From the NCBI RefSeq assembly GCF_002270415.1, contig NZ_NNRI01000007.1, forward strand, positions 62,001 to 126,000: a stretch of 64,000 nt of DNA, read 5' to 3'. Below are positions 1-64,000 of this stretch, one piece after another. The DNA is from Mesorhizobium sophorae (GTDB lineage Bacteria; Pseudomonadota; Alphaproteobacteria; Rhizobiales; Rhizobiaceae). The translations under genes and the position numbers were made by a program. The notes below the pieces were generated by a model. It saw only the letters and a list, made by a program, of their open reading frames with translations. It made no database searches and was not told the origin of the DNA. Every line of letters starts with the position of its first letter. Within the stretch, counting starts at the first letter, position 1.

Positions 1-1
1 G

Positions 2-565
2 GCAAGCGCGATGACCGCTTCGACCTTCGAAACAATTTACGCGGCTTTCGCTCGCATGCGCGACCGGCGCATTTGGGAAGCGATCTTGTACACCCAGCTC
101 ACCCTCGGCGACATCATTCTCGGTGAGTTGGCGTGGGCAGCCACCAGGGCCTTCCTGGCCGGTACGGCAATTACAATTATTGCCGCCATGCTGGGCTATG
201 CGGCTTGGCCGTCCGTGCTCTATACGCTGCCGGTCATCGCCCTCACTGGCCTAACCTTTGCGAGTTTGGCGATGGTCGTCACCGCCCTTGCGCCGAGCTA
301 CGACTATTTCGTGTTTTACCAGACGCTCGTGATCACGCCCATGCTGTTCCTGTCCGGCGCTGTCTTCCCAATCAACCAACTGCCTGGCGCCTTTCAGCAG
401 GTAACACGCTTCTTGCCGCTGGCACATTCGATCGACCTCATTCGTCCGGCAATGCTCGGTCGCCCGGTTGTTGATGTCGGCGTGCATATCGGCGCTCTTT
501 GCATTTACGCAGTAGTAGCATTCTTCTTGTCGTCTGCATTGCTTCGCCGACGTCTGCTGCGTTGA
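2..565 (+). CDS. nodJ: NodJ, Nod factor ABC exporter permease (5' end outside window)
   Basis: This is the C-terminal part of NodJ, the ABC-2 type membrane subunit that with the ATPase NodI exports lipochitooligosaccharide Nod factors across the inner membrane. The frame is open from base 2; full-length NodJ is about 260 residues, so roughly 70 are missing upstream. Visible are several hydrophobic segments and the ABC-2 stretch [14 protein letters not shown] near the middle, followed by [16 protein letters not shown], both typical of NodJ. The next recognised gene is nodH on the same strand, so this is probably the end of a nodABC...IJ operon. The family assignment is firm from the protein sequence; only the start is unseen. 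Confidence 0.9.
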
Positions 566-596
566 TACTGCTTGCGACTTAAAGAAGGAGACACGG

Positions 597-725
597 GTGC
601 AGCATCGCTACAGCCTGGAGGTAAGCGTGCTCGGATTGGAAGAAGTGGCGCGAGCGGATATCGAAGGCCGAGGCGCCGGCGCAACTGACGCACAACACCA
701 CCAGCGAAGATGTCACCTGTTATAG
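597..725 (+). CDS. Possible 42-residue ORF between nodJ and nodH
   Basis: A GTG at 597 sits six bases behind a good ribosome binding site (GAAGGAG, 584-590) and opens a 42-codon frame beginning VQHRYSLEVSVLGLEEVA. I do not recognise the product. It has no obvious signal peptide or membrane segment. It could be a short real protein, the stump of a longer gene that once stood between nodJ and nodH, or chance. The rest of 566-851 shows nothing I can assign, and I see no convincing nod box there, so nodH may be read through from nodJ. Confidence 0.25.
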   Translation: MQHRYSLEVSVLGLEEVARADIEGRGAGATDAQHHQRRCHLL

Positions 726-851
726 AAGGTCCGGATGGAATCGGAGCAGGTGCTGAGCGCTACGGAGCAAAGCCACCCCCCAGTTTGAAGAGCCGGCGGT
801 GCCAGGATTCTTTGCTGGATCCTTCGCAAATGTTAATCGGAAACGCACTCA

Positions 852-1598
852 ATGACCCATCTCCGCACTTCTCCTGAGCCATTTGCAATCCTGGCGATGC
901 CAAGGAGTGGCACGCACTACCTGGAAGAATTGCTAAACGAGCATCCGAATGTGTTAAGCAACGGTGAGTTGCTCAATACATATGATACGAATTGGCCCGA
1001 TAAGGATCGCCTGCTACGCAGCGATCGCGAACTCCTGGAGCAGGCCTTCTTGCACTACCCGACGAGAAGCGACAAGAAGGTGACGCATGTTGGCTGCAAG
1101 ATCAACGAACCTCAGTTTTACGAGCGTCCGGGCTTTTTTGGACAACTGGCCCGTTGGGAGGGCCTCAAGGTCATCCTTTTAATTCGCAGAAACACATTGG
1201 AATCGCTGAGATCGCTAGTGCAGGCAAGACAAACTCGCCAGTGGCTTAAGTTCAGTTCGGACAAGAATACCGCTCCACCGTCACCCGTGACATTGTCACT
1301 CGCCGCCTGTGAGGCCTACTTCAAAGCTGCCGATGATTTCCACGCTCGGGTCGTGAGCGCCTTCGGGTTAACTAACATGCTCGGAATCGAGTATGAGTGG
1401 CTTCTTCGCGATCCCGGCGCTTGCGTGGCAACTGTCTTGGATTTCCTTGGCGTTCCAGCGCTTCAGCTCCCTGGTAGCGGCGTCCTTGAGCGCCAAGAAA
1501 CGCGCCCGTTGCACGAAACGGTATGGAATTTTGATGAGTTGCGGGCACACTTCGCACATGGTCCTTATGCGAAATTCTTTGAGCTCGGTGCCGCCTGA
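852..1598 (+). CDS. nodH: NodH, Nod factor sulfotransferase
   Basis: NodH moves sulfate from PAPS to the reducing-end sugar of the Nod factor, a host-specificity decoration. The 248-residue protein is of normal NodH length. The N-terminal PAPS 5'-phosphosulfate loop is present (MPRSGTHYLEELLNEHPN, about residues 16-33), followed by NGELLNTYDTNWPDK and the 3'-phosphate region VILLIRRNTLESLRSLVQAR, all characteristic of rhizobial NodH. It follows nodJ, separated by about 290 bases. PAPS would have to come from NodPQ or housekeeping sulfate activation, not seen in this window. No defects are visible. Confidence 0.93.
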   Translation: MTHLRTSPEPFAILAMPRSGTHYLEELLNEHPNVLSNGELLNTYDTNWPDKDRLLRSDRELLEQAFLHYPTRSDKKVTHVGCKINEPQFYERPGFFGQLARWEGLKVILLIRRNTLESLRSLVQARQTRQWLKFSSDKNTAPPSPVTLSLAACEAYFKAADDFHARVVSAFGLTNMLGIEYEWLLRDPGACVATVLDFLGVPALQLPGSGVLERQETRPLHETVWNFDELRAHFAHGPYAKFFELGAA

Positions 1599-1746
1599 CT
1601 GGCTCCTCGCAGCCACTGGCGCGCTTACTCCCAGCGTCACATTGCATGCTTGTTGACGTAGCATTCCTTTTGCGGGAAGAGGCGCTCCGCTCTATTGTGT
1701 CAGCGCTTCAAGGCATTTGTCGGCCCGGTCCCAGTCTGCTTGTAGT

Positions 1747-1860
1747 CACCTCGAGGTCCATGTCAGCGCGGTCGAAACAGTTGACCAAGACGACGCCGGC
1801 ATCGATGTGACGGGTAAAGGCGTGGGCGTTCCCGATGTCGCGCATCCAGATGGATGCCGA
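1747..1860 (-). pseudogene. Aldehyde dehydrogenase remnant
   Basis: A short minus-strand stretch reads SASIWMRDIGNAHAFTRHID then AGVVLVNCFDRADMD. It matches the region just before the C-terminus of aldehyde dehydrogenases, where the usual pattern is T.D...A......AG.V.VN. The following FGGYK.SG motif is lost, and no catalytic Cys/Glu region is found around it. It is therefore a fragment of perhaps 40 residues. It resembles the intact aldehyde dehydrogenase at 60443-61960 (AGVVTVNCFGEGD). The rest of 1599-2036 holds nothing else I recognise. Confidence 0.6.
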
Positions 1861-2036
1861 GCGCGACGGTTTTGTCGCGAAGCAAGGCTTTCGTCCTGAT
1901 CTTGACGCCAAATTCGGTCACTCCACCAGGACCGGCGTCGCCATGTTGCCCAAGGCTTTGTTGTGATTTACCGGAGCATTGCCGTTTAGCGGCGAGCGGT
2001 CATCCCTTTGGCCTCCCTCACGCTGCCTGGCTGGGC

Positions 2037-3371
2037 TTACGGGGCAACCCGGTCGAGAAAGACATCGAATGCGGCAGCAACAGCGCGAATCACAAAGCGA
2101 TGCTCCTGCCGCACGCGGATGAAACCCTTTTCGATGTCCACTATCCCGTCCTCGGCCAGCATCGCCAAGCGTTCAGCTGAATCGAGAAAGCGGCTCGGAT
2201 CAGATCTATGGGCGGCGCAGATTGCCGGCACATCGGCCTCGAGATCGCTCATCAGCCGCTCGATGATTGCGGCTCGCACGCGGTCTTCGTCGGTGAGGCG
2301 GTAGCCCTTTGACGTCGCCAGATGCCCAGCTGCGATGTGCCTGGTGTAGGAATCCCGTGTAACCTCGTTCTGGACGTACCCCTCGCCGACACGGCCGATA
2401 GCCGACGCGCCGAACCCGATCAGGGTTTTGCAGGTGTCGGCCGAATAGCCCAGCGAGTTACGCCGCAGGCGACCGGTTTTTTGTGCCAGCGCGAGTTCGT
2501 CGTCCGGCAAGGCGAAATGATCGAGCCCGATCTCTCGGTAGCCTGCGGCAACCAGCGTCTCGGCTACGGCCGCAGCATGTTCGGCGCGAGCAGCGCTGTC
2601 CGGCAGCGCTGCCTCGTCGATCAGGCGCTGATTCTTTATAAGGGACGGAATGTGCGCGTAGCCGAACACCGCAAGCCGGCTGGGGCGCATGGCGATCGCC
2701 GCCGTCGCGGTTTCGATGCAGGACCGCACCGTCTGATGCGGGAGGCCCAAGATGAGGTCGAAATTGATGCGGCTTACTCCATGTCGACGCAGCATTTCGA
2801 CGGCAGCGGCCGTTTGCGCCTCACTCTGGACCCGGTTGATCTCTTTTTGAACAATGGGGTCGAAGGTCTGCACGCCGAGGCTCGCCCGGTTCACGCCGGC
2901 TGCTCCTAAGGCTTCGGCCATCTCGGCCGTGAACGTTCGTGGGTCGATCTCGACGGCGACCATAGCCGTTTTCCTCAACGCGAAACCGCGGCCCAGGAGT
3001 TCCATCATGGCCAAGAACTCCGCTGGCCCAATGAGGGTCGGCGTTCCACCGCCGAAATGCACGTCGCTCACGGGCAGCGGTTGCGGCACTTGCTCCAAGA
3101 CCAACCGGATCTCGTCACGCAGCACCGCGAGATACTTGATGATCGGGGCATCCTGCCGGGTGATGGTGGTAGGGAAGCCGCAATACCAGCACAACGATCG
3201 GCAGAACGGAATGTGGAGATAGAGTGACACCGATTCCTCGGCCGGCAGGTCCCTCAGCCATTCCTTGTATGACTCGGCACCGACCGCCTCGGAGAACTCC
3301 GGCACAGTCGGATAGATGGTGTACCAAGGCAGGCGGGCCTTGTGATATTTTGTCAGGATCGAGGTCCGCAA
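2037..3371 (-). CDS. hemN: HemN-family oxygen-independent coproporphyrinogen III oxidase
   Basis: A radical-SAM enzyme of 444 residues, normal HemN length. The family converts coproporphyrinogen III to protoporphyrinogen IX without oxygen, needed for haem synthesis in micro-oxic nodules. The SAM cluster motif CRSLCWYC lies at residues 57-64, followed by GGGTPT and ASLGVQTFD, both diagnostic of HemN. HemN proteins usually have a further cysteine two residues after the third (CxxxCxxCxC); here it is CGF, whereas the second hemN in this window (18968-20317) keeps it. The gene stands alone with an FNR-type box about 60 bases upstream. Function as a true oxidase is likely but not certain because of the changed motif. 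Confidence 0.85.
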   Translation of the reverse strand: MRTSILTKYHKARLPWYTIYPTVPEFSEAVGAESYKEWLRDLPAEESVSLYLHIPFCRSLCWYCGFPTTITRQDAPIIKYLAVLRDEIRLVLEQVPQPLPVSDVHFGGGTPTLIGPAEFLAMMELLGRGFALRKTAMVAVEIDPRTFTAEMAEALGAAGVNRASLGVQTFDPIVQKEINRVQSEAQTAAAVEMLRRHGVSRINFDLILGLPHQTVRSCIETATAAIAMRPSRLAVFGYAHIPSLIKNQRLIDEAALPDSAARAEHAAAVAETLVAAGYREIGLDHFALPDDELALAQKTGRLRRNSLGYSADTCKTLIGFGASAIGRVGEGYVQNEVTRDSYTRHIAAGHLATSKGYRLTDEDRVRAAIIERLMSDLEADVPAICAAHRSDPSRFLDSAERLAMLAEDGIVDIEKGFIRVRQEHRFVIRAVAAAFDVFLDRVAP

Positions 3372-3429
3372 CGGTTTACCGTCCTATGCCGATAACTGTC
3401 ATTCTTACCGCTGCGGCTCTCCTGTGTCT

Positions 3430-3443
3430 TTGCGCTAAGTCAA
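3430..3443 (-). promoter_or_regulatory. FNR/FixK-type anaerobox upstream of hemN
   Basis: TTGCGCTAAGTCAA fits the TTGAT-N4-ATCAA anaerobox at its outer TTG...TCAA positions, with mismatches inside. Its centre is about 65 bases from the hemN start codon. A class II activation site (-41.5) would put transcription start near 3395 with a short leader, the same geometry as the other two boxes in this window. Confidence 0.55.
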
Positions 3444-3852
3444 ATCCGTTCCGCTTTCGCCGCGAAACCGGCGTTTCGGCAACCTGCAAGCTCGCGCAAC
3501 CCAGGTAGAAGCTAATACCGGGAGCGACCAATCGGACAGCGAATTCATGGTCAGCCAACTCGTGTCGTAATTTCGGATTGAATCGTCATTGCGGTGTATA
3601 GGGAAGCATCTAGCGGCAGATTCCCAAATACCCGTTGACAAAGAAGCTAGTTGGAACCTGCCTCTTCCAACTGATCAAGCAGAGTCTTTCGCATAGACGG
3701 CCGATCCTACTACGCACAATTCACTCCCGATTGCTGCATCGAAGGTCAGCGGCAAGTTTGGCGGAGTCGCGATGGCATTAAGGTCGTGAACGAATCTAAA
3801 ACTCCTGAGCCATCATTCGTAAGCAGGTGCGGCGAGCGAATACGCATCTGCT

Positions 3853-4210
3853 TCAGAACGCCCAATGACGACCATTCGGAGTAACAAGAAATGGCGCTTT
3901 AGCTTCGCTCGATCCAATTTCGAGAAATTGAGCACCTTGCATCATGTCAAGTTTGCAGTTGAACGAAAAAACTGGCGACATCCTCGCCACCCTATCGCCC
4001 GGGGGCAAGGAAAGCTCTATAAATGAGCCCGAGGAGTTCAGACGATCCGTTACCTGCGATCACCTGATCCTTGGAGACGCCGTAGGCATTGGAGGCCGCC
4101 TCCCTCAAGCTGATGTTGCCGTCTTCTGGATACAGTTATTGGCGTTCGATGGCTGCAACCGCACTTTCCATTATGCGTGCCGGCAATGGAAATGGGTTCT
4201 CATTTGTGTT
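3853..4210 (-). pseudogene. hisC: Histidinol-phosphate aminotransferase (HisC) remnant
   Basis: Reading the minus strand downward from 4210 gives NTNENPFPLPARIMESAVAA, an in-frame stop near 4137, then LYPEDGNISLREAASNAYG and VSKDQVIAGNGSSELLGLIY. This is unmistakably the N-terminal part of a class I/II aminotransferase of the HisC type (NENP, YP..., GNGS.ELL). Near 4008 the frame shifts and continues as DRVARMSPVFSFNCKLDMMQ before another stop at 3853. The PLP-lysine half is absent. It is a dead fragment of about 120 codons with at least one stop and one frameshift. No other histidine genes are nearby. Confidence 0.75.
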
Positions 4211-4449
4211 TTAGTTTGACGCAACCTAAATCCGGTGCTGGTCCGTTGGACGGCAGAGCTTCTAATTGTCTCGTCACTTGCAAAAGGGACGGAAGAACAC
4301 TTTGCAGTTTTGCATCGCCTTAACACCTTGGTCAGGGCCCGACCGCCGTGAGGTCGGTCGGGCTGTCCTCGATCGGATGGACTGTACGTCGCGGCCGATC
4401 GGGCCCTGGTCACGGTCAAGCGCGAGAAACGGCCTGACGTATCACGTCG

Positions 4450-4649
4450 CAGACATTGCCGTTCCAATTCCATCTGCCGGGAAATTTCTGATGGAATGCT
4501 ATCATAGACGGCTGGTTTCCTTTCACAAATGAAAGAGAGTTCGATTGACTCTCCTCCCTCATTCCGGTCTCCTAAATCAACGGGTGGTTGTTGGGCGGCA
4601 GAAGCCAGACAGCCAAGAACGACGGCCGCGCGTCATGGAAGGAAGGTCT
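4450..4649. repeat. Imperfect direct repeat, copy 1 (decayed)
   Basis: About 200 bases closely resemble 8000-8198. Shared landmarks are CAGACATT...CCGTTC, ATCT....CGGGAAA, CTGATGGAAT.CTATCAT, the small hairpin CTTTCACAAATGAAAG, TCGATTGACT, and a CAGACAGCC...ACGGCGGCCGCGCGT-like tail. In copy 2 the left part is the 3' end of the LacI-type gene; here that coding sense is lost. It therefore looks like the debris of a second LacI-type locus, or a duplicated segment. Confidence 0.7.
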
Positions 4650-5179
4650 GCCCAGCGCCTCCGCGGTCCCCGGCACGCGCTGACGGCCGAGCGCATACGC
4701 CTATTGAAGTAATGGCGGAACAGGTTATCGCTGCCGACGAGACTGGTGGGCTCACTGGCGTTGCTTGCGGCAACCGCCATTCCCCTCGTCATTGATGACG
4801 GAGAAGATACAGCAGGCGGTTTCGCGTGCGACGGCACGAAGTCGTCGAGCGCGGCGTCCTTGGGAGCGCGACGACTGCGAAGCCTCTTTTGAACCGCACC
4901 ATCGCGGGTCGGGAACCAGCGGTCTCTGCTTCTCGACGTCCTATTTCAAAGTGTCGATTGCAGCGCGAGCGCGGCAAGGACACGGTCGCGTAAGGAATAC
5001 GCCCTTTGCTGGTGCCAACGATGCGGCTCGTCGCAAAGACGACAAAAGCGAGGGGCGAGCAAAACCGCAAGCCCAAGAGGTCGACCGACGGCCGATCTGC
5101 CAGGGAACAAAAAGACCTGCTTGAAGGCGCGCCCTTATCAATCTTATGCATTCTTCAGACCGACCGTTGGCGAATCTTC
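4650..5179. other. No gene recognised
   Basis: Between the decayed repeat and the dctA control region I see only short overlapping frames without convincing family signatures. One plus-strand frame around 4740-4890 has a signal-peptide-like hydrophobic run (RLVGSLALLAATAIPLVIDD) but no clear start codon, so I do not call it. Confidence 0.4.
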
Positions 5180-5227
5180 GTGCGAGATTCCGCTAGGGGT
5201 GAAGGCAGACAGTGCGATTATCCGCAC
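5180..5227 (+). promoter_or_regulatory. Two tandem inverted-repeat activator sites (DctD-like)
   Basis: Two copies of one imperfect palindrome stand 32 bases apart, about three helix turns: GTGCGAGATTCCGCTA at 5180-5195 and GTGCGATTATCCGCAC at 5212-5227. They lie 60-110 bases upstream of the sigma54 promoter of dctA. Rhizobial dctA genes are known to be activated by DctD from two tandem upstream sites, and this arrangement matches. The stronger palindrome is the one nearer the promoter. Assignment to DctD is inference. Confidence 0.65.
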
Positions 5228-5289
5228 AAGGCCGCTTGCGCGGCGTGACAAAAGCTCGGGAGAGGACGTTGTGACACAGGTCTTCCATT

Positions 5290-5304
5290 TGGCACGGCAC
5301 TTGC
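5290..5304 (+). promoter_or_regulatory. Sigma54 (-24/-12) promoter of dctA
   Basis: TGGCACGGCACTTGC matches the RpoN consensus TGGCAC-N5-TTGC exactly, with correct GG-to-GC spacing. Transcription would begin near 5316, about 80 bases ahead of the chosen GTG start of dctA. It requires an enhancer-binding activator, and the two palindromes upstream fit that role. Confidence 0.85.
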
Positions 5305-5398
5305 GGCGAGATGGCAGCAGCGTTCGACCGGCGCCGCGATGGGAGAAGCCTGTGAAGGGCATGAACAGCCCGCCCCAATCCGGTCAGGGAGAGAAACA

Positions 5399-6766
5399 GT
5401 GTCAGCCCCACAAGTCCCCAGCGCGAGTCCCGCGCCCCGCAAACCCTTCTATGCCAGGCTTTACGCGCAGGTGCTTGCTGCCATCATCCTCGGCGTCGCA
5501 ATTGGCCATTTCTATCCGGAACTCGGCGAGAGCCTGAAGCCGCTCGGCGATGCCTTCATCAAGCTCGTCAAGATGATCATCGCCCCTGTCATCTTCCTGA
5601 CAATTGCGACCGGCATCGCCGGCATGAACGATCTCCAGCAGGTCGGCCGCGTTGTCGGCAAGGCGATGGTCTATTTCCTCACCTTTTCGACGCTCGCATT
5701 GATCGTCGGCCTTATCGTCGCCAATGTCGTTCAGCCTGGCGCCGGCCTCAACATCGATCCGGCCTCGCTCGATGTCCAGGCCGTGAATACCTATACCGCA
5801 AAAGCCCACGAGCAGTCCGTGACCGACTTCCTGATGAATATCATCCCGTCAACGATCGTCGGTGCCTTCACGGACGGCGACATCCTGCAGGTCCTGTTCT
5901 TCTCGGTTCTGTTCGGCATTGCTCTGGCGATGGCCGGAGAGACGGCCACGCCGGTCACTTGCTTTTTCCAGGCGCTGATCGCGCCCGTCTTCAAGCTGGT
6001 CGGCATTCTGATGAAGGCTGCGCCGATCGGCGCTTTCGGCGCCATGGCCTTCACGGTCGGCAAATATGGCGTCGGTTCGGTCGTGAACCTGGCGATGCTG
6101 GTCGGGACGTTCTATTTCACCGCCTTCCTCTTCGTGTTCGGGGTTCTCGGCGCGGTCTGCCGTTACAACGGCTTTTCGATCTTTTCTCTCATCCGCTACA
6201 TCAAGGAAGAGCTGCTGCTTGTCCTGGGAACATCCTCCTCGGAGGCCGCGCTGCCCTCGCTCATTGAAAAGATGGAAAAGGCTGGCGCCAAGCGCTCCGT
6301 GGTTGGTCTGGTCATCCCGGCCGGATATTCCTTCAATCTGGACGGCACCAACATCTACATGACGCTTGCGGCCCTTTTCATCGCGCAGGCGACGAATACG
6401 GATCTCTCGATCGGCGATCAGGTCCTCCTGCTGCTCGTCGCGATGCTCTCCTCGAAGGGTGCTGCAGGTGTCACCGGCGCGGGCTTCATCACGCTAGCCG
6501 CTACGCTCTCCGTAGTACCGAGTGTTCCCGTTGCCGGCATGGCTCTGATCCTTGGCGTCGACCGCTTCATGTCCGAATGCCGGGCGCTCACGAATTTCGT
6601 CGGTAACGCAGTGGCATCGCTCGTCGTGGCCCGCTGGGAAGGCGAATTGGACCAAGTGCAGTTGCAAGCCGCCTTCCGCGGTCACCAGATTGTCGAGACA
6701 TTAAACCGGCCAACCGATCAAACGCCCATCGACCTGTTAGGTCGTCGCACTCGTCACAAGAAATAA
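5399..6766 (+). CDS. dctA: DctA, C4-dicarboxylate:cation symporter
   Basis: DctA imports succinate, malate and fumarate, the carbon supply of bacteroids. The product has the family features of the dicarboxylate/amino acid:cation symporters: [18 protein letters not shown] at the N-terminus, many membrane segments, the serine-rich loop [15 protein letters not shown], and the motif [13 protein letters not shown] (family NMDGT). I chose the GTG at 5399 (protein 455 residues) because GGGAGAG lies just ahead and DctA proteins start near this point; an upstream ATG at 5339 in the same frame would add 20 residues of unlikely sequence. The sigma54 promoter and tandem sites upstream suggest dicarboxylate-responsive control, although no dctBD genes are in this window. 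Confidence 0.92.
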
Positions 6767-7012
6767 ACATCGAACCGCAGGCTCCAAACGGCGCTTCGCG
6801 AGCTCATGGAATCAGAGCGCTAATGCGGTGAGCGCAAAATTATGAGTGCCACAAGCAAACGAATCGTATGTTGATAGGCGCCCGGCTACGCTTGCAGTCC
6901 TGTTTGTCGATCACGGAGCATGCGCACGCCTTCATTTTTGCCGCCCGTGATCGTGGCCGAGGCGCGCTGGTCGATAGAGAGCCAACGGCATAAAACAAAT
7001 CAGAATTGGAAC

Positions 7013-8044
7013 ATGGCCAAGCGTCCCACAATTGCCGATCTTGCCCGCGAAGCCGGGGTCAGCGTCGCAACAGTCGATCGGGTGCTGAACGCCCGCCATC
7101 CCGTGCGAGAGGAAACCGCGCGGCGGGTCCACGAGGCCGCCCGCGCCATCGGCTATCATGCTGCCGGTCTCATCAAGCAACGCCTGCAGCGGGACTTGCC
7201 GCACTATCGGCTGGGCTTCATCTTGAGAAAACCCGCCCAGAAATTCTACCAAGACCTCGCGCGCGAGCTCGAAGCCTCGGTCAGCACGGCCCAGTCCTTC
7301 CATGGTATTCCGCTCATCGAATTCGCGCCGTCACATGTGCCGGGCGACCTGGTCGCGCTCCTCAAGGATTTGGGCGCACGCTGCCACGCCATCGCCATGG
7401 TGGCGCCGGACCACCCGAAGATTACGGCTGCGGTCGAGGAGCTCAAGGCAAAAGGCATTCCGGTTTTCTCACTGCTTTCCGATTTCGCCACCGGCGTGCG
7501 CCAGGGCTATATCGGCCTCAACAACCGTAAGGTGGGGCGGACGGCCGCTTGGATGTTTTCCCGGGTCGCAAAACGGCCCGGTAAGGTGGCGGTGTTTGTC
7601 GGCAGCCATCGTTTCCAGGGGCACGAGCTCCGCGATGTTGGCTTTCGCTCCTATTTCCGTGAGAACGCGCCGACATTCGAGGTGCTCGATACGTTCATGA
7701 ACCTCGAGAAACGGCAGATCACCTACGAAGCAACGCTGGATCTCATGCAGAGGGAACCTGAACTCGCCGGCTTCTATCTGGCCGGCGGGGGCATGGAGGG
7801 CGCCATCTCCGCGCTTCGTGAAGAGGGCCAAGGTCAGGATCTCGTGGCGATCGTGAATGAAATCACGCCGGAGTCACGGGCGGCGCTCGCAGATAACATC
7901 ATCACGATGGCGGTCGCCACGCCACTTAGCCGGCTTTGCCAGGAGCTGATGACATTGGTAGTCCGGGCCATCGAGACCGGCACCGCGGAGACACCGGGGC
8001 AGACATTTCTGCCGTTCGACATCTATCTGCGGGAAAATATATGA
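7013..8044 (+). CDS. LacI-family transcriptional regulator
   Basis: The protein of 343 residues starts MAKRPTIADLAREAGVSVAT, a textbook LacI helix-turn-helix, followed by the hinge region and a periplasmic-binding-protein-like sensor domain (about residues 60-340). The sensor resembles the subfamily that binds sugars or related small ligands, but the ligand cannot be read from sequence. The start at 7013 gives the usual LacI N-terminus; the frame is open further upstream without family similarity. It lies between dctA and the carbonic anhydrase remnant on the same strand, with about 245 bases free on the dctA side. Its own 3' end and downstream region recur in decayed form at 4450-4649. Confidence 0.88.
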   Translation: MAKRPTIADLAREAGVSVATVDRVLNARHPVREETARRVHEAARAIGYHAAGLIKQRLQRDLPHYRLGFILRKPAQKFYQDLARELEASVSTAQSFHGIPLIEFAPSHVPGDLVALLKDLGARCHAIAMVAPDHPKITAAVEELKAKGIPVFSLLSDFATGVRQGYIGLNNRKVGRTAAWMFSRVAKRPGKVAVFVGSHRFQGHELRDVGFRSYFRENAPTFEVLDTFMNLEKRQITYEATLDLMQREPELAGFYLAGGGMEGAISALREEGQGQDLVAIVNEITPESRAALADNIITMAVATPLSRLCQELMTLVVRAIETGTAETPGQTFLPFDIYLRENI

Positions 8045-8198
8045 CCTGATGGAATTCTATCATCTGAGCTTCCTTTCACAAATGAAAGAAAGGTCGATTG
8101 ACTATCCTCATTGCGGTCTCGTGAACCAACGGGCGGTTGGGGCGCGGCACAAGCCCAGACAGCCGACAACGGCGGCCGCGCGTTATGGAAAGGAAGGC
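8000..8198. repeat. Imperfect direct repeat, copy 2
   Basis: This is the better-preserved copy of the block at 4450-4649. It covers the last codons of the LacI-type gene and about 155 bases downstream, including the hairpin CTTTC...GAAAG (8073-8088). The remaining stretch up to 8530 contains no gene I recognise. Confidence 0.7.
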
Positions 8199-8530
8199 CG
8201 AGCCATGCGCCAGGCATCGCCCTGCCCTGCACCCGATCACATGGCGGCGCATTTTTCACACAGCAGATTCTCGAAATCTCGCGGATGTGGTCTGGACAAA
8301 GTGTGCCGCTGCGTAAAGTCCGTTGCAAGTTCGATATCACGCCGGATCGCGTGATCGCCGAGGTGAACGCCTTAATGGATCATTGTAAAAAGGTCCGGGA
8401 CAAACTTATCGTCGCCAGCGCTCACGACAATCACGATAGCCCAGTTCTGGGTCGCTGATGCATGTGTCAAACTCGCAACCTCGCAGCCTCAATTAGAAAA
8501 ACACCAGTTCGCACCAAGGAGCGAAAGCAT

Positions 8531-9062
8531 ATGGACCGTCGTAGTCTGATCAAAGGGTTCGGCGCATGCCCGATTTGCGCTCAGGCCGCGGATGCGGCGA
8601 GCACCCATTGGGGATATGCTGGCCCGGTCGGACCCGAGTACTGGGCCGATCTGGATATGAAAAATTTCGTCTGCTCGGCGGGCACGCAGCAATCACCGAT
8701 CGATATCAACAGCGCGGTCAAGGCGGATATTCCGCACATCTCTATTGGTTGGCACAAGGGCGGCGGCAAGATGGTGAGGCGCGACAAATGCCGGCTTTGC
8801 CGGCCTTGCCGAAGCTTTTCCCATGCGGCTAGGCGAGGAGATGGCGGTCGACGAGGTCGATCCCAACGGGCTTCTGCCGGCCTCGCTTGGCTACTGGACC
8901 TATGAGGGATCATTGACGACGACCCCCTGCACCGAAAACGTCGAGTGGATGGTGGCGATGGAACCGGTCCAGGTCGGCGCTGCAGATATCAAGCGATTTA
9001 CCTCACTCTACCCGTCGAATGCGCGGCCGATCCATTCACCCAATCGGCGCTTTATCCTGGGC
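8531..9062 (+). pseudogene. Alpha-carbonic anhydrase with active-site deletion and frameshift
   Basis: The 5' part starts MDRRSLIKGFGACPICAQAA, an export signal with twin-arginine-like RR, then HWGYAGPVGPEYWADLD and QQSPIDI, typical of alpha-carbonic anhydrases. After GGGKMV the frame goes off. Similarity resumes in another frame at about 8835 with AVDEVDPNGLLPASLGYWTY, EGSLTTTPCTENVEWMV and ARPIHSPNRRFIL, the normal C-terminal third. The middle, which should carry the zinc ligands (HFHxPSEH and the third His), is missing, about 80 residues. The enzyme cannot be active. A periplasmic alpha-carbonic anhydrase is known from other rhizobial symbiosis regions, so this is probably a lost symbiotic gene. 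Confidence 0.82.
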
Positions 9063-9316
9063 CTCTACCCCATGACTCTTGGTATAAGGTGGCCCGCGAC
9101 GGTTCCGAACCGTCCGGCGGCAAGCCCGCAGCGTCCGCGGCGACGCTGGTCGGCAGAAGCTACGGCACGGTTTGAAGTAGCCGGGTGCGGACGTGTTGGC
9201 GAGCGCGCGAGAGGCTGGTCTGGCGGCCTCACTGTTGGACTGGCGGCCCAAGATGATCAAGCGCGATGCGTCACGACATCCGAGCGGGCGATGATGCCGA
9301 TAGCTGTTGCCATCAA

Positions 9317-9472
9317 TCAGCGTTCCGGCTTGTCGTCCCGTTCGATGAGAATCCGCTCGGCAGCTCCATCAAGATCCTCGTATTGGCCACTCCTCAGAGC
9401 CCAAAGAAAGCCAGAGAGCCCAAGCGCTCCGAGGAACAGAGCCACGGGTATGAGGTAGACGAGCGTCGTCAT
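9317..9472 (-). CDS. fixS: FixS, cbb3 oxidase assembly protein
   Basis: A 51-residue protein, MTTLVYLIPVALFLGALGLS..., with one membrane segment followed by a short acidic tail (SGQYEDLDGAAERILIERDD). This is the standard FixS/CcoS pattern; the protein is needed to insert haem and copper into the cbb3 oxidase. Its ATG overlaps the fixI stop codon as ATGA, so the two are translationally coupled. It is the last gene of the fix cluster. Confidence 0.9.
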   Translation of the reverse strand: MTTLVYLIPVALFLGALGLSGFLWALRSGQYEDLDGAAERILIERDDKPER

Positions 9473-11760
9473 GACATTCGTGCCCATTCGCCGATGCGGG
9501 AGCGTCTGTTGTGCGGAGCAATTCTGGCCGGAGCGTTCGACGCAAATCCTTGCAAGCGCAACGCATTTCCGATGACCAGGAGCGACGAGGCGGACATCGC
9601 GACCGCCGCGATCAGCGGCGTGACATTTCCCAGAATGGCGATCGGCACCGCGACGGTGTTGTAGACGATCGCTATGGCGATGTTCTGGCGGATCAGCTGA
9701 CCTGCCTTCCTGGAAATATCCAGCGCGAGGGGTACTGCCAGAAGGCTATCGCGCAAGAAGACAAAATCCGCCGCGTTGCGGCCAATGTCGGCGGCGGTCG
9801 CCGGAGCAATCGAGACATGCGCCGCGCCCAGCGCAGGCGTATCGTTAAGCCCGTCGCCGACCATCAGAACCTTATGTCCGCCTTTCGCCAGCGTCTCGAT
9901 CCGTTCGACCTTGCCGGAGGGAAGCATCGCGGGAACGAAACGATCGACACCCAATGTTTCGGCCACCTCGCCGCAGGCCCTTGCCGTATCGCCCGACAGC
10001 ATTTCCACCGACAGGCCGGTATCTTTCAGTTGCTTAACGGCTGCGCTGGCATCGGGGCGCAGCGCATCCTCGAAAGCAAAGGATGCGGTGATGATCCCAT
10101 TCTTCGAGAGGACTGTCGCACCGAACCCGCCTAATTTGCCTTCGCCGCCGGTTCGGGCTTTCCATCCAGCCCATCCGCGCCGGCCAAGACGCCAAGTGTT
10201 TCCGGCGGCGCTGGCTTCGATCCCGAAGCCCGGATATTCGCTGACGGATTCGAGCTTGGGCTGGCCGGAAAACCCCGCAAAGCCGGCCATCGCCCTTGAA
10301 AACGGATGGCGGGAATGCGCGGCCATGTCGGCTGCGATCGCCAGCATCGTTGGATCGATGGACGATGCATTGACGAGCCGCGGCTGGCCGAGCGTGAGTG
10401 TCCCCGTCTTGTCGAATACCGCTGCGTCGATCGTCGCCAGGCGCTCCATGGCCGAACCATCCTTGACCATCACGCCGTTCTCGAACAGACGCCGCGCCGC
10501 AACGACCTCCACGATCGGCACTGCGAGCCCGAGAGCGCATGGGCAAGTGATGATGAGAACGGCGATGGCAATCGTGATCGCCCGGTGCCAGTCGCCAGTG
10601 GCCAGCATCCAGCCGATGAAGGTCACAAGGGCCGTCAGATGGACGACCGGCGCGTACAGCGCCGAGACGCGATCGGCGATGCGGCGGTACCGTGCGCGGC
10701 CACCCTCGGCGGCTTCCATCAGCCGAACCATCTCCGCCAGGAAGGAATCCTTCGCAGCAGCGGTCGCCTCGATCGTAAGTGGACCAGTAAGATTAAGGGT
10801 TCCCGCCTGAACCACACCGCCCGGTGCCACTGTGTTTGGCGTGCTCTCGCCGGAGACCAGCGAGCAGTCGAGATCCGATGTCCCGTAGATGATGGTGCCA
10901 TCAACCGGAATCCTTTCGCCGGCCGCGATCAGCATTTTCATGCCGGGTTCGATCTCGCCGACCGGCAGGTAGTCGCGCGTGCCGTCGTCGCCCAGCACCA
11001 TAGCCCCGCGCGCGGCCAGCCGCGACAGGCCTTTGACGGCGGTCCGGGCCCGCTCGCGCATCACGTGGTCCAGGGTGCGGCCGATCAGGAGGAAGAACAG
11101 CAGTGAGACAGAAGCGTCGAAATAGGCATGGTCGCCATGGTTGATCGTCTCGTAGAGGCTCATGGCATAGGCGAGCGACACACCGACGGCGATCGGCACG
11201 TCCATGTTCATCCGGCCATGGCGAAGCGCGTTCCAGGCCGAGCGGAAGTAGATGCCGCCGGCAAAAGCCAAAGCAGGGATGGCAATCAGCGCCGAGACCC
11301 AATGGAACAGGTCGCGCGTGGCACCTTCGGCGCCGGACCAGACCGACACTGAAAGCAGCATGATGTTGCCCGCGGCAAATCCAGCGACCGCGACGGCGCG
11401 GATCAGTTCAGAGAGCGTCTTGTCCTTCTCTTCGACCTCTGGATCGAACAAATGCGCCTGGTAGCCAAGCCGGCCAAGGGTGGCTACGAATGGCGGGACC
11501 TCTTCTCCATGCCAGCGGATCGAAACCCGTTTCGTCGACAGGTTGACGCGAGCAGCATCGACATTGTCGAGCTTGCCGATCGCCGTCTCGATCGACTGTA
11601 TGCAGGCGCCGCAATGTACCATTGGCACCGACAGGTCGATCTGGCGGAGCTCTCCGCCGAGGGAGCGGCTTGCCAATTTTATTTCCTGGCTCGAGGGCAG
11701 GACGGATGTCACACCGTCCAGGTCCAATGCCATTTCGGCATCCGGTGCGCAGCAGTTCAT
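9469..11760 (-). CDS. fixI: FixI, copper-transporting P-type ATPase
   Basis: FixI/CcoI is the P1B-type ATPase that delivers copper for cbb3 oxidase assembly. The 763-residue protein begins MNCCAPDAEM and carries an N-terminal heavy-metal domain with HCGAC, the membrane CPC motif (ITCPCALGLAVP), the phosphorylation site DKTGTLTLG and the hinge GDGLNDTPALG. The start at 11760 is preferred because it overlaps the fixH stop as ATGA; the open frame runs much further upstream through fixH in a non-coding register. It is followed directly by fixS. No defects are seen. Confidence 0.93.
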   Translation of the reverse strand: MNCCAPDAEMALDLDGVTSVLPSSQEIKLASRSLGGELRQIDLSVPMVHCGACIQSIETAIGKLDNVDAARVNLSTKRVSIRWHGEEVPPFVATLGRLGYQAHLFDPEVEEKDKTLSELIRAVAVAGFAAGNIMLLSVSVWSGAEGATRDLFHWVSALIAIPALAFAGGIYFRSAWNALRHGRMNMDVPIAVGVSLAYAMSLYETINHGDHAYFDASVSLLFFLLIGRTLDHVMRERARTAVKGLSRLAARGAMVLGDDGTRDYLPVGEIEPGMKMLIAAGERIPVDGTIIYGTSDLDCSLVSGESTPNTVAPGGVVQAGTLNLTGPLTIEATAAAKDSFLAEMVRLMEAAEGGRARYRRIADRVSALYAPVVHLTALVTFIGWMLATGDWHRAITIAIAVLIITCPCALGLAVPIVEVVAARRLFENGVMVKDGSAMERLATIDAAVFDKTGTLTLGQPRLVNASSIDPTMLAIAADMAAHSRHPFSRAMAGFAGFSGQPKLESVSEYPGFGIEASAAGNTWRLGRRGWAGWKARTGGEGKLGGFGATVLSKNGIITASFAFEDALRPDASAAVKQLKDTGLSVEMLSGDTARACGEVAETLGVDRFVPAMLPSGKVERIETLAKGGHKVLMVGDGLNDTPALGAAHVSIAPATAADIGRNAADFVFLRDSLLAVPLALDISRKAGQLIRQNIAIAIVYNTVAVPIAILGNVTPLIAAVAMSASSLLVIGNALRLQGFASNAPARIAPHNRRSRIGEWARMS

Positions 11761-12254
11761 TGAATCGCCCCTTTGGAAATGATAATGCGGCGAACGTCGC
11801 GATAGGGTTCGGCGAGGCCGGCATCGGCATCGATTTGAACGATCCAGACGCCGTCCTTTGGCGTGTGTCGTGTGCTGAATTCCTGGTCCCGGCCTGACGC
11901 CAGGGTGATGGCCTTGTCCTCGGCCTCGTAGGCAGGATGGCGAAACAGAACCTTGACGCCATTCATTAGAACAGACTTGCCGGCAGCGTCGCTCAACGAG
12001 TAGCGCACATTGCCCGATGCGATCGTCAGCTTGCCGGTCCAGCCCAACGCCGCTTGCGCGCGCCCTTCCTTGGCCTTCTCGTTGAACTGCTGGCTGGCCA
12101 CATAGGTGTTTTCCACGACCAGGCCTGTCCAGCTCGTGCTGGCGAGCGTTGCCATGGTGAGGTTGACGCCGATGACCACGCCGAAGAAGCCGAGGATGGT
12201 GAGCAGCATGTGCCTGCCGGTGAACTCGCGGGATTTCTGCGATTGGGCACTCAT
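11757..12254 (-). CDS. fixH: FixH, cbb3 oxidase assembly protein
   Basis: A 165-residue membrane-anchored protein with one N-terminal membrane helix (HMLLTILGFFGVVIGVNLTM) and the periplasmic FixH domain (SQQFNEKAKEG..., and the C-terminal DGVWIVQIDADAG). FixH is required with FixG, FixI and FixS for a functional cbb3 oxidase. Both ends overlap neighbours by ATGA (fixG stop/fixH start, fixH stop/fixI start), so fixGHI is tightly coupled. Confidence 0.92.
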   Translation of the reverse strand: MSAQSQKSREFTGRHMLLTILGFFGVVIGVNLTMATLASTSWTGLVVENTYVASQQFNEKAKEGRAQAALGWTGKLTIASGNVRYSLSDAAGKSVLMNGVKVLFRHPAYEAEDKAITLASGRDQEFSTRHTPKDGVWIVQIDADAGLAEPYRDVRRIIISKGAIQ

Positions 12255-13816
12255 CTGGCAGTCTCCGGTGCATTGAACGTGGCGGTGTATTCGGCGGACT
12301 CGAGGCCTGCCTTGTCCTCTATCCGGAATTTGAAGCTCCGCGCGGTGCCCTCGACCTGGCCCGCCGGCTGGCGCACGAAGACCTTGAGCACCTTCAACCG
12401 ATCGGGCTCGACAAGCGTCTCGAATGACCGTGCCGGAGGAAGCTCGATGCCGACCGCGCTCATCTCGGCGCCCGGCAAGCCTTGCAAGGTGACGACGATC
12501 GCCCTCGGTTCGGGGATCATGTTCAGCAGCTTGACGGTGTAGCCGTTGCGGATAGAGCCGTCGGAGAGCGAGACGAATTGCGGGTTGCGATCATGCAAGA
12601 CATTCAACTCGAGCCTCTCGCGTGTGAGCAGCGAAATGAGCAGCGCCAGTCCGACCGCCGACCATGCGCCGAGGTAGATGAAGGTGCGCAGACGGAAGAT
12701 GTTGCGAAGTTGGAAGTGTGCCAGGCCGTCGGAAAATGCGCCTGTGACAGTCCGGACGAGTGCCGGGTTCACCGGGACGGTGCCGCCGGCAGTCGCAAGC
12801 GCCATGTTGGCATTGTAGTCCGAAAGCCTCGCATAGGAGATCAGCCCGCGTTCCCTGCCAAGCTTGTCCATGATGCCGTCGCAGGCGTCGATGCAAAGCG
12901 CACAGGTTATGCATTCGAGCTGCTGGCCGTCGCGAATGTCGACGCCCATCGGGCAAACGGCGACGCAGGCATTGCAGTCGACGCAATCGCCGACCGGCTG
13001 CCCGGCGGCAATAGCCTTCTTGGCATGACGCGAGCGCGGTTCGCCGCGCCAGTCATTGTAGGTGACGGTTAGCGAATTCTCATCCAGCATCGCCGCCTGA
13101 ATGCGCGGCCACGGGCACATATAGGTGCAGACCTGCTCGCGCATCAGTCCGCCGAACGTGTAGGTGGTCGCCATTAGTACGGCGATGGTCACATAGGCCA
13201 CAGGAGCGGCGGTGCCTTCTACGACGTCCAAAGCCAGCGTCGGGGCATCGGCGAAATAGAAAATCCAGGCGCCACCCGTTGCAACCGCGATGACCAGCCA
13301 GATAGCGTGCTTGGAGACCCGCAACACCAGCTTGCGCATTGTCCATGGCCCTGCATCGAGCTTCATGCGGGCGTTGCGATCGCCTTCGATCGCTCGCTCC
13401 ACCACCAGGAACAGGTCGACCCAAACGGTCTGCGGGCAGGTATAGCCGCACCAGGCCCGGCCAACCGTCGATGTGATCAGGAAGAGACCGATTCCGGCCA
13501 TCATCAGAAGGCCGGCGACATAATAGAATTCCTGCGGCCATATCTCGACGAAGAAGAAGTAGAATCGCCGATGGGCGAGATCGAGCAGCACGGCCTGATC
13601 CGGGGCGTATGACCCGCGGTCCCATCGAAGCCAGGGTGTCAGGTAGTAGATGCCCAGCGTAATCGCCATCACCAGCCACTTGAAGCGGCGAAAGTTGCCG
13701 GAGGCGCGTTTCGGGAAGATCTTCTTGCGCGCGGCATAGAGCGGCTGCCGCGTCTTGGCGGAATTGACCGCCTCGGCTGCGTGGGGCGCTACCTGCGTTT
13801 TCTTTAGCACGGGCAT
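12251..13816 (-). CDS. fixG: FixG, membrane iron-sulfur protein for cbb3 assembly
   Basis: FixG/CcoG/RdxA is an inner-membrane ferredoxin-like redox protein in cbb3 oxidase assembly. The characteristic start of homology is RQPLYAARKKIFPKRASGNF, then several membrane helices and WCGYTCPQTVWVDLF. Two 4Fe-4S motifs follow: CVDCNACVAVCPMG and CITCALCIDAC. A C-terminal immunoglobulin-like domain ends the protein. I placed the start at 13816 (521 residues, the usual length) where GAGGAG directly precedes ATG; in-frame ATGs up to 13927 would add up to 37 residues without family similarity. A strong palindrome separates it from fixP. Confidence 0.92.
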   Translation of the reverse strand: MPVLKKTQVAPHAAEAVNSAKTRQPLYAARKKIFPKRASGNFRRFKWLVMAITLGIYYLTPWLRWDRGSYAPDQAVLLDLAHRRFYFFFVEIWPQEFYYVAGLLMMAGIGLFLITSTVGRAWCGYTCPQTVWVDLFLVVERAIEGDRNARMKLDAGPWTMRKLVLRVSKHAIWLVIAVATGGAWIFYFADAPTLALDVVEGTAAPVAYVTIAVLMATTYTFGGLMREQVCTYMCPWPRIQAAMLDENSLTVTYNDWRGEPRSRHAKKAIAAGQPVGDCVDCNACVAVCPMGVDIRDGQQLECITCALCIDACDGIMDKLGRERGLISYARLSDYNANMALATAGGTVPVNPALVRTVTGAFSDGLAHFQLRNIFRLRTFIYLGAWSAVGLALLISLLTRERLELNVLHDRNPQFVSLSDGSIRNGYTVKLLNMIPEPRAIVVTLQGLPGAEMSAVGIELPPARSFETLVEPDRLKVLKVFVRQPAGQVEGTARSFKFRIEDKAGLESAEYTATFNAPETAR

Positions 13817-13960
13817 CTCCTCGCGCGCCGCCGATGGTATTGGCGTGCAACCGCACTCGTCTGCTTTGGGTAACGTCCAAGATGCTGAGCTAAGCATGTT
13901 TTGCCGCATCGACACGGAGCGCCCCATTAATCAGAACAATCGCCGCACGCCCGAATGTGT

Positions 13961-13984
13961 CGAGGCCCGGCGCGCCGGGCCTCG
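13961..13984. terminator. 24-base perfect palindrome between fixP and fixG
   Basis: The arms CGAGGCCCGGCG and CGCCGGGCCTCG are exact reverse complements with no loop base between them; in RNA this would make a very stable stem of about 10 pairs. There is no T run on either side, so it may be an intercistronic mRNA-stabilising or attenuating hairpin rather than a classical terminator. It splits fixNOQP from fixGHIS. Confidence 0.6.
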
Positions 13985-14021
13985 TCGCTTGGCGGGGAGG
14001 GCCGAGAATAGGCTTCCGATC

Positions 14022-14888
14022 CTATTCTCCGCCGCCAAGCGAATGGACATAGACTGTGAGTTCCTTGACTGCGGTCTGGCCGAGGCGCCCGGCCCATGCC
14101 GGCATGATGCCATGCTTCGGCTCGCGGACCTGGGCGGCGATGGCGGTCTCGCCGGATCTGTAGAGCCAAATCGCATCGGTCAGATTGGGCGCGCCGAGCT
14201 CCCTGTTGCCTTGTGCCTTGTCGCCATGACAGGCCACGCAGTTCTCGGCGAAGACCTTGGCGCCGGGCTCGACCAGGCTCGCGTCTTTGACAGCCCCCGA
14301 TAGGCTGGCGACATAGGCGCTGACCTGAGTGATCTGCTCGGGCGTTATGATGTCGCCAAAAGCGGGCATTTCCGAAACGCGTGTATCCAGGTCGGACGCA
14401 AAGCGAATGCCATGCATAATCGTTTGCTGAATCTGCTCCGCCTTGCCGCCCCACAGCCAGTCGTCGTCGTTGAGGTTGGGAAAGCCCGCGGAACCTTGCC
14501 CGCCGGAGCCGTGGCACTGCACACAATTGACCTTGAAGGCGGCGCCACCGGCTGCGACGGCGAATTCGCGCAGTGCATCGTCGGCAACAATTTCGGATAC
14601 GCTTTTCTGCTCGATGGCTGCGACGTAAGTGCCTTTGGCTGCTTCGGCAGCCGCAAGTTCGTTCTTGACGTCGTTTCGGCTGGAAAAGCCCAGAACGCCC
14701 TTGGTGGCGGAGCTGAGCATCGGCCAGGCGGGGTAGGCAATCGTATAGGCGGCTGCCCAGGCGATGGTGACGTAGAAGGTGATCACCCACCAGCGCGGAA
14801 GTGGGTTGTTAAGTTCCTTGATCCCGTCCCACTCATGGCCGGTCGTCGCGATCCCTGAGATTTCGTCGACTTGCTCGTTGCTCATCAT
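14022..14888 (-). CDS. fixP: FixP, dihaem c-type subunit of cbb3 oxidase
   Basis: FixP/CcoP passes electrons to the cbb3 core. The protein (288 residues) has one membrane helix (WWVITFYVTIAWAAAYTIAY) and two haem c sites: CVQCH near residue 122 and CVACH near residue 217, each followed by a methionine in the expected region (SEMPAFGDI; GIMPAW). A strong AGGAGG lies ahead of ATG 14888 and of the next ATG at 14885; either may be used. Its start region overlaps the fixQ stop codon. Confidence 0.94.
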   Translation of the reverse strand: MMSNEQVDEISGIATTGHEWDGIKELNNPLPRWWVITFYVTIAWAAAYTIAYPAWPMLSSATKGVLGFSSRNDVKNELAAAEAAKGTYVAAIEQKSVSEIVADDALREFAVAAGGAAFKVNCVQCHGSGGQGSAGFPNLNDDDWLWGGKAEQIQQTIMHGIRFASDLDTRVSEMPAFGDIITPEQITQVSAYVASLSGAVKDASLVEPGAKVFAENCVACHGDKAQGNRELGAPNLTDAIWLYRSGETAIAAQVREPKHGIMPAWAGRLGQTAVKELTVYVHSLGGGE

Positions 14889-15037
14889 CAATCCTCCTCG
14901 AGAGGAATCCGGGCGGCTTCATCGGCCAGCCCGCGGCTGCCGGGTCGGAGCGCAAATGCAATGCAGCCAATGAAGAACAGAGCCATGGCGAGCAGGCCCC
15001 AACTGTCGGCAAACTCCCGCATCAAATTGTAATCCAT
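14888..15037 (-). CDS. fixQ: FixQ, small cbb3 oxidase subunit
   Basis: A 49-residue protein MDYNLMREFADSWGLLAMAL... with one membrane helix and a basic then acidic tail (RPGSRGLADEAARIPLEED). This is typical FixQ/CcoQ, which stabilises FixP in the oxidase. GAGGAGA stands 8 bases upstream of the chosen ATG; an ATG two codons earlier is too close to it. It lies between fixO and fixP, the normal order. Confidence 0.92.
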   Translation of the reverse strand: MDYNLMREFADSWGLLAMALFFIGCIAFALRPGSRGLADEAARIPLEED

Positions 15038-15048
15038 CGACATTCTCC

Positions 15049-15780
15049 TCAGCGGTAGCCGGCGGCTTCGTCGTAGTTTTTGAAATCAACAAGCGTGCCG
15101 AGCATCTGCAGGTAAGCGACAAGGGCATCCATTTCGGTGACCTGTTGGGGGTTGCCGTCGAAGTCGCCAAGCTTGGCCTTGGGGTAGCGGCCTTCCAGAC
15201 CGGACGTGTCGGCATTGGGATCAGCCTGTGCCATCAGATCGGCATTTGCCTGGGCGATCATCTCGTCTGTGTAGGGGACGCCGACTCGCCTGTTCGCGAT
15301 CAGATGCGTCGAGAAATCCTTCACCTCGATCGGTGTGCCCTTCAGGAAGGCATAGCTCGGCATGATCGATTCCGGTACCACCGAGCGTGGCGCGTTGAGA
15401 TGCTGGACGTGCCATTCGTTGGAGTAGCGGTCGCCAACGCGCGCGAGGTCCGGGCCGGTTCGCTTCGATCCCCACTGGAACGGATGATCGTACATCGACT
15501 CGGCCGCCAAGCTGTAGTGGCCGTAGCGCTCGACTTCGTCGCGGAACGGCCTGATCATCTGGCTGTGACAGAGGTAGCAGCCCTCGCGCACATAGATGTT
15601 GCGTCCGGCGAGCTCGAGCGGCGAGTAAGGCCGCATGCCTTCGACCTTCTCGATCGTGTTGTCGAGATAGAAGAGCGGTGCGATCTCAACGATGCCGCCG
15701 ACCGTCACGACCAGCAAGGACCCGACGAGAAGGAGCGTGGCGTTCTTCTCGATGACTGCGTGTTTGTCCATCAAGCCCAT
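15049..15780 (-). CDS. fixO: FixO, monohaem c-type subunit of cbb3 oxidase
   Basis: FixO/CcoO is the membrane-anchored monohaem cytochrome c of the cbb3 oxidase. The 243-residue protein has an N-terminal anchor ([17 protein letters not shown]), the haem site CYLCH (residues 68-72) in the family context [18 protein letters not shown], and the distal MPSYAFL carrying the methionine ligand. It lies ten bases downstream of fixN and is followed by fixQ. No defects are seen. Confidence 0.95.
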
Positions 15781-15790
15781 TTCTGGCTCC

Positions 15791-17401
15791 TTATTCGCCG
15801 GGCTGGAGGGCGGGCACGGAACCCGGCAATGGCTGTTCTTTGCGCTGGTAACCGCGAATGGTCATGGCGACATTCCATGCCATGATCAGGGCACCGGACA
15901 GATACATCGCACCGCCGATGGCTCGCATGACATAGTAGGGATGCATGGCGGCGACGGTTTCGGCGAAAGAGTAGACCAGGAAGCCCTGCTCGTCGTATTC
16001 GCGCCACATCAGGCCCTGCATGATGCCGGACACCCACATCACCGCCGCGTAGACCACGATCCCGAGCGTCGCCAGCCAGAAATGCCAGGTAACGAGCCGC
16101 AGCGAATACAGTCGATCGCGGTTCCACAGCTTCGGCACCATGTAATAGATCGCACCGAACGAGATCATGCCCACCCAACCGAGCGCTCCGGAATGGACAT
16201 GGCCGATCGTCCAGTCGGTATAGTGTGATAGCGAGTTGACGGTCTTGATCGACATCATCGGGCCTTCGAAGGTCGACATGCCGTAGAAGGCGACGGCCAT
16301 CAGCATCATGCGGATGATCGGATCGGTGCGGAGCTTGTCCCAGGCGCCGGAGAGCGTCATCACGCCGTTGATCATGCCGCCCCACGACGGCATCCACAGC
16401 ATGATCGAAAACGCCATGCCGAGCGTCTGCGCCCAGTCGGGCAAGGCGGTGTAGTGCAGGTGATGCGGGCCGGCCCAGATATAGAGAAAGATGATCGCCC
16501 AGAAATGGATAACCGACAGCCGGTACGAATAGACCGGACGGTTCGCCTGCTTCGGCACGAAGTAATACATCATGCCAAGAAAGCCGGCCGTGAGGAAGAA
16601 GCCGACGGCGTTGTGGCCGTACCACCATTGCGTCAGCGCGTCCTGGACACCGGAAAACGCGGAATAGCTCTTGGAGCCCAGGAAGGAGGCCGGCATCGAC
16701 AGGTTGTTGACCACATGCAGCATCGCGATGGTCACGATGAAGGACAGGTAAAACCAGTTGGCGACGTAGATATGCGGTTCCTTGCGCTTCAGGATCGTGC
16801 CGAGGAACAGGACGAGATAGGCGACCCAGACGATGGTCAGCCAGATGTCCACATACCATTCGGGTTCGGCGTATTCGCGGCTCTCGGTGATGCCGAGCAG
16901 ATAGCCGGTCGCCGCCATGACGATGAAGAGCTGGTAACCCCAGAACACGAACCAGGCGAGATCGCCGCCGAACAGCCGCGCGCGGCAGGTGCGCTGTACG
17001 ACATATAGAGACGTGCAAAGCAGCGCGTTGCCGCCGAAAGCGAAGACCACGCCCGACGTATGCAGCGGCCGCAAACGGCCGAAATTGAACCAGGGCTGGA
17101 TGTTGAGATCGGGGTAGGCGAGCTGCAGCGCGATGACCACGCCGACCAGCATGCCGACAACACCCCAAAACATGGTGGCGATGGCGCCATAGCGGACCGG
17201 ACCGTCCATGTAGGCCGTGGGGTCGATCGGAGCGGCGGGCTTGAACTCCGTGTTGCGCATCAGGATCACGGTGAAGCCAGCCACGGTGAAGAACAAAACC
17301 CACATGTGCTGGCGAAAAGTTTCATCCACGCCGAAGCCGGCGGCCACAAGGGCGGCAAAAGCAAACAGGCTCAAAAGGGCGATCTCTGTGCCGAATTTCA
17401 T
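15791..17401 (-). CDS. fixN: FixN, catalytic subunit of cbb3 oxidase
   Basis: FixN/CcoN is the haem-copper catalytic subunit of the high-affinity cbb3 terminal oxidase, which respires at the very low oxygen of nodules and pumps protons. The chosen start ([15 protein letters not shown], 17401) gives 536 residues, the usual size; upstream in-frame codons lack similarity. About twelve membrane helices and conserved histidines are visible, for example [53 protein letters not shown] and [18 protein letters not shown]. It is the first gene of fixNOQP, with an anaerobox upstream. Confidence 0.95.
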
Positions 17402-17476
17402 CGCAAGTCCCGATCTCGAATTCCCGCGGACGCCAAATCCGCGGTGCATTACTTGCCGAGCCGCCGCGTGCCCGCC

Positions 17477-17490
17477 ATGATCCAGGTCAA
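17477..17490 (-). promoter_or_regulatory. FNR/FixK anaerobox of fixNOQP
   Basis: On the minus strand this reads TTGACCTGGATCAT, one mismatch at the last position from TTGAY-N4-RTCAA. Its centre is about 82 bases from the fixN ATG, giving a transcription start near 17442 if it acts at -41.5. The regulator fnrN is encoded just upstream. Confidence 0.82.
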
Positions 17491-17559
17491 AGCCGCACGA
17501 ATTTACTGGGCAGCATTGAGCTCGGTGCAATCAGAAGGTGGCGATTGACTGAGAAAACG

Positions 17560-18082
17560 CAGCACGAGCCGCCTGTTCGTGAGAGAGTCCGACGTCCCCG
17601 GCCCGGCTTGGAGGCGATTCCGTACGATGTGATGAGAGGCGGCGTATCGGGAAAACTGAGGCTCTGCGACGCGCGCTGGAAAGCGTCAACAATGCCTTTC
17701 CGAACGTCTCAAATGTCTTGGCATAGGCAACGCGGGTCGTTCACTTCTCCGTGACGTTTATAGGTTCGAAGAGACGGTTCATTTTCCCGGCGTATGAGGC
17801 GTGCTTGACCTCGGCCGGAGTCGATCTTGCCTCCACCAGCCGGTTGCTCGTCGAGTATGTCGAGGATCAATGCTTCGCCGACGAAGTGGTCGAAACACTC
17901 CTGGCGATCGGCCATGGACCCAATAGACAATGCGGAAGCTGTCGGGTTCATGCTACGCGGCTCCTTCAAAGGCTTGCGGCGGGAGATCGCGATCGAAGAA
18001 GAGGCATGTCCCGCCGCGGCTCGGAGTATCGGACGTAGGTTCCGTCACTTAGGTCTTATTGAAAGAGCGGTTGTCGCGCGCC
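17560..18082. other. No gene recognised between fixN box and fnrN
   Basis: Short frames exist on both strands (for example 17751-18038 plus and 17709-17969 minus), but none has a recognisable family, and their overlap argues against coding. A plus-strand stretch ending RALESVNNAFPNVSNVLA near 17725 looks protein-like but has no clear start. Confidence 0.4.
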
Positions 18083-18811
18083 TCAGCCGCCGCAGCGCTG
18101 TTCCAGCCGGCTCATGTTGTCCACCGTCACATGGCGATTGTTCTCGATCCGGATTATGCCGTCAGCCCGCAATCGCGTCAGCTGTCGGCTCACGGTCTCG
18201 AACCTCAGTGCCAGGAAGTCAGCAATGTCGACACGCGTCAGCGGCAGATCGAAGCGCGCCGACCTGGCCGCCGGATCAACAGTCCGATCGATATTCCGGG
18301 CGATCGTGAGCAGAAAGCTCGCCACCTTTTCTGGTGCCGTCCTGCGCCCCACAGTCACCATCCATTCGCGGGCTGCGTCGAGTTCGATCAACGTCTGCTT
18401 GAATAGGCGATGCTCGAGTTCCGGTGCTTCCTTCATAATCCGCTCGACCGCCGCCTTCGGAAACGAGCACAAGGAGACAACTGTAGCCGCTTCCGCGTTG
18501 ATCGGGCTTTCCACCTTGAAGGGCCGTCCCAGAAAATCCGGTGCGAACTGGAGGCCGACGATCTGCTGCCGACCGTCCGAAAGGCTTTTCGTCAGCTTGA
18601 CCACACCTGAAAGCACGTTCGAATAGCTGTCGACGGCCTCGGCGTCGCCGATCAGTTTGACCCCGGGCTCGATTTTGTGACGCCACGAGGTCTTGGCGAG
18701 CCCGACCAAATGGTCTGGGTCGAGCGCACCGCAGGCACCGCGATGCCGTGCCTCGCAAGACAGGCAAAGGACGGGAATACCGGAACTGTGAATGTCCTGC
18801 TGTACCGTCAT
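18083..18811 (-). CDS. fnrN: FnrN, oxygen-sensing CRP/FNR regulator
   Basis: A 242-residue FNR-family activator. The N-terminal cysteines C16, C19 and C27 (CLSCEARHRGAC) and a central C115 (VVSLCSF) are the ligands of an oxygen-labile 4Fe-4S cluster, which FixK proteins lack, so the FnrN name fits better. The recognition helix has ETVSR, the E..SR pattern that reads TTGAT half-sites. The start MTVQQDIHSSG at 18811 is chosen because upstream codons overlap the hemN control region. It is divergent from hemN around a shared anaerobox, suggesting autoregulation, and probably activates fixN and both hemN genes. Confidence 0.9.
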   Translation of the reverse strand: MTVQQDIHSSGIPVLCLSCEARHRGACGALDPDHLVGLAKTSWRHKIEPGVKLIGDAEAVDSYSNVLSGVVKLTKSLSDGRQQIVGLQFAPDFLGRPFKVESPINAEAATVVSLCSFPKAAVERIMKEAPELEHRLFKQTLIELDAAREWMVTVGRRTAPEKVASFLLTIARNIDRTVDPAARSARFDLPLTRVDIADFLALRFETVSRQLTRLRADGIIRIENNRHVTVDNMSRLEQRCGG

Positions 18812-18896
18812 TACGCTCGCTTTTATTGATCCCAAATGCCGGCAGGATAACAATCGGTGCGAGAGAAATCCTGCGGCAGTTTGTCCATGCCGAGGG

Positions 18897-18910
18897 TTGA
18901 CCGAAATCAA
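18897..18910. promoter_or_regulatory. Shared anaerobox between fnrN and hemN
   Basis: TTGACCGAAATCAA matches the anaerobox consensus fully. With activation at -41.5 it places a plus-strand start near 18945, ahead of hemN ATG 18968, and a minus-strand start near 18862, ahead of fnrN ATG 18811. It can therefore serve both genes. It also decides the hemN start: ATGs upstream of 18945 would not be on the transcript. Confidence 0.85.
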
Positions 18911-18967
18911 TGCTTTGGCTCAGCGATGCATCTAGGGTCCCGCGATGCAAACACGGTGGACCGCGAT

Positions 18968-20317
18968 ATGCGACCGGAATTAGCTGCCAGACTTGGCGAG
19001 AACGTCCCGCGCTATACCAGTTATCCGACCGCGCCGCATTTCCATGCGGGCGTCGATGCTGCCGTTTACCGCGTCTGGTCGCAGGCGCTCGGAAGCGGTG
19101 ACGAGATATCGCTCTATCTTCATATCCCCTATTGCGACAAGCTGTGCTGGTTCTGTGCGTGCCATACCAAGCAGACGCGTCATTACGAGCCGGTGGCCGC
19201 TTATCTGCGATCGCTGCATGGGGAGATCACCACGGTTGCCGGTCTTGTCAGCGGCAAGGGTCGTGTCCGAGCGGTCCATTTCGGTGGCGGTTCGCCGACG
19301 ATGGTGAAGCCCGAAGATCTAGTCGCATTGGGGGTTCGCCTACGGGACAGCTTCGATTTTCTCCCGGACGCGAAAATCAGCGTCGAAATCGAACCCAATG
19401 ACATGGATGAAGCACACCTGGATGCACTCGCCGAAATTGGCATGACGCGGGCGAGCCTGGGCGTGCAGGATTTCGATTCGAAAGTGCAAAAGGTGATCAA
19501 CCGCGAGCAAAGCTTTTTGCAGACCAAGGCAGTCGTCGACGGAGTTCGTTCACGTGGCGTCGAATCGGTCAATCTCGATCTGCTCTACGGCTTGCCGCAC
19601 CAGACCAGGGGGAGCGTCTGTTCCACCGTAGCGCAGGCGCTGACCCTGGAACCGGACAGGATGGCGCTTTTCGGCTACGCTCACGTGCCCTGGTTCAAGA
19701 AGCATCAAACGATGATCGAAGAGGCATGGCTCCCCGGTCCCACGGAGCGGTTCGCACAATCGCAACTTGCCGCACGAGCGATTGTGGACAAGGGATACGA
19801 AGCAATCGGGCTCGACCATTTCGCCAAACCGGGCGATGCGCTGGCGGTGGCTGCCCGCACAGGGGCCCTGCATCGTAACTTCCAAGGCTATACAGAGGAT
19901 CGCTGCGAGACATTGATCGGTCTCGGTCCTTCGTCCATCGGCCGTTTTCGTCAGGGCTACGTCCAGAACATGGCCTCGCCCGCCGAGTACGGACGCATGG
20001 TCGCGGATGGCGGGCTGGCCGCCGTCCGCGGCATCGCGCTTTCCGACGACGATCGCGTCCGTGGCTGGATCATCGAGCGGCTGATGTGCGACTTCGCCTT
20101 CTCGGCGATCGATCTGGTAGAACGCTTCGGCGAAGCCGGCCAGAGGCTCCTTCAGCAGTCGAGTTCCATGGCCCTCCACGGTCCGGTTCGATTGCTTGAA
20201 CTTGATGGCGACAAATTCGTTGTGCCGGCCGCAAGTCGCCCTTTCGTGCGAAGCATCGCGGCCAAGTTCGACAAATATTTCGAAAGTAGTACAGCCAGGC
20301 ACTCGGTGGCAGTCTGA
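18968..20317 (+). CDS. hemN: HemN, oxygen-independent coproporphyrinogen III oxidase
   Basis: A radical-SAM enzyme of 449 residues from the chosen ATG (MRPELAARLGENVPRYTSYP). It carries the complete HemN cluster motif CDKLCWFCAC (C56, C60, C63, C65), then HFGGGSPT, ASLGVQDFD and LDLLYGLPHQT. It makes protoporphyrinogen IX under micro-oxic conditions, supplying haem for the cbb3 oxidase encoded next door. The start was set by GGTGGA seven bases upstream and by the position of the shared FNR box. Earlier in-frame ATGs (18857, 18926) would overlap that box. It is distinct from the other hemN at 2037-3371. Confidence 0.93.
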   Translation: MRPELAARLGENVPRYTSYPTAPHFHAGVDAAVYRVWSQALGSGDEISLYLHIPYCDKLCWFCACHTKQTRHYEPVAAYLRSLHGEITTVAGLVSGKGRVRAVHFGGGSPTMVKPEDLVALGVRLRDSFDFLPDAKISVEIEPNDMDEAHLDALAEIGMTRASLGVQDFDSKVQKVINREQSFLQTKAVVDGVRSRGVESVNLDLLYGLPHQTRGSVCSTVAQALTLEPDRMALFGYAHVPWFKKHQTMIEEAWLPGPTERFAQSQLAARAIVDKGYEAIGLDHFAKPGDALAVAARTGALHRNFQGYTEDRCETLIGLGPSSIGRFRQGYVQNMASPAEYGRMVADGGLAAVRGIALSDDDRVRGWIIERLMCDFAFSAIDLVERFGEAGQRLLQQSSSMALHGPVRLLELDGDKFVVPAASRPFVRSIAAKFDKYFESSTARHSVAV

Positions 20318-20599
20318 GCAACGCAGACGAACGGTCATCGTTTTCAGTCGATCGCGAACCGATTGCCCTACGTTTGTGACCCTCCATCGGCGACCGTCGC
20401 ATCAAGATAGGGTTTTGAGAACGGACTAGATGCGAGGGTCTTTGGCATAGGGCGACGATATCGCCGGGTCGTGTCTTCCTTTCGAAGCTCCTCAGTCGCC
20501 CGTGAAGAAAGCCATTCGGCACCGGCGTTGTAGGCGAGCCCCGTTTCAGAGGCTATTCCGGTTGAGCTGCGGAGGTCAGGCTGATCGTGGCTGGACCGG

Positions 20600-21920
20600 T
20601 GACGCCGCAGCGGTTGCAGCAGCGCCAAGAGGTAGGCAAACAAAAGCCTCAGCCAGTTGAGCAAGAGGCTGAAGTTGTAGCCGACGCCGGCGAGCATGGC
20701 GTTGTTGGCGTCGCTTCGGTGAAGGCCAGGAAGTTGCGGCCCATGCGGTGGTCCTGCTTGAGATGGCCGATGACCGGTTCGACAGCGGCCCGGCGTCGCA
20801 GTGCCCGCTTGATGGCCTTGGTGATGCCGCCCCTGGTAGCCGGCGACATGGACCTTGAACATCTTGTCCTTCGGCGCGTTGTGGCCGCGATAGCCGGCAT
20901 CGGCGACGATCTTGCCGAGATTGGCACCGATAGCGGTTTCGATGGCGGGAATGACGGTGGCCAGTGTGTGGCCGTCATAGCGATTGCCGGGCAGCGCCTT
21001 GACATGGGCCGACGAACTGGCCGCCGCGGTTGCGCTGCAGCGTGGTGGCGACCGAGACCTCGACGCCGAACTCATAGGCTTGTGGGCCTACCCTTGCCGA
21101 TGCATTCCACCTCGGGAGCGTGCAGGGAATAGACCTTGCGGCCGCGCTCGCGCTGCCGCTGGTCCCTGACGCGCCGGGCAAGCCAGCGGCAGGGCGAAGA
21201 CCTGGGCAGTTCGGGCTGCCCGGCGAGCTTGCGGGTAATGTCGCGGATCACCGCGCCGAGCATGGTGCGCAGCCGCTTAAGCGCCCGGTTTGCGCGCTTG
21301 GACTGCTTGGCATGGGCATAACGCTGATGCTTGATCAGCGCGAACTTGCCGACCCGCGCATAGGACTGGCGCAGGCCGATGCCGCTTTTTTGGCCAACTT
21401 CACCAGCCACTCGCGGGCCCGATGCATCAGCTTGGCGTCGGTCGGAAAGGTGATGGCCTTCTCCTGCACTGTGGTGTCAACGATCACCGCACGGACGTCG
21501 GCCGGTTTGGCCGCCCCCCAGCCGCGTCGCTGCCGCAAGGCTCTCCTGGAGCAAGGCCATCAGCCGCTCCTCGCCCATGCGCAGACGTCAGCGAGCTGCG
21601 GTCGAAGGGGCAGGCGGTGCTGGAAGAACTCCTCGCCGCAGAACAGCTGGTAATAGGGGTTCTCAAGCCAGCGCTCGCACAGCGCCTAGTCGGATAGGTT
21701 GTGCATCGACTTGAGGATGGCCCAGGCCCGCCATCAACCCGGTTGGCAGCGGCGGCCGGCCGGGGTCGTCGTCATAGACCGCGCCGAGCCGTTCTTCGAG
21801 GAAACGCCAGTCGATCGACCGGGCCAGTTTCACCAGCGCATGATCCATGTTGAGGATCTGGTCGAGCCGGGATCGCAACAGGTCGGTCTGTCCGCTTTCG
21901 CGTCGTTCCTTCGGCCGCAT
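20600..21920 (-). mobile_element. IS5-family transposase, decayed
   Basis: The minus strand encodes pieces of an IS5-group DDE transposase: MRPKERRESGQTDLLRSRLD, KLARSIDWRFLEERLGAVYD, CSAARSS-region frames for the LFCGEEFFQHRLPFDRSSLT part, VIVDTTVQEKAITFPTDAKL, VGKFALIKHQRYAHAKQSKR and HVKALPGNRYDGHTLATVIP. These lie in three frames, with at least three frameshifts and an internal stop near 21690, so it is inactive. I could not define terminal inverted repeats. The copy must be old. Confidence 0.85.
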
Positions 21921-22386
21921 CGCTCGCTCCCTCGCAGCTTCGCATCAACCGTCGAATCACGCGTACGGGTACGCTTTCAATTTGCCGGAAATCGCAGCTC
22001 AAAGCCACGATTTTCGGCAAAATCAAACGCAAAGCTGTAGCAGAATCCTAATTGAATCAAAGCCTTCCGAGTTCGACAATGCGGCGCTTTCCGGACAGGT
22101 CGCCTAGTTGGGCCGATTGCGGACAGGCCGCTAAAGGCTTGGATACACGAGAAAGCGGGCAAACATCGTTATTGCAGCCTGCCCATCCTTGACGTTAAGC
22201 CTGAGGCACCTTGATGGCGCGCTTGGTCGAAGTTGAGAACTCGACGCGGATACGAGTTCTCAAACTGCTGGCCAACCAGCCGACCTAAAGGCATTCCTCC
22301 AAAAGGCGTATTTCCGTTCTCCCTGTCGATTCGACAACAACCACCCAATATCCCATAGTCAAGGACCGGTGTCGGGGGATGCCTTA
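21921..22386. other. No gene recognised
   Basis: About 465 bases between the IS5-type remnant and the lipoprotein gene. No frame has a family signature. The left part may still belong to the insertion sequence. Confidence 0.4.
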
Positions 22387-22776
22387 ATGCGTTGGGGTTT
22401 AGTGTCGATCGCGGTTGCCGCCTCTGTTATTTCGGGCTGTGCTGCCGACTATTTGAACAACTACGAGACGGTGACGCTGGCAGCGGGCGACTCGCTCAAT
22501 CAGAACGAGTTGCTGCAAACGGTCGATCCGTTCAATCCGAACAGCAACAACACCAAGATCGAAGGCGATGGCCAGCGCATGACGACGGTTGTCCAGCGGT
22601 ATCACGGCGTGGCGCCGCCTGCGGCCGCGCTCGGCCAGGTTCCAAACAGCAGCGTCGATCTGGACTGCGCTGGCGGCAAGGGGAACAACCCGGTTGTGCA
22701 AGGCCCGGTCGCGGTAGGCCCATCCGACCCAAATGGTCTCGATCGAGATCATGACGGCGTTGGGTGCGAGCGATAA
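22387..22776 (+). CDS. Small lipoprotein with excalibur-like calcium motif
   Basis: A 129-residue predicted lipoprotein. From ATG 22387 (GGGGGA eight bases upstream) it begins MRWGLVSIAVAASVISGC, a signal peptide with a lipobox and lipidated C18. The middle is hydrophilic and Asn/Gln-rich. The C-terminus ends GLDRDHDGVGCER, close to the DxDxDGxxCE loop of excalibur-type calcium-binding modules. Envelope location is inferred from the lipobox; function is unknown. It stands alone between two insertion sequences. Confidence 0.65.
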   Translation: MRWGLVSIAVAASVISGCAADYLNNYETVTLAAGDSLNQNELLQTVDPFNPNSNNTKIEGDGQRMTTVVQRYHGVAPPAAALGQVPNSSVDLDCAGGKGNNPVVQGPVAVGPSDPNGLDRDHDGVGCER

Positions 22777-23019
22777 GAATGCGCTCGAAACCGAATAGGT
22801 CGAAACATCCCCATAGGGGCAGAGTCCACCAATTAGCAGATAACCGGTACAATCGGCGAAGGTATGACCGTGGGCGCGGCGGTGACCGCGTGTCGTGGTG
22901 GGGAGTTGTTTTGTTTTTGATGATGCTAGAGCGGTTTTCCCTTAATCGGAGTCGTTTGTTTGCAGTGAACGGCTTGTTCTGATTCCCTGATCGAAGTGAT
23001 TTGCGGAAGGAGCAGCGGC

Positions 23020-23463
23020 ATGGCACGAGCTTACAGCCTGGATTTGCGGACGCGTGTTATCGAGGCGATAGAGGCAGGCCTGTCGACCCGAGAAGCGGCA
23101 CGGCGGTTTGCCATCGGGATATCGACGTCTGGTGCATGGTATCGGGCCTGGCGTTCGAGCGGCAATCTGGAACCTGGGCGGCAGGGCAAGCCGAAGGTAT
23201 CGAAGCTGGACGCGCACGAGACTTTCATTCTCGCCTTGGTCGAGACCGATGAGCGGGACATCACGCTTGCCGAGATCGTCGATCGCCTTGCGGCAGAGCG
23301 CGGGGTCAAAGCCAGCCTGACGACGGTCCATGCGTTCTTCGCAAAGCGTGGCATCACGTACAAAAAAAGACAGCGCACGCGGCCGAACAGCAGCGACCGG
23401 ATGTTTTGGCAGCGCGGGAAGAGTGGTTCGAAGGCCAACTCGATTTCGATCCGAGCCGCCTGA
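23020..23463 (+). CDS. IS630 transposase, frame A
   Basis: The N-terminal half of the transposase, [20 protein letters not shown], carries two helix-turn-helix segments (residues about 1-110) that bind the element ends. GAAGGAG lies seven bases ahead of the ATG. Conserved IS630 sequence ends at GITYKK, where the A7 run at 23362-23368 allows a -1 shift into frame B. Without the shift the frame runs on 30 codons of unrelated sequence to a stop at 23463. Confidence 0.85.
23362..23368 (+). other. A7 slippery site for -1 frameshift
   Basis: Seven A follow the Tyr codon of GITYKK. A -1 slip here gives [15 protein letters not shown], which joins the conserved IS630 N- and C-terminal halves without loss. 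This is the usual way IS630 elements make full transposase. Confidence 0.75.
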
Positions 23464-23966
23464 TCTTCATCGACGAAAGTGGCCTCAATACCAAGATGGC
23501 CCGGCTACGAGGCCGCTCTGCGCGTGGACAGCGTTGCCGGGCGGCTGTTCCTCATGGGCACTGGAAATCCACGACCTTCACGGCCGGCCTGCGCCTCGAC
23601 GGGATCGTCGCGCCCTGGCTCCTGGACGGCGCCATGGATGGCGAAGCATTCCTGGTCTACTTGCGCCGCGTCCTCGTACCGACGCTTCAACCCGACGATG
23701 TCGTCGTGATGGACAACCTGCCTGCTCATAAAGTGGTCGGTGTCCGCGAAATCATCGAGGCTGCGGGGGCTTCCCTTCGCTATCTTCCGCCCTACTCCCC
23801 GGACTTTAACCCCATTGAGATGGCCTTCGCCAAGCTGAAGGCTTTACTGCGAAAGGCAGCAGCCCGGTCCATCCCGGAATTATGGGACGCCGTGGCCGTC
23901 GCCATCGATCGTTTCCACCCCAAAGAATGCGAAAACCTGTTCGCCCACGCCGGCTACGATGCCTAA
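23406..23966 (+). CDS. IS630 transposase, frame B (catalytic)
   Basis: The catalytic DDE half of the transposase: [16 protein letters not shown] supplies the first Asp, [11 protein letters not shown] the second, and [17 protein letters not shown] the Glu. The frame is open from the A7 slippery site (23369), so the first ATG at 23406 is probably not a separate start and the product is made as an A-B fusion of about 316 residues. It ends 23 bases before the right inverted repeat. Confidence 0.87.
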
Positions 23967-24090
23967 CCGTGATTATCCAGAAACTGCTCTAGCACTACTT
24001 TGGCAGATTTTTAGCAGCGGGCGCGTTTTTGGAATTCCCAAGAGAGAGTTTGCGTGATTCATGGGAGGTCGGCTTGTGGAGGGCCGATCA

Positions 24091-24258
24091 ATGGATGTGG
24101 ACTGGCAAGCCGATCTCGAGCACTGGCTTCAACCGTTTTTGGCAGGTCTTTCGCATCCAGCTCGGCGCCGGATGTGTCCGCTGTACATTGCTGGTCTGAT
24201 CGGGCCGGGCGACCGTAAGAGCGTACAACCGATCAAGATGCTCGGAGAGATGCTCTGA
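24091..24258 (+). pseudogene. N-terminal stump of an IS701-type transposase
   Basis: From ATG 24091 the frame reads MDVDWQADLEHWLQPFLAGL, then SHPARRRMCPLYIAGLIGPGDRKSVQP, the well-conserved N-terminus of IS701-group (DDE superfamily endonuclease) transposases. It stops after about 55 residues, and no further part is found downstream. It is a different subfamily from the element at 31140-32941. Confidence 0.75.
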
Positions 24259-24393
24259 GAGCCAACTTCCGATACTTCCTTCCGTCGAGGAGGTCTAACT
24301 GCCATCCGTACGAGGTCCTATGCGACGGGCGAAGGCGAAGATACGTATCCACGCCGCCAGCAGACATATCCATCGCGTTGAGGAGAGCCCCTT

Positions 24394-25869
24394 TTGCCCA
24401 TTTTTCAGCCGATGATCCGCTACCTCAAGTCTCGCGAGCTGTTCGCTGGCATCGACCGTATGCCGGCATTGGGCACGCCGGTTAGCGCGCGGACGTTCGA
24501 GGTCACTAGTCCATCGACCGGCGAATTGCTGGCCGAACTCCCCGACATGGGTGTCGAAGAAACGCGCGCCGCCATTGACAAGGCCCATTGCGCACAGCCT
24601 GGGTGGGCAGCCCTGACGGCCCGGGAGCGCAGCGATATACTCTGGCGCTGGCACCAACTAATCGTGGATCACGCCGACGACCTCGCTGCCATTCTCACCG
24701 CAGAGATGGGCAAGCCACTCGCCGAAGCGAAGTCGGAGGTAACCCATGCGGCTGCGTATCTGCAATGGTACGCTGAAGAGGCCAATCGCATCTACGGGGA
24801 AACGATCTCTGCACCATCAACAGACCGCCGCATGCTGGTGATCAAGCAGCCGATCGGCGTCGTTGGTACGATCACGCCATGGAATTTTCCCGCCTCCATG
24901 GTTGCGCGCAAGATTTCGCCGGCTCTCGCCGCCGGCTGCACAATCGTGCTGAAACCTGCTGAACAGACGCCACTCGTGGCAGGCGCTATGTTCGCCCTGG
25001 CCCAGCTGGCCGGTTTTCCCGAAGGCGTGGTCAACCTTATCTACGCTTCCGAAGGCGACGCTATCGGCCGCGAACTCTGCTCCAACGCCAAGGTCCGCAA
25101 GATCAGCTTCACGGGCTCGACCGAGGTCGGCCGGCTCCTCATGCGTCAATGCTCGGACCAGATCAAGAAAGTCAGCCTTGAGCTCGGCGGAAATGCGCCT
25201 TTCATCGTCTTTGACGATGCAGATATCGATGCTGCCGTTGACGGTGCGATCCAGGCGAAATTCCGCAATGCCGGCCAGACTTGCGTTTCTGCAAATCGCC
25301 TTTACGTCCAATCCGGCGTCCACGATGAGTTCGTCGAAAAGCTCGCCGAAAAGGTTTGCCAGCTTTCAGTCGGTGACGGCTTCGATCCGGGGGTGTCCAT
25401 TGGGCCGCTCATCGACAAACGCGCTCTGGCAAAGATCGAATCCCATATCGCCGATGCCGTTGCGAAAGGCGGAATCGTTCGACGCGGGGGCGATCGCGTC
25501 GGTATGGAAGGCACACTTTTTCAACCGACTGTCCTCACCGAGGTTTCTCGCGCGATGACAGTGGCGCAGGAGGAGACCTTCGGACCCCTAGCACCTATCA
25601 TTCGCTTCCAAGATGCGGATCAGGTTGTCCGCGAGGCCAATGACACAATCTACGGGCTCGCAGCCTACTTTTATGCCTCCAACCTGAAACGCGTGTGGCG
25701 CGTGGCCGAAGCTTTGGAATATGGCATGGTGGGCATCAATACAGGACGAATGTCCTCGGAAGCAGCTCCTTTCGGAGGAATGAAGCAATCCGGCATCGGG
25801 CGGGAGGGGTCCCGCCATGGGCTCGAGGACTACCTCGAAATGAAATATCTCTGTATGGGCGGAATTTGA
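24394..25869 (+). CDS. gabD: Succinate-semialdehyde dehydrogenase
   Basis: A 491-residue aldehyde dehydrogenase that oxidises succinate semialdehyde to succinate with NAD(P)+, the last step of the GABA shunt. Motifs seen are TPWNFPASMVARKISPALAA, FTGSTEVGRLLM, the catalytic Glu in LELGGNAPF, the catalytic Cys in GQTCVSANR, and the C-terminal GINTGRMSSEAAPFGGMKQSG, typical of GabD. I keep the TTG at 24394 because GAGGAGAG lies six bases upstream; the ATG at 24412 has no such site. It is an intact gene among mobile debris, with no gabT nearby. Confidence 0.88.
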   Translation: MPIFQPMIRYLKSRELFAGIDRMPALGTPVSARTFEVTSPSTGELLAELPDMGVEETRAAIDKAHCAQPGWAALTARERSDILWRWHQLIVDHADDLAAILTAEMGKPLAEAKSEVTHAAAYLQWYAEEANRIYGETISAPSTDRRMLVIKQPIGVVGTITPWNFPASMVARKISPALAAGCTIVLKPAEQTPLVAGAMFALAQLAGFPEGVVNLIYASEGDAIGRELCSNAKVRKISFTGSTEVGRLLMRQCSDQIKKVSLELGGNAPFIVFDDADIDAAVDGAIQAKFRNAGQTCVSANRLYVQSGVHDEFVEKLAEKVCQLSVGDGFDPGVSIGPLIDKRALAKIESHIADAVAKGGIVRRGGDRVGMEGTLFQPTVLTEVSRAMTVAQEETFGPLAPIIRFQDADQVVREANDTIYGLAAYFYASNLKRVWRVAEALEYGMVGINTGRMSSEAAPFGGMKQSGIGREGSRHGLEDYLEMKYLCMGGI

Positions 25870-26047
25870 AGCAGGGCACGCGCCGGCCGAAACAGGGGTC
25901 GGAGCCGGGCTCGTCTTCGGCCGCGAGGGGACGGGGGCTTTGTAGAGCTGAACGGAAAAAGCAGACTCACCTGTTACGTGATAACCACATACTGGTGATA
26001 AGAAAGCTTAGCGGTAGGCAAGGCCGGCTCTGAAACAGGAAGCCAGA

Positions 26048-26326
26048 TTGGCAAACAACCAACATATTTCGTACGATTTGTATCAGCCCGGCCAGAACTA
26101 CGACGGGGTAACATCCAAGCTCAAAGAGCTTGGGAACTGGGCCAAAATCCACAAGTCTTTCTGTATGTGAACCCGTCCTATACGGCCAGCCATGCGGCGG
26201 CGCACGTCTGGTCCGCTATGCATACTCGCAATACGTATATGTCGTCGACGCCATGAACAACGAAGCGGCATGCACAATCTGTCGGACGATGCTACCAACT
26301 ATATTAAGAACCAGTGGTACAAGTAG
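26048..26326 (+). pseudogene. Broken small SinR-like protein
   Basis: Three frames together give a conserved small protein: ANNQHISYDLYQPGQNYDGV then TSKLKELGNWAKIHKSF, next VNPSYTASHAAAHVWSAM, next YVYVVDAMNNEAA, and finally NLSDDATNYIKNQWYK with a stop at 26326. The pattern is that of small SinR-family proteins, which have a Cas2-like ferredoxin fold appearance. At least three frame changes are needed, so it is dead. The family name is from memory of the sequence pattern and is tentative. Confidence 0.55.
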
Positions 26327-26645
26327 TCCTTTTCGTCATTTCGCCCTTGTAACGAACCTCATTTTTCTTCACGTTCTCGGCATCGACAGAGGGGCCGCAG
26401 AACGAACCCATAGCGGAGATCCGCGCCAAGAGCTCGGATCGATGAAGTAGTCGCTCAAACGTGCGCTTCACCGGCAAGACGCGCAACGGATCGCCCGATG
26501 CAAACCCGTGTTAACGGGGTCGAAATGGTAGCAGCGGTCGTAGCAATGGGGGTAGAAGTACACTGGCGCGGCGGCCCGGCGGCTGACACCACGCCGGCGC
26601 CCGGACCGCTTGTGCGACGTGGGGCCGGCCACCCCGGTAATAGAG

Positions 26646-27126
26646 CTACAGGGCGACCAGCTCGGCGAGCTTGGCCGCGACGTCTGCCATCAGATTTTCT
26701 GCAGTACTCAGCCCGCTTCGCGAACCGAGCAGGGGGCTGACTTCGCGGAGAGCTTCGTACGTCGTGTCGTGCACAATGGGGACGAGCAGGTCACGCGCTA
26801 GGAGTGCCGATAATTCTTTGTCGGCGATGCCCTCTCCTTGGAGGCGGCGCAGCAGCGCAGGGGTCACCAGCACGATCCCGACTCGCGACTTCGTCGCCCT
26901 TGTCGATTTCGCGGAGCAACCGCGTGCCGAGGGCGACGTCCTTCTCGCTGAACCAGACCGAGACACCGCGCAACTCGAGCAGATCGTGCAGTTCCGTGGC
27001 GGCCCCTCTCCGGTCGTCCCACGCATGGCAGAGAAAGACGTCCCGAAGGTCAGGCCGGGGCGCTCGCTTTTCGACGCTGTCGCGGACCGGCGTGAGTGCC
27101 CGCACCTCGGCAAGCGTGTACGCCAC
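26646..27126 (-). pseudogene. TIR-domain protein with a frameshift
   Basis: The first frame starts at ATG 27126 and reads to DVFLCHAWDDRRGAATELHD, LLELRGVSVWFSEKDVALGT and RLLREIDKG: strand A, helix A and the loop with the likely catalytic Glu of bacterial TIR domains. Near 26880 the frame shifts, and the rest continues in another frame as SRVGIVLVTPALLRRLQGEG, LVPIVHDTTYEALREVSPLL and a final AAKLAELVAL. The joined product would be about 155 residues, a stand-alone TIR protein. Such proteins can act as NADases in defence. Either one base was lost or the gene is dead. Confidence 0.75.
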
Positions 27127-27345
27127 GGGCGAACCGGCTCGCGACCATCTCGGCCAAGGAGCCGCTTGCCGCCCTTTTAGGCCTTCGATCCGTTTGCGAT
27201 GAATGGCGGCTTTCGAAAGTCAGAGAAAGACTTGGTAACGGCCGATTATAGGCGCGAAGCGGGCCAAATGGGTTCATCCAAACCGCGGTTCTTGCAAAAA
27301 CCCTCTCGGCAATATAGCCCCACAAACGGCACAAACGGGACGTTA

Positions 27346-27534
27346 ATGGAAAATGAAAGCACGATGACTGCATCCGACGAGCAGCACGACAACGCCGACT
27401 TGGTATCACTCTCCGCCGACATAGTTTCTGCATACGTGTCGAATAATCTGATACCAGTCCCGGAAAACGTAACCCGTCGTTGTTGGTACAATCCTCGCGT
27501 TCCGCCAGACATGGAGGCATGTCTCCATCGATAG
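27346..27534 (+). pseudogene. MucR/Ros-type regulator, N-terminal fragment
   Basis: From ATG 27346 the frame reads MENESTMTASDEQHDNADLV, SLSADIVSAYVSNNLIPVPE, the N-terminal domain of MucR/Ros zinc-finger regulators. After that the similarity is lost and the frame ends at 27534. The C2H2 DNA-binding part is absent, so it cannot work as a normal MucR. It is convergent with hipA. Confidence 0.65.
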
Positions 27535-27536
27535 AT

Positions 27537-28889
27537 TCAACTCATCAGCCATCCGCCAGCTAGGCCAATGAACGCGTCTCGGTCCCTGGCCGCTTGGGGT
27601 ATTTCCAACCGCATCGCACCGAGAAGCATGCGCATGTTGGTAGCGATCAAGTCCGCCAAACTCTTCACCTGACGCTTTTCAAGAGCACCGAGACAGTCCG
27701 CGAGGCCTAATGCAATCTCGGACGGATAACGCTGGTGCATGCGTTTGCGTGCCGCAGCACTTTCTATTCCCAGCGCCAGGAGAAACGCATTAAGCTGTTC
27801 TGGGGTAACTTCATCGAGCGTTTCCGCCTCACCGATCCTGTAAGCGAGCTCGTCGGTCAGAGTGTCGTCGAGCCTGGTCGGCAAGATATCGTAACGCGGC
27901 GCAAAGTGGATTCTGCCTCCAGGTTCATAGAGCAGGGCGAAGTTTTTTGCATGTCCATCGTTATTGCCTATCAGGAGATCAAATATCGTGGCCCTGATGA
28001 AGGTTTCCTTCGCCTGGGCGGGATCGACCGTCGCCTCAAGTATCCTGCGGATGCCCGAAACGTCGAAGCGCCGGCCTGCCTTGCCACGCCTTTCGTACTT
28101 CATCGAGACCGGCAAACCGAGGGCCTGCGCGAAATCCTCCTGATGAAGACGCACGATCCTGTTCTGTCGGTCTCTGCCTCGGTCGAAGCGGGTCACGAGT
28201 AGGGTCTCGATCCCGCCAATCGGCACTACAGAGACTTCGGCCGTGTCGAACCCCAGCGCCCCGGAAAGCCTCATCGCCTCGGCCTCATACCGGGCATCCT
28301 GCTGATGATCGCGATCGGGCACTTTCAGGATGTGTGTCGTCGGGCCCCCCGATCCCCGCTTCGGCTCGGCAAACCTACCGTCCGGCAGAACAGTCAGGGC
28401 TATCTTGCTTTGCACGCCTGCCAAAGGGGACGGATCTTCAGTTCCGTCCGGCAGGCGTTTGCGCTGATGGAGTGCTTCGACGATCGCGATCATGCGATCC
28501 TGCGGAATGGGTACATAGTCGCTTTCGTAGTCGCCCGGGACTTTTGTCGGCGGCGATCCTGACGGAAGAACGGAAAGTGCTCCGGCACAGTCTTTTCCAA
28601 GGTGATATAGCAGGCCAGCTATGTCATCGCGGGTCAGGCCTTCTCGTGCCAGCACGTCGGTGAGCACGCCGTTGCGCTCCTGCAGAAGGTTGTCGAAGAA
28701 TGCTCGCGCTATAACGTCACGGTAAGGTTCTTCGGCAAGCGGAAGGGATAGCGATAAGGCGGTCGCATCTGATCTTCGAAGGTAGTCTGCCTTGTAGACG
28801 AAGGCGACTGAGCCGTTTTCGTCACGCACGAGGGCGCCGATCGGATCGACGAAACCGTCCAACCGCACATCAAGGGCAAGCACCTCCAT
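27537..28889 (-). CDS. hipA: HipA-family serine/threonine kinase toxin
   Basis: A 450-residue HipA protein from the ATG at 28889. It has the N-terminal HipA domain, the loop PSPLAGVQSKIAL (family SLAGAQ.K), the ATP-lysine strand THILKVP, the catalytic segment IGNNDGHAKNFAL and the metal-binding Asp in FAPRYDILPT, all intact. HipA kinases phosphorylate aminoacyl-tRNA synthetases and induce dormancy. The gene begins four bases after the hipB stop codon. An upstream start at 28910 would overlap hipB. The module appears functional, unlike most of its neighbours. Confidence 0.88.
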   Translation of the reverse strand: MEVLALDVRLDGFVDPIGALVRDENGSVAFVYKADYLRRSDATALSLSLPLAEEPYRDVIARAFFDNLLQERNGVLTDVLAREGLTRDDIAGLLYHLGKDCAGALSVLPSGSPPTKVPGDYESDYVPIPQDRMIAIVEALHQRKRLPDGTEDPSPLAGVQSKIALTVLPDGRFAEPKRGSGGPTTHILKVPDRDHQQDARYEAEAMRLSGALGFDTAEVSVVPIGGIETLLVTRFDRGRDRQNRIVRLHQEDFAQALGLPVSMKYERRGKAGRRFDVSGIRRILEATVDPAQAKETFIRATIFDLLIGNNDGHAKNFALLYEPGGRIHFAPRYDILPTRLDDTLTDELAYRIGEAETLDEVTPEQLNAFLLALGIESAAARKRMHQRYPSEIALGLADCLGALEKRQVKSLADLIATNMRMLLGAMRLEIPQAARDRDAFIGLAGGWLMS

Positions 28890-28893
28890 TGTA

Positions 28894-29676
28894 TCAGCGC
28901 ACCTGAGCAAGCAGCGATATGCCGGCTGCTTGCGCGACCTTCAGGACCTTACCCAATTCAAGTGTGGGTTTGCCGTTTTCCAGTTCGGATAAAAACCTGC
29001 GCCCCACTCCAGCAAGGTCAGCGAAACTTTGCTGCGAGAGATGTCGGGCCTCGCGGGCGCGCCGGACTAGCCGCCCAATATCTGAGGCAGAGACGATCTC
29101 CAGTCCTAAGGTATCCGTCCCGCTATGGCGCGGTGAGGCCGCGCCGGCGTCCTCGTCCTCGTCGTTAGTCTCGCTGCCGCGCAGCAGATAAGCGTCGGGA
29201 AGCGTTCTGGGCAGGGCAACCGTGATGAGTTGTGAAACACCAGGAAGCTTCAGGTTGACCTGCGGTATTGCGCCGGTCAGTTGTTTGGTCAGGTCCCCCA
29301 GAGCGTTGACGCGGGAAAGTGCCTCGACGGTCCCCGTCGCATTGACTGATTTCCTGATCGTCTCATTACGATGCAACAAGTCCTTGCTGGCCGCTTCGAG
29401 CGCTTCACTGGAAGCATTGATGTGTGCGATGTGTTTCGCCAGGTCTTGAGAAGAGGGAATCTGGGAAAGCGCCTTAGCGATCTCTCCCGCCTGCAAAGAG
29501 TTCTTGATCGTGGCATTGTGGCGCGACAGGGCCCGAGTGGCGTTTCTAAAGGTATCGTCAGACGATTTGAGATCCGTGAGAAGCTTCGTCAGATTCTGGG
29601 CAGGACCCGCCTGCGCAAGCAGCTTTGCGATGTCTGTCGCGCTGCCAGCGCCCGTAAATTGCATTCTTTTGGCCAT
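28894..29676 (-). CDS. hipB: HipB-type antitoxin with repeat-containing N-terminal extension
   Basis: At 260 residues this is about three times the usual HipB length. The C-terminal 62 residues are the Xre-type DNA-binding domain (SDIGRLVRRAREARHLSQQS, then FADLAGVGRRFLSELENGKP). The first 140 residues contain 50-residue repeats: 40-89 and 90-139 align across their whole length (for example RHNATIKNS versus HRNETIRKS), and 12-39 aligns with the second half of a unit. They are predicted helical. An acidic linker (NDEDEDAG) joins the parts. GGGAG sits six bases ahead of the ATG, inside the first operator-like site. Confidence 0.85.
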   Translation of the reverse strand: MAKRMQFTGAGSATDIAKLLAQAGPAQNLTKLLTDLKSSDDTFRNATRALSRHNATIKNSLQAGEIAKALSQIPSSQDLAKHIAHINASSEALEAASKDLLHRNETIRKSVNATGTVEALSRVNALGDLTKQLTGAIPQVNLKLPGVSQLITVALPRTLPDAYLLRGSETNDEDEDAGAASPRHSGTDTLGLEIVSASDIGRLVRRAREARHLSQQSFADLAGVGRRFLSELENGKPTLELGKVLKVAQAAGISLLAQVR

Positions 29677-29684
29677 GCTTTGCT

Positions 29685-29822
29685 CCCGAGCGGGAACATA
29701 GCCTTGCTTCTTCAGACTTTCAAGAAGATTCGCTCCCGAACGGTATCATAGCTCATATTGATCCCGAACGGGTTCAGGCGCTTTTAGTGAGAACATTCTA
29801 ACGCCGTCTGATACCGTTCGGG
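29685..29822 (-). promoter_or_regulatory. Four HipB operator-like sites
   Basis: Four related sites lie upstream of hipB: CCCGAGCGGGAACA (29685-29698), CCCGAACGGTATCA (29735-29748), CCCGAACGGGTTCA (29763-29776) and, inverted, TGATACCGTTCGGG (29809-29822). The second and fourth are exact reverse complements. The first covers the hipB ribosome binding site. Autorepression by HipB at multiple operators is known in E. coli, so this is the likely role. From 29823 to 30395 I see no gene. Confidence 0.75.
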
Positions 29823-30395
29823 TGCATAAGTAGTCGAGGGCCGATTGTCCATGCCTGCGGGCCGACCGTCCGATGTCGGACTGGAGCACGTCGGCGATAT
29901 TCCTAAAATGTGGGATCGATTTGTCTGGCAGGCTACCAATACATGGTGCATAACAAGTAGAAAGCTCAATTTTTTCAACGGCATGGCGAGAAATCGAAAG
30001 ACGCTTCCCCCGCCAGTCAATCCCTAAAAAAGGCCGGGAACCATGGGGTTTGGCGATTTTCGCTTAGTGACCAACTAACCAATCTACTAATCAACCGTTC
30101 AGGCAGCACAATCACTTCCGATTGTCGCCGTGGGCGGTATTTAATCCGCGCGGGTTTGGGAAAGGGTGTCGGATGATGCGTGGGCGATTTGGCACGATCC
30201 CAGCAACATGTTTAGCCAATATGTCGAGGCACGATTGTTCCTAAGACGTTTCTCCCGGCTATCGGCTACGTGATCGTTGAAAAGTCGCGACGGCGCTGGG
30301 TGCGAGGTACCATCCCCACCAAGCCCATCCAGTCGTGCAATTGAGGATTGGGGCCGTTTGTGCTTGGATGATCGATGGGCATATGGGAGGGCGAC

Positions 30396-30719
30396 ATGAG
30401 CGCAAACCAGCAGTCACCTTGGGAACGGTTAGACGCGGCTGCCACGGATCGATTGATCGAGCGGCTTCTCATGGGAGTTGGCCTTGCCGGTATTGTTGCG
30501 GTCGTTGCAGTAGCAGTCTGGCTGTACAGCGGCGTTGGTTTCGGCCATTGGTTTGGCTATGTCGTGGCGGTTTTGGTCGCCGCCGGCCTTGCATCAATCC
30601 GCATTGGGGGGATAGGCATAGGCCTTTTGGTGACAGCGCTGGCAGCGTTCCTCTTTGGCGTGCTGGGGTTGATTGGCGGCTTGATTTTTACCGTCCTGTT
30701 CTTGTTGGCCAGACGGTAG
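30396..30719 (+). CDS. Small membrane protein of unknown function
   Basis: A 107-residue protein from ATG 30396 (GGGAGGGCG upstream). After a polar N-terminus, MSANQQSPWERLDAAATDRL, there are about three hydrophobic segments (VGLAGIVAVVAVAVWLYSGV; FGYVVAVLVAAGLASIRIGG; LGLIGGLIFTVLFLLAR) ending in basic residues. I do not recognise the family. It lies alone between the hipBA control region and the IS701-like element. Confidence 0.5.
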   Translation: MSANQQSPWERLDAAATDRLIERLLMGVGLAGIVAVVAVAVWLYSGVGFGHWFGYVVAVLVAAGLASIRIGGIGIGLLVTALAAFLFGVLGLIGGLIFTVLFLLARR

Positions 30720-30834
30720 CCCGCAATGCGAATTTCGGATGCTGACTATTACACCTTGGGCCATTTTATCTCCGCAGTCCTAACAAGGGTGCGAGACGGC
30801 CAACTGTTCTGCCGGCGAAGGTCGCTCCGCAATA

Positions 30835-30939
30835 ATGCACACGTTGACAGCGTGGGATCGCGAGAACTGGCAAGAATTCGGGCCGTGGATGACGATGATG
30901 ATGGAACAATGGAAATCCGACGACACCAACCGGACCTAG
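30835..30939 (+). CDS. Possible 34-residue ORF
   Basis: A short frame MHTLTAWDRENWQEFGPWMT followed by MMMEQWKSDDTNRT. The composition looks protein-like (Trp- and Met-rich), but there is no clear ribosome binding site and no family match. It may be a gene end or chance. The remainder of 30720-31139 shows nothing. Confidence 0.15.
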   Translation: MHTLTAWDRENWQEFGPWMTMMMEQWKSDDTNRT

Positions 30940-31164
30940 AAGGCCAGAATTCCTTTGCCGATTTGCGATTGCGGCTAATTCGAATATCTGTTGCTCACTT
31001 TAGTCTGGTTATTGAACCACTTTCGGCGAAGCCGATGCCGCGTATGTTGCGGCCAACGCCGCAAACCCATCCGGGTCGGACGCTCTAGCCGTCGCGATAA
31101 AGTAAAGTTCCTCGCCCTGCGCCTAATCTAACCCACATCCTCAGCTCGGCTTTGTACGTTCTGG

Positions 31165-31446
31165 TCAGGTCCAGCTCCAGAAAAGGCTGTTGGTTGCGAT
31201 GTGGCTGAGCGCCTGATCGAGGGGCAGGACACAGCCGCCCATATCGTCGATGTCTTCCCATTTTCGGCGGTGTGACCAGTAGGCGATGCTGACCTCATCG
31301 CCTCTGCCGGTCGGCTTGAGACGGGCGATCGGCGCCTCGGTTGCCAGCAGGTACAGGTGGTAGGCACCTTTGTCCTGGTAGCAGCCAACGCCGCCACCAT
31401 TGGCCTCGTCGAACGCTTCGATGCCAGGGCCACGTCGTCCTTTTCC
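31165..31446 (-). CDS. Passenger ORF in the IS701-like element
   Basis: The minus strand encodes IEAFDEANGGGVGCYQDKGA, YHLYLLATEAPIARLKPTGR, GDEVSIAYWSHRRKWEDIDD and ends SHIATNSLFWSWT at 31165, five bases inside the left inverted repeat. It reads like a genuine small protein of about 85 residues, but no start codon precedes it in frame, so it may be 5'-damaged. I do not recognise a named family. Its place inside the element suggests it moves with it. Confidence 0.4.
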   Translation of the reverse strand, partial: GKGRRGPGIEAFDEANGGGVGCYQDKGAYHLYLLATEAPIARLKPTGRGDEVSIAYWSHRRKWEDIDDMGGCVLPLDQALSHIATNSLFWSWT

Positions 31447-31546
31447 ATTGTGCAGTCATAGCTGCCGCGGGCCCGGGCAGGCCTGATTCACTTCGCCGCA
31501 CGGTCATTGCCTTGCAACATGTGCTGGCCGGGATTCGAAGCATGGG

Positions 31547-32922
31547 ATGCTGCACCATCCCAGCGCCGCTGTCGGCGATGCCGTTCCCCAGATCCTGCGC
31601 CAGTGGCTTCAAGCGTTGCGCACCTGCTTCACAGCGCCCAGTTGGGAACATGTCCTTGTTCTGATCATGGGAGCTTTGCTGGCGCCGGGCAAGCGGACCG
31701 TCAGTTCCTGCCTACGCATGACCGGCCGGGCCGAGGCCGCCAACTTTGCAAGCTACCACCAGATCCTCAACCGAGCCTGCTGGAGCCCCCGCAGCATTGC
31801 CAGGCGATTGCTGGGCCTTGTGGTCGAACGGCTCGTGCCAGATGGCCTCATCGTCATTGGCATGGACGACACCATCGAACGACGATGGGGACGCCGGATC
31901 AGCGCACGGGGCATCTACCGGGATCCAGTGCGCTCCAGCCATGGCCATTTCGTCAAAGCCAGTGGCCTGCGCTGGTTGAGCTTCATGGTGCTAACCCCGG
32001 TGCCATGGACAAGCCTGGTAAAGGCCTTGCCGGTCTTGACCCTGCTTGCTCCGTCCGAGCGATCCGACCATCAACGCGGGCGGCGCCACAAGCTGCTGAC
32101 CGACTGGGCGCGGCAGGGCGCACTGCAACTCTGTCGCTGGCTGCCGGGGCGCCGCATCATCTTCGTGGGCGACAGCAGCTTTGCCGTCCATGAACTGGCC
32201 CATGCCATCACTGCCAGGGCAACGCTCATCAGCCGGCTGCGACTGGATGCCAGCCTGTTTGCGCCGCCGTCAAAGCGGACCACGCGCACCGTCGGTCGGC
32301 CAGCGCAAAAAGGTCCAGCGCTACCAAAGCTCAAGACACTCCTGTCCAACCCCGCCACGACCTGGGCCAGGATCATCGTGTCCGCCTGGTATGGCCATGT
32401 CGAAGGCAAGACGCTCGAGATCACGTCTGATACCGCCTTGTGGTACAGGCCCGGTACCCCGGTAATGCCGATCCGCTGGGTGCTGGTCCGGGATCCCGAT
32501 GGCAAACGCGCCCCTCAAGCCTTCTTCAGCACGGACATCCCCTCGAGCCCGCCGAAATCATCGCCCTGTTCGTCCGGCGCTGGCAGATCGAGGTCACGTT
32601 CGCTGAGACCCGTGCCCATCTTGGCGTTGAGACCCAGCGGCAATAGTCCGACAAGGCCATTGCACGAACCACCCCGGCATTGCTCGGGCTCTACAGCTTC
32701 ATATCGCTATGGGCCTGCGATCTGCTCACCGGCACTACCACCCCATACGCCGCAGCGTGGTACCGAAAAACCAGCCTGACGTTCAGCGACGCCATCGGCG
32801 CCGTCCGCCTCGCAATCTGGATCGGCGATATTAATCAACACTCCCCGCCAAACCGGGAGCGACAAAATATCCCGCAAGAGCGCATCCTGCGAATGGCCCA
32901 AGCCCTGTGCTTCGCCACCTAA
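31547..32922 (+). pseudogene. IS701-like DDE transposase, disrupted
   Basis: The frame from 31547 encodes a DDE transposase: LPQILRQWLQALRTCF-like N-terminus, first Asp in LIVIGMDDTIERRWG, second Asp in IIFVGDSSFAVHELAH. After DGKRAPQAFFSTDI (about 32535) the frame shifts, and the Glu region appears in another frame as EIIALFVRRWQIEVTFAETR, followed by a TAG near 32645 and then PALLGLYSFISLWACDLLTG to a stop at 32922. One frameshift and one stop make it inactive unless supplied in trans. Confidence 0.82.
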
Positions 32923-32941
32923 CGTACAAAGTCGAGCTCAG

Positions 32942-33395
32942 TTCGTCGGGTGTCGAAACCAATCGCATCAATCAGGATGGCACCCGGGAAGAGGCAATGC
33001 TCAGCCGCCTGCTAGGCGAGTTCCGGGAACCGCTTTTGCAGATCATGCCTGCCGCTCTGATTGACGAGATAGATCTCTTGTTCAACTTTCGCGGCGGACC
33101 CCCGATACGCCATGAACTTGCACACGGGAAAATGACCGATGGCGAATTCTGGAGCCCGGACGCTACCTATTCGATATGGTTGGTTCTCCACATCGTGATT
33201 TTGCCAACGCTGAGGTTCTGGGATGATGTTGCGGCAGAAATAACGCATCGCGGCCGACGCTGGTTCTGCATCAGCCTCGTTCCTGCTCTGGTTTTTGCAC
33301 TGGAATTTGCTCATGATGGAAAGTTATTGATCTTTCTATCGCAAGAAATCGGATTGAATCCCGCTCTGCCATGTCAAGGGGCACAGAGGTCATAA
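32942..33395 (+). pseudogene. C-terminal fragment of a larger protein cut by the IS
   Basis: The frame is open from the IS boundary and reads MLSRLLGEFREPLLQIMPAA, LIDEIDLLFNFRGGPPIRHE, LAHGKMTDGEFWSPDATYSI. The R-HE-AHG pattern is typical of the C-terminal regions of DUF4209-like proteins. The 5' part is missing and is not found left of the element. The last 40 codons may be off-family. Function is unknown. Confidence 0.5.
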
Positions 33396-33606
33396 CTGAA
33401 TACGATCGACTGGACAGCAAAGGAATTTCCCATCGGGAGAATGGCCGTACCGGAGGACCTTCGGATCGATCCCCACACCCCATCGGGTGGTGATCTAGTC
33501 TAGGCCAAAATCTAGTAGCACGGCGATCGGTTTCCGAGTTGAAGTGTATGTGCGGTTGCGTTGAGTGAGGCAATATTCGGGAACCGAACCAATCCACAGA
33601 AATATT

Positions 33607-33894
33607 TTGTTGGTATTTTTGTTGGTTAGTGCTGTCGCTGTGCGAGTTCCAAGCGTTTGAAAACAAAGCTAGATTTTCTTGGCTTGGATTCCGCCTCTGG
33701 GCACCATCCCTCCTCTCCCCATACGCCCCCTTGCCGAAGCTTCCACGCTTCCGTCTATACAAACCATTGAAATCGTTTATTTTTTCGGCGCACATGGCGC
33801 ACTTGGACGCATTTCGACGGCTTTCAGTGCATTTGGTCCAACGGGGCGCGGGGATGGTATTTCCGTTGGTATTCGGCATCTTTTTGGTATCGAA
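33607..33894. repeat. Repeated GGTAT motifs upstream of the integrase stump
   Basis: TTGTTGGTATTTTTGTTGG at 33607 and three further GGTAT motifs (33856, 33868, 33886) lie in front of the P4-type integrase fragment. Repeats of this kind often form part of an integrase attachment or arm-site region. No tRNA gene is visible here. The stretch 33396-33907 otherwise holds no gene. Confidence 0.3.
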
Positions 33895-33907
33895 ACAGCC
33901 AAAGGAG

Positions 33908-34310
33908 ATGTGTCGAATCGCCTTTTCCGACGTGAATTGCCGAAACGCTCGCCCCGGTCTCAAACTCGTGAAACTGTCTGACGGTGGCGGGCTCCAGCTA
34001 TGGGTGCAGCCCACAGGATCTCGCCTTTGGCGGCTCGCCTACCGCTTTGACGGCAAACAGAAACTTTTGGCGTTGGGCAGCTATCCCCTTATCTCCCTGG
34101 CCGAGGCACGTGAGGCGCGCGATGATGCTAAACCTCTCCTGCTGGCTGGCATCGACCCCGGGACGCAGTTTGCGCAAGGCCGGTTCGGTAAAAGACTCCT
34201 TTCGGTCAATCGCGGACGAATACGTTAACAAGCTGAAGAAGGAGGGGCGTGCCGACCGGACGATTGCCAAGGTCAAATGGCTGCTCGACTTTGCCTATCC
34301 GCCTAACTGA
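33908..34310 (+). pseudogene. P4-type tyrosine integrase, N-terminal remnant
   Basis: From ATG 33908: FSDVNCRNARPGLKLVKLSD, GGGLQLWVQPTGSRLWRLAY, RFDGKQKLLALGSYPLISLA, the DUF4102 N-terminal domain of P4-type integrases. After LLAGIDPGTQ (about 34165) a frameshift moves the similarity to another frame, which reads DSFRSIADEYVNKLKKEGRA then TIAKVKWLLDFAYP and ends at 34310. The catalytic domain is missing. It indicates that a genomic island was once integrated here. 34311-34535 is empty. Confidence 0.85.
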
Positions 34311-34535
34311 AGTGGGGCCGAAAACGGAACGTCCGCTTTCGGGATGTTTTGCGCAAAAGGCCGACCTTTACATCCAGCGTTATACCCCCGGGCTTTGCGC
34401 CAGAGCGGCCCTTGCTTTGAGGGCGGCGGACTGCCGCGTAATCTTATTGGAAGAGCGGGAGAAACGGCCAACTATGGACGAACTGCCGGCGAACTGCCGA
34501 AGGATTGACGTGCCACCTTTCGCAGCGCGGCGCCC

Positions 34536-35426
34536 TCAGACGGCGATTTGAAGCGTCCCGTAACGCTTTACCTCAGCCTCGATCTCCCTGACCAGAGTCT
34601 CTAGCGCGGGGTTCCTGGGATTGCGCGCGCGCCTGATTACATAAGCCAAGTCTGGAGCCTTTGGGAACTGGTTGTCGACAATCTCCATATCGGGCTGCAG
34701 GTACCGCTGACTCAAGATCGCGACTCCGAGCCCCGCGGTAACGCCTGCAATGATTCCGGCTGCGCTGGAGCATTCGAACACGATCTCGAACACCGTATCC
34801 TCGTCCTGCCCGACGTCCATGCCCCAGCGCCGGTAAAAGCAGTTTTCATCGAAGGATAAAAATGGGACTGGCTTCCCGTTCGACAGCACCAGGTCTCGCG
34901 ATTTCACCCAATGCAGCGTCTCGCGGAACAGGAGGATATCGGCGGGGCGGACCTCGTGCTGGAAGACCTGGATGATGGCGGCATCAAGGGCTCCCTGGCT
35001 GAGCTGCTCCTGCAAGACGAGGCTCATGCGCACCTGCGTGCGGACGCTCACCTCCGGGTAGAGCCGGCGAAAGCGACCGAGAATGTGCGAAAGGTCCGTG
35101 CACGTCGTATCCTCAGTCATTCCCAGCGCGATCTTGCCTTGCAAAGTGCTTTTCGACAGGCTCAGGACCGCCTCGTCATGGATGCCCAGAATGCGCCGCG
35201 CATAGCCAAGCAGATCCTGTCCGGCCGTGGTGAACATCGGCGCATTTGCTTTCCGGGTGAGGATTTCGCAGTCGAGACTCGTTTCAAGCCTCCTGATCTT
35301 GTGGCTGACGGCCGACTGCGACAGGCCGAGAATCTCGGCCGCGCGCGTCACGCCGCCGTACTTCTCGATCGCGACGAGCGCGCGCAAGGCGTCGACATCC
35401 AGGCGGCGGGTCATCACTCCAGCCAT
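34536..35426 (-). CDS. LysR-family transcriptional regulator
   Basis: A 296-residue LysR protein. The N-terminal winged helix (LDVDALRALVAIEKYGGVTR, then AAEILGLSQSAVSHKIRRLE) and the C-terminal LysR substrate domain are complete. It is divergent from the EamA transporter at 35632, so it probably controls that gene and perhaps the dehalogenase behind it. The intergenic region has an inverted repeat CGATATG (35493) / CATATCG (35524) that could be part of its binding region. The start could also be the ATG five codons later. Confidence 0.88.
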   Translation of the reverse strand: MAGVMTRRLDVDALRALVAIEKYGGVTRAAEILGLSQSAVSHKIRRLETSLDCEILTRKANAPMFTTAGQDLLGYARRILGIHDEAVLSLSKSTLQGKIALGMTEDTTCTDLSHILGRFRRLYPEVSVRTQVRMSLVLQEQLSQGALDAAIIQVFQHEVRPADILLFRETLHWVKSRDLVLSNGKPVPFLSFDENCFYRRWGMDVGQDEDTVFEIVFECSSAAGIIAGVTAGLGVAILSQRYLQPDMEIVDNQFPKAPDLAYVIRRARNPRNPALETLVREIEAEVKRYGTLQIAV

Positions 35427-35631
35427 GACAATACTCGCTTGAAACTAAAGAGACGCGCCAATCTCTGATCCTCTGATGTCCTTCAGGCAAGTCGATATGC
35501 CGGTTTTCGGACCACTTCATGATCATATCGAAATTTGTCATGTGCAAAAGCGCGTGCGTGTCGTCAATAGTCCGCGCCAAAATTGGCCGTGATCCGCTTC
35601 CGGGTCACGGGCGCCTGACCAAAGAGATGCC

Positions 35632-36558
35632 ATGACGCTCCTGCACGCCAAAGCCCATCGCCTCGTGTGGCCAATGATGGCGACGGCGCTGGTCGTAAGC
35701 TGGAGTTCCGGCTTCGTCGGCATCCGCTACGCCAGCGAGAATGCCGATGTCATGCTGGTGCTGTTCTGGCGGACACTGATGTCCGGATTGATCCTCTCGC
35801 CATTTGCTCTCCTGATCGGACCGCGCATAAGCGCCCGTGCCCTGGTCCAGCAGATGGTCTTCGGCGTGGCGATGATGTTCCTCTATCTCGGCGGATTCGC
35901 GCTTGCCATCGGCCAGCGCGTGCCGACCGGCCTTGTCGCGCTGATTTCCGATCTTGTCCCGCTCGCCATCGCGGCCTTGTCACAGCCGGTGCTGGGACAC
36001 CGACTGGCAGGGAGACAATGGATCGGAACGGCCCTCGGAGCGACGGGCGTTCTCATCGTCTCGCTGGACAGCCTAAGCCTCGGGACGGCCCCGGCCTGGG
36101 CATATCTGTTGACGGTCGCTTCCATGATGGTTCTGGCGCTGGCAACCCTGGTGCAGAAGCGGATGGGGACGATCAATATGCCCATCCATCAGAGCCTGTG
36201 CATACAATGCCTGACGGCAGCAATCCTTTTCGCCGCTTGCGCCAAATGGAATGGCGGGCTGATGCCGCCCCTCGATGCCCGGTTTGGATTCGGCATCGCT
36301 TGGCTGGTGCTGTTTTCGACCTTCTTCTGCTACAGCACGTATTATGTAAGCCTGCGCCTCTACACCGCCTCACAGGTCAGCAGCGTGATCTATCTCAGCC
36401 CACCGGTGACGATGCTCTGGGGCTGGTCGATGTTCGGCGAGCCGCTTTCGAAGGCGATGCTGGCTGGCCTTGCGGTGACACTGTTCGGTGTCTGGTTCAC
36501 CTCGTCGGGCAGCGCAGCGGCGAAGGACTTTCAGCTCCGTCAGCGGCAGATCGGCTAA
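35632..36558 (+). CDS. DMT/EamA-family transporter
   Basis: A 308-residue inner-membrane protein with about ten hydrophobic helices and two EamA repeats: ATALVVSWSSGFVGIRYASE at the start and the second repeat from about residue 150 (AYLLTVASMMVLALATLVQK, ending VIYLSPPVTMLWGWSMFGEP). Members export or import amino acids and other metabolites; the substrate is unknown. AAAGAG precedes the ATG. It is divergent from the LysR gene, and the haloacid dehalogenase gene follows 83 bases later on the same strand. Confidence 0.85.
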   Translation: MTLLHAKAHRLVWPMMATALVVSWSSGFVGIRYASENADVMLVLFWRTLMSGLILSPFALLIGPRISARALVQQMVFGVAMMFLYLGGFALAIGQRVPTGLVALISDLVPLAIAALSQPVLGHRLAGRQWIGTALGATGVLIVSLDSLSLGTAPAWAYLLTVASMMVLALATLVQKRMGTINMPIHQSLCIQCLTAAILFAACAKWNGGLMPPLDARFGFGIAWLVLFSTFFCYSTYYVSLRLYTASQVSSVIYLSPPVTMLWGWSMFGEPLSKAMLAGLAVTLFGVWFTSSGSAAAKDFQLRQRQIG

Positions 36559-36641
36559 TCCCCGAGGCGAAATCGACCTCACGATTGATCGCGATCCACG
36601 CCGGCGTCGCTTCACCCACGCACATCAAAGGAGGCAAACCC

Positions 36642-37364
36642 ATGAAGCTCACAGATTTCAAAGCCCTGACCTTCGACTGCTACGGCACCCTGATCGATTG
36701 GGAATCCGGCATGATCGACGGGCTGAGGCCGCTGACCGAACGGGCCGCCCGCACGTTGAACCGGAACGACATTCTGGAGGCGCACGCCCGGCACGAATCC
36801 AGCCAGCAGAAATGGACGACGGGGAAACGCTACTGCGATCTTCTGGCGATCGTTTACAAGCGACTCGCGGAGGAGTGGAGTGTCATCGTCACTCCTGAGG
36901 AATGCTTGGCGTATGGCGAAAGCGTGAAGGATTGGCCGGCTTTTGCCGACACCGCTGAAGCCTTGCAGTACCTCAAAAAGCACTACAAGCTGATCATCCT
37001 CTCCAACGTCGACAACAAAAGCTTCTCGTTCAGCAACAAGAAGCTCGGCGTGGACTTCGACGCGATCTATACGGCGGAAGATATCGGCTCCTATAAGCCT
37101 TCCGACCGGAACTTCGACTATATGCTCGAAAAGCTCGGTACAATCGGGATAGAGAAGCGAGAGATCCTACACACTGCGGAAAGCATGTTCCACGATCACG
37201 TTCCCGCCAACCGCTTCGGCCTGACATCGTGCTGGATCCATCGCCGGCATGCGGATCAGGGCTTCGGCGCCACGATGAACCCAGGCGAGGTGCCGGCGGT
37301 GGATTTCCGATTCGACAGCATGGCCGATCTGGTGAAGGCGCACGCTGAAGAAATACGGGGCTGA
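36642..37364 (+). CDS. Haloacid dehalogenase type II-like hydrolase
   Basis: A 240-residue HAD-superfamily protein with ALTFDCYGTLIDWE (nucleophile Asp and DxxGT), LIILSNVD (motif II Ser), K at SYKPSDRNF (motif III) and MFHDHVPAN in the motif IV area. The family includes 2-haloacid dehalogenases and related hydrolases; FDCYGTLIDWE is the type II pattern. AAAGGAGG lies nine bases ahead of the ATG. A fragment of an unrelated alpha/beta-hydrolase dehalogenase lies just downstream on the other strand. The true substrate is not known. Confidence 0.85.
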   Translation: MKLTDFKALTFDCYGTLIDWESGMIDGLRPLTERAARTLNRNDILEAHARHESSQQKWTTGKRYCDLLAIVYKRLAEEWSVIVTPEECLAYGESVKDWPAFADTAEALQYLKKHYKLIILSNVDNKSFSFSNKKLGVDFDAIYTAEDIGSYKPSDRNFDYMLEKLGTIGIEKREILHTAESMFHDHVPANRFGLTSCWIHRRHADQGFGATMNPGEVPAVDFRFDSMADLVKAHAEEIRG

Positions 37365-37449
37365 TGTTCGAACCGCCAAGCAACCTGTTGCGTGACACCG
37401 CGCGCCCGACCCGATCTGGAAGGAGACAGTCGCGGACGGGAGGCGTTTT

Positions 37450-37555
37450 CGGCATCATGGTCGACGTCAATGGAGGCCGCCGCCCGATAGTCTTCGCAGA
37501 TGGCGTGGCGCGTCGCTGGGTTCAGATAGCAACGTAGATACTCGGCGAAGGCCCC
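37450..37555 (-). pseudogene. Haloacetate dehalogenase-like fragment
   Basis: The minus strand reads AFAEYLRCYLNPATRHAICE then DYRAAASIDVDHD. This closely follows the cap-region pattern of alpha/beta-hydrolase haloacetate (fluoroacetate) dehalogenases. Only about 35 residues are preserved; the nucleophile and His parts are missing. It fills most of the gap between the HAD gene and the Gfo/Idh/MocA gene. Confidence 0.55.
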
Positions 37556-37632
37556 CTGCACGAGCAATTCTACGTGCGCCGCCCGCAGCCTCGTGCGGGT
37601 GTGTTCCAAGCCTTCGAGTCTTGGTAGTGATT

Positions 37633-38829
37633 TCAAAGATCGTCGACACGGACCCAGGCTGCATTCCTTTTTGAAGACCGGACGCAGGCCTCAACGAAGG
37701 CAACGCCCTTCACGCCGTCGTCGACAGTCGGGTAAACAACAGCCGGATCGACAGCCTTGCCCTTCTTGGCAGCGTTGATGGCGCGCGCTGCTTCGGCATA
37801 GATCGTCGCGAAGGCTTCGAGATAGCCTTCGGGATGGCCTGAGGGAACGCGGGAGACGCGCGCGGCGGCGGCACCGGAGCCTGCACCATTGCGGGTGATC
37901 AGCCGCTTCGGTTCGCCGAACGGGGTGAACCAGAGATAGTTCGGGTCCTTTTGCGTCCATTCCAGCCCGCCCTTGGTGCCATAGACGCGGACCATCAAGC
38001 CGTTCTCGTGGCCTGGCGCCACCTGGCTGCACCAGAGCATGCCCTTGGCTGGTTTTTCCGAACCCTTTGCCTTGAAACGCAGCATCACCTGGGCATTGTC
38101 GTCCAGCCGCCGGCCTTCGACGAAGCTGTCGAGATCGGCCGCCAAACTGTCGAGTTCCAGCCCGGTGATGAAGGCGGCAAGATTGTAAGCATGCGTGCCG
38201 ATATCGCCGGTCGATCCGCCGACGCCGGACTGCGCCGGATCGGTGCGCCATGCCGCCTGCTTCTGGCCGGACTGTTCAACCGCCTCGGTCAGCCAGTCCT
38301 GGGGATATTCGGCCTGCACGACGCGGATGTCACCGAGATCGCCATTAGCAACCATTTCGCGCGCCTGACGGACCATGGGATAGCCGGTGTAGTTGTGGGT
38401 CAGCACGAACAGCGCGCCGCTCTCGTCGGCAATCTTCTTGAGCTTCTTGGCGTCGGCAAGGTTCGACGTCAGCGGCTTGTCGCAGATCACATGGATACCG
38501 CGCCTGAGGAATTCCTTGGCCGCATCGTAATGGACGTGGTTTGGCGTGACGATGGACACCGCTTCGATGCCGTTTTTCAGCCTTGCCTCGCGGATGGCCA
38601 TCTCGCGATAGCTGGAATAGGTGCGCGACGGATCGAGGCGCAAGTCACGGCCCGACGCCATCGCCTTGTCGGGCGAGGCGGACAGCGCACCTGCGACGAG
38701 ATCGAACTGATCGTCGATGCGAGCCGCGATGCGGTGCACCGCACCGATGAAAGCACCCGCGCCACCGCCCACCATCCCGAGCCGGATACGAGGCTCGCCT
38801 GCTTCTCCCGATGATCCTTCAATTGCCAT
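37633..38829 (-). CDS. Gfo/Idh/MocA-family sugar dehydrogenase
   Basis: A 398-residue NAD(P)-dependent oxidoreductase. After a short lead it has the Rossmann motif RIRLGMVGGGAGAFIGAVHR, then the family EKP-like motif as ICDKPLT, and GGSTGDIGTHAYNLAAF with the catalytic-region Asp and His. The start at 38829 follows GGAGGAGAG. These enzymes oxidise sugars or polyols. It is the most downstream gene of the minus-strand sugar block, next to the GntR gene, so it may act on the compound brought in by the ABC transporter upstream. Confidence 0.87.
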   Translation of the reverse strand: MAIEGSSGEAGEPRIRLGMVGGGAGAFIGAVHRIAARIDDQFDLVAGALSASPDKAMASGRDLRLDPSRTYSSYREMAIREARLKNGIEAVSIVTPNHVHYDAAKEFLRRGIHVICDKPLTSNLADAKKLKKIADESGALFVLTHNYTGYPMVRQAREMVANGDLGDIRVVQAEYPQDWLTEAVEQSGQKQAAWRTDPAQSGVGGSTGDIGTHAYNLAAFITGLELDSLAADLDSFVEGRRLDDNAQVMLRFKAKGSEKPAKGMLWCSQVAPGHENGLMVRVYGTKGGLEWTQKDPNYLWFTPFGEPKRLITRNGAGSGAAAARVSRVPSGHPEGYLEAFATIYAEAARAINAAKKGKAVDPAVVYPTVDDGVKGVAFVEACVRSSKRNAAWVRVDDL

Positions 38830-38889
38830 GGTCTCTCCTCCCCACACCCGCCTGACGGTGGTCTTGGATACTGATTGAGCTTTGCCGCA

Positions 38890-39615
38890 CTACTCGGTTT
38901 TGATGAAATCGGCTTTCGTACGCAGGATTTCTTCAGCGTCGAACTCAAAGCCGCTGAGGTGTTCGGCGAGCAGGGCCGAGGCGGCCGGGATGTCGCCTTT
39001 CCTGGTGAGCAGATCAACGATACCCGCGTGATCCTTGAACACGCCTTCAAAATAGGACCGATCCACGCCCATCAGGAACATCACGCGCGTCAGTTCGATG
39101 GAAACCGACTTCGCCGCGTCATAAGCCAGGCTCAGGTTGCATGCTTCCATCAGGTGTTTGTGGAAGCGGTCATCTTCTTCGAACAGCGCAAAGAGGTCAC
39201 CTTGCATGGCTTTCGAGTGACTGCGCAGATCGTCTTCCAAGATTCGACGGTCCTGCTTGCCTATCGAGACGATCGAGGAAAGTGCCGCACACTCGATGGA
39301 CTTTCGCACGAAAATTGCCTGTCGGATCCGTGGAAGGCTTATCAAGGCAATGCGCGTTCCAAGTTGGGCCGAGACTTCGACGAGCCCCTCTTCGATCAGG
39401 CGCCGGATCGCTTCCCGGATCGGCGTCCTGCTGATCCCGATTGCGTCGGACAAGTCCTGCTCGGACAGATGGAGACCCGGCGGCAGCTTGGTGGTCAGAA
39501 TAGCGGATCTCAGATTTTCGTAGGCCTGCTCGCCAAGTGTCGCCCTGTGAGACGGCACGCTGGCTCTCAACGATAGACTGAGGTCATTCTGAAGAAGATT
39601 CTTTGGCCTGGCCAC
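38890..39615 (-). CDS. GntR-family regulator (FCD type)
   Basis: A 241-residue regulator with an N-terminal winged helix (ATLGEQAYENLRSAILTTKL, SDAIGISRTPIREAIRRL) and a C-terminal FCD ligand domain (DDRFHKHLMEACNLSL and the later HAGIVDLL with metal-binding histidines). It lies within the sugar block between the isomerase and the second dehydrogenase. The TGGTATACTAG motifs upstream of the isomerase and of the ABC transporter are the size and symmetry expected of FCD-regulator operators, so it is the likely local repressor. Confidence 0.88.
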   Translation of the reverse strand: MARPKNLLQNDLSLSLRASVPSHRATLGEQAYENLRSAILTTKLPPGLHLSEQDLSDAIGISRTPIREAIRRLIEEGLVEVSAQLGTRIALISLPRIRQAIFVRKSIECAALSSIVSIGKQDRRILEDDLRSHSKAMQGDLFALFEEDDRFHKHLMEACNLSLAYDAAKSVSIELTRVMFLMGVDRSYFEGVFKDHAGIVDLLTRKGDIPAASALLAEHLSGFEFDAEEILRTKADFIKTE

Positions 39616-39639
39616 TGCGCCCCCGAGGTAGAATAGACG

Positions 39640-39664
39640 ATCGGCGGCGTCAGACGCCGCCGAT
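39640..39664 (-). terminator. Stem-loop after the isomerase gene
   Basis: An 11-base perfect stem (ATCGGCGGCGT / ACGCCGCCGAT) with a three-base loop lies between the isomerase stop codon and the GntR start on the minus strand. There is only a weak T-rich tail. It could end the isomerase transcript or reduce read-through to gntR. Confidence 0.55.
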
Positions 39665-39677
39665 GTGAGAATTCAAA

Positions 39678-40616
39678 TCAAACGGTCGGAATGTATTTCG
39701 ACAACGTTTTGAAGCCAAGTTGCAGGCCCTGTGTCTCGGTTCCATAGGCGTTGACGATATCATATTCGGTCTGAATGCCGCCGATCTTGTTGGCCAGGGC
39801 GAAGACGTCGTCTTCATGCTCGATATCGATATTGCCATGGTAGCCGACTTCGATCAGCGCGGTAATGAATTTTGCCCAGTCGACCTGCCCCCAGCCCGGC
39901 GCACGAGCACGCCACCAGCCGGATCCCAGCCCGTCCACGTCGCTCAGTGCGAGCCCGTAGATACCTGCCTTGCCGAGCACGTCCTGGCGGATTTCCATGT
40001 CCTTGGCATGGACGTGAAAGATCTTGTCGCCGAAATCATAGACGGCCTTCAGATAGTCGATCCCCTGCCAGACGCAATGCGATGGGTCGAACTCAAGACC
40101 GAGATACTTGGACGGCACGAGGTCGAACATCGCTGCCCAAATCTCCGGGCTGAAGGCAATGTTCTCGCCCTGCATGGTGAAGCGGTTCATCATGGGGCAA
40201 TTTTCGATGGCGATCTTGATCCCGCGCTTTTCGGCGTGGTCCATGATTGGCGAAAAGGTTTCCTTGAAGAGCGGAAGATTTTCCTTGACGGTCTTGCCTC
40301 CATCGCGACCCGCAAAGGTTGCGACGACGGGAATAGACATATTGGCCGCCAGGTCGATCACTTTCTTCAGGTAGCGTTGCGCCTCCTTGGCCTCGCTTTC
40401 GTGGTGCGAGAGTGGGTTTGGGTAGTAGCCGAGCGCCGAAATCTCGATGTCTTTCGACTTCAGATCCTGCTTGATCTTTTCGCAGTCGCCCGCCGTTACC
40501 TTGTCGGCGTTGAGCGAGGATTCAGGCCACGCGGAGAGCTCAAGCGAGTTGAAGCCGGTCTCCTTGGCGAAGGATGCCAGTTCCGGGGTATAGTTGGTAT
40601 AGAATCCTAGACGCAT
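39678..40616 (-). CDS. Sugar phosphate isomerase/epimerase (AP2 TIM barrel)
   Basis: A 312-residue TIM-barrel protein of the xylose isomerase-like family. It begins MRLGFYTNYTPELASFAKET and carries metal-site segments IAIENCP, LGLEFDPSHCVWQG, IFHVHAKD and NIDIEHED. This family includes inosose dehydratase, epimerases and the lyases acting on 3-keto-sugars. Its association with two Gfo/Idh/MocA dehydrogenases suggests the last possibility. A TGGTATACTAG operator lies 20 bases upstream of the start codon. Confidence 0.83.
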   Translation of the reverse strand: MRLGFYTNYTPELASFAKETGFNSLELSAWPESSLNADKVTAGDCEKIKQDLKSKDIEISALGYYPNPLSHHESEAKEAQRYLKKVIDLAANMSIPVVATFAGRDGGKTVKENLPLFKETFSPIMDHAEKRGIKIAIENCPMMNRFTMQGENIAFSPEIWAAMFDLVPSKYLGLEFDPSHCVWQGIDYLKAVYDFGDKIFHVHAKDMEIRQDVLGKAGIYGLALSDVDGLGSGWWRARAPGWGQVDWAKFITALIEVGYHGNIDIEHEDDVFALANKIGGIQTEYDIVNAYGTETQGLQLGFKTLSKYIPTV

Positions 40617-40635
40617 TTCATATTCCTTTCGTGTA

Positions 40636-40646
40636 CTAGTATACCA
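40636..40646 (-). promoter_or_regulatory. TGGTATACTAG operator upstream of isomerase
   Basis: On the minus strand TGGTATACTAG, inside the longer GATGGTATACTAGTACAC. The identical 11-mer stands upstream of the ABC transporter gene at 46000-46010. It has partial dyad symmetry and is likely the operator of the GntR regulator in the cluster. Confidence 0.7.
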
Positions 40647-40684
40647 TCAAAATGTGCGGATTGCGACATTTGATCTTGGGTTCG

Positions 40685-41791
40685 CTAACGGAGGCGAATG
40701 AGCGAGGAATCGAACGGTGCCGACCGTTCGCAGCTTGTCGATAACACCACAGCCTTCCCCCCCACCGCCGCGGCGGTGAGGGATTCGATGGCCTCAAGGA
40801 CATGCAGAGCACGGTCGACGGAGGCTCTTGGCTCGCGTTTTTCCGCGATCGCGATGACCATGTCGACGAGGCCGAGGATGCGGTGATCCGTCCAGGTTCC
40901 TTCCGGCCCCCCGAAGCGCCGCCCTTCGGTTGCGATTTCCTGCCAGGAAGAGTGCTTGCCGACATGGACAGTGCCACCGAACTGATCTGGATCGGCAAGC
41001 CGAAGAGAACCCTCCGAGCCATAGAGTTCGATATGGGGCAGCGTATGCATTTGCACGTCCCAGCTGACGCCCAGGGAAACCTGCGCTCCCGACCTGAAGG
41101 CCAACACCGACCAGAACGTGGTTGGGACTTCCACCGGGATCTCCTTTCCGCTCATCGGGCCTTCGGCCGTGACAAGACGTGTAGTCCTTCCGGCACTCGA
41201 CATGCTCACGACACGCTCAATCGGTCCAAGCAGATTGACGAGACCCGTCAGATAATACGGAGCCATGTCGAAGAGCGGTCCGCCACCAGCCTTGAAAAAG
41301 AAGCCCGGGTTTGGGTGCCAGCTCTCCATTCCCGGCGAGAGGAAGAATGCGGCGCCACCGACGATCCGTCCGACGTCACCATTGTCGATGATGCGGCGGG
41401 CGAGCTGATGCGACGCTCCGAGGAACGTGTCGGGAGCAACGGCAAGGGAAAGACCCAGGCGCTCGGCTTCATTCTTGAGGGCCAGACCTTCCTGAAAATT
41501 CGTGGCGAGTGGCTTCTCGGAATAGACATGCTTGCCGGCCGCAAGCGCTACGCGAGTGACGGACGCGTGCGCAACCGGCGGCGTCAGATTGAGAATGACC
41601 TCGATGTCGTCACGGGCAAGCAACTGATCGACGCTGTTCTTGTCGATGCCGAACTCGACACTGCGCGAGGTTGCCAACGCCTCATTCAGATCGGCGACGG
41701 CCTTGACCTCGATATCCGCGAATAGCTTCGCATTGCCAAGATAATTCGGGGCAATATTGCCGCATCCGATGACGCCAACACCGAAACTCAT
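40685..41791 (-). CDS. Gfo/Idh/MocA-family sugar dehydrogenase
   Basis: A 368-residue oxidoreductase with the N-terminal Rossmann motif GVGVIGCGNIAPNYLGNAKL, VYSEKPLATN (the EKP motif) and GGPLFDMAPYYLTGLVNLLG in the catalytic region. It lies 50 bases downstream of the transporter ATPase on the same strand, so probably in the transporter operon. With the second dehydrogenase at 37633-38829 and the isomerase it could carry out oxidation and cleavage of an imported glycoside or polyol. The substrate is not readable from sequence. Confidence 0.87.
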   Translation of the reverse strand: MSFGVGVIGCGNIAPNYLGNAKLFADIEVKAVADLNEALATSRSVEFGIDKNSVDQLLARDDIEVILNLTPPVAHASVTRVALAAGKHVYSEKPLATNFQEGLALKNEAERLGLSLAVAPDTFLGASHQLARRIIDNGDVGRIVGGAAFFLSPGMESWHPNPGFFFKAGGGPLFDMAPYYLTGLVNLLGPIERVVSMSSAGRTTRLVTAEGPMSGKEIPVEVPTTFWSVLAFRSGAQVSLGVSWDVQMHTLPHIELYGSEGSLRLADPDQFGGTVHVGKHSSWQEIATEGRRFGGPEGTWTDHRILGLVDMVIAIAEKREPRASVDRALHVLEAIESLTAAAVGGKAVVLSTSCERSAPFDSSLIRLR

Positions 41792-41840
41792 AGGGCCGTT
41801 CCTTTCTCGATCTCAAAACTAGCGAGCGATATCGGATCGC

Positions 41841-42902
41841 TCACGCCGCTTGCCCTTTTTCCAAACGCGCGCCGCTCTCCAGATCGAAGACAAGCGGTTC
41901 GGGAACACGAGGCGCAAGGCCCACGACATCGCCCACCTTCACGTCCTCCATGGCGGTCATTTCCATGACTAGCAGGGTGTTGAACTTTTCGGTTTCAACG
42001 TAGATGTACGCGCGATCGCCATACTCCTCGACGACAGAAACCCGTGCCTTCAGCGAGGCGCCATCGAGGGGCACGGCTTCAAGTTCATGCGCGCGCAGGC
42101 CGAGGACTACATCTCCAAGGGCCCCGATATCGCTGGCCGACGGCGTTGCCGCAAAGAGCAGCAACGCTTCGTTCTTCTGAAGCATGTTGATCTTCGGCGA
42201 CCCAATAAACTCGGCGACAAAACGATTTGCCGGCCTGCGGTAAATATCGAGCGGCGAGCCGAACTGTTCGATCCTACCGCCATTGAGGAGCACGATCTTG
42301 TCCGAGAGTGTCATCGCCTCTGCCTGGTCGTGCGTGACATAGATCGTCGTCGAGCCAACGGCGCGATGCAATCGGGCAATCTCAAGACGCGTTTGATTTC
42401 TGAGCCCGGCGTCCAGATTGGATAACGGTTCGTCAAACAGCATGACGCCGGGTTCCCGGGAGATGGCGCGGGCAATCGCGACGCGTTGCCGCTGTCCACC
42501 CGAGAGCTGTTTGGGCAGGCGCTTGGCGAGTTTCGAAAGCTGCAGACGCTCAAGGACGTCGAGCACTTTTTCCCGAAGGGCGGGCTTGGGCATGCGTCCC
42601 TTGAGGCCAAAGGCTACGTTATCATAGACCGAAAGATGCGGATAAAGTGCATAGGACTGGAAAACCATCGCGACCCCGCGCTCCTTTGGAGCGATGTCGT
42701 TCACAATCTTGCCATCGAAGAAAAGGTGACCGGAGGAGATCGTATCCAGACCGGCGATCATCCTCAGCAGGGTGGACTTTCCACACCCGGAAGGCCCGAC
42801 AATGGTCACGAAATCGCCGTTGGCGATGCTTAGATTCAAGGCGTCCAGAACCGTGGTGTGGCCATAGGACTTCGACAGCCCCTTGAGTTCAATGTTTGCC
42901 AT
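41841..42902 (-). CDS. Sugar ABC transporter ATPase (UgpC/MsmK type)
   Basis: A 353-residue ATPase with Walker A GPSGCGKST, Q loop, signature LSGGQRQRVAIARAI, Walker B VMLFDEPLSNLD and the H loop VTHDQ, followed by the C-terminal MOBE/TOBE regulatory domain usual for CUT1 sugar importers. It lies 27 bases behind the second permease gene. It energises the importer formed with the two permeases and the binding protein upstream. Confidence 0.93.
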   Translation of the reverse strand: MANIELKGLSKSYGHTTVLDALNLSIANGDFVTIVGPSGCGKSTLLRMIAGLDTISSGHLFFDGKIVNDIAPKERGVAMVFQSYALYPHLSVYDNVAFGLKGRMPKPALREKVLDVLERLQLSKLAKRLPKQLSGGQRQRVAIARAISREPGVMLFDEPLSNLDAGLRNQTRLEIARLHRAVGSTTIYVTHDQAEAMTLSDKIVLLNGGRIEQFGSPLDIYRRPANRFVAEFIGSPKINMLQKNEALLLFAATPSASDIGALGDVVLGLRAHELEAVPLDGASLKARVSVVEEYGDRAYIYVETEKFNTLLVMEMTAMEDVKVGDVVGLAPRVPEPLVFDLESGARLEKGQAA

Positions 42903-42929
42903 TTGAATTCCTGCTCATGTCGGACGAAT

Positions 42930-43757
42930 TCAGCCTTTGATCGCCCCGGCGGAAAGGCCGGATACGAGACGCTTCTGGAAGATGAATGCCACGATCACGA
43001 GCGGCACGGTGATGATGACCGAGGCGGCGTTTATGGCACCGAAAGGCACCTCACGCGGCGTCGTTCCGCTGAGCAGGGAAATGGCGACGGGCACGGTCCG
43101 CGACACTGGCGTGAGCGAAAAGGTCAGCGCGTACAGGAATTCGTTCCAGCTGATGATGAAGGCAAGCACGAACGTCGTGGCGATCGCCGGCATCAAGATC
43201 GGCACGATGATGCGAAACAGGGTTCTGAGGCGGCCGGCGCCATCCATCATCGCGGATTCGTCCAGATCGACCGGGATCTCCCGGATGAATGCGGCGAAAA
43301 CCCACACGGTGAACGGTACGGTCAGCATCAGATGGGAAAAGATCAATGCGCCCACGGAATTATACAGGCCCAGTCCCTGGATGGTGTTGAAAAGACCAGG
43401 CAAGGCCGCGACCTGTGGGAACATCGAGATGGCCAGAAGGCAACCGGATACGAGCGCTCGTCCCGTGAACGAAATGCGCGCGATCGCATAGCCCGCCAGA
43501 ATGCTGACCATGACCGTTACCAGAGCTACGGACGTCGAAACGACGATGGAGTTTGCGAGCGCGCCGAGGAAATCCTTGTCCGTCAACAGGCGGCTATAGT
43601 TCTCCAGCCGGAGGACGCTCGGGAAATACGCCACCTGAAATTGTTCGGCGCCCGAGCGCAGTGAAGAGATGAACATGAAGTAGATCGGGAAGAGCACGAC
43701 CGCTGTAATCGCCGTGGCGGTGAGCCAGTAAAGTATCTTGTAGCGCATCGCGGTCAT
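42930..43757 (-). CDS. Sugar ABC transporter permease (MalG type)
   Basis: A 275-residue membrane protein with six helices and the EAA loop ESAMMDGAGRLRTLFRIIVP (family EAA---G---------I-LP). The short MalG-type C-terminus is present. Its start overlaps the preceding permease stop by four bases (ATGA), showing coupled translation. Confidence 0.92.
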   Translation of the reverse strand: MTAMRYKILYWLTATAITAVVLFPIYFMFISSLRSGAEQFQVAYFPSVLRLENYSRLLTDKDFLGALANSIVVSTSVALVTVMVSILAGYAIARISFTGRALVSGCLLAISMFPQVAALPGLFNTIQGLGLYNSVGALIFSHLMLTVPFTVWVFAAFIREIPVDLDESAMMDGAGRLRTLFRIIVPILMPAIATTFVLAFIISWNEFLYALTFSLTPVSRTVPVAISLLSGTTPREVPFGAINAASVIITVPLVIVAFIFQKRLVSGLSAGAIKG

Positions 43758-44665
43758 TCCCCTCGCTCGGTGCGATACCGTCTCAGCATGAGCTGCCCGA
43801 TGATGATCGTTCCCGTTATGACGAGCAGTGTGACGGAAGCCGCCGAGCCGCCGCCAAGATCCTGGAAATCGACGAGCATTCGCCGGGCGTAGCCGGTCAT
43901 GCTGATGGTCGCGGGATTGTTGGAGGTCAAAATGTAGATGACGTCGAACACTCCGAGCGCATCGATCGTCCGGAACATCACGGCGACCGACAAGGTTGGA
44001 ACCAAAAGCGGCAACGTCACGAAAAAGAAGTTACGCAGAGGGGGGACACCGTCGATGCGGGACGCCTCGTAGCATTCCCTTGGAACCGACTGCAGACCCG
44101 CAAGAAGAAGGATCGTCATGAATGGCGTTGTCTTCCAGACATCGACCATGATGACCGTCAGCAGACTTGTGCTGCTGGAGGCGGTCCAAGCGACGGACGA
44201 TGAAATGACGCCCAACCGCAACAGCATGTCGTTGATGACGCCGAATTGTTCGTTCAACGTCCATGCCCAGGCCTTGGACGAGGCCACTGTGGGTATCGCC
44301 CAGGGGATCAGAACGATTGCTCTCACGATATTGCGCCCCGGCATTTCGATGTTGAGGAACAACGCCAGCAGGAGCCCAAAAATGGTTTCGAGACTTACGC
44401 TGACGGCCGCGAAGACGACCGTGTTCCTTACCGCCAGCCACCACTCGGGATCGGCAAACAGACCGTAGGCCTGGCCATCCTCATAGTAGAAGTAGTTGCG
44501 AAGTCCGACGAAGGATGTCACCGGGTTTCCCAGCGTGGCGTCCGTAAAGGACATCACGAAGGTTCGTCCCAGCGGCCAGGCGGCGGTCGCTCCAACTGCC
44601 GCGATAAGCGGCAGAAGAAGCAACCAGGCGCTGATTGCGGGCCGGCGATGCACGTTCTTCAGCAA
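43754..44665 (-). CDS. Sugar ABC transporter permease (MalF type)
   Basis: A 303-residue CUT1 permease with an N-terminal helix (ISAWLLLLPLIAAVGATAAW), a periplasmic loop, and the EAA loop ECYEASRIDGVPPLRNFFFV followed by TLPLLVPTLSVAVMF. It lies 46 bases downstream of the binding-protein gene and overlaps the MalG-type gene. It forms the transmembrane channel with it. Confidence 0.92.
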   Translation of the reverse strand: MLKNVHRRPAISAWLLLLPLIAAVGATAAWPLGRTFVMSFTDATLGNPVTSFVGLRNYFYYEDGQAYGLFADPEWWLAVRNTVVFAAVSVSLETIFGLLLALFLNIEMPGRNIVRAIVLIPWAIPTVASSKAWAWTLNEQFGVINDMLLRLGVISSSVAWTASSSTSLLTVIMVDVWKTTPFMTILLLAGLQSVPRECYEASRIDGVPPLRNFFFVTLPLLVPTLSVAVMFRTIDALGVFDVIYILTSNNPATISMTGYARRMLVDFQDLGGGSAASVTLLVITGTIIIGQLMLRRYRTERGE

Positions 44666-44711
44666 GATATTGCTCCCGATTTTTACCGCGATCGAGCACG
44701 TCAGCCGGGAA

Positions 44712-45965
44712 CTACCATTTCCCCTTGTAAATCTGCTTCAGTTTCTGGTCGAGCGATGCCGTCGCGTGGTCCGGGTCGATCTTATGGGAAAGGACGTCGG
44801 AGACCGTCGAGAAGATGGCGCTGGAGACGCGGTTATACTTCGACTTCGTCTGGGCCGGCCGCGGCACGAGGATACTGTCCAGATCGGGAAGGCTGGCGAG
44901 CGCCGGGTTGGCGGCCTGCACGTCCTTGTCGGCGTAAAGTTCCTTCAGCGAAGGAATAAGAGAGAATTGTGACGCATTCGCTTTTTCGGCCGCCTTGCTG
45001 CCCATGTACATAGCGAACCGAGCAGCCAGATCCTGGTGCCTGGAGAACTTCGAGACACCGAAGCCATTGCCGCCGAGGTTGCCGGAATGTTTGCCATCCG
45101 GTCCACCCTTGGGCAGTGCGGTTACAGCAAACTTGCCCTTAACAGGACTGTCATCGGCTTCCATCAGCGAGATGGCATAAGGCCAGTTGCGCATGAATGC
45201 CGCGTTGCCAGACTGGAACACGCCACGCGCACTCTCTTCGTTGGCGGTCAGCGACCCCTCAGGCGCGATGTTGCCGATGAACCGGGCGATGGTCGAGAAA
45301 GCGGCTTTGACCTGGGGGCTGTTGACCGCGATCTTGCCGTCGGGGGAGACAAATGCCCCGCGATAGGAATCCACCCATTCGGCCGCGGCGCAAGTGAGGC
45401 CCTCGTCAGCGAACGCATGCAGTGCGTATCCCCAGAAGCTTTTGTTCTGCGCCCTCTCGCCGTCCTGAACGAGCTTGGCGGTCGCAATCAGATCTTCCCA
45501 GGTTTCCGGCACGGGGCGGTGGTATTTGTCGAGAAGGTCCTTTCGGTAGTAGAGGACGCCGATATCGAGAAACTGAGGGACCGCGACGAGCTTGCCGTCG
45601 ACGGTATACGTGTCGATCATCGTCTGGACGTTCTGGGGCGTCAGGTCCTTCATGTACGGTGTCAGGTCGATAAGAAAGGGCGACAGAAGGCCCGGCCAGA
45701 CGACATCGACCATGACAACGTCGATGTCGCTCGACTGCGCGGCGAAAAGTGTCTGATAGATACCGAGCAGGTCGCTCGAACTGGCGGGGCCCTCGACGAC
45801 CTTTACGCTGTTTCCGGTTTCCTTCGACCACGCGTCCGCGTCCCGCTTGCACTGGGCGATCTGGACGTCGCCGATCCCGCAGGAAACGGTGATTTCCTCG
45901 GAAAATGCCGTGCCGGTCATCAACGAGGCAAAGGCGGCACCCAATGTGAGTATTCTCGTTCTCAT
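44712..45965 (-). CDS. Sugar ABC transporter substrate-binding protein
   Basis: A 417-residue periplasmic binding protein of the CUT1 family. From the ATG at 45965 (AAGGGAACTGAAAAC upstream) it starts MRTRILTLGAAFASLMTGTA with cleavage expected before EEITVSCGIG. The extracellular solute-binding domain is complete to the C-terminus (ending KLKQIYKGKW). The EITVSCGIGDVQ start and general pattern resemble trehalose/maltose-type binding proteins of rhizobia, so a disaccharide is a reasonable but unproven ligand. It is the first gene of the transporter operon. Confidence 0.88.
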   Translation of the reverse strand: MRTRILTLGAAFASLMTGTAFSEEITVSCGIGDVQIAQCKRDADAWSKETGNSVKVVEGPASSSDLLGIYQTLFAAQSSDIDVVMVDVVWPGLLSPFLIDLTPYMKDLTPQNVQTMIDTYTVDGKLVAVPQFLDIGVLYYRKDLLDKYHRPVPETWEDLIATAKLVQDGERAQNKSFWGYALHAFADEGLTCAAAEWVDSYRGAFVSPDGKIAVNSPQVKAAFSTIARFIGNIAPEGSLTANEESARGVFQSGNAAFMRNWPYAISLMEADDSPVKGKFAVTALPKGGPDGKHSGNLGGNGFGVSKFSRHQDLAARFAMYMGSKAAEKANASQFSLIPSLKELYADKDVQAANPALASLPDLDSILVPRPAQTKSKYNRVSSAIFSTVSDVLSHKIDPDHATASLDQKLKQIYKGKW

Positions 45966-45999
45966 GTTTTCAGTTCCCTTCTTGTTGGTTAGTTGCATT

Positions 46000-46010
46000 C
46001 TAGTATACCA
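46000..46010 (-). promoter_or_regulatory. TGGTATACTAG operator upstream of ABC transporter
   Basis: The same 11-mer as at 40636-40646, here about 35 bases ahead of the binding-protein start, in the context TTTTGGTATACTAGAATGC. Two copies on the same strand, each upstream of a minus-strand transcription unit, point to one regulator. The rest of 46011-46250 shows no gene. Confidence 0.7.
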
Positions 46011-46250
46011 AAATTGTTTGTCAATCTGGGCAGATCAAGAATCTGGACGCCGAAGGCAGAGAGCCGTTTGGCGTCAAGACCTATTGCGATCACCTCCCTC
46101 TTTCTCGTGGCCGCTGATACAGCACGGGCGGTTGCTCGGCCGGGGTTCCGATGGTCTCGTTGGTGACGCACGCACGCTCATTCCGTCGTAGATCAGGCGC
46201 AGGATCATCCGTACGAGCTTCATGGCTTGTCCCCTCTGGATCGCTATCCG

Positions 46251-48050
46251 TTATCTCCCCGCGCCCAGATACGCCCTCCATCCGCCGAGATCCGTGATCT
46301 CGCGGGCCTCGGAGATGGCATAAGCCTCGCATAGGAACCCTGAAACGCTGGAGCCATCATCGAGCACCACTTTTCCTATTCCGAGAGGGCTGGGAATTTT
46401 CTGCACGAAACGGCCAAAGGCATCGGCGGGCAACGCCCAGATCTCCACCTCGAGCCCTTGCGCCTTATATCCAGGTTCGCGGATGAGGCCGGGTTTCGGT
46501 GGCCTGGTGTTGGGCAAGACATAGAGGCGGTAGTCGCCAGCTGTGCGGCAGGCCTTCACCAGCCGGCCGCCCGGACCGGTGAGTTCGTGGTTGAGCGGCA
46601 TACCACTCAGATGGGCGCCAACCACTGCAATCTCGATCAGGCCTCCATCGGGAACAACGACACGGCTTGTCTCTGGAAGGACAACATTGCGGTCGATACC
46701 CATTCCCGAGGCGGCTGCCCGGTGTAACGCATCGGCGAAGGGCGCCAGCGCATCGTCGGTGAACGCATGAGAAACCAGCATCACGCCGCCCGGCAGGCCG
46801 CTGTCGCTGAAGCCAGCAGGAACGGCGATGGCCGCACAATCCAACAGATTGGCGAAATTGGTGTAGCGGCCGAGCCGTCCGTTGAGGACGATGGGATTGG
46901 CAAGCATGTCGGCGACCTTGTAGGTCGTCGGCGCGGTCGGCAGCAGCAGGATGTCGGCTTTCTTCCATTCCAACTCTGTCTTGCGGCGCAGCTCCTCCAG
47001 CCTGTAGCGGCCATTGAAGGCATCCACCGCCGTCTTGCCCCTGGCGCCTTCGATGATGGCGCGCACCGTCGGATCGAAATCACCGGCATTGGTCTCAAGG
47101 AAACCTTTGACAGCGGCAAGGCGCTCGGCGACCCAGGGACCGTCGTAGAGAAGGGCCGCGGCTTCGCGGAAAGGCGCATAGTCGAAAGGCACTATGGTTG
47201 CGCCCAGGGCCTTCGCCCTCTCGATTGCCTGATCGTAGAGCCGCTCGACACTGGCGTTGCCGAAGAACTCCCGTTCAGCGCCATCGAGAACGCCGATACG
47301 CAAGCCGGACTCCGGCAATGAAGCCGGCTTGGCCTCGCGCGAGAAGGCATCGGCGGCGTCGAACCCTTCCGCGACATGGCGGATGGCGATGCCGTCGCCA
47401 ACCGTCGCCGCGAAGATCGTGACGCAATCGACGCTTCTGCACGCCGGAACGACCCCGGTATTCGGCAGCAGTCCGGGCGTCGGCTTGATGCCGACGAGGT
47501 TGTTGAAAGCGGCGGGAACACGGCCGGAACCGGCGGTGTCGGTACCCAAAGCGAAAGTAGCAAGGCCGGCGGCAACCGCGACCGCCGACCCGGAGCTCGA
47601 TCCGCCGGAAACATAGTCGGCATCGAAGACCGAGCGCGGCGCGCCGTGGGGTGAGCGCGTGCCGTTAAGTCCGGTTGCGAACTGATCGAGATTGGTCTTG
47701 CCGACGACGATGGCGCCAGCGGCCTTCAATCGCGCAACGACCGTAGCATCGCGCTGCGGACTATAGGCGTAGGCGGGGCAACCGGCGGTGGTCGGAAGAC
47801 CGGCGGCGTCGATATTGTCCTTGACGGCGAAGGGGATGCCCCAGAGCGGCAGGCTGTTCGGTTCGGGCATGTTTGCCATCAGCGCACGGGCGGCCGCCCG
47901 CAGATCCTCGTCGGGTGCCTGCGTGATGAAGATCGCCGGATCCCTGGAGGCGGCGCGTCGGGCGATCACCGCTTCAATGATATCGAGCGGCGTCATGCCG
48001 GCGTTATATGCGGCTCGAAGGCTTGAAAGATCGAGAATGGTCGGCAGCAT
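46251..48050 (-). CDS. atzF: Allophanate hydrolase
   Basis: A 599-residue amidase-signature enzyme that hydrolyses allophanate to ammonia and CO2. The N-terminal amidase domain has the catalytic Lys in PFAVKDNIDAAGLP, the Ser cluster VSGGSSSGSAVAVAAG, and GTDTAGSGRVPAAFN with the nucleophile Ser. The C-terminal AtzF domain (MPLNHELTGPGGRLVKACRT onwards) is present. The start at 48050 lies one base after the carboxylase stop codon. It completes the pathway begun by the carboxylase and the DUF1989 proteins. Confidence 0.92.
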   Translation of the reverse strand: MLPTILDLSSLRAAYNAGMTPLDIIEAVIARRAASRDPAIFITQAPDEDLRAAARALMANMPEPNSLPLWGIPFAVKDNIDAAGLPTTAGCPAYAYSPQRDATVVARLKAAGAIVVGKTNLDQFATGLNGTRSPHGAPRSVFDADYVSGGSSSGSAVAVAAGLATFALGTDTAGSGRVPAAFNNLVGIKPTPGLLPNTGVVPACRSVDCVTIFAATVGDGIAIRHVAEGFDAADAFSREAKPASLPESGLRIGVLDGAEREFFGNASVERLYDQAIERAKALGATIVPFDYAPFREAAALLYDGPWVAERLAAVKGFLETNAGDFDPTVRAIIEGARGKTAVDAFNGRYRLEELRRKTELEWKKADILLLPTAPTTYKVADMLANPIVLNGRLGRYTNFANLLDCAAIAVPAGFSDSGLPGGVMLVSHAFTDDALAPFADALHRAAASGMGIDRNVVLPETSRVVVPDGGLIEIAVVGAHLSGMPLNHELTGPGGRLVKACRTAGDYRLYVLPNTRPPKPGLIREPGYKAQGLEVEIWALPADAFGRFVQKIPSPLGIGKVVLDDGSSVSGFLCEAYAISEAREITDLGGWRAYLGAGR

Positions 48051-48051
48051 G

Positions 48052-51000
48052 TCAGCATTCCTCCAGGACGACGATGATGTCGCCTGCCTTGACGTTTCGA
48101 CCTGGCCCGGCACGCAAGTCGCGAACGCGGCCTGCAGCGTGGGCAGTGACGTTGATTTCCATTTTCATCGACTCGATGATGGCAAGTGTGTCCCCGGCAG
48201 CAACCGACGCCCCCGGCTCGACCAGCAGTTTCCAAATGTTGCCCGGTACCGCACTGGCGACGCCGAAGCAGCCGGTCGGAATGTCGCCATCGAGACTCTC
48301 ACCCAGGCCCTCGTGGCTGACGAAGCTGTCGTGCCCCTCGTCCTTCCAGCGCTTGCGCTCGGCATCGAAAGCGGCTTGCTGGACGCTTTTGAAAGCGGTG
48401 ATGGACTGGGTGTTGGCCTTGAGTTCCCGTTCATAGGCCGCATACGAGAATTCCGTCTCCTCGATGCGAACCGGGTAGCCACCATGCGGAAAGGCCGCCC
48501 GCGCTTCCGTCAGTTCCTGGTGGGAGACGGGGAAGAAGCGGATCTGGTCGAAGAAGTTCAAAAGCCAGGGTTTGCCCCTGGTGAAAACAGGCGTCTGCCG
48601 CCAGGTGTTCCAGACCTGAATCGTTCGGCCGAAAAGCTGATATCCGCCCGGACCCTCCATACCGTAGATGCACATATAGGCGCCGCCGATGCCGACGGCA
48701 TTTTCCGGCGTCCAGGTTCGAGCCGGGTTGTATTTGGTCGTCACGAGGCGGTGGCGCGGGTCCATCGGTGTTGCGACCGGTGCACCGAGATAGACATCGC
48801 CGAGGCCAAGCACGAGGTAATTGGCGTTGAAGATGATGTCTTTAACCGCCTGTTCGTCGGCGAGCCCATTGATGCGGCGGATGAACTCGATGTTCGACGG
48901 GCACCAGGGCGCGTTTGGCCGCACCAGCTCCTGGTATTTGCGCATCGCGAGTTCCGCATCCGGATCGTTCCAGGAGAGCGGCAAATGCACGATGCGGCTC
49001 GGCACCTTGACCGCTTGCGCCGCTGGCAGCGATGCCTCGATATCCGCCAGCAACTCAAGCAAGCGCTTTCGTGTCAGTGTGGTTCCATCATAGTGGATCT
49101 GCAACGAACGGATGCCCGGCGTGAGATCGATGATCCCGGGTAAACGCGCCTCCGTGACCGCCTGCATCAGCAGATGCACGCGCAGCCGCAGCGCGATATC
49201 GAGCGCCATCGGGCCGTATTCGACCAGCAGATTGTCGTCGCCCTGCCGGCGATAGACGACGGAAACGGGGCCATCCTCGCTTCGCCCGACAATCGGAGAT
49301 CCCCTGTCGTCCATGGCGCGGTGGATCGCTGGCGCCGCGAGCGCATCCCCTGGCCTCGACACCGGATGAAATCGGATGCGGTCCCCCGGTTTGAACTGGC
49401 CCATCTTCCATTGCTCGTCGCGCGCGATCACCGCCGGGCAGACAAAGCCGCCAAGGCTTGGACCATCGGGACCAAGGATGATCGGCATGTCGCCGGTGAA
49501 ATCGATCGCGCCGATCGCATAGGCATTGTCATGCAGGTTAGAGGGATGAAGCCCCGCCTCGCCGCCGTCGCTGCGCGCCCATTTCGGCGCCGGCCCGACG
49601 AGACGGACGCCGGTGCGGGCACTGTTGAAATGCACCTCGTAGGCCGTCGAAAACAATACATCGATGTCGTCTTGGGCGAAGAAGTCTGGCGCGCCATGTG
49701 GACCATAGAGAACGCCGACATCCCAGGCACGGGTCAGCGCCGCCGGTTCGTCCGGTGCCTTCGCCGGCTCCGTCGGTGCTTGCCGGGCAAGATGCAGCAC
49801 ATGTCCGGTCCTTAGCGCGCCGGTGGCGTTGCCGCCGAATTGCCCGAGACCGAAGGTGGCGCGGGATCCAAGCACGCGTGGTGCGGCAAACCCGCCCTCG
49901 ACCGCCAGATAGGCCCGCTGGCCGGCGCCGTCGATGCTGGCGATCGATAGTACCTGCCCGGCGCGGATCGTCACCGCCGAATCGTGCGGCAGCAGCTCGC
50001 CGTCGCAACGCATCGCCATGCGCGCGCCGGCAAGCGCGACGCGCGTATCAGCGAAGAAACGCAGGGTCGGGCCGGAAACCGTCAACTCGAGTGCGGCAAC
50101 CGTATCGGCGTTGCCGACAAGCCGGTTGGCATGACGAAAGGAGCGCTCGTCCATAGGCCCGCTCGGCGGCACGCCGACATGCCAGAGGCCGAGACGACCT
50201 GGCAATTCCTGGATGCTCGATTGTGCGCCCGGCGCCAGCACCTCGATGACATCAGGCACGAAGGCGAAATCGCGCAATGCCGTCGTTGCCACCTTGCCGC
50301 TGGCCAGCAGTTCGGACGCCGCGATCTCGCGCAAATAGCCGAGATTGGTCTCGATACCGGCGATCGACGTATCGGCGAGTGCGGCCTTCAGCTTCTCGAT
50401 AGCGGCGGGCCTATCGTCGGCGGCAACGATGATTTTCGCGAGCATCGGATCGTAGAACGGCGTCACCTTCGTTCCAGTCTCGATCCAGCTGTCGACACGG
50501 GCGGTTTGCGGGAAGGCAACCTCCGTCAGCAGCCCGGCGCTCGGCCGGAAATCCGCATGCGGCATTTCCGCATAGATGCGAACCTCGATCGCCGCACCCT
50601 TGGGGACAAGCCTCCCGGCACCGGACACGACATCCTCGCCGGCGGCCTGGCGGATCATCCATTCGACGAGGTCGATGCCGAAAACGGCCTCGGTAACGGG
50701 ATGTTCGACCTGCAGGCGGGTATTGACCTCGAGGAAATAGAATTCCTCGCGATCGGGATCGTAGATGAACTCGACGGTGCCTGCCGATTCATAGGAAACG
50801 GACGTGCCAAGATCGGTCGCCGCCCTGTGCAGTCTGGTGCGCGTCGCGGCGGACAGGCCTGGTGCGGGCGTTTCCTCGACGACCTTCTGGTTTCGCCGTT
50901 GCAGCGAGCAGTCGCGTTCGCCAAGGGCAATCACCCGGCCTTTGCCATCGCCGAAGATCTGCACCTCGACATGGCGGGCATCGGCCACGAAGCGCTCGAT

Positions 51001-51591
51001 GTAGACGCGGGCATCGCCGAAGCTCGCGCGCGCCGTGCGCTGCACGCTGTCGAAGGAGGCTTTCAGGCTTGCCAGATCGGCGCACAGCTGCATGCCGATG
51101 CCGCCGCCGCCGGCGGTGCTTTTCAACATCACGGGATAGCCGATCGCTTCGGCTTCCGTCAGCGCTTGTTCAGGGCTCCGCAGCAGACCAGTGCCCGGCA
51201 GCAGCGGCACGCCGCTTGTCCTTGCAAGCTCGCGCGCCGTGTGTTTGAGCCCAAAGGCGGAGAGATGCTCGGGCCGCGGACCGATGAAGACGATGCCTTC
51301 GGCGGCAAGCCTTTCGGCAAAGCCGATGTTCTCTGACAAGAAGCCGTAGCCGGGGTGGACAGCTTGCGCACCCGTCACCTTGCAGGCGGCGACAACCTTA
51401 TCGATATCGAGATAGCTTTCGCTTGCTGGCGCGGAGCCAAGGCGAACAGCTTCGTCGGCAAGCAGCGTCGCCATGGCGAAACGGTCGGCATCCGAATAGA
51501 CCGCGACCGATGCGATGCCCATTGTCTTCAATGTCCGGATGACCCGGACGGCGATTTCGCCCCTGTTGGCGACGAGAACCTTGGTGAACAT
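48052..51591 (-). CDS. Biotin-dependent carboxylase, urea/guanidine carboxylase type
   Basis: A multidomain enzyme of about 1179 residues. An N-terminal biotin carboxylase domain (ANRGEIAVRVIRTLKTMG, STAGGGGIGMQLC, FLEVNTRLQVEHPVTE) is followed by the KipA/KipI-like carboxyltransferase (GPMDERSFRHANRLVGNADT onwards) and a C-terminal biotinyl domain with ESMKMEI. Homologues were named urea carboxylase. Those linked to guanidine-I riboswitches and DUF1989 proteins have been shown in other bacteria to carboxylate guanidine. Here both links are present, so guanidine is the probable substrate. The start is ATG 51591 (a GTG sits one codon earlier, abutting the previous stop). Confidence 0.9.
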   Translation of the reverse strand: MFTKVLVANRGEIAVRVIRTLKTMGIASVAVYSDADRFAMATLLADEAVRLGSAPASESYLDIDKVVAACKVTGAQAVHPGYGFLSENIGFAERLAAEGIVFIGPRPEHLSAFGLKHTARELARTSGVPLLPGTGLLRSPEQALTEAEAIGYPVMLKSTAGGGGIGMQLCADLASLKASFDSVQRTARASFGDARVYIERFVADARHVEVQIFGDGKGRVIALGERDCSLQRRNQKVVEETPAPGLSAATRTRLHRAATDLGTSVSYESAGTVEFIYDPDREEFYFLEVNTRLQVEHPVTEAVFGIDLVEWMIRQAAGEDVVSGAGRLVPKGAAIEVRIYAEMPHADFRPSAGLLTEVAFPQTARVDSWIETGTKVTPFYDPMLAKIIVAADDRPAAIEKLKAALADTSIAGIETNLGYLREIAASELLASGKVATTALRDFAFVPDVIEVLAPGAQSSIQELPGRLGLWHVGVPPSGPMDERSFRHANRLVGNADTVAALELTVSGPTLRFFADTRVALAGARMAMRCDGELLPHDSAVTIRAGQVLSIASIDGAGQRAYLAVEGGFAAPRVLGSRATFGLGQFGGNATGALRTGHVLHLARQAPTEPAKAPDEPAALTRAWDVGVLYGPHGAPDFFAQDDIDVLFSTAYEVHFNSARTGVRLVGPAPKWARSDGGEAGLHPSNLHDNAYAIGAIDFTGDMPIILGPDGPSLGGFVCPAVIARDEQWKMGQFKPGDRIRFHPVSRPGDALAAPAIHRAMDDRGSPIVGRSEDGPVSVVYRRQGDDNLLVEYGPMALDIALRLRVHLLMQAVTEARLPGIIDLTPGIRSLQIHYDGTTLTRKRLLELLADIEASLPAAQAVKVPSRIVHLPLSWNDPDAELAMRKYQELVRPNAPWCPSNIEFIRRINGLADEQAVKDIIFNANYLVLGLGDVYLGAPVATPMDPRHRLVTTKYNPARTWTPENAVGIGGAYMCIYGMEGPGGYQLFGRTIQVWNTWRQTPVFTRGKPWLLNFFDQIRFFPVSHQELTEARAAFPHGGYPVRIEETEFSYAAYERELKANTQSITAFKSVQQAAFDAERKRWKDEGHDSFVSHEGLGESLDGDIPTGCFGVASAVPGNIWKLLVEPGASVAAGDTLAIIESMKMEINVTAHAAGRVRDLRAGPGRNVKAGDIIVVLEEC

Positions 51592-51594
51592 CAC

Positions 51595-52257
51595 TTAGGC
51601 CTCGACCGCCGGAGCGGCATCCCAGATCAGCACGCGGATCGGCGTCGGATCGAAGCCGTTGCAGGGATTGTTGATCTGCGGACAGTTGGAGATCACGCAG
51701 AGCACATCCATCTCGGCGACCAGCTCGACATAATCACCGGGCGAGGAGATGCCATCGACGATGGTCATTTCGCCATTCGGTTTGATTGGCACATTCATGA
51801 AGAAATTGATGTTCGGGACGATGTCGCGCTTGCTCATGCCGTGCTTGGTCACTTCAAGCACGAAGTTGTCGCGGCAGGCATGCAGATATTTCGTGCCATG
51901 GCCGAAGCGCACGGTGTTGCTCTCACAAGAACAGGCGCCGGCGGATGTGTCGTGACGACCGCAACTGTCGGCCGACATGACAAGCATGACATTGCCTTCG
52001 TTCGACATGATCCTGGTGCCGACGCCGACATATGCGCCGCCCTGTGCCTGCATCGTGTCCTGATTGGAGTAGCGTTCGCCAAAATCATCGGCGCGATAAA
52101 ATAGCGTGTCGATCGCCTGCTGGCCGTAGCTGTCCTCGATGCGGATCGTCTGGCCCTTGCGCACGATGCCGGACCACGGCGCCTCCGCTGCGATGAAGTG
52201 ATCCTGGACGGCATTGTCGATGCTGCGCGAGGCCGCGGTCTGGATGAAATTGCTCAT
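51595..52257 (-). CDS. DUF1989 protein (urea carboxylase-associated protein 2 type)
   Basis: A 220-residue DUF1989 protein. Conserved cysteines and histidines include SADSCGRHDTSAGACSC, HACRDNFVLEV and NFFMNVPI. In guanidine-degrading bacteria two such proteins together form a carboxyguanidine deiminase (CgdAB), turning carboxyguanidine to allophanate and ammonia. GGGGAGG lies six bases upstream of the ATG. Its partner is directly upstream and the carboxylase directly downstream. Confidence 0.88.
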   Translation of the reverse strand: MSNFIQTAASRSIDNAVQDHFIAAEAPWSGIVRKGQTIRIEDSYGQQAIDTLFYRADDFGERYSNQDTMQAQGGAYVGVGTRIMSNEGNVMLVMSADSCGRHDTSAGACSCESNTVRFGHGTKYLHACRDNFVLEVTKHGMSKRDIVPNINFFMNVPIKPNGEMTIVDGISSPGDYVELVAEMDVLCVISNCPQINNPCNGFDPTPIRVLIWDAAPAVEA

Positions 52258-52270
52258 CGTTCGCCTCCCC

Positions 52271-53092
52271 TCAGGCCAGCATCAAGGCGTTGTTTTCGAA
52301 GCCGCGGACGGCTTCCGCGGTGGCTGTGCGGGCGAGATCGTCGGCGGCAGGTACCGCGGCGCGGAACCGGGTAACGGTGATCGGTTTGGGCTGATAGGTC
52401 GGATCAGGATCGAGCGGATGCGGGCAGTTGGAAAAGCCGACGATCATATCCATCTCGGCGCGAAGCTCGGCGTAGTCGCCGCTGTTGGAGAGCTTGCCGC
52501 GCCACTGGAATGCGCCGGCGTCGTCGATGCGCACCGGCGCGAACAGATTGAGGATGGCCGGGATATCCCGTCGTGTAAGACCAAGCTTGCCGGCCAGGAG
52601 GATCAAATTATCACGGGTGTTGCGTGTGCCTGTGTCCAGATATTTGACCGCGTTGGTCGCGGCCGTAGATCCGCCCATCAGGCAGTCATGAGCACCTGAG
52701 CTGTCCTCGATAAGCGAGAACATGACGCGCCCCATGTCGGAAAAAATCACCCGTCCCTTGCCGAGCGCGGTGGTCCATTGCAGCTTCGCGGTGTCGACAA
52801 GGTTCAGCCGCTCGCTGGCATCGTTGGCGTTCCAGGCGACAAGCGCGACGGTCGATCCACCCTCGCCCTGATCTATGCGGATCGCTTCACCGCGCTTCAG
52901 CACCGTTGACCAGTACCATCCGCCGGGGACCGTTTCCGCATGGATGATGACGGCCGGATCGATCGGAGGCGCGGGCATGGGGCTCGGCACGGGCAATGCC
53001 TTCGGTGCGAATTCAAGCCCTTTCTTCTGACGCTCTTCGTAGCGCTGCCGATTGACGGCGATTTCCTCTGGCGAACGTCTAATGTGCTGCAT
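52271..53092 (-). CDS. DUF1989 protein (urea carboxylase-associated protein 1 type)
   Basis: A 273-residue DUF1989 protein, the larger partner: MQHIRRSPEEIAVNRQRYEE at the start, then VPGGWYWSTVLKRGEAIRID, SDMGRVMFSLIEDSSGAHDC and LNLFAPVRID. I set the start at 53092 because similarity begins there; it overlaps the end of the ATPase gene by 14 bases, and longer starts only read through that gene. It probably forms the deiminase with the next protein. Confidence 0.87.
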   Translation of the reverse strand: MQHIRRSPEEIAVNRQRYEERQKKGLEFAPKALPVPSPMPAPPIDPAVIIHAETVPGGWYWSTVLKRGEAIRIDQGEGGSTVALVAWNANDASERLNLVDTAKLQWTTALGKGRVIFSDMGRVMFSLIEDSSGAHDCLMGGSTAATNAVKYLDTGTRNTRDNLILLAGKLGLTRRDIPAILNLFAPVRIDDAGAFQWRGKLSNSGDYAELRAEMDMIVGFSNCPHPLDPDPTYQPKPITVTRFRAAVPAADDLARTATAEAVRGFENNALMLA

Positions 53093-53912
53093 TGCTTTCT
53101 CCTGACAATGCCAAGTCGTCCCGGCGATGCCCCAGGAAAGCGACCGGGCCGTCCCGGTCGGGGCTGAAGATCGAAGGCACGCCCGCTTGCCGCGGCGGCC
53201 AGATGGAGATGTCGTTGGTGATCGTCGCGCCGTAGCGCTGCTTTTCCTCGGGGCGGTCGCGTCGCCGCTCGAAGGCAACGATGCGGCTGGCAAGAGTGAA
53301 AGCCTCGCGCATATCGTGCGTGACCATGACGATGGTCATTTGCGTTTCATGCCAAAGCCGCTTCATCAGCGTGTGGATCTCGGCGCGGATGCCGGGATCA
53401 AGCGCACCGAACGGTTCATCGAGCAGGAGGACTTTCGGCTTCATGATCAGTGCCTGGGCGAGCGCCAGACGCTGCTGCATGCCGCCTGAAAGTTGCACAG
53501 GGTATTTTTGTTCGGTACCCGAGAGACCGACTTCCGTTATGAGGTCGCGAGCCTCTTCGACAGCATTGCGTCGCGCGGCTCCGAAGAGCTTCGCCTTGTG
53601 GCGTGATTTGGAAAATTCTTTTCCAAGCAGGACGTTGCCCAGCACCGTCAGATGCGGAAACACGGAATAACGCTGAAAGACGATACCTCGATCCGGTCCC
53701 GGTTCCGCGGGCATCGGTTGGCCATCAATAAGGATAGTGCCCCTGGTCGGCTTTTCCTGGCCAAGCAACATGCGCAGGAACGTCGACTTGCCACAGCCCG
53801 ATGCCCCAACAAGGGCGACGAAGGCGCGGGATGCGACTGTCAGCGACACATTCTCGAGGACGATCTGGTCGCCATACTCCTTCCAGACGTTCTGGATGAC
53901 GAGTTCGCTCAT
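53079..53912 (-). CDS. ABC transporter ATPase (nitrate/taurine type)
   Basis: A 277-residue ATPase: MSELVIQNVWKEYGDQIVLE, Walker A GASGCGKST, signature LSGGMQQRLALAQAL, Walker B VLLLDEPFGALD, H loop VTHDMREAF. The ATG at 53912 overlaps the permease stop by four bases. The C-terminal 40 residues (YGATITNDISIWPPRQAGVP...) are extra compared with the usual family and typical for urea-carboxylase-linked transporters. It powers uptake with the permease and binding protein of the operon. Confidence 0.9.
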   Translation of the reverse strand: MSELVIQNVWKEYGDQIVLENVSLTVASRAFVALVGASGCGKSTFLRMLLGQEKPTRGTILIDGQPMPAEPGPDRGIVFQRYSVFPHLTVLGNVLLGKEFSKSRHKAKLFGAARRNAVEEARDLITEVGLSGTEQKYPVQLSGGMQQRLALAQALIMKPKVLLLDEPFGALDPGIRAEIHTLMKRLWHETQMTIVMVTHDMREAFTLASRIVAFERRRDRPEEKQRYGATITNDISIWPPRQAGVPSIFSPDRDGPVAFLGHRRDDLALSGESNAAH

Positions 53913-54733
53913 CCCTGCGTCTCCAACTCCGACCACGGGAAGGCGACGATGCGGATCCGGTCGAGGGCGTAGTTGGTAACAACGGCAAGCAACGTGATCC
54001 AGACGACATAGGGAAAGATGACGTCCATCGACAGGTAGCGGCGGACCAGGAAGATGCGGTAGCCAAGTCCGGAGTCGGACGATATCGCCTCGGCGGCGAT
54101 GAGAAACAGCCAGGCGGGACCGATCTGCAGCCTGAGGCACGTGATAAGCCGCGGCAGTATTTGCGGCAGCAGGACGCGTAGTGCGATCTGCCATGACGAT
54201 CCACCAAGCGTCTCGGCTTTGATGATCTGCTCGCGGGGCAATTCCAGCACTCTGAGAGCAAGGTCGCGGATCATCGTTGGTGCTATGCCGATGACGATAA
54301 GCGCGATCTTGGAGGTCTCGCCCAATCCCATGACGATGAAGAGGATCGGAAGCAGCGCAAGGGGCGGAACCATGGAGATGACGGCGACAAAGGGGGAAAG
54401 CAACGCCCGCAAATAGGGCAGCATGCCGATAGCCATGCCGATCAGAAGCGCGATGACGGTGGAGATGCCGAGGCCGGCGAAAAGGCGGACGAGGCTCGCC
54501 CGTGTGTCCGACCAGAGCAGATAGTCGCCAGTGCGCTGATCGGCGACGAAGGCCATGCGGTCGATCGCATCGGCAAAGCCGGCCAGGCTCGGCAGAAGTT
54601 TGTCATTGGCGTTTTCCGCCAGGCGAGCGGCGGATCCGAAACCGTAAGCGACGGCCAGCAGCAGAAAGGGGAACAACATCAAGGCAAGCTGCGTGCCCCG
54701 GCCCGGTCTCGTGTTGATCCAGCGCATGAACAA
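53909..54733 (-). CDS. ABC transporter permease (nitrate/taurine type)
   Basis: A 274-residue permease with about six helices (LALMLFPFLLLAVAYGFG; VIALLIGMAIGMLPYLRALL; VAVISMVPPLALLPILFIVM) and the SsuC/TauC-type loop AETLGGSSWQIALRVLLPQI. The start is ATG 54733 or the ATG two codons later. It lies 61 bases behind the binding-protein gene, with a stem-loop in between, and couples to the ATPase gene by ATGA. Confidence 0.9.
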   Translation of the reverse strand: MFMRWINTRPGRGTQLALMLFPFLLLAVAYGFGSAARLAENANDKLLPSLAGFADAIDRMAFVADQRTGDYLLWSDTRASLVRLFAGLGISTVIALLIGMAIGMLPYLRALLSPFVAVISMVPPLALLPILFIVMGLGETSKIALIVIGIAPTMIRDLALRVLELPREQIIKAETLGGSSWQIALRVLLPQILPRLITCLRLQIGPAWLFLIAAEAISSDSGLGYRIFLVRRYLSMDVIFPYVVWITLLAVVTNYALDRIRIVAFPWSELETQG

Positions 54734-54755
54734 AGCTCCGCTGATGAGGGGATGA

Positions 54756-54777
54756 GGCGGCGGCTTTCAACGCCGCC
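54756..54777 (-). terminator. Intercistronic stem-loop after the binding-protein gene
   Basis: Arms GGCGGCG and CGCCGCC with an eight-base loop lie between the binding-protein stop (54795) and the permease start (54733). Such hairpins often keep the binding-protein transcript abundant relative to the permease. No T run follows. Confidence 0.5.
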
Positions 54778-54794
54778 ACCCGGTCAAGCGGTGC

Positions 54795-55868
54795 CTAGAG
54801 CGAGCCTTCGGCCGCGGCCTTCATATAGGCCCCGGTGAAGCGCAGCTTGACGTTGCCGCTGTCACCAAGAACCTTGCCGTCCGGCATTTCGATGCCGATG
54901 ATGTCTGCAGACGGTGCCCCGTTGCCCAGCAGGCCCTTCGCGAAGAGGAAGTTGCGTACCAGGTCCATGGTCTTCGGCAGGCTTGGCGAAACGGTGAAGG
55001 CGACGGCATCCACGGGCTTGTCGAAGAGCTTGGTTGCCGCGAGCTGGCCTTCGAATCCCTTGAGATCGGTACCCGATGCGACGCCCATCGCTTCGCGAGC
55101 CGCCTTCCCCTCGTCGGTCTGGGCCGTCAGCAACGCCGCCGTCTCATACCAGATGCCGGCCAGCGCCTTGCCGAAATTGGGATTGTCCGTCAGCACCTTG
55201 GTGTTGGCGGCCATCAGGTCGATGATTTCGCCCGGAATCTGCGAGCTGTCGAAGACCTTCTTGGCGCTTGGATCTTCGAGAACGGTCGAAACCAGAGGGT
55301 TCCAGGTGACGACCGCGGTGACATCGGCGGTCTTGTAGGCGGCGACCATGTCGGCGTCGGAGGTGTTGACCACCTTCACATCGCGCTCGGTCGAGCCGAT
55401 GCTTTCGAGCGCGCGGGTCAGCAGGTAATGCGACACGGAATATTCGACGAGATTGACGTTCTGGCCTTTGATGTCCGCAAGATTGCTCTTGTTCTTGAGG
55501 ATGACGGCATCGTTGCCGTTCGAGAAGTCGCCGACAAGGACCGCTGTCGTATCAACGCCGCCGGCAGCAGGGATGGAGAGGCCGTCCATGTTGGTGAGCG
55601 TCACCGCATCGAAGGCGCCCGCCGTGTATTGGTTCATCGACTCGACATAATCGTTGAACTGTGTGACCTCGATCTTGAGGCCATATTTGTCCGCCCATTT
55701 CTTGACGATGCCATGATCGGCGGCATAACCCCACGGCATCCAGCCGACATAGATCGACCAGGCTACTTTGAAGTCAGTCTTCGGTGCGGCCGTGGCAATG
55801 GACGTCGCTCCAAACGCCAGCAAGGCGGCTAGTGCAGCAGTCGAGAGCATTCTTGAAAAAGTCTGCAT
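54795..55868 (-). CDS. ABC transporter substrate-binding protein, putative guanidine/urea importer
   Basis: A 357-residue periplasmic protein starting MQTFSRMLSTAALAALLAFG with cleavage expected after ATA-AP. The body is a NitT/TauT-type binding domain (VAWSIYVGWMPWGYAADHGI, AVTLTNMDGLSIPAAGG, VNLVEYSVSHYLLTRAL). The family member found beside urea/guanidine carboxylases always begins with this KVAWSIYVGWMPWGYA pattern. It is the first coding gene after the guanidine-I riboswitch, so guanidine or a derivative is the expected ligand. Confidence 0.88.
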   Translation of the reverse strand: MQTFSRMLSTAALAALLAFGATSIATAAPKTDFKVAWSIYVGWMPWGYAADHGIVKKWADKYGLKIEVTQFNDYVESMNQYTAGAFDAVTLTNMDGLSIPAAGGVDTTAVLVGDFSNGNDAVILKNKSNLADIKGQNVNLVEYSVSHYLLTRALESIGSTERDVKVVNTSDADMVAAYKTADVTAVVTWNPLVSTVLEDPSAKKVFDSSQIPGEIIDLMAANTKVLTDNPNFGKALAGIWYETAALLTAQTDEGKAAREAMGVASGTDLKGFEGQLAATKLFDKPVDAVAFTVSPSLPKTMDLVRNFLFAKGLLGNGAPSADIIGIEMPDGKVLGDSGNVKLRFTGAYMKAAAEGSL

Positions 55869-55874
55869 AGAAAT

Positions 55875-55901
55875 TCCCCTTTTTGCGTCTCTCAAAAAGG
55901 G
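55875..55901 (-). promoter_or_regulatory. Hairpin that can hide the ribosome binding site
   Basis: A stem of CCCTTTTTG (minus strand) with CAAAAAGGG and a seven-base loop lies between the riboswitch and the first gene. The 3' arm contains AGGGGA, the ribosome binding site of the binding-protein gene, seven bases ahead of its ATG. It is therefore a probable expression platform acting on translation, although I cannot see the alternative pairing with the aptamer by eye. Confidence 0.6.
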
Positions 55902-55942
55902 ATCGGCATGGACCATCGCGCCGCCAATCCCTTGGCTAACGA

Positions 55943-56047
55943 GGTCTCCCGGGCTTTTGTCCCGCCGTGCACCCGGTGGGATGTCTCCCGCACCGGTGGC
56001 AGCTCTCGGACCAGCACGCTCAAACGAACGCCGGAACCCTAGCCACC
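55943..56047 (-). ncRNA. Guanidine-I (ykkC) riboswitch
   Basis: The minus strand carries the ykkC consensus in order: GGTGGCTAGGGTTCCGG, then CTGGTCCGAGAGCTGCCACC, CGGGAGACATCCCACCGG, and ACGGCGGGACAAAAGCCCGG followed by GAGACC. These are the conserved guanidine-binding core elements. It lies about 75 bases ahead of the binding-protein gene and is oriented with the operon. Guanidine-I aptamers switch on export or degradation genes when guanidine is present, which fits the carboxylase and DUF1989 genes downstream. Confidence 0.95.
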
Positions 56048-56379
56048 AACTCTAATTTTGATAAAGCAATGTCCGTGCCAATTCCCAACCCTATGTTTCG
56101 GATCAGAAAAAATTCGGCCGCAGTCCCACATGCCCAAAAAAGTGTGCGCACTGTGCAAAAGAATTGAGCATTGCGTCGCTCCCCTGTTGCGTTTTTTCGA
56201 ACCCACCAACAGAGACAGAGGCGAACCTCATAGCACATGCCCTTGTAGGCAACTCGCTGCAATTCAGCGATGTGGCCTACCTCGGAGCTGAGGCTGTGGT
56301 CCTGGCTGCGCTCGGCCGAAGCAACGAAGCCGGAATTGGTAGTTCGATGAGTGTGGAGAAAGGCGGTAGCGGTCTCCCG

Positions 56380-56670
56380 CTACCTCCATTCCCCCACTCC
56401 TTTGACACCGTGGGGAAGGCACCCTCGCCCAAGAGTGCCGTTAGCCGCCCAGCGATTTCGACTTCCATCCCGCCGATCCTCGGTGGATCTCGAAACACCG
56501 TGACGGTTTCGATCAAGTCCCGCATCGCCTCTGCAGATTCGGAATCGCCAAAAGCAATGCCCTTGGCAAGCCCTGTCTGAAGCTGGTTCAATTGTTCCTC
56601 ATAGCGTGCCAGCACCGCAGGATGCAGCGCGATCACTCCGGTCGCGGCGGGCACCAGATGCATCCAGGGC
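56380..56670 (-). pseudogene. C-terminal fragment of a large serine recombinase
   Basis: The minus strand reads VIALHPAVLARYEEQLNQLQ, TGLAKGIAFGDSESAEAMRD, LIETVTVFRDPPRIGGMEVE and IAGRLTALLGEGAF. This is the coiled C-terminal region of resolvase/large serine recombinases, which usually carry the pattern DLVE.VTV.RDP..PGG.EVEI.GRL..LLG. The catalytic domain is not found. It is the trace of an excised or broken element. 56048-56380 has no other gene. Confidence 0.75.
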
Positions 56671-56740
56671 GGCACCAACCGCTTTGGGTCCGGCATAGGG
56701 ATTTGCAAACTGCACGTTCCCAGCAGCGATGGGCTTGAAA

Positions 56741-57721
56741 TTATGCGTCGACAGGCCTGCTGACCGATCGGCTCGGATGCCTGAGGTGCGTCGGCGTGAT
56801 GCCAGTGTGCTGGCGGAAGACACGGCTGAAATGCCCAGCATTTTCGAAGCCGCATCTGTAGGCGATGTCGCCTATCTGCAGGTCGCTGCCTTCCAGCAGC
56901 GACTTCGCGTAATGCACCCTGAGGGCGAGATAGGCGGCCATCGGGCTGGTGCTCAGCTCCGTCGCGAACAGGCGCTCGAGCTGGCGCCGCGAGCAATTCA
57001 ATCGGCTTGCGATCTCGGTGATCGATACCTTCTCCTGGAGATTGCTCTCCATCAGGAGCAAGGCGCGCTTGACCGCGCGGCTCGCGGCTTCGGGAAACAG
57101 GTCGCCGACAGGCTGCACGTCCCTGATGTTGCGGATTCGATCGAGAACAAGGATCTTGGCTGCCTTTTCCGCCGCCTTCTGGCCGATGAACTGGGATACG
57201 AAATAGCCGGCGAGATCAGCCGCACCCGTGCCGCCGGCGCATGTCGAGCGACCACGGTCGACGGAAAACAGGCTGTCGGCATGGGCGTTGACATCAGGAA
57301 ACTGGCTGCGGAAGTCCTTGATGTGGAACCAGCTTACGGCGGCACTGTAGCCATCGAGCAGGCCGTAGCGCGCCAGCACGAAGCTTCCCGTGCAAAGTGC
57401 TGTCAGCGGCACCCCCTTCTCGGCGGCCCGCAATAGAAACGCTTCCTTATCCGAGCTGAGATTGCGGTTGGTGTCGAGCAGGCCGCCTACCACGACGATG
57501 TTGTCGAAATCCTCCGGATTGCCGATCCCCCTGGTCGGCAGCAATTCGACGCCGCAACTCGCCCGGATCGGCAGGCCGCGTTCGCCGACGATCTCCCAAT
57601 CAAACTCAATCCTTCGGCTGCGGTCGCCCTCATCGCCGGCGAGTCGCAACGTGTCGATAAACAGCGACAGCGGCGACAGCGTAAAATCGCGCACCAGGAG
57701 AAACGCAAACTTCTTGGCCAT
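56741..57721 (-). CDS. GlxA-family AraC-type transcriptional regulator
   Basis: A 326-residue regulator: an N-terminal DJ-1/PfpI-like domain (KFAFLLVRDFTLSPLSLFID, ALCTGSFVLARYGLLDG) and a C-terminal AraC DNA-binding domain with two helix-turn-helix motifs (ITEIASRLNCSRRQLERLFA; IGDIAYRCGFENAGHFSRVF). Such regulators often control betaine, carnitine or arginine catabolism. The start at 57721 is where similarity begins. It is divergent from the GntR gene; the 200-base space between carries the operator described at 57820-57851. Confidence 0.9.
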   Translation of the reverse strand: MAKKFAFLLVRDFTLSPLSLFIDTLRLAGDEGDRSRRIEFDWEIVGERGLPIRASCGVELLPTRGIGNPEDFDNIVVVGGLLDTNRNLSSDKEAFLLRAAEKGVPLTALCTGSFVLARYGLLDGYSAAVSWFHIKDFRSQFPDVNAHADSLFSVDRGRSTCAGGTGAADLAGYFVSQFIGQKAAEKAAKILVLDRIRNIRDVQPVGDLFPEAASRAVKRALLLMESNLQEKVSITEIASRLNCSRRQLERLFATELSTSPMAAYLALRVHYAKSLLEGSDLQIGDIAYRCGFENAGHFSRVFRQHTGITPTHLRHPSRSVSRPVDA

Positions 57722-57819
57722 TCGTTTCCCGAATTGTCCCCTCGCGTTATCCGAAGCTCGCTGAGACAGGATCGTCTTCCTGCCTCTCATGTGGCGGGCC
57801 ATCGATCATCTGCTCATAC

Positions 57820-57851
57820 ATTGTGTACCATGAAAATACAATCCGTTGACT
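57820..57851 (+). promoter_or_regulatory. Operator and -35 region of the GntR gene
   Basis: A 23-base site with arms ATTGTGT and ATACAAT (57820-57842) is followed four bases later by TTGACT (57846-57851), a -35-like hexamer. The same site, spacing and hexamer recur at 59359-59390. This suggests that the GntR regulator controls itself and the downstream operon. Confidence 0.75.
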
Positions 57852-57926
57852 CACCTGCGGGCGCATGCAACTCTTCCAGTTGTGCCAGGTATGGTCGATT
57901 GGCAGAGATGATTCCGAAGGTGCGCT

Positions 57927-58613
57927 ATGAAGGGAAGCAAAGGTAATCTTTACGACGATCTGAAGCGTCGCATCCTGACGATGGAGCTCGATCCTGACGA
58001 GGACCTGGACGAGGTGGCGCTGAGCGAGCGCTATGGCCTGTCGCGGACACCGGTCAGGGAAATCTTTCGCCGGCTGGAAGGCGAAGGCTACATCGAAATT
58101 CGCGCGAACCGTGGGGCCAGGGTTGTGCCGATGAACCATTCGACCCTTCGGCAATTCTTCCTGGTCGCCCCGATGGTATACGCCGCCATCGGCCGACTGG
58201 CGGTTCAGAATTTCAAGCCTTCACAGATGTCGGACTTGAAGGACACCCAGGAGCGTTTCCGCGCCGCGAGCAAATCGGGCGACGCGCTTTCCATGGTGGT
58301 CGAAAACAACAGGTTTCACGAGATCATCGGCGAGATGTCTGCGAACGCCTATCTTCAACCGAGTCTCGGCCGTTTGCTGATCGATCACGCCCGTATCGGC
58401 CATACCTTCTTCCGGCCGCGCAACGACGACATGCGCAAGCGGCTCCAGACGGCGGTCGAACACCATGACGGCTTCATCTCGGCCATCGGTGCGCATAACG
58501 AGGATACCGTTGTCGACCTGGTGTTCGAGCACTGGGAGCTGTCGCGCGAGAATATCGAGATGTTCATCGCGCCCCAGGGAATGAAAGCGGACGCCCTGGT
58601 TGGCGATTCCTAA
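57927..58613 (+). CDS. GntR-family regulator (FCD type)
   Basis: A 228-residue regulator: MKGSKGNLYDDLKRRILTME, winged helix LSERYGLSRTPVREIFRRLE, then an FCD domain with metal-binding histidines (NNRFHEIIGEMS, AVEHHDGFISAI). It lies upstream of the DapA-family operon on the same strand, separated by an AraC fragment. The shared operator motif makes it the probable regulator of that operon; the ligand is unknown. Confidence 0.9.
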   Translation: MKGSKGNLYDDLKRRILTMELDPDEDLDEVALSERYGLSRTPVREIFRRLEGEGYIEIRANRGARVVPMNHSTLRQFFLVAPMVYAAIGRLAVQNFKPSQMSDLKDTQERFRAASKSGDALSMVVENNRFHEIIGEMSANAYLQPSLGRLLIDHARIGHTFFRPRNDDMRKRLQTAVEHHDGFISAIGAHNEDTVVDLVFEHWELSRENIEMFIAPQGMKADALVGDS

Positions 58614-58849
58614 CAGCCGCACCCGGGCCATCCGGGAGGCGCTGGCGGCCAAGACAAGGGAAGCGCCTGAATCCCGGGCCAGTGGCGGCCCCGAAATTCC
58701 TTCTGAAGAGGAAACTCCGCAGCCACCGCTCGTCCGTGGGCTTATGCAATGTCGCCCAAAAGTGCGCGGCGGTTTCGGAGAACGACATGCATCAAAACAA
58801 AGGCTTAATGCGCGTCGCCTGAATCCGTTTAAAGCGCGCCTGAGCCGAG

Positions 58850-59058
58850 CCTTCCTGGCAAACATCCAATCCGCGCCAGCCGTGTTCTGGCGGCGGATAC
58901 GTCTCCTCGCCGCGCGTGAACTCTTGGCCAGCCGGCAGCGCGGCGCCACCGAGATTGCCTATGAAACCGGATTCAGCGACAGCGCACATTTCTGCAGCAC
59001 ATTCAAGAAGCACTTTTCGATGACGCCCAAGCAGTTCAGACGAATTGGAAAGCGGTGA
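58850..59058 (+). pseudogene. AraC/GlxA-type regulator, C-terminal remnant
   Basis: The plus strand reads FLANIQSAPAVFWRRIRLLA, ARELLASRQRGATEIAYETG, FSDSAHFCSTFKKHFSMTPK and QFRR. This is the second helix-turn-helix half of an AraC DNA-binding domain of the GlxA type. The N-terminal domain is absent. The open frame reaches back to 58600, but that part shows no similarity. It is likely a truncated paralogue of the regulator at 56741-57721. Confidence 0.7.
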
Positions 59059-59358
59059 TGCGGCTCGTCTGCCGTTGAGCCAGGCGGCGACCTGAGCAGG
59101 CGTTTGCCCCACATCGAACCTGTCGGTCCGCTACGGCAGCGCCTTGCTGACTGAGACCTGTCCCACAATCGTAGTGGCGCGCGCCAGGCATAGAGTGGCC
59201 TAATTCCCCTCTCGCCACTGATCCGCCACGCCGCTCCGATCGCGCACTGCCGCTGTTGCTGGCAGTTTCGCCGTCGACAGGGCGCCTGTCGCATTTGCGC
59301 TGCCGGACGACGCTTCGGTGCATGGCCTTTGGGGCGGGTGTGTTTTATGCGTATAAAA

Positions 59359-59390
59359 TTTGTGTACTCAGATAATACAATCTGTTGACT
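59359..59390 (+). promoter_or_regulatory. Operator and -35 region of the DapA-type operon
   Basis: The second copy of the GntR-linked site: arms TTTGTGT and ATACAAT (59359-59381), then four bases and TTGACT (59385-59390). The first arm differs by one base from the copy at 57820. A common GTGCAATTTTCC-like stretch follows in the -10 zone. The rest of 59059-59538 holds no gene. Confidence 0.75.
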
Positions 59391-59538
59391 CCGGCCCGCC
59401 GGTGTGCAATTTTCCGTGCCATCAAATCCGACCGACTGGTTCCGGCACTGAGAATTCTCGCACGAGAGTTCGCGGAGGGTCCCCTTTGGCCGGATGACCA
59501 GATGGTCGAAACGGCCACTCCAGGGACGGAGAACTGTC

Positions 59539-60450
59539 TTGAAATTCGAGGGCATCTCCACGCCGGCGGTCACACCGCTCGACCCGGACGGCCAGATCGA
59601 CAACGCCGCTTTCGCGGACGTTCTCGAGTCACTCATTGAAGCCAAGGTGCACGGCATCATCGTCGGCGGATCGACGGGTGAATATTACGCCCAGAGCGCC
59701 CAGGAGCGCTTTGATCTCGGCGCCCTCGCCAAGCAGGTGATCGGCACTCGCCTGCCCCTCATCATCGGCACGGGCGCCACCAGGACCGAAGATTCGGTCG
59801 AATACGCCAAGGCGGCGAAAGCGATCGGCGCCGACGCGATCCTTGTCTCGTCGCCGCCATACGCCTTGCCGACCGAGCGCGAGAATGCGGTTCACGCGCT
59901 GACGATCGACCGCGCGGCGAACCTTCCGATCATGCTCTACAACTATCCGGCCCGGATGGGAGTGACGATGAGAGAGGACTATTTCTCCCGCGTCGGCAAA
60001 TCCCGCAACGTCGTCGCCATCAAGGAGAGCTCCGGCGAGATGGGCAACCTCCATCTGCTGGCGCGGAAGTTCCCTCACATCGCGCTGTCCTGCGGCTGGG
60101 ACGACCAGGCGCTCGAATTCTTTGCTTGGGGCGCCAGGAGCTGGGTCTGCGCCGGTTCCAATTTTCTGCCACGCGAACATGTCGCGCTCTACGAAGCCTG
60201 CGTGCTCGAAAGGAATTTCGACAAGGGCCGCGCCATCATGACCGCGATGCTGCCGCTCATGGATTTCCTCGAATGCGGGAAGTTCGTTCAGTCGATCAAG
60301 CACGGATGTGAGCTGATCGGCCTGAAGGCAGGCTCGGTGCGGGCGCCGCTGCGTCCGCTCAATTCCGAAGAAAAGCGAACTCTTCAGACTGTCGTCGCCA
60401 CCTTGAAGCGCACGGTCGCCCAGATCACGTCGGGAGCAAACCATGCATGA
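59539..60450 (+). CDS. DapA/HpaI-type dihydrodipicolinate synthase family lyase
   Basis: A 303-residue TIM-barrel aldolase/lyase: KFEGISTPAVTPLDPDGQID, GSTGEYYAQSAQER (family GTTGE), the Tyr of LPIMLYNYPARMG, and the Schiff-base Lys in VVAIKESSGEMGN. The start is taken as TTG 59539 with GACGGAG eight bases upstream; the frame extends to an ATG at 59494 without similarity. The genomic setting (aldehyde dehydrogenase, FAD oxidoreductase, betaine-type transporter) argues for a catabolic lyase or aldolase and not lysine synthesis. The exact substrate is unknown. Confidence 0.85.
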   Translation: MKFEGISTPAVTPLDPDGQIDNAAFADVLESLIEAKVHGIIVGGSTGEYYAQSAQERFDLGALAKQVIGTRLPLIIGTGATRTEDSVEYAKAAKAIGADAILVSSPPYALPTERENAVHALTIDRAANLPIMLYNYPARMGVTMREDYFSRVGKSRNVVAIKESSGEMGNLHLLARKFPHIALSCGWDDQALEFFAWGARSWVCAGSNFLPREHVALYEACVLERNFDKGRAIMTAMLPLMDFLECGKFVQSIKHGCELIGLKAGSVRAPLRPLNSEEKRTLQTVVATLKRTVAQITSGANHA

Positions 60451-61960
60451 ACCTTTGACTGCTGCCGAATACAAGGCGATTGCCGCAGGCCTTCAATTTA
60501 CGACAAATGCCTTCATTGACGGGGCGTTCCGTCCGGCGAATTCCGGCAAGACGTTCAAGACGACCAATCCGGCGACGGGCGACACACTTGCCGAGATCGC
60601 GGCATGCGACGCCAGCGATGTCGATTTCGCCGTGGCCAAGGCCAGACAAGCCTTCGACGACGGCCGCTGGCATCTCCGCTCGCCCGGCGAGCGCAAGGCC
60701 GTGCTCATCAAGTTCGCCAAGCTTCTGGAGGACAACCGCCACGAGCTTGCTGTCATGGAGAGCCTCGACAGCGGCAAGCCGGTCCGCGAATGCCAGACCG
60801 TCGATGTTCCGGACACGATCCATACCATCCGCTGGCATGCCGAGCTGATCGACAAGCTCTATGACAACACCGCACCCGTGGGCTCGAACGCGCTGACCAT
60901 GGTCGTGCGCGAACCGGTCGGTGTCGTCGGCTGCGTCCTGCCCTGGAACTTTCCGCTGCTGATGCTGGCCTGGAAAATCGGTCCGGCGCTCGCCGCCGGA
61001 TGCTCGGTGATCGTGAAGCCCGCCCAGGAGACAACGCTGACCACGCTTCGCGCCGCCGAACTCGCGCATGAGGCGGGTATCCCGGCTGGCGTCTTCAACG
61101 TCGTCACCGGCGGCGGCAAGGAGGTCGGCGAACCGATCGGCATGCATATGGGCGTCGACATGGTGGCGTTCACCGGATCAACGCCGACAGGCCGCCGCTT
61201 CCTGCGCTACGCGGCCGACTCCAACCTCAAGCGCGTCGTCCTCGAATGCGGCGGCAAGAACCCGGCGGTGGTTCTCGATGATGCCGAAGATCTCGACCTT
61301 GTCGCCGAACAGGTGGTCAACGGTGCGTTCTGGAACATGGGCGAGAACTGCTCGGCCACGTCACGGCTCATCGTCCACGCCAGCATCAAGGACGAGTTGC
61401 TGCAGCGCATCGGCGCCTACATGCGCGAGTGGAAGACGGGCGATCCGCTCGACCCGGAAAATCGCATCGGCGCGCTGGTCAGCAAGAACCATTTCGAGAA
61501 GGTGAAATCCTTCCTCGGCGACGTGAAGACCGAAAAGCTCACCATCGCCCACGGCGGCGGCACGCGTAAGGGTATCTACATCGAGCCGACCGTCGTCGAC
61601 GGTGTTACGCCTTCGAGCCGTCTCTTTCAGGAGGAGATTTTCGGACCGATCCTTTCGGTCACGACGTTCAATTCGCTTGCCGAGGCGATCGCTCTCGCCA
61701 ACGACACGAACTACGGCCTGACTGCGTCCGTCTACACCGGAAGCCTGCGCAAGGCGATCAAGCTTTCACGCGAGATCCGAGCCGGCGTCGTCACCGTCAA
61801 CTGCTTCGGCGAAGGCGACGCGACGACACCATTCGGCGGCTACAAGGAATCCGGTTTCGGAGGTCGCGACAAGTCGGTCTTCGCGCATGACAACTACTGC
61901 GAATTGAAGACTGTCTGGATCGACGTCTCGGATCGTTCGGTCGACGAGACCATCCGGTGA
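60443..61960 (+). CDS. Aldehyde dehydrogenase (PuuC-like)
   Basis: A 505-residue NAD-dependent aldehyde dehydrogenase. Motifs are CVLPWNFPLLMLAWKIGPAL, FTGSTPTGRRFL, catalytic Glu in VLECGGKNPAVV, catalytic Cys in NMGENCSATSRL, and AGVVTVNCFGEGDATTPFGG, then YKESGFGGRDKS. The NCFGEGD pattern is that of gamma-glutamyl-gamma-aminobutyraldehyde and related amino-aldehyde dehydrogenases. It overlaps the DapA-type gene by eight bases and the next gene by four, so the three are one operon. Confidence 0.9.
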   Translation: MHEPLTAAEYKAIAAGLQFTTNAFIDGAFRPANSGKTFKTTNPATGDTLAEIAACDASDVDFAVAKARQAFDDGRWHLRSPGERKAVLIKFAKLLEDNRHELAVMESLDSGKPVRECQTVDVPDTIHTIRWHAELIDKLYDNTAPVGSNALTMVVREPVGVVGCVLPWNFPLLMLAWKIGPALAAGCSVIVKPAQETTLTTLRAAELAHEAGIPAGVFNVVTGGGKEVGEPIGMHMGVDMVAFTGSTPTGRRFLRYAADSNLKRVVLECGGKNPAVVLDDAEDLDLVAEQVVNGAFWNMGENCSATSRLIVHASIKDELLQRIGAYMREWKTGDPLDPENRIGALVSKNHFEKVKSFLGDVKTEKLTIAHGGGTRKGIYIEPTVVDGVTPSSRLFQEEIFGPILSVTTFNSLAEAIALANDTNYGLTASVYTGSLRKAIKLSREIRAGVVTVNCFGEGDATTPFGGYKESGFGGRDKSVFAHDNYCELKTVWIDVSDRSVDETIR

Positions 61961-63288
61961 ACGAAATCGTCGTCAAGCGCCTTCCGGCGGAATCCGGAAC
62001 CTCGGGTTGGGAGGCGATCAGCAGACGCGGCTTCCCCGTCCGGACGCTCGACGGCGACATATCGGCCGACTGGCTGATCATCGGTGCCGGCTTCGCCGGC
62101 CTCTCCGCCGCGCGGCGGCTGTCGCAACTGCGGCCCGGCGACAAGATCGTTGTGCTTGAAGCGGGAGAGATCGCCAAGGGCACCGCAGGCCGGAACTCCG
62201 GCTACATGATCGACGTCCCGCACAATCTGTCATCGGGCGAATATTCCGTGGCCAGCGAGGCCGCGACAAAGACGGAGATCGCCCAGAACCGTTTTGCCAT
62301 CTCTTTCGCCGCCGACGCCGCGGCGGAATACGGAATGTCCGTGCGCACCTTCGATCCGTCGGGCAAGATCAATGCCGCGGCGACCGGGCGCGGCATGAAG
62401 CTCAATGCAAGCTATGGCCGCTCGCTCGCCGGCATCGGTGAGAAGCATCGCTTTGTGGATGCGGGCGAGATGCGGGAGATCACCGGATCGTCCTACTATC
62501 TGGGAGGCCTCTACACGCCGGGCGCGGTGTTGATCCAGCCCGCCGACTATATCCGCGGCTTCGCCGCCGGGCTGGCGTCGAAGGTCGACTTATTCGAGCA
62601 CTCGCCGGTGCTTAAACTTGAGCGTCTAGGCCGGATGTGGAAGGCCCTGTCGCGCGGCGGCAGCGTGACTGCTCCGAAAGTCATCCTGGGCGTCAACGGC
62701 CACGTCGAGGATTTCGGCCACTTCCGCGGCCGTCTGATGCACATCTTCACCTATGCATCGATAACCGCGCCCTTCACGTCGAGGTCCACGGGCAAGGACA
62801 GGTGGGCGTTGCTCCCTGCCGATCCAATGGGTGCGACCGTGAGGAAGATCACCACCGATGGGTCCTCGCGTATCGTGATCCGGACCCGCTTCACCTACGA
62901 CTGGAGCATCCAGGTCGGCGCGAAACGCCTGGCCGGGATCGCCGCTGAGCAGCGCACTTCCCTGGACGCCAGGTTTCCGGACCTCAAGGACGTGCCGTTC
63001 GAGCATGTCTGGGCCGGGCGACTTTGCCTTAGCCGCAACCACGTGCCCGCCTTCGGCGAAATCGAAGAGGGCCTCTACTCGGCGTGCTGCGAGAACGGCC
63101 TTGGGACCGTGAAAAGCACGCTCGCGGGGGTCATGGCCGCCGATCTGGCGACCGGCACCCGCTCGGACATGCTCGACGAATTCTCGGATCAGCCAGAGCC
63201 CGCGAGGCTCCCTCCGGAGCCGCTCGCATGGCTCGGCGTCAACACCGTGATCCGATTGCAGGAATTGCGTGCAGGCCGCGAGGGATGA
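61957..63288 (+). CDS. FAD-dependent oxidoreductase (DAO/PuuB-like)
   Basis: A 443-residue flavoprotein of the D-amino acid oxidase family: ADWLIIGAGFAGLSAARRLS (GxGxxG FAD motif), GTAGRNSGYMIDVPH, and the C-terminal YSACCENGLGTVKSTLAGVM. Members oxidise amines, N-methyl amino acids or gamma-glutamylputrescine to imines/aldehydes. The start is a GTG overlapping the previous stop (GTGA). Together with the aldehyde dehydrogenase it would turn an amine into an acid. Confidence 0.87.
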   Translation: MNEIVVKRLPAESGTSGWEAISRRGFPVRTLDGDISADWLIIGAGFAGLSAARRLSQLRPGDKIVVLEAGEIAKGTAGRNSGYMIDVPHNLSSGEYSVASEAATKTEIAQNRFAISFAADAAAEYGMSVRTFDPSGKINAAATGRGMKLNASYGRSLAGIGEKHRFVDAGEMREITGSSYYLGGLYTPGAVLIQPADYIRGFAAGLASKVDLFEHSPVLKLERLGRMWKALSRGGSVTAPKVILGVNGHVEDFGHFRGRLMHIFTYASITAPFTSRSTGKDRWALLPADPMGATVRKITTDGSSRIVIRTRFTYDWSIQVGAKRLAGIAAEQRTSLDARFPDLKDVPFEHVWAGRLCLSRNHVPAFGEIEEGLYSACCENGLGTVKSTLAGVMAADLATGTRSDMLDEFSDQPEPARLPPEPLAWLGVNTVIRLQELRAGREG

Positions 63289-63369
63289 GCCCTCGCCGCG
63301 CAATATGAGGACTGAGCCGACCGCAAGGTCTTCAGATGAGAATGGGAACAACAATAAGGAGTGAGTAAA

Positions 63370-64000
63370 ATGAAGACGTTGTGGAAAGCGCTCTGCGCTG
63401 CCGCGATGGTCGGTATGACCATGCTGTCCGCTCAGGCGGAAGAAAAGACCATTACCGTGGGCACGATGTCCTGGGAGGACCTCACCCCCATCACCGGCAT
63501 CACCAAGAAGGTGCTCGAAGATTCCGGCTACACCGTGAAGGTGGTACCCTTCTCCGAATGGGGCATCGCCTACGCCGCGCTGACCAAGGGCGACATCCAG
63601 ATCCTTGCCTCGCAGACGGACTACGTCGCCCAGGACTATTGGGACAAGAACAAGAAGAAGCTCGAGAAGATCTCGCCGGTTTCGCATGGCCTGTTCCAGG
63701 GCGTGGCGGTGCCGAAATACGTGACGATCGACTCCATGGACCAGCTGAATGACAACGCCGACAAGTTCGGCGGCAAGATCGTCGGCATCGAGCCCGGTTC
63801 GGGTCTCATGCGCGATACGGCAAACTCGGTGAAGGCATACGACCTGAAACTGCAGCTCGTTGATGGTAGCACCGCCGCCATGACCGCAGCGCTCAAGTCG
63901 GCAACCGACCGCAAGGAATGGATAGCCGTCACGATGTGGGAACCGTCGTGGATGATGCAGAAGTACGACGTCAAGTTCCTCAAGGACCCGAAGGCTGTCT
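63370..64000 (+). CDS. Glycine betaine/proline-type ABC binding protein (3' end outside window)
   Basis: The first 210 residues of a periplasmic binding protein: signal MKTLWKALCAAAMVGMTMLS-AQA, then EEKTITVGTMSWEDLTPITG, VVPFSEWGIAYAALTKGDIQ, and IVGIEPGSGLMRDTANSVKA, VTMWEPSWMMQ. This is the OpuAC domain pattern of quaternary-amine transporters, with Trp residues that could form an aromatic cage. It lies 81 bases behind the FAD oxidoreductase gene. The permease and ATPase should follow beyond the window. Confidence 0.88.
   Translation, partial: MKTLWKALCAAAMVGMTMLSAQAEEKTITVGTMSWEDLTPITGITKKVLEDSGYTVKVVPFSEWGIAYAALTKGDIQILASQTDYVAQDYWDKNKKKLEKISPVSHGLFQGVAVPKYVTIDSMDQLNDNADKFGGKIVGIEPGSGLMRDTANSVKAYDLKLQLVDGSTAAMTAALKSATDRKEWIAVTMWEPSWMMQKYDVKFLKDPKAV

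Follow-up and report, generated by a model that had tools for sequence, protein, structure and literature searches.

The usual picture of a HipB antitoxin is a small HTH dimer that blocks HipA away from the active site. In the available part of PMC3376134, the unstructured C-terminal tail of Escherichia coli HipB is reported to be required for degradation by Lon but not for binding to HipA or DNA. The HipB of Legionella is reported to have three operators with 53 bp gaps (PMC10653801, available part).

The hipB gene studied here lies in a 64,000 nt stretch of the Mesorhizobium sophorae genome (contig NZ_NNRI01000007.1, positions 62,001 to 126,000), which we call the window and whose numbering we use throughout. 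It is an ORF of 260 aa with an ATG start on the minus strand (P0001; 28894–29676), and the product is an antitoxin/repressor with a long N-terminal tail. As the preliminary description had it, the protein contains an Xre-type DNA-binding domain: residues 199–255 (28912–29082, minus strand) match the HipB-type HTH model TIGR03070 (couple_hipB) with 73.3 bits against a cut-off of 71.65. A full-length hipA (27537–28889, minus strand) starts 4 bp beyond the hipB stop and encodes a kinase toxin of 450 aa, counted from an ATG; an in-frame TTG is also present upstream, at 28910. HipA matches Couple_hipA in its N-terminal part (1.4e-20) and the HipA_C core (1.4e-39), both above the curated cut-off, and has the catalytic motif NNDGHAKN. 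Judged on these matches, the locus is a type II hipBA toxin–antitoxin module, with a HipA kinase and an adjoining HipB-type HTH gene. It is not of the HipBST kind, which has a kinase without the N-subdomain and a separate HipS, as HipA here contains Couple_hipA. Nor is this HipB of the classical E. coli-like form, which is 70–90 residues long with a C-terminal tail past the HTH; it ends 5 residues past its HTH match and so has no C-terminal tail. We propose, with a probability of roughly 0.4, that HipB is an autorepressor and that its N-terminal tail is an arm contacting the HipA subfamily found at this locus.

The tail contains an internal repeat. A unit of 50 residues occurs about 2.5 times over residues 12–139, and the best ungapped self-diagonal within residues 1–185 has an offset of 50 (13–83 against 63–133) and a score of 99, compared with a mean maximum of 27.8 ± 4.5 in shuffled sequences, none of which (0/1000) reached 99. 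The preliminary description had placed tandem copies at 40–89 and 90–139 and half a copy at 12–39. These copies are real: the two units align with a score of 56 against 22.4 ± 4.5 (0/1000 shuffles as high), and the half copy aligns to 40–89 with 43 (0/1000 as high) and to 90–139 with 32 (12/1000 as high). On the self-alignment, the better phasing of the repeat is nevertheless unit 1 at residues 12–61 (29494–29643), unit 2 at 62–111 (29344–29493; 32 % identical to unit 1) and a half unit at 112–139 (29260–29343), all on the minus strand. Then follow, on the same strand, a segment at residues 138–166 (29179–29265) with the sequence LPRTL at 155–159, which we call the LPR segment, and the acidic linker that had also been described, at residues 167–192 (29101–29178), with 7 D/E, 1 K/R and a pI of 4.1.

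The repeat part had also been described as all helical. AlphaFold2 draws helices both for the whole HipB (pLDDT 41.4, from a five-row alignment) and for residues 12–166 alone (pLDDT 54.7); each unit is given one short helix and one long one, with low confidence. Because the well-known HTH fold itself scored only about 50 in the whole-protein run, the five rows were too thin an alignment for a judgement, and this confidence says little either way about the tail. The helical hydrophobic moment of residues 12–139 is 0.292, against 0.211 ± 0.030 in shuffled sequences (1/200 as high). The repeat units look helical and amphipathic; the helices appear in both predictions and the moment exceeds that of the shuffles, but the prediction confidence is low.

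Residues 1–190 have no match above the curated cut-off shown in Pfam or NCBIfam, the best Pfam match being DUF7118 (15.5 bits against a cut-off of 27). When ten repeat units were searched alone against Pfam, the best E value was 0.0045, for Ribosomal_S20p in 1/10 units. The PHROGs matches to HipB are confined to residues 163–256 and none explains the repeat part, and the PDB sequences gave no convincing match to it. The view that no named domain has such a pattern, and that a profile search would not turn up a known, characterised one, thus holds within Pfam, NCBIfam, PHROGs and the PDB sequences. The weak matches to DUF7118, DUF7262, DUF7066, Ribosomal_S20p, Gp157, a Sleeping Beauty HTH, parvalbumin and other PDB chains were taken as chance resemblance among helical sequences rich in alanine. 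A profile of residues 12–166 matched 13/398 genomes of the phylum at E ≤ 0.01, strongly only for the window itself; the next-best matches (2.6e-4, mostly to frames of 614–680 aa) were also taken as chance. Searched with a model of the tail, 397 genomes of the order gave the window alone, viral contigs gave no confirmed match and phages gave no match. In plasmids the tail alone gave none, and the whole HipB as query matched 36 plasmid records.

Tails are nonetheless present in related HipBs. Of 146 Mesorhizobium genomes, a HipB match at E ≤ 1e-8 is present in 19 and the full 2.5-unit form in five (G000, G532, G001, G019 and G473). Most of the other 14 HipBs have, in their open frames, a HipB-type HTH with a different and usually shorter tail; three of the 14 (L049–L051) are of the short kind, and in one (L047) the sequence ahead of the HTH is masked. 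Tailed HipBs with a hipA after them are also present on plasmids of Rhizobium, Sinorhizobium and Agrobacterium. In a sample of the family, 25/394 genomes match HipB, of which nine, including the genome of the window, match well into the tail. In a sample of the class, 27/385 genomes match HipB and, besides the window, a clear long tail is found only in L089. Elsewhere in the Rhizobiaceae the N-terminal tails are about 90–150 residues long, and tails change quickly between clades. The HipB of L089 (925–1773) has a tail of 220 residues with an unrelated duplication of its own, of period 73 (score 109 against 28.8 ± 4.5).

A relative from another genus (L067) bears on the history of the repeat. 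Residues 17–39 of its tail match residues 67–89 at an offset of 50 (score 62 against 28.7 ± 4.9; 0/100 shuffles as high), so that by alignment this tail is about 1.5 units with the same 50-residue period as the window HipB. In an alignment of 11 HipBs, the shorter tails are placed against the window HipB from its second unit onward. Because L067 has 1.5 copies of the same period, the simplest history would be an older 50-residue unit, with one extra copy gained in the window clade. The repeat score was above all 100 shuffles in only four of 19 tails tested (L001, L031, L067 and L089), and tails without a detectable repeat usually still carry the LPR motif.

This motif, [LF]P[RKN]x[LIFM], is present in 20/25 tails (shuffled mean 0.69, maximum 6 in 1000), at 24 to 45 residues ahead of the cut used to delimit the HTH; the 20 are related rows and not independent events. 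The sequence of the tail outside the motif varies from clade to clade. A pattern search finds no LPR motif in the tails of L041, L048, L058, L070 and L089, and by eye L059 is also without one; in L058, L059, L070 and L089 HipA is present. The motif is kept in two HipBs without a hipA match (L043 and L046) and in L044, where hipA is deleted. Constraint along the protein was measured as pN/pS, pooled over ten pairs of five sequences. The ratio is 0.63 for residues 12–139, 0.37 for residues 138–166, 0.51 for the linker and 0.16 for residues 193–260, which contain the HTH. The repeats are kept in frame in all five sequences but are the least constrained of the measured parts of HipB.

The value of 0.63, compared with 0.16 for the HTH, would be expected if the repeats were weakly constrained padding, a chance duplication that has been tolerated, and if only the LPR segment and the HTH mattered. 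The tails of other clades in which no repeat is detectable and the unrelated duplication of period 73 in L089 also fit such an explanation. The ratio is still below 1, however, and the reading frame is intact in 5/5 sequences. Unit 1 retains ATDIAKLLAQAGP in all five, and seven helix-1 residues (A, I, A, K, Q, L and K) are invariant in 10/10 aligned units from five sequences; together with amphipathicity above that of the shuffles, these invariant columns argue against padding, which we consider rather doubtful but still a serious rival to the arm. Even as padding, the repeat would illustrate clearly the recent growth of an antitoxin tail.

A possible, if still doubtful, explanation, and likewise a serious rival to the arm, is that the tail controls turnover as a part recognised by a protease, the role that the unstructured C-terminal 16 residues of E. 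coli HipB have in degradation by Lon (PMC3376134, available part). The window HipB is without such a C-terminal tail, and quick variation between clades is what a degron may show. Against this, the tail-less HipB of Sinorhizobium fredii NGR234 (L061) also ends soon past its HTH, so the loss of the C-terminal tail is not special to tailed forms. Additionally, a degron requires neither a recurring LPR motif nor a 50-residue helical period.

Four Mesorhizobium loci (L041, L043, L046 and L048) have a solo tailed hipB with no hipA match in the flanks. The sequence QGDLFG is common to their tails and may resemble sliding-clamp-binding motifs. By eye, L041, L043 and L046 lie between or near D-Ala-D-Ala-ligase-like and membrane-transporter-like frames, and L048 does not. 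At L012 (1758–2108; the same place as L044), the hipA beside a tailed hipB is cut to its two ends, which form one frame of 116 aa with the middle missing. Tails that persist in solo HipBs might suggest that the tail senses a signal by binding some other protein of the host or of an invader as a third partner. The rapid divergence of the tails is compatible with this, and so are the internal duplications in L001 and L089, which are unrelated to each other, but the module is not accompanied by any partner gene. Within 6 kb flanks, the DNA common to the window and L028–L031 is essentially hipBA and its upstream sites (27464/27536 to 29826–30015), and we regard a third partner as improbable. Other frames in the window include a TIR_2 fragment (26794–27126, minus strand; 4.4e-08) that covers profile positions 1–47 of 122 in a frame that looks broken, a DDE_5 transposase-like ORF (31547–32779, plus strand; 9.5e-28) and an ORF (33629–34228, plus strand) whose Arm-DNA-bind_3 domain (1.6e-22) is the one that forms the N-terminal part of tyrosine-type integrases.

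The presence of a tail was compared with the phylogeny of HipA in a tree of 55 rows. A HipA match of 300 positions was required for a row to be included, and 16 duplicate or near-copy loci were dropped by hand. Tail labels were set by eye from the frames, and that of L047 was assumed. The 23 partners of tailed HipBs and the 32 partners of short HipBs are split by one branch with a support of 100/100, and the label changes once on the tree, against about 17.9 times in shuffles (0/500 as low); L089 is a long branch whose placement is unsure. This suggests that the tailed HipBs belong to one HipBA branch, mainly of the Rhizobiaceae in these samples. Since hipB and hipA belong to the same operon, such concordance is expected also without contact; it shows common descent and is compatible with, but no demonstration of, contact between the tail and HipA. 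An apparent set of HipA-specific insertions, seen as many clade-specific C-terminal columns, was rejected as an artefact, the HipAs of short HipBs having been trimmed to local matches. The preliminary description of a HipB fused to a new domain needs correcting, as the protein is no one-off fusion. The tails go with one HipA branch, L067 has 1.5 copies, and relatives without a repeat are still tailed, usually with the LPR motif.

Upstream of hipB there are four inverted-repeat, operator-like sites with spacings of 50, 28 and 50 bp. Site 1 (29683–29696) has one mismatch to TTCCCGNNCGGGAA, site 2 (29733–29746) and site 3 (29761–29774) have three each, and site 4 (29811–29824) has four, is weak alone and was placed by the 50 bp spacing. 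At least two TTCCCGNNCGGGAA-like sites with ≤ 3 mismatches are present in 23/23 upstream regions (0.24 expected from simple shuffles), and in 21/23 a site starts 18–23 nt before hipB. NGR234, the only tail-less HipB among the 23, has similar sites at −23, −72 and −121. Single TTCCCGNNCGGGAA-like sites are at chance level genome-wide (9 rows against 13 in a reversed control), and the window contains the pattern 52 times, compared with 38.6 times in shuffled sequence. As genome-wide occurrence was not above the reversed control, the pattern was rejected as proof of regulation elsewhere; only the spacing of the sites and their conservation upstream of hipB give them weight as putative operators. 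Four regularly spaced sites and amphipathic helices could suggest that HipB dimers along the array are joined into oligomers by the tail. A regular operator array needs no tail, however, because the tail-less NGR234 HipB has a comparable array and Legionella HipB, which is also smaller (chain 8ezt, 76 residues), has three sites with 53 bp gaps in the available part of PMC10653801, and we hold such bridging to be highly improbable.

Taken together, several observations may be counted for a HipA-contacting arm: the HipBA identity of the pair, the split of HipA along one branch, the recurrence of the LPR motif and the constraint on its segment, the amphipathicity of the repeats, the retention of ATDIAKLLAQAGP in unit 1 and the conserved operator-like sites. 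Counted against it are the joint inheritance of hipB and hipA, which predicts the concordance without contact, the solo tailed HipBs, the motif-less tails with HipA, the weak constraint on the repeats and the low-confidence predictions. Also counted against it is the disordered C-terminal tail of E. coli HipB, dispensable for HipA and DNA binding in the available part of PMC3376134. Were the tail such an arm, HipB dimers would hold HipA and at the same time repress the operon by binding the four-site array. The LPR segment would dock on this HipA subfamily as the likeliest contact of the arm, and the amphipathic helices would pack on HipA or on each other. The number of units may thereby change the reach or avidity of the arm, the window clade having probably gained one. 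It is a speculative and on balance unlikely extension that, in this HipBA subfamily, control of the toxin has shifted to an N-terminal arm that is modular and changes fast, made of a conserved LPR docking segment and helical units that can be added. Unit number would in that case tune how tightly HipA is held, or in response to what, and the two unrelated tail duplications would be two cases of such tuning. A whole branch whose HipBs share a recurring motif in N-terminal tails of 90–195 residues would imply that control has a second mode. The natural variants (1.5 and 2.5 units, and tailed HipBs without hipA) are a ready set with which to separate the neutralising, repressing and destabilising parts.

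Tailed HipBs are likely to be undescribed. We found no description of them in the titles and abstracts of the open-licence PMC literature, and the terms 'rhizobi' and 'Y4mF' are absent from the available text of a paper on HipA phylogeny (PMC8262856). At least one tailed rhizobial HipB in RefSeq is already annotated as a 'Y4mF family antitoxin'.

Among the described systems, E. coli HipBA resembles the window pair in its kinase toxin, with HipA domains, and its HTH antitoxin, but its HipB has 88 aa and no N-terminal tail and, in the available part of PMC3376134, depends on its C-terminal tail for Lon. The HTH repressor of Legionella HipBST has evenly spaced operators reminiscent of the array in the window (PMC10653801, available part), but there the N-subdomain of the kinase is the separate HipS, whereas the window HipA has Couple_hipA and HipA_C together. 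Y4mF of NGR234 shares with the window HipB the TIGR03070 HTH, a hipA directly downstream and an upstream inverted-repeat array; in contrast, it has 76 aa (CDS 2989–3219 of L061) and no tail, and its HipA lies across the split in the HipA tree. The HipBs of Rhizobium indigoferae (WP_193444886.1) and Agrobacterium (WP_082129065.1) are like the window HipB in having an N-terminal tail, which in them carries the segment PKIDLNLPDIS...LPKQL, an HTH and a downstream hipA. Their tails differ in having about 140 residues, about one unit fewer, and no significant self-repeat.
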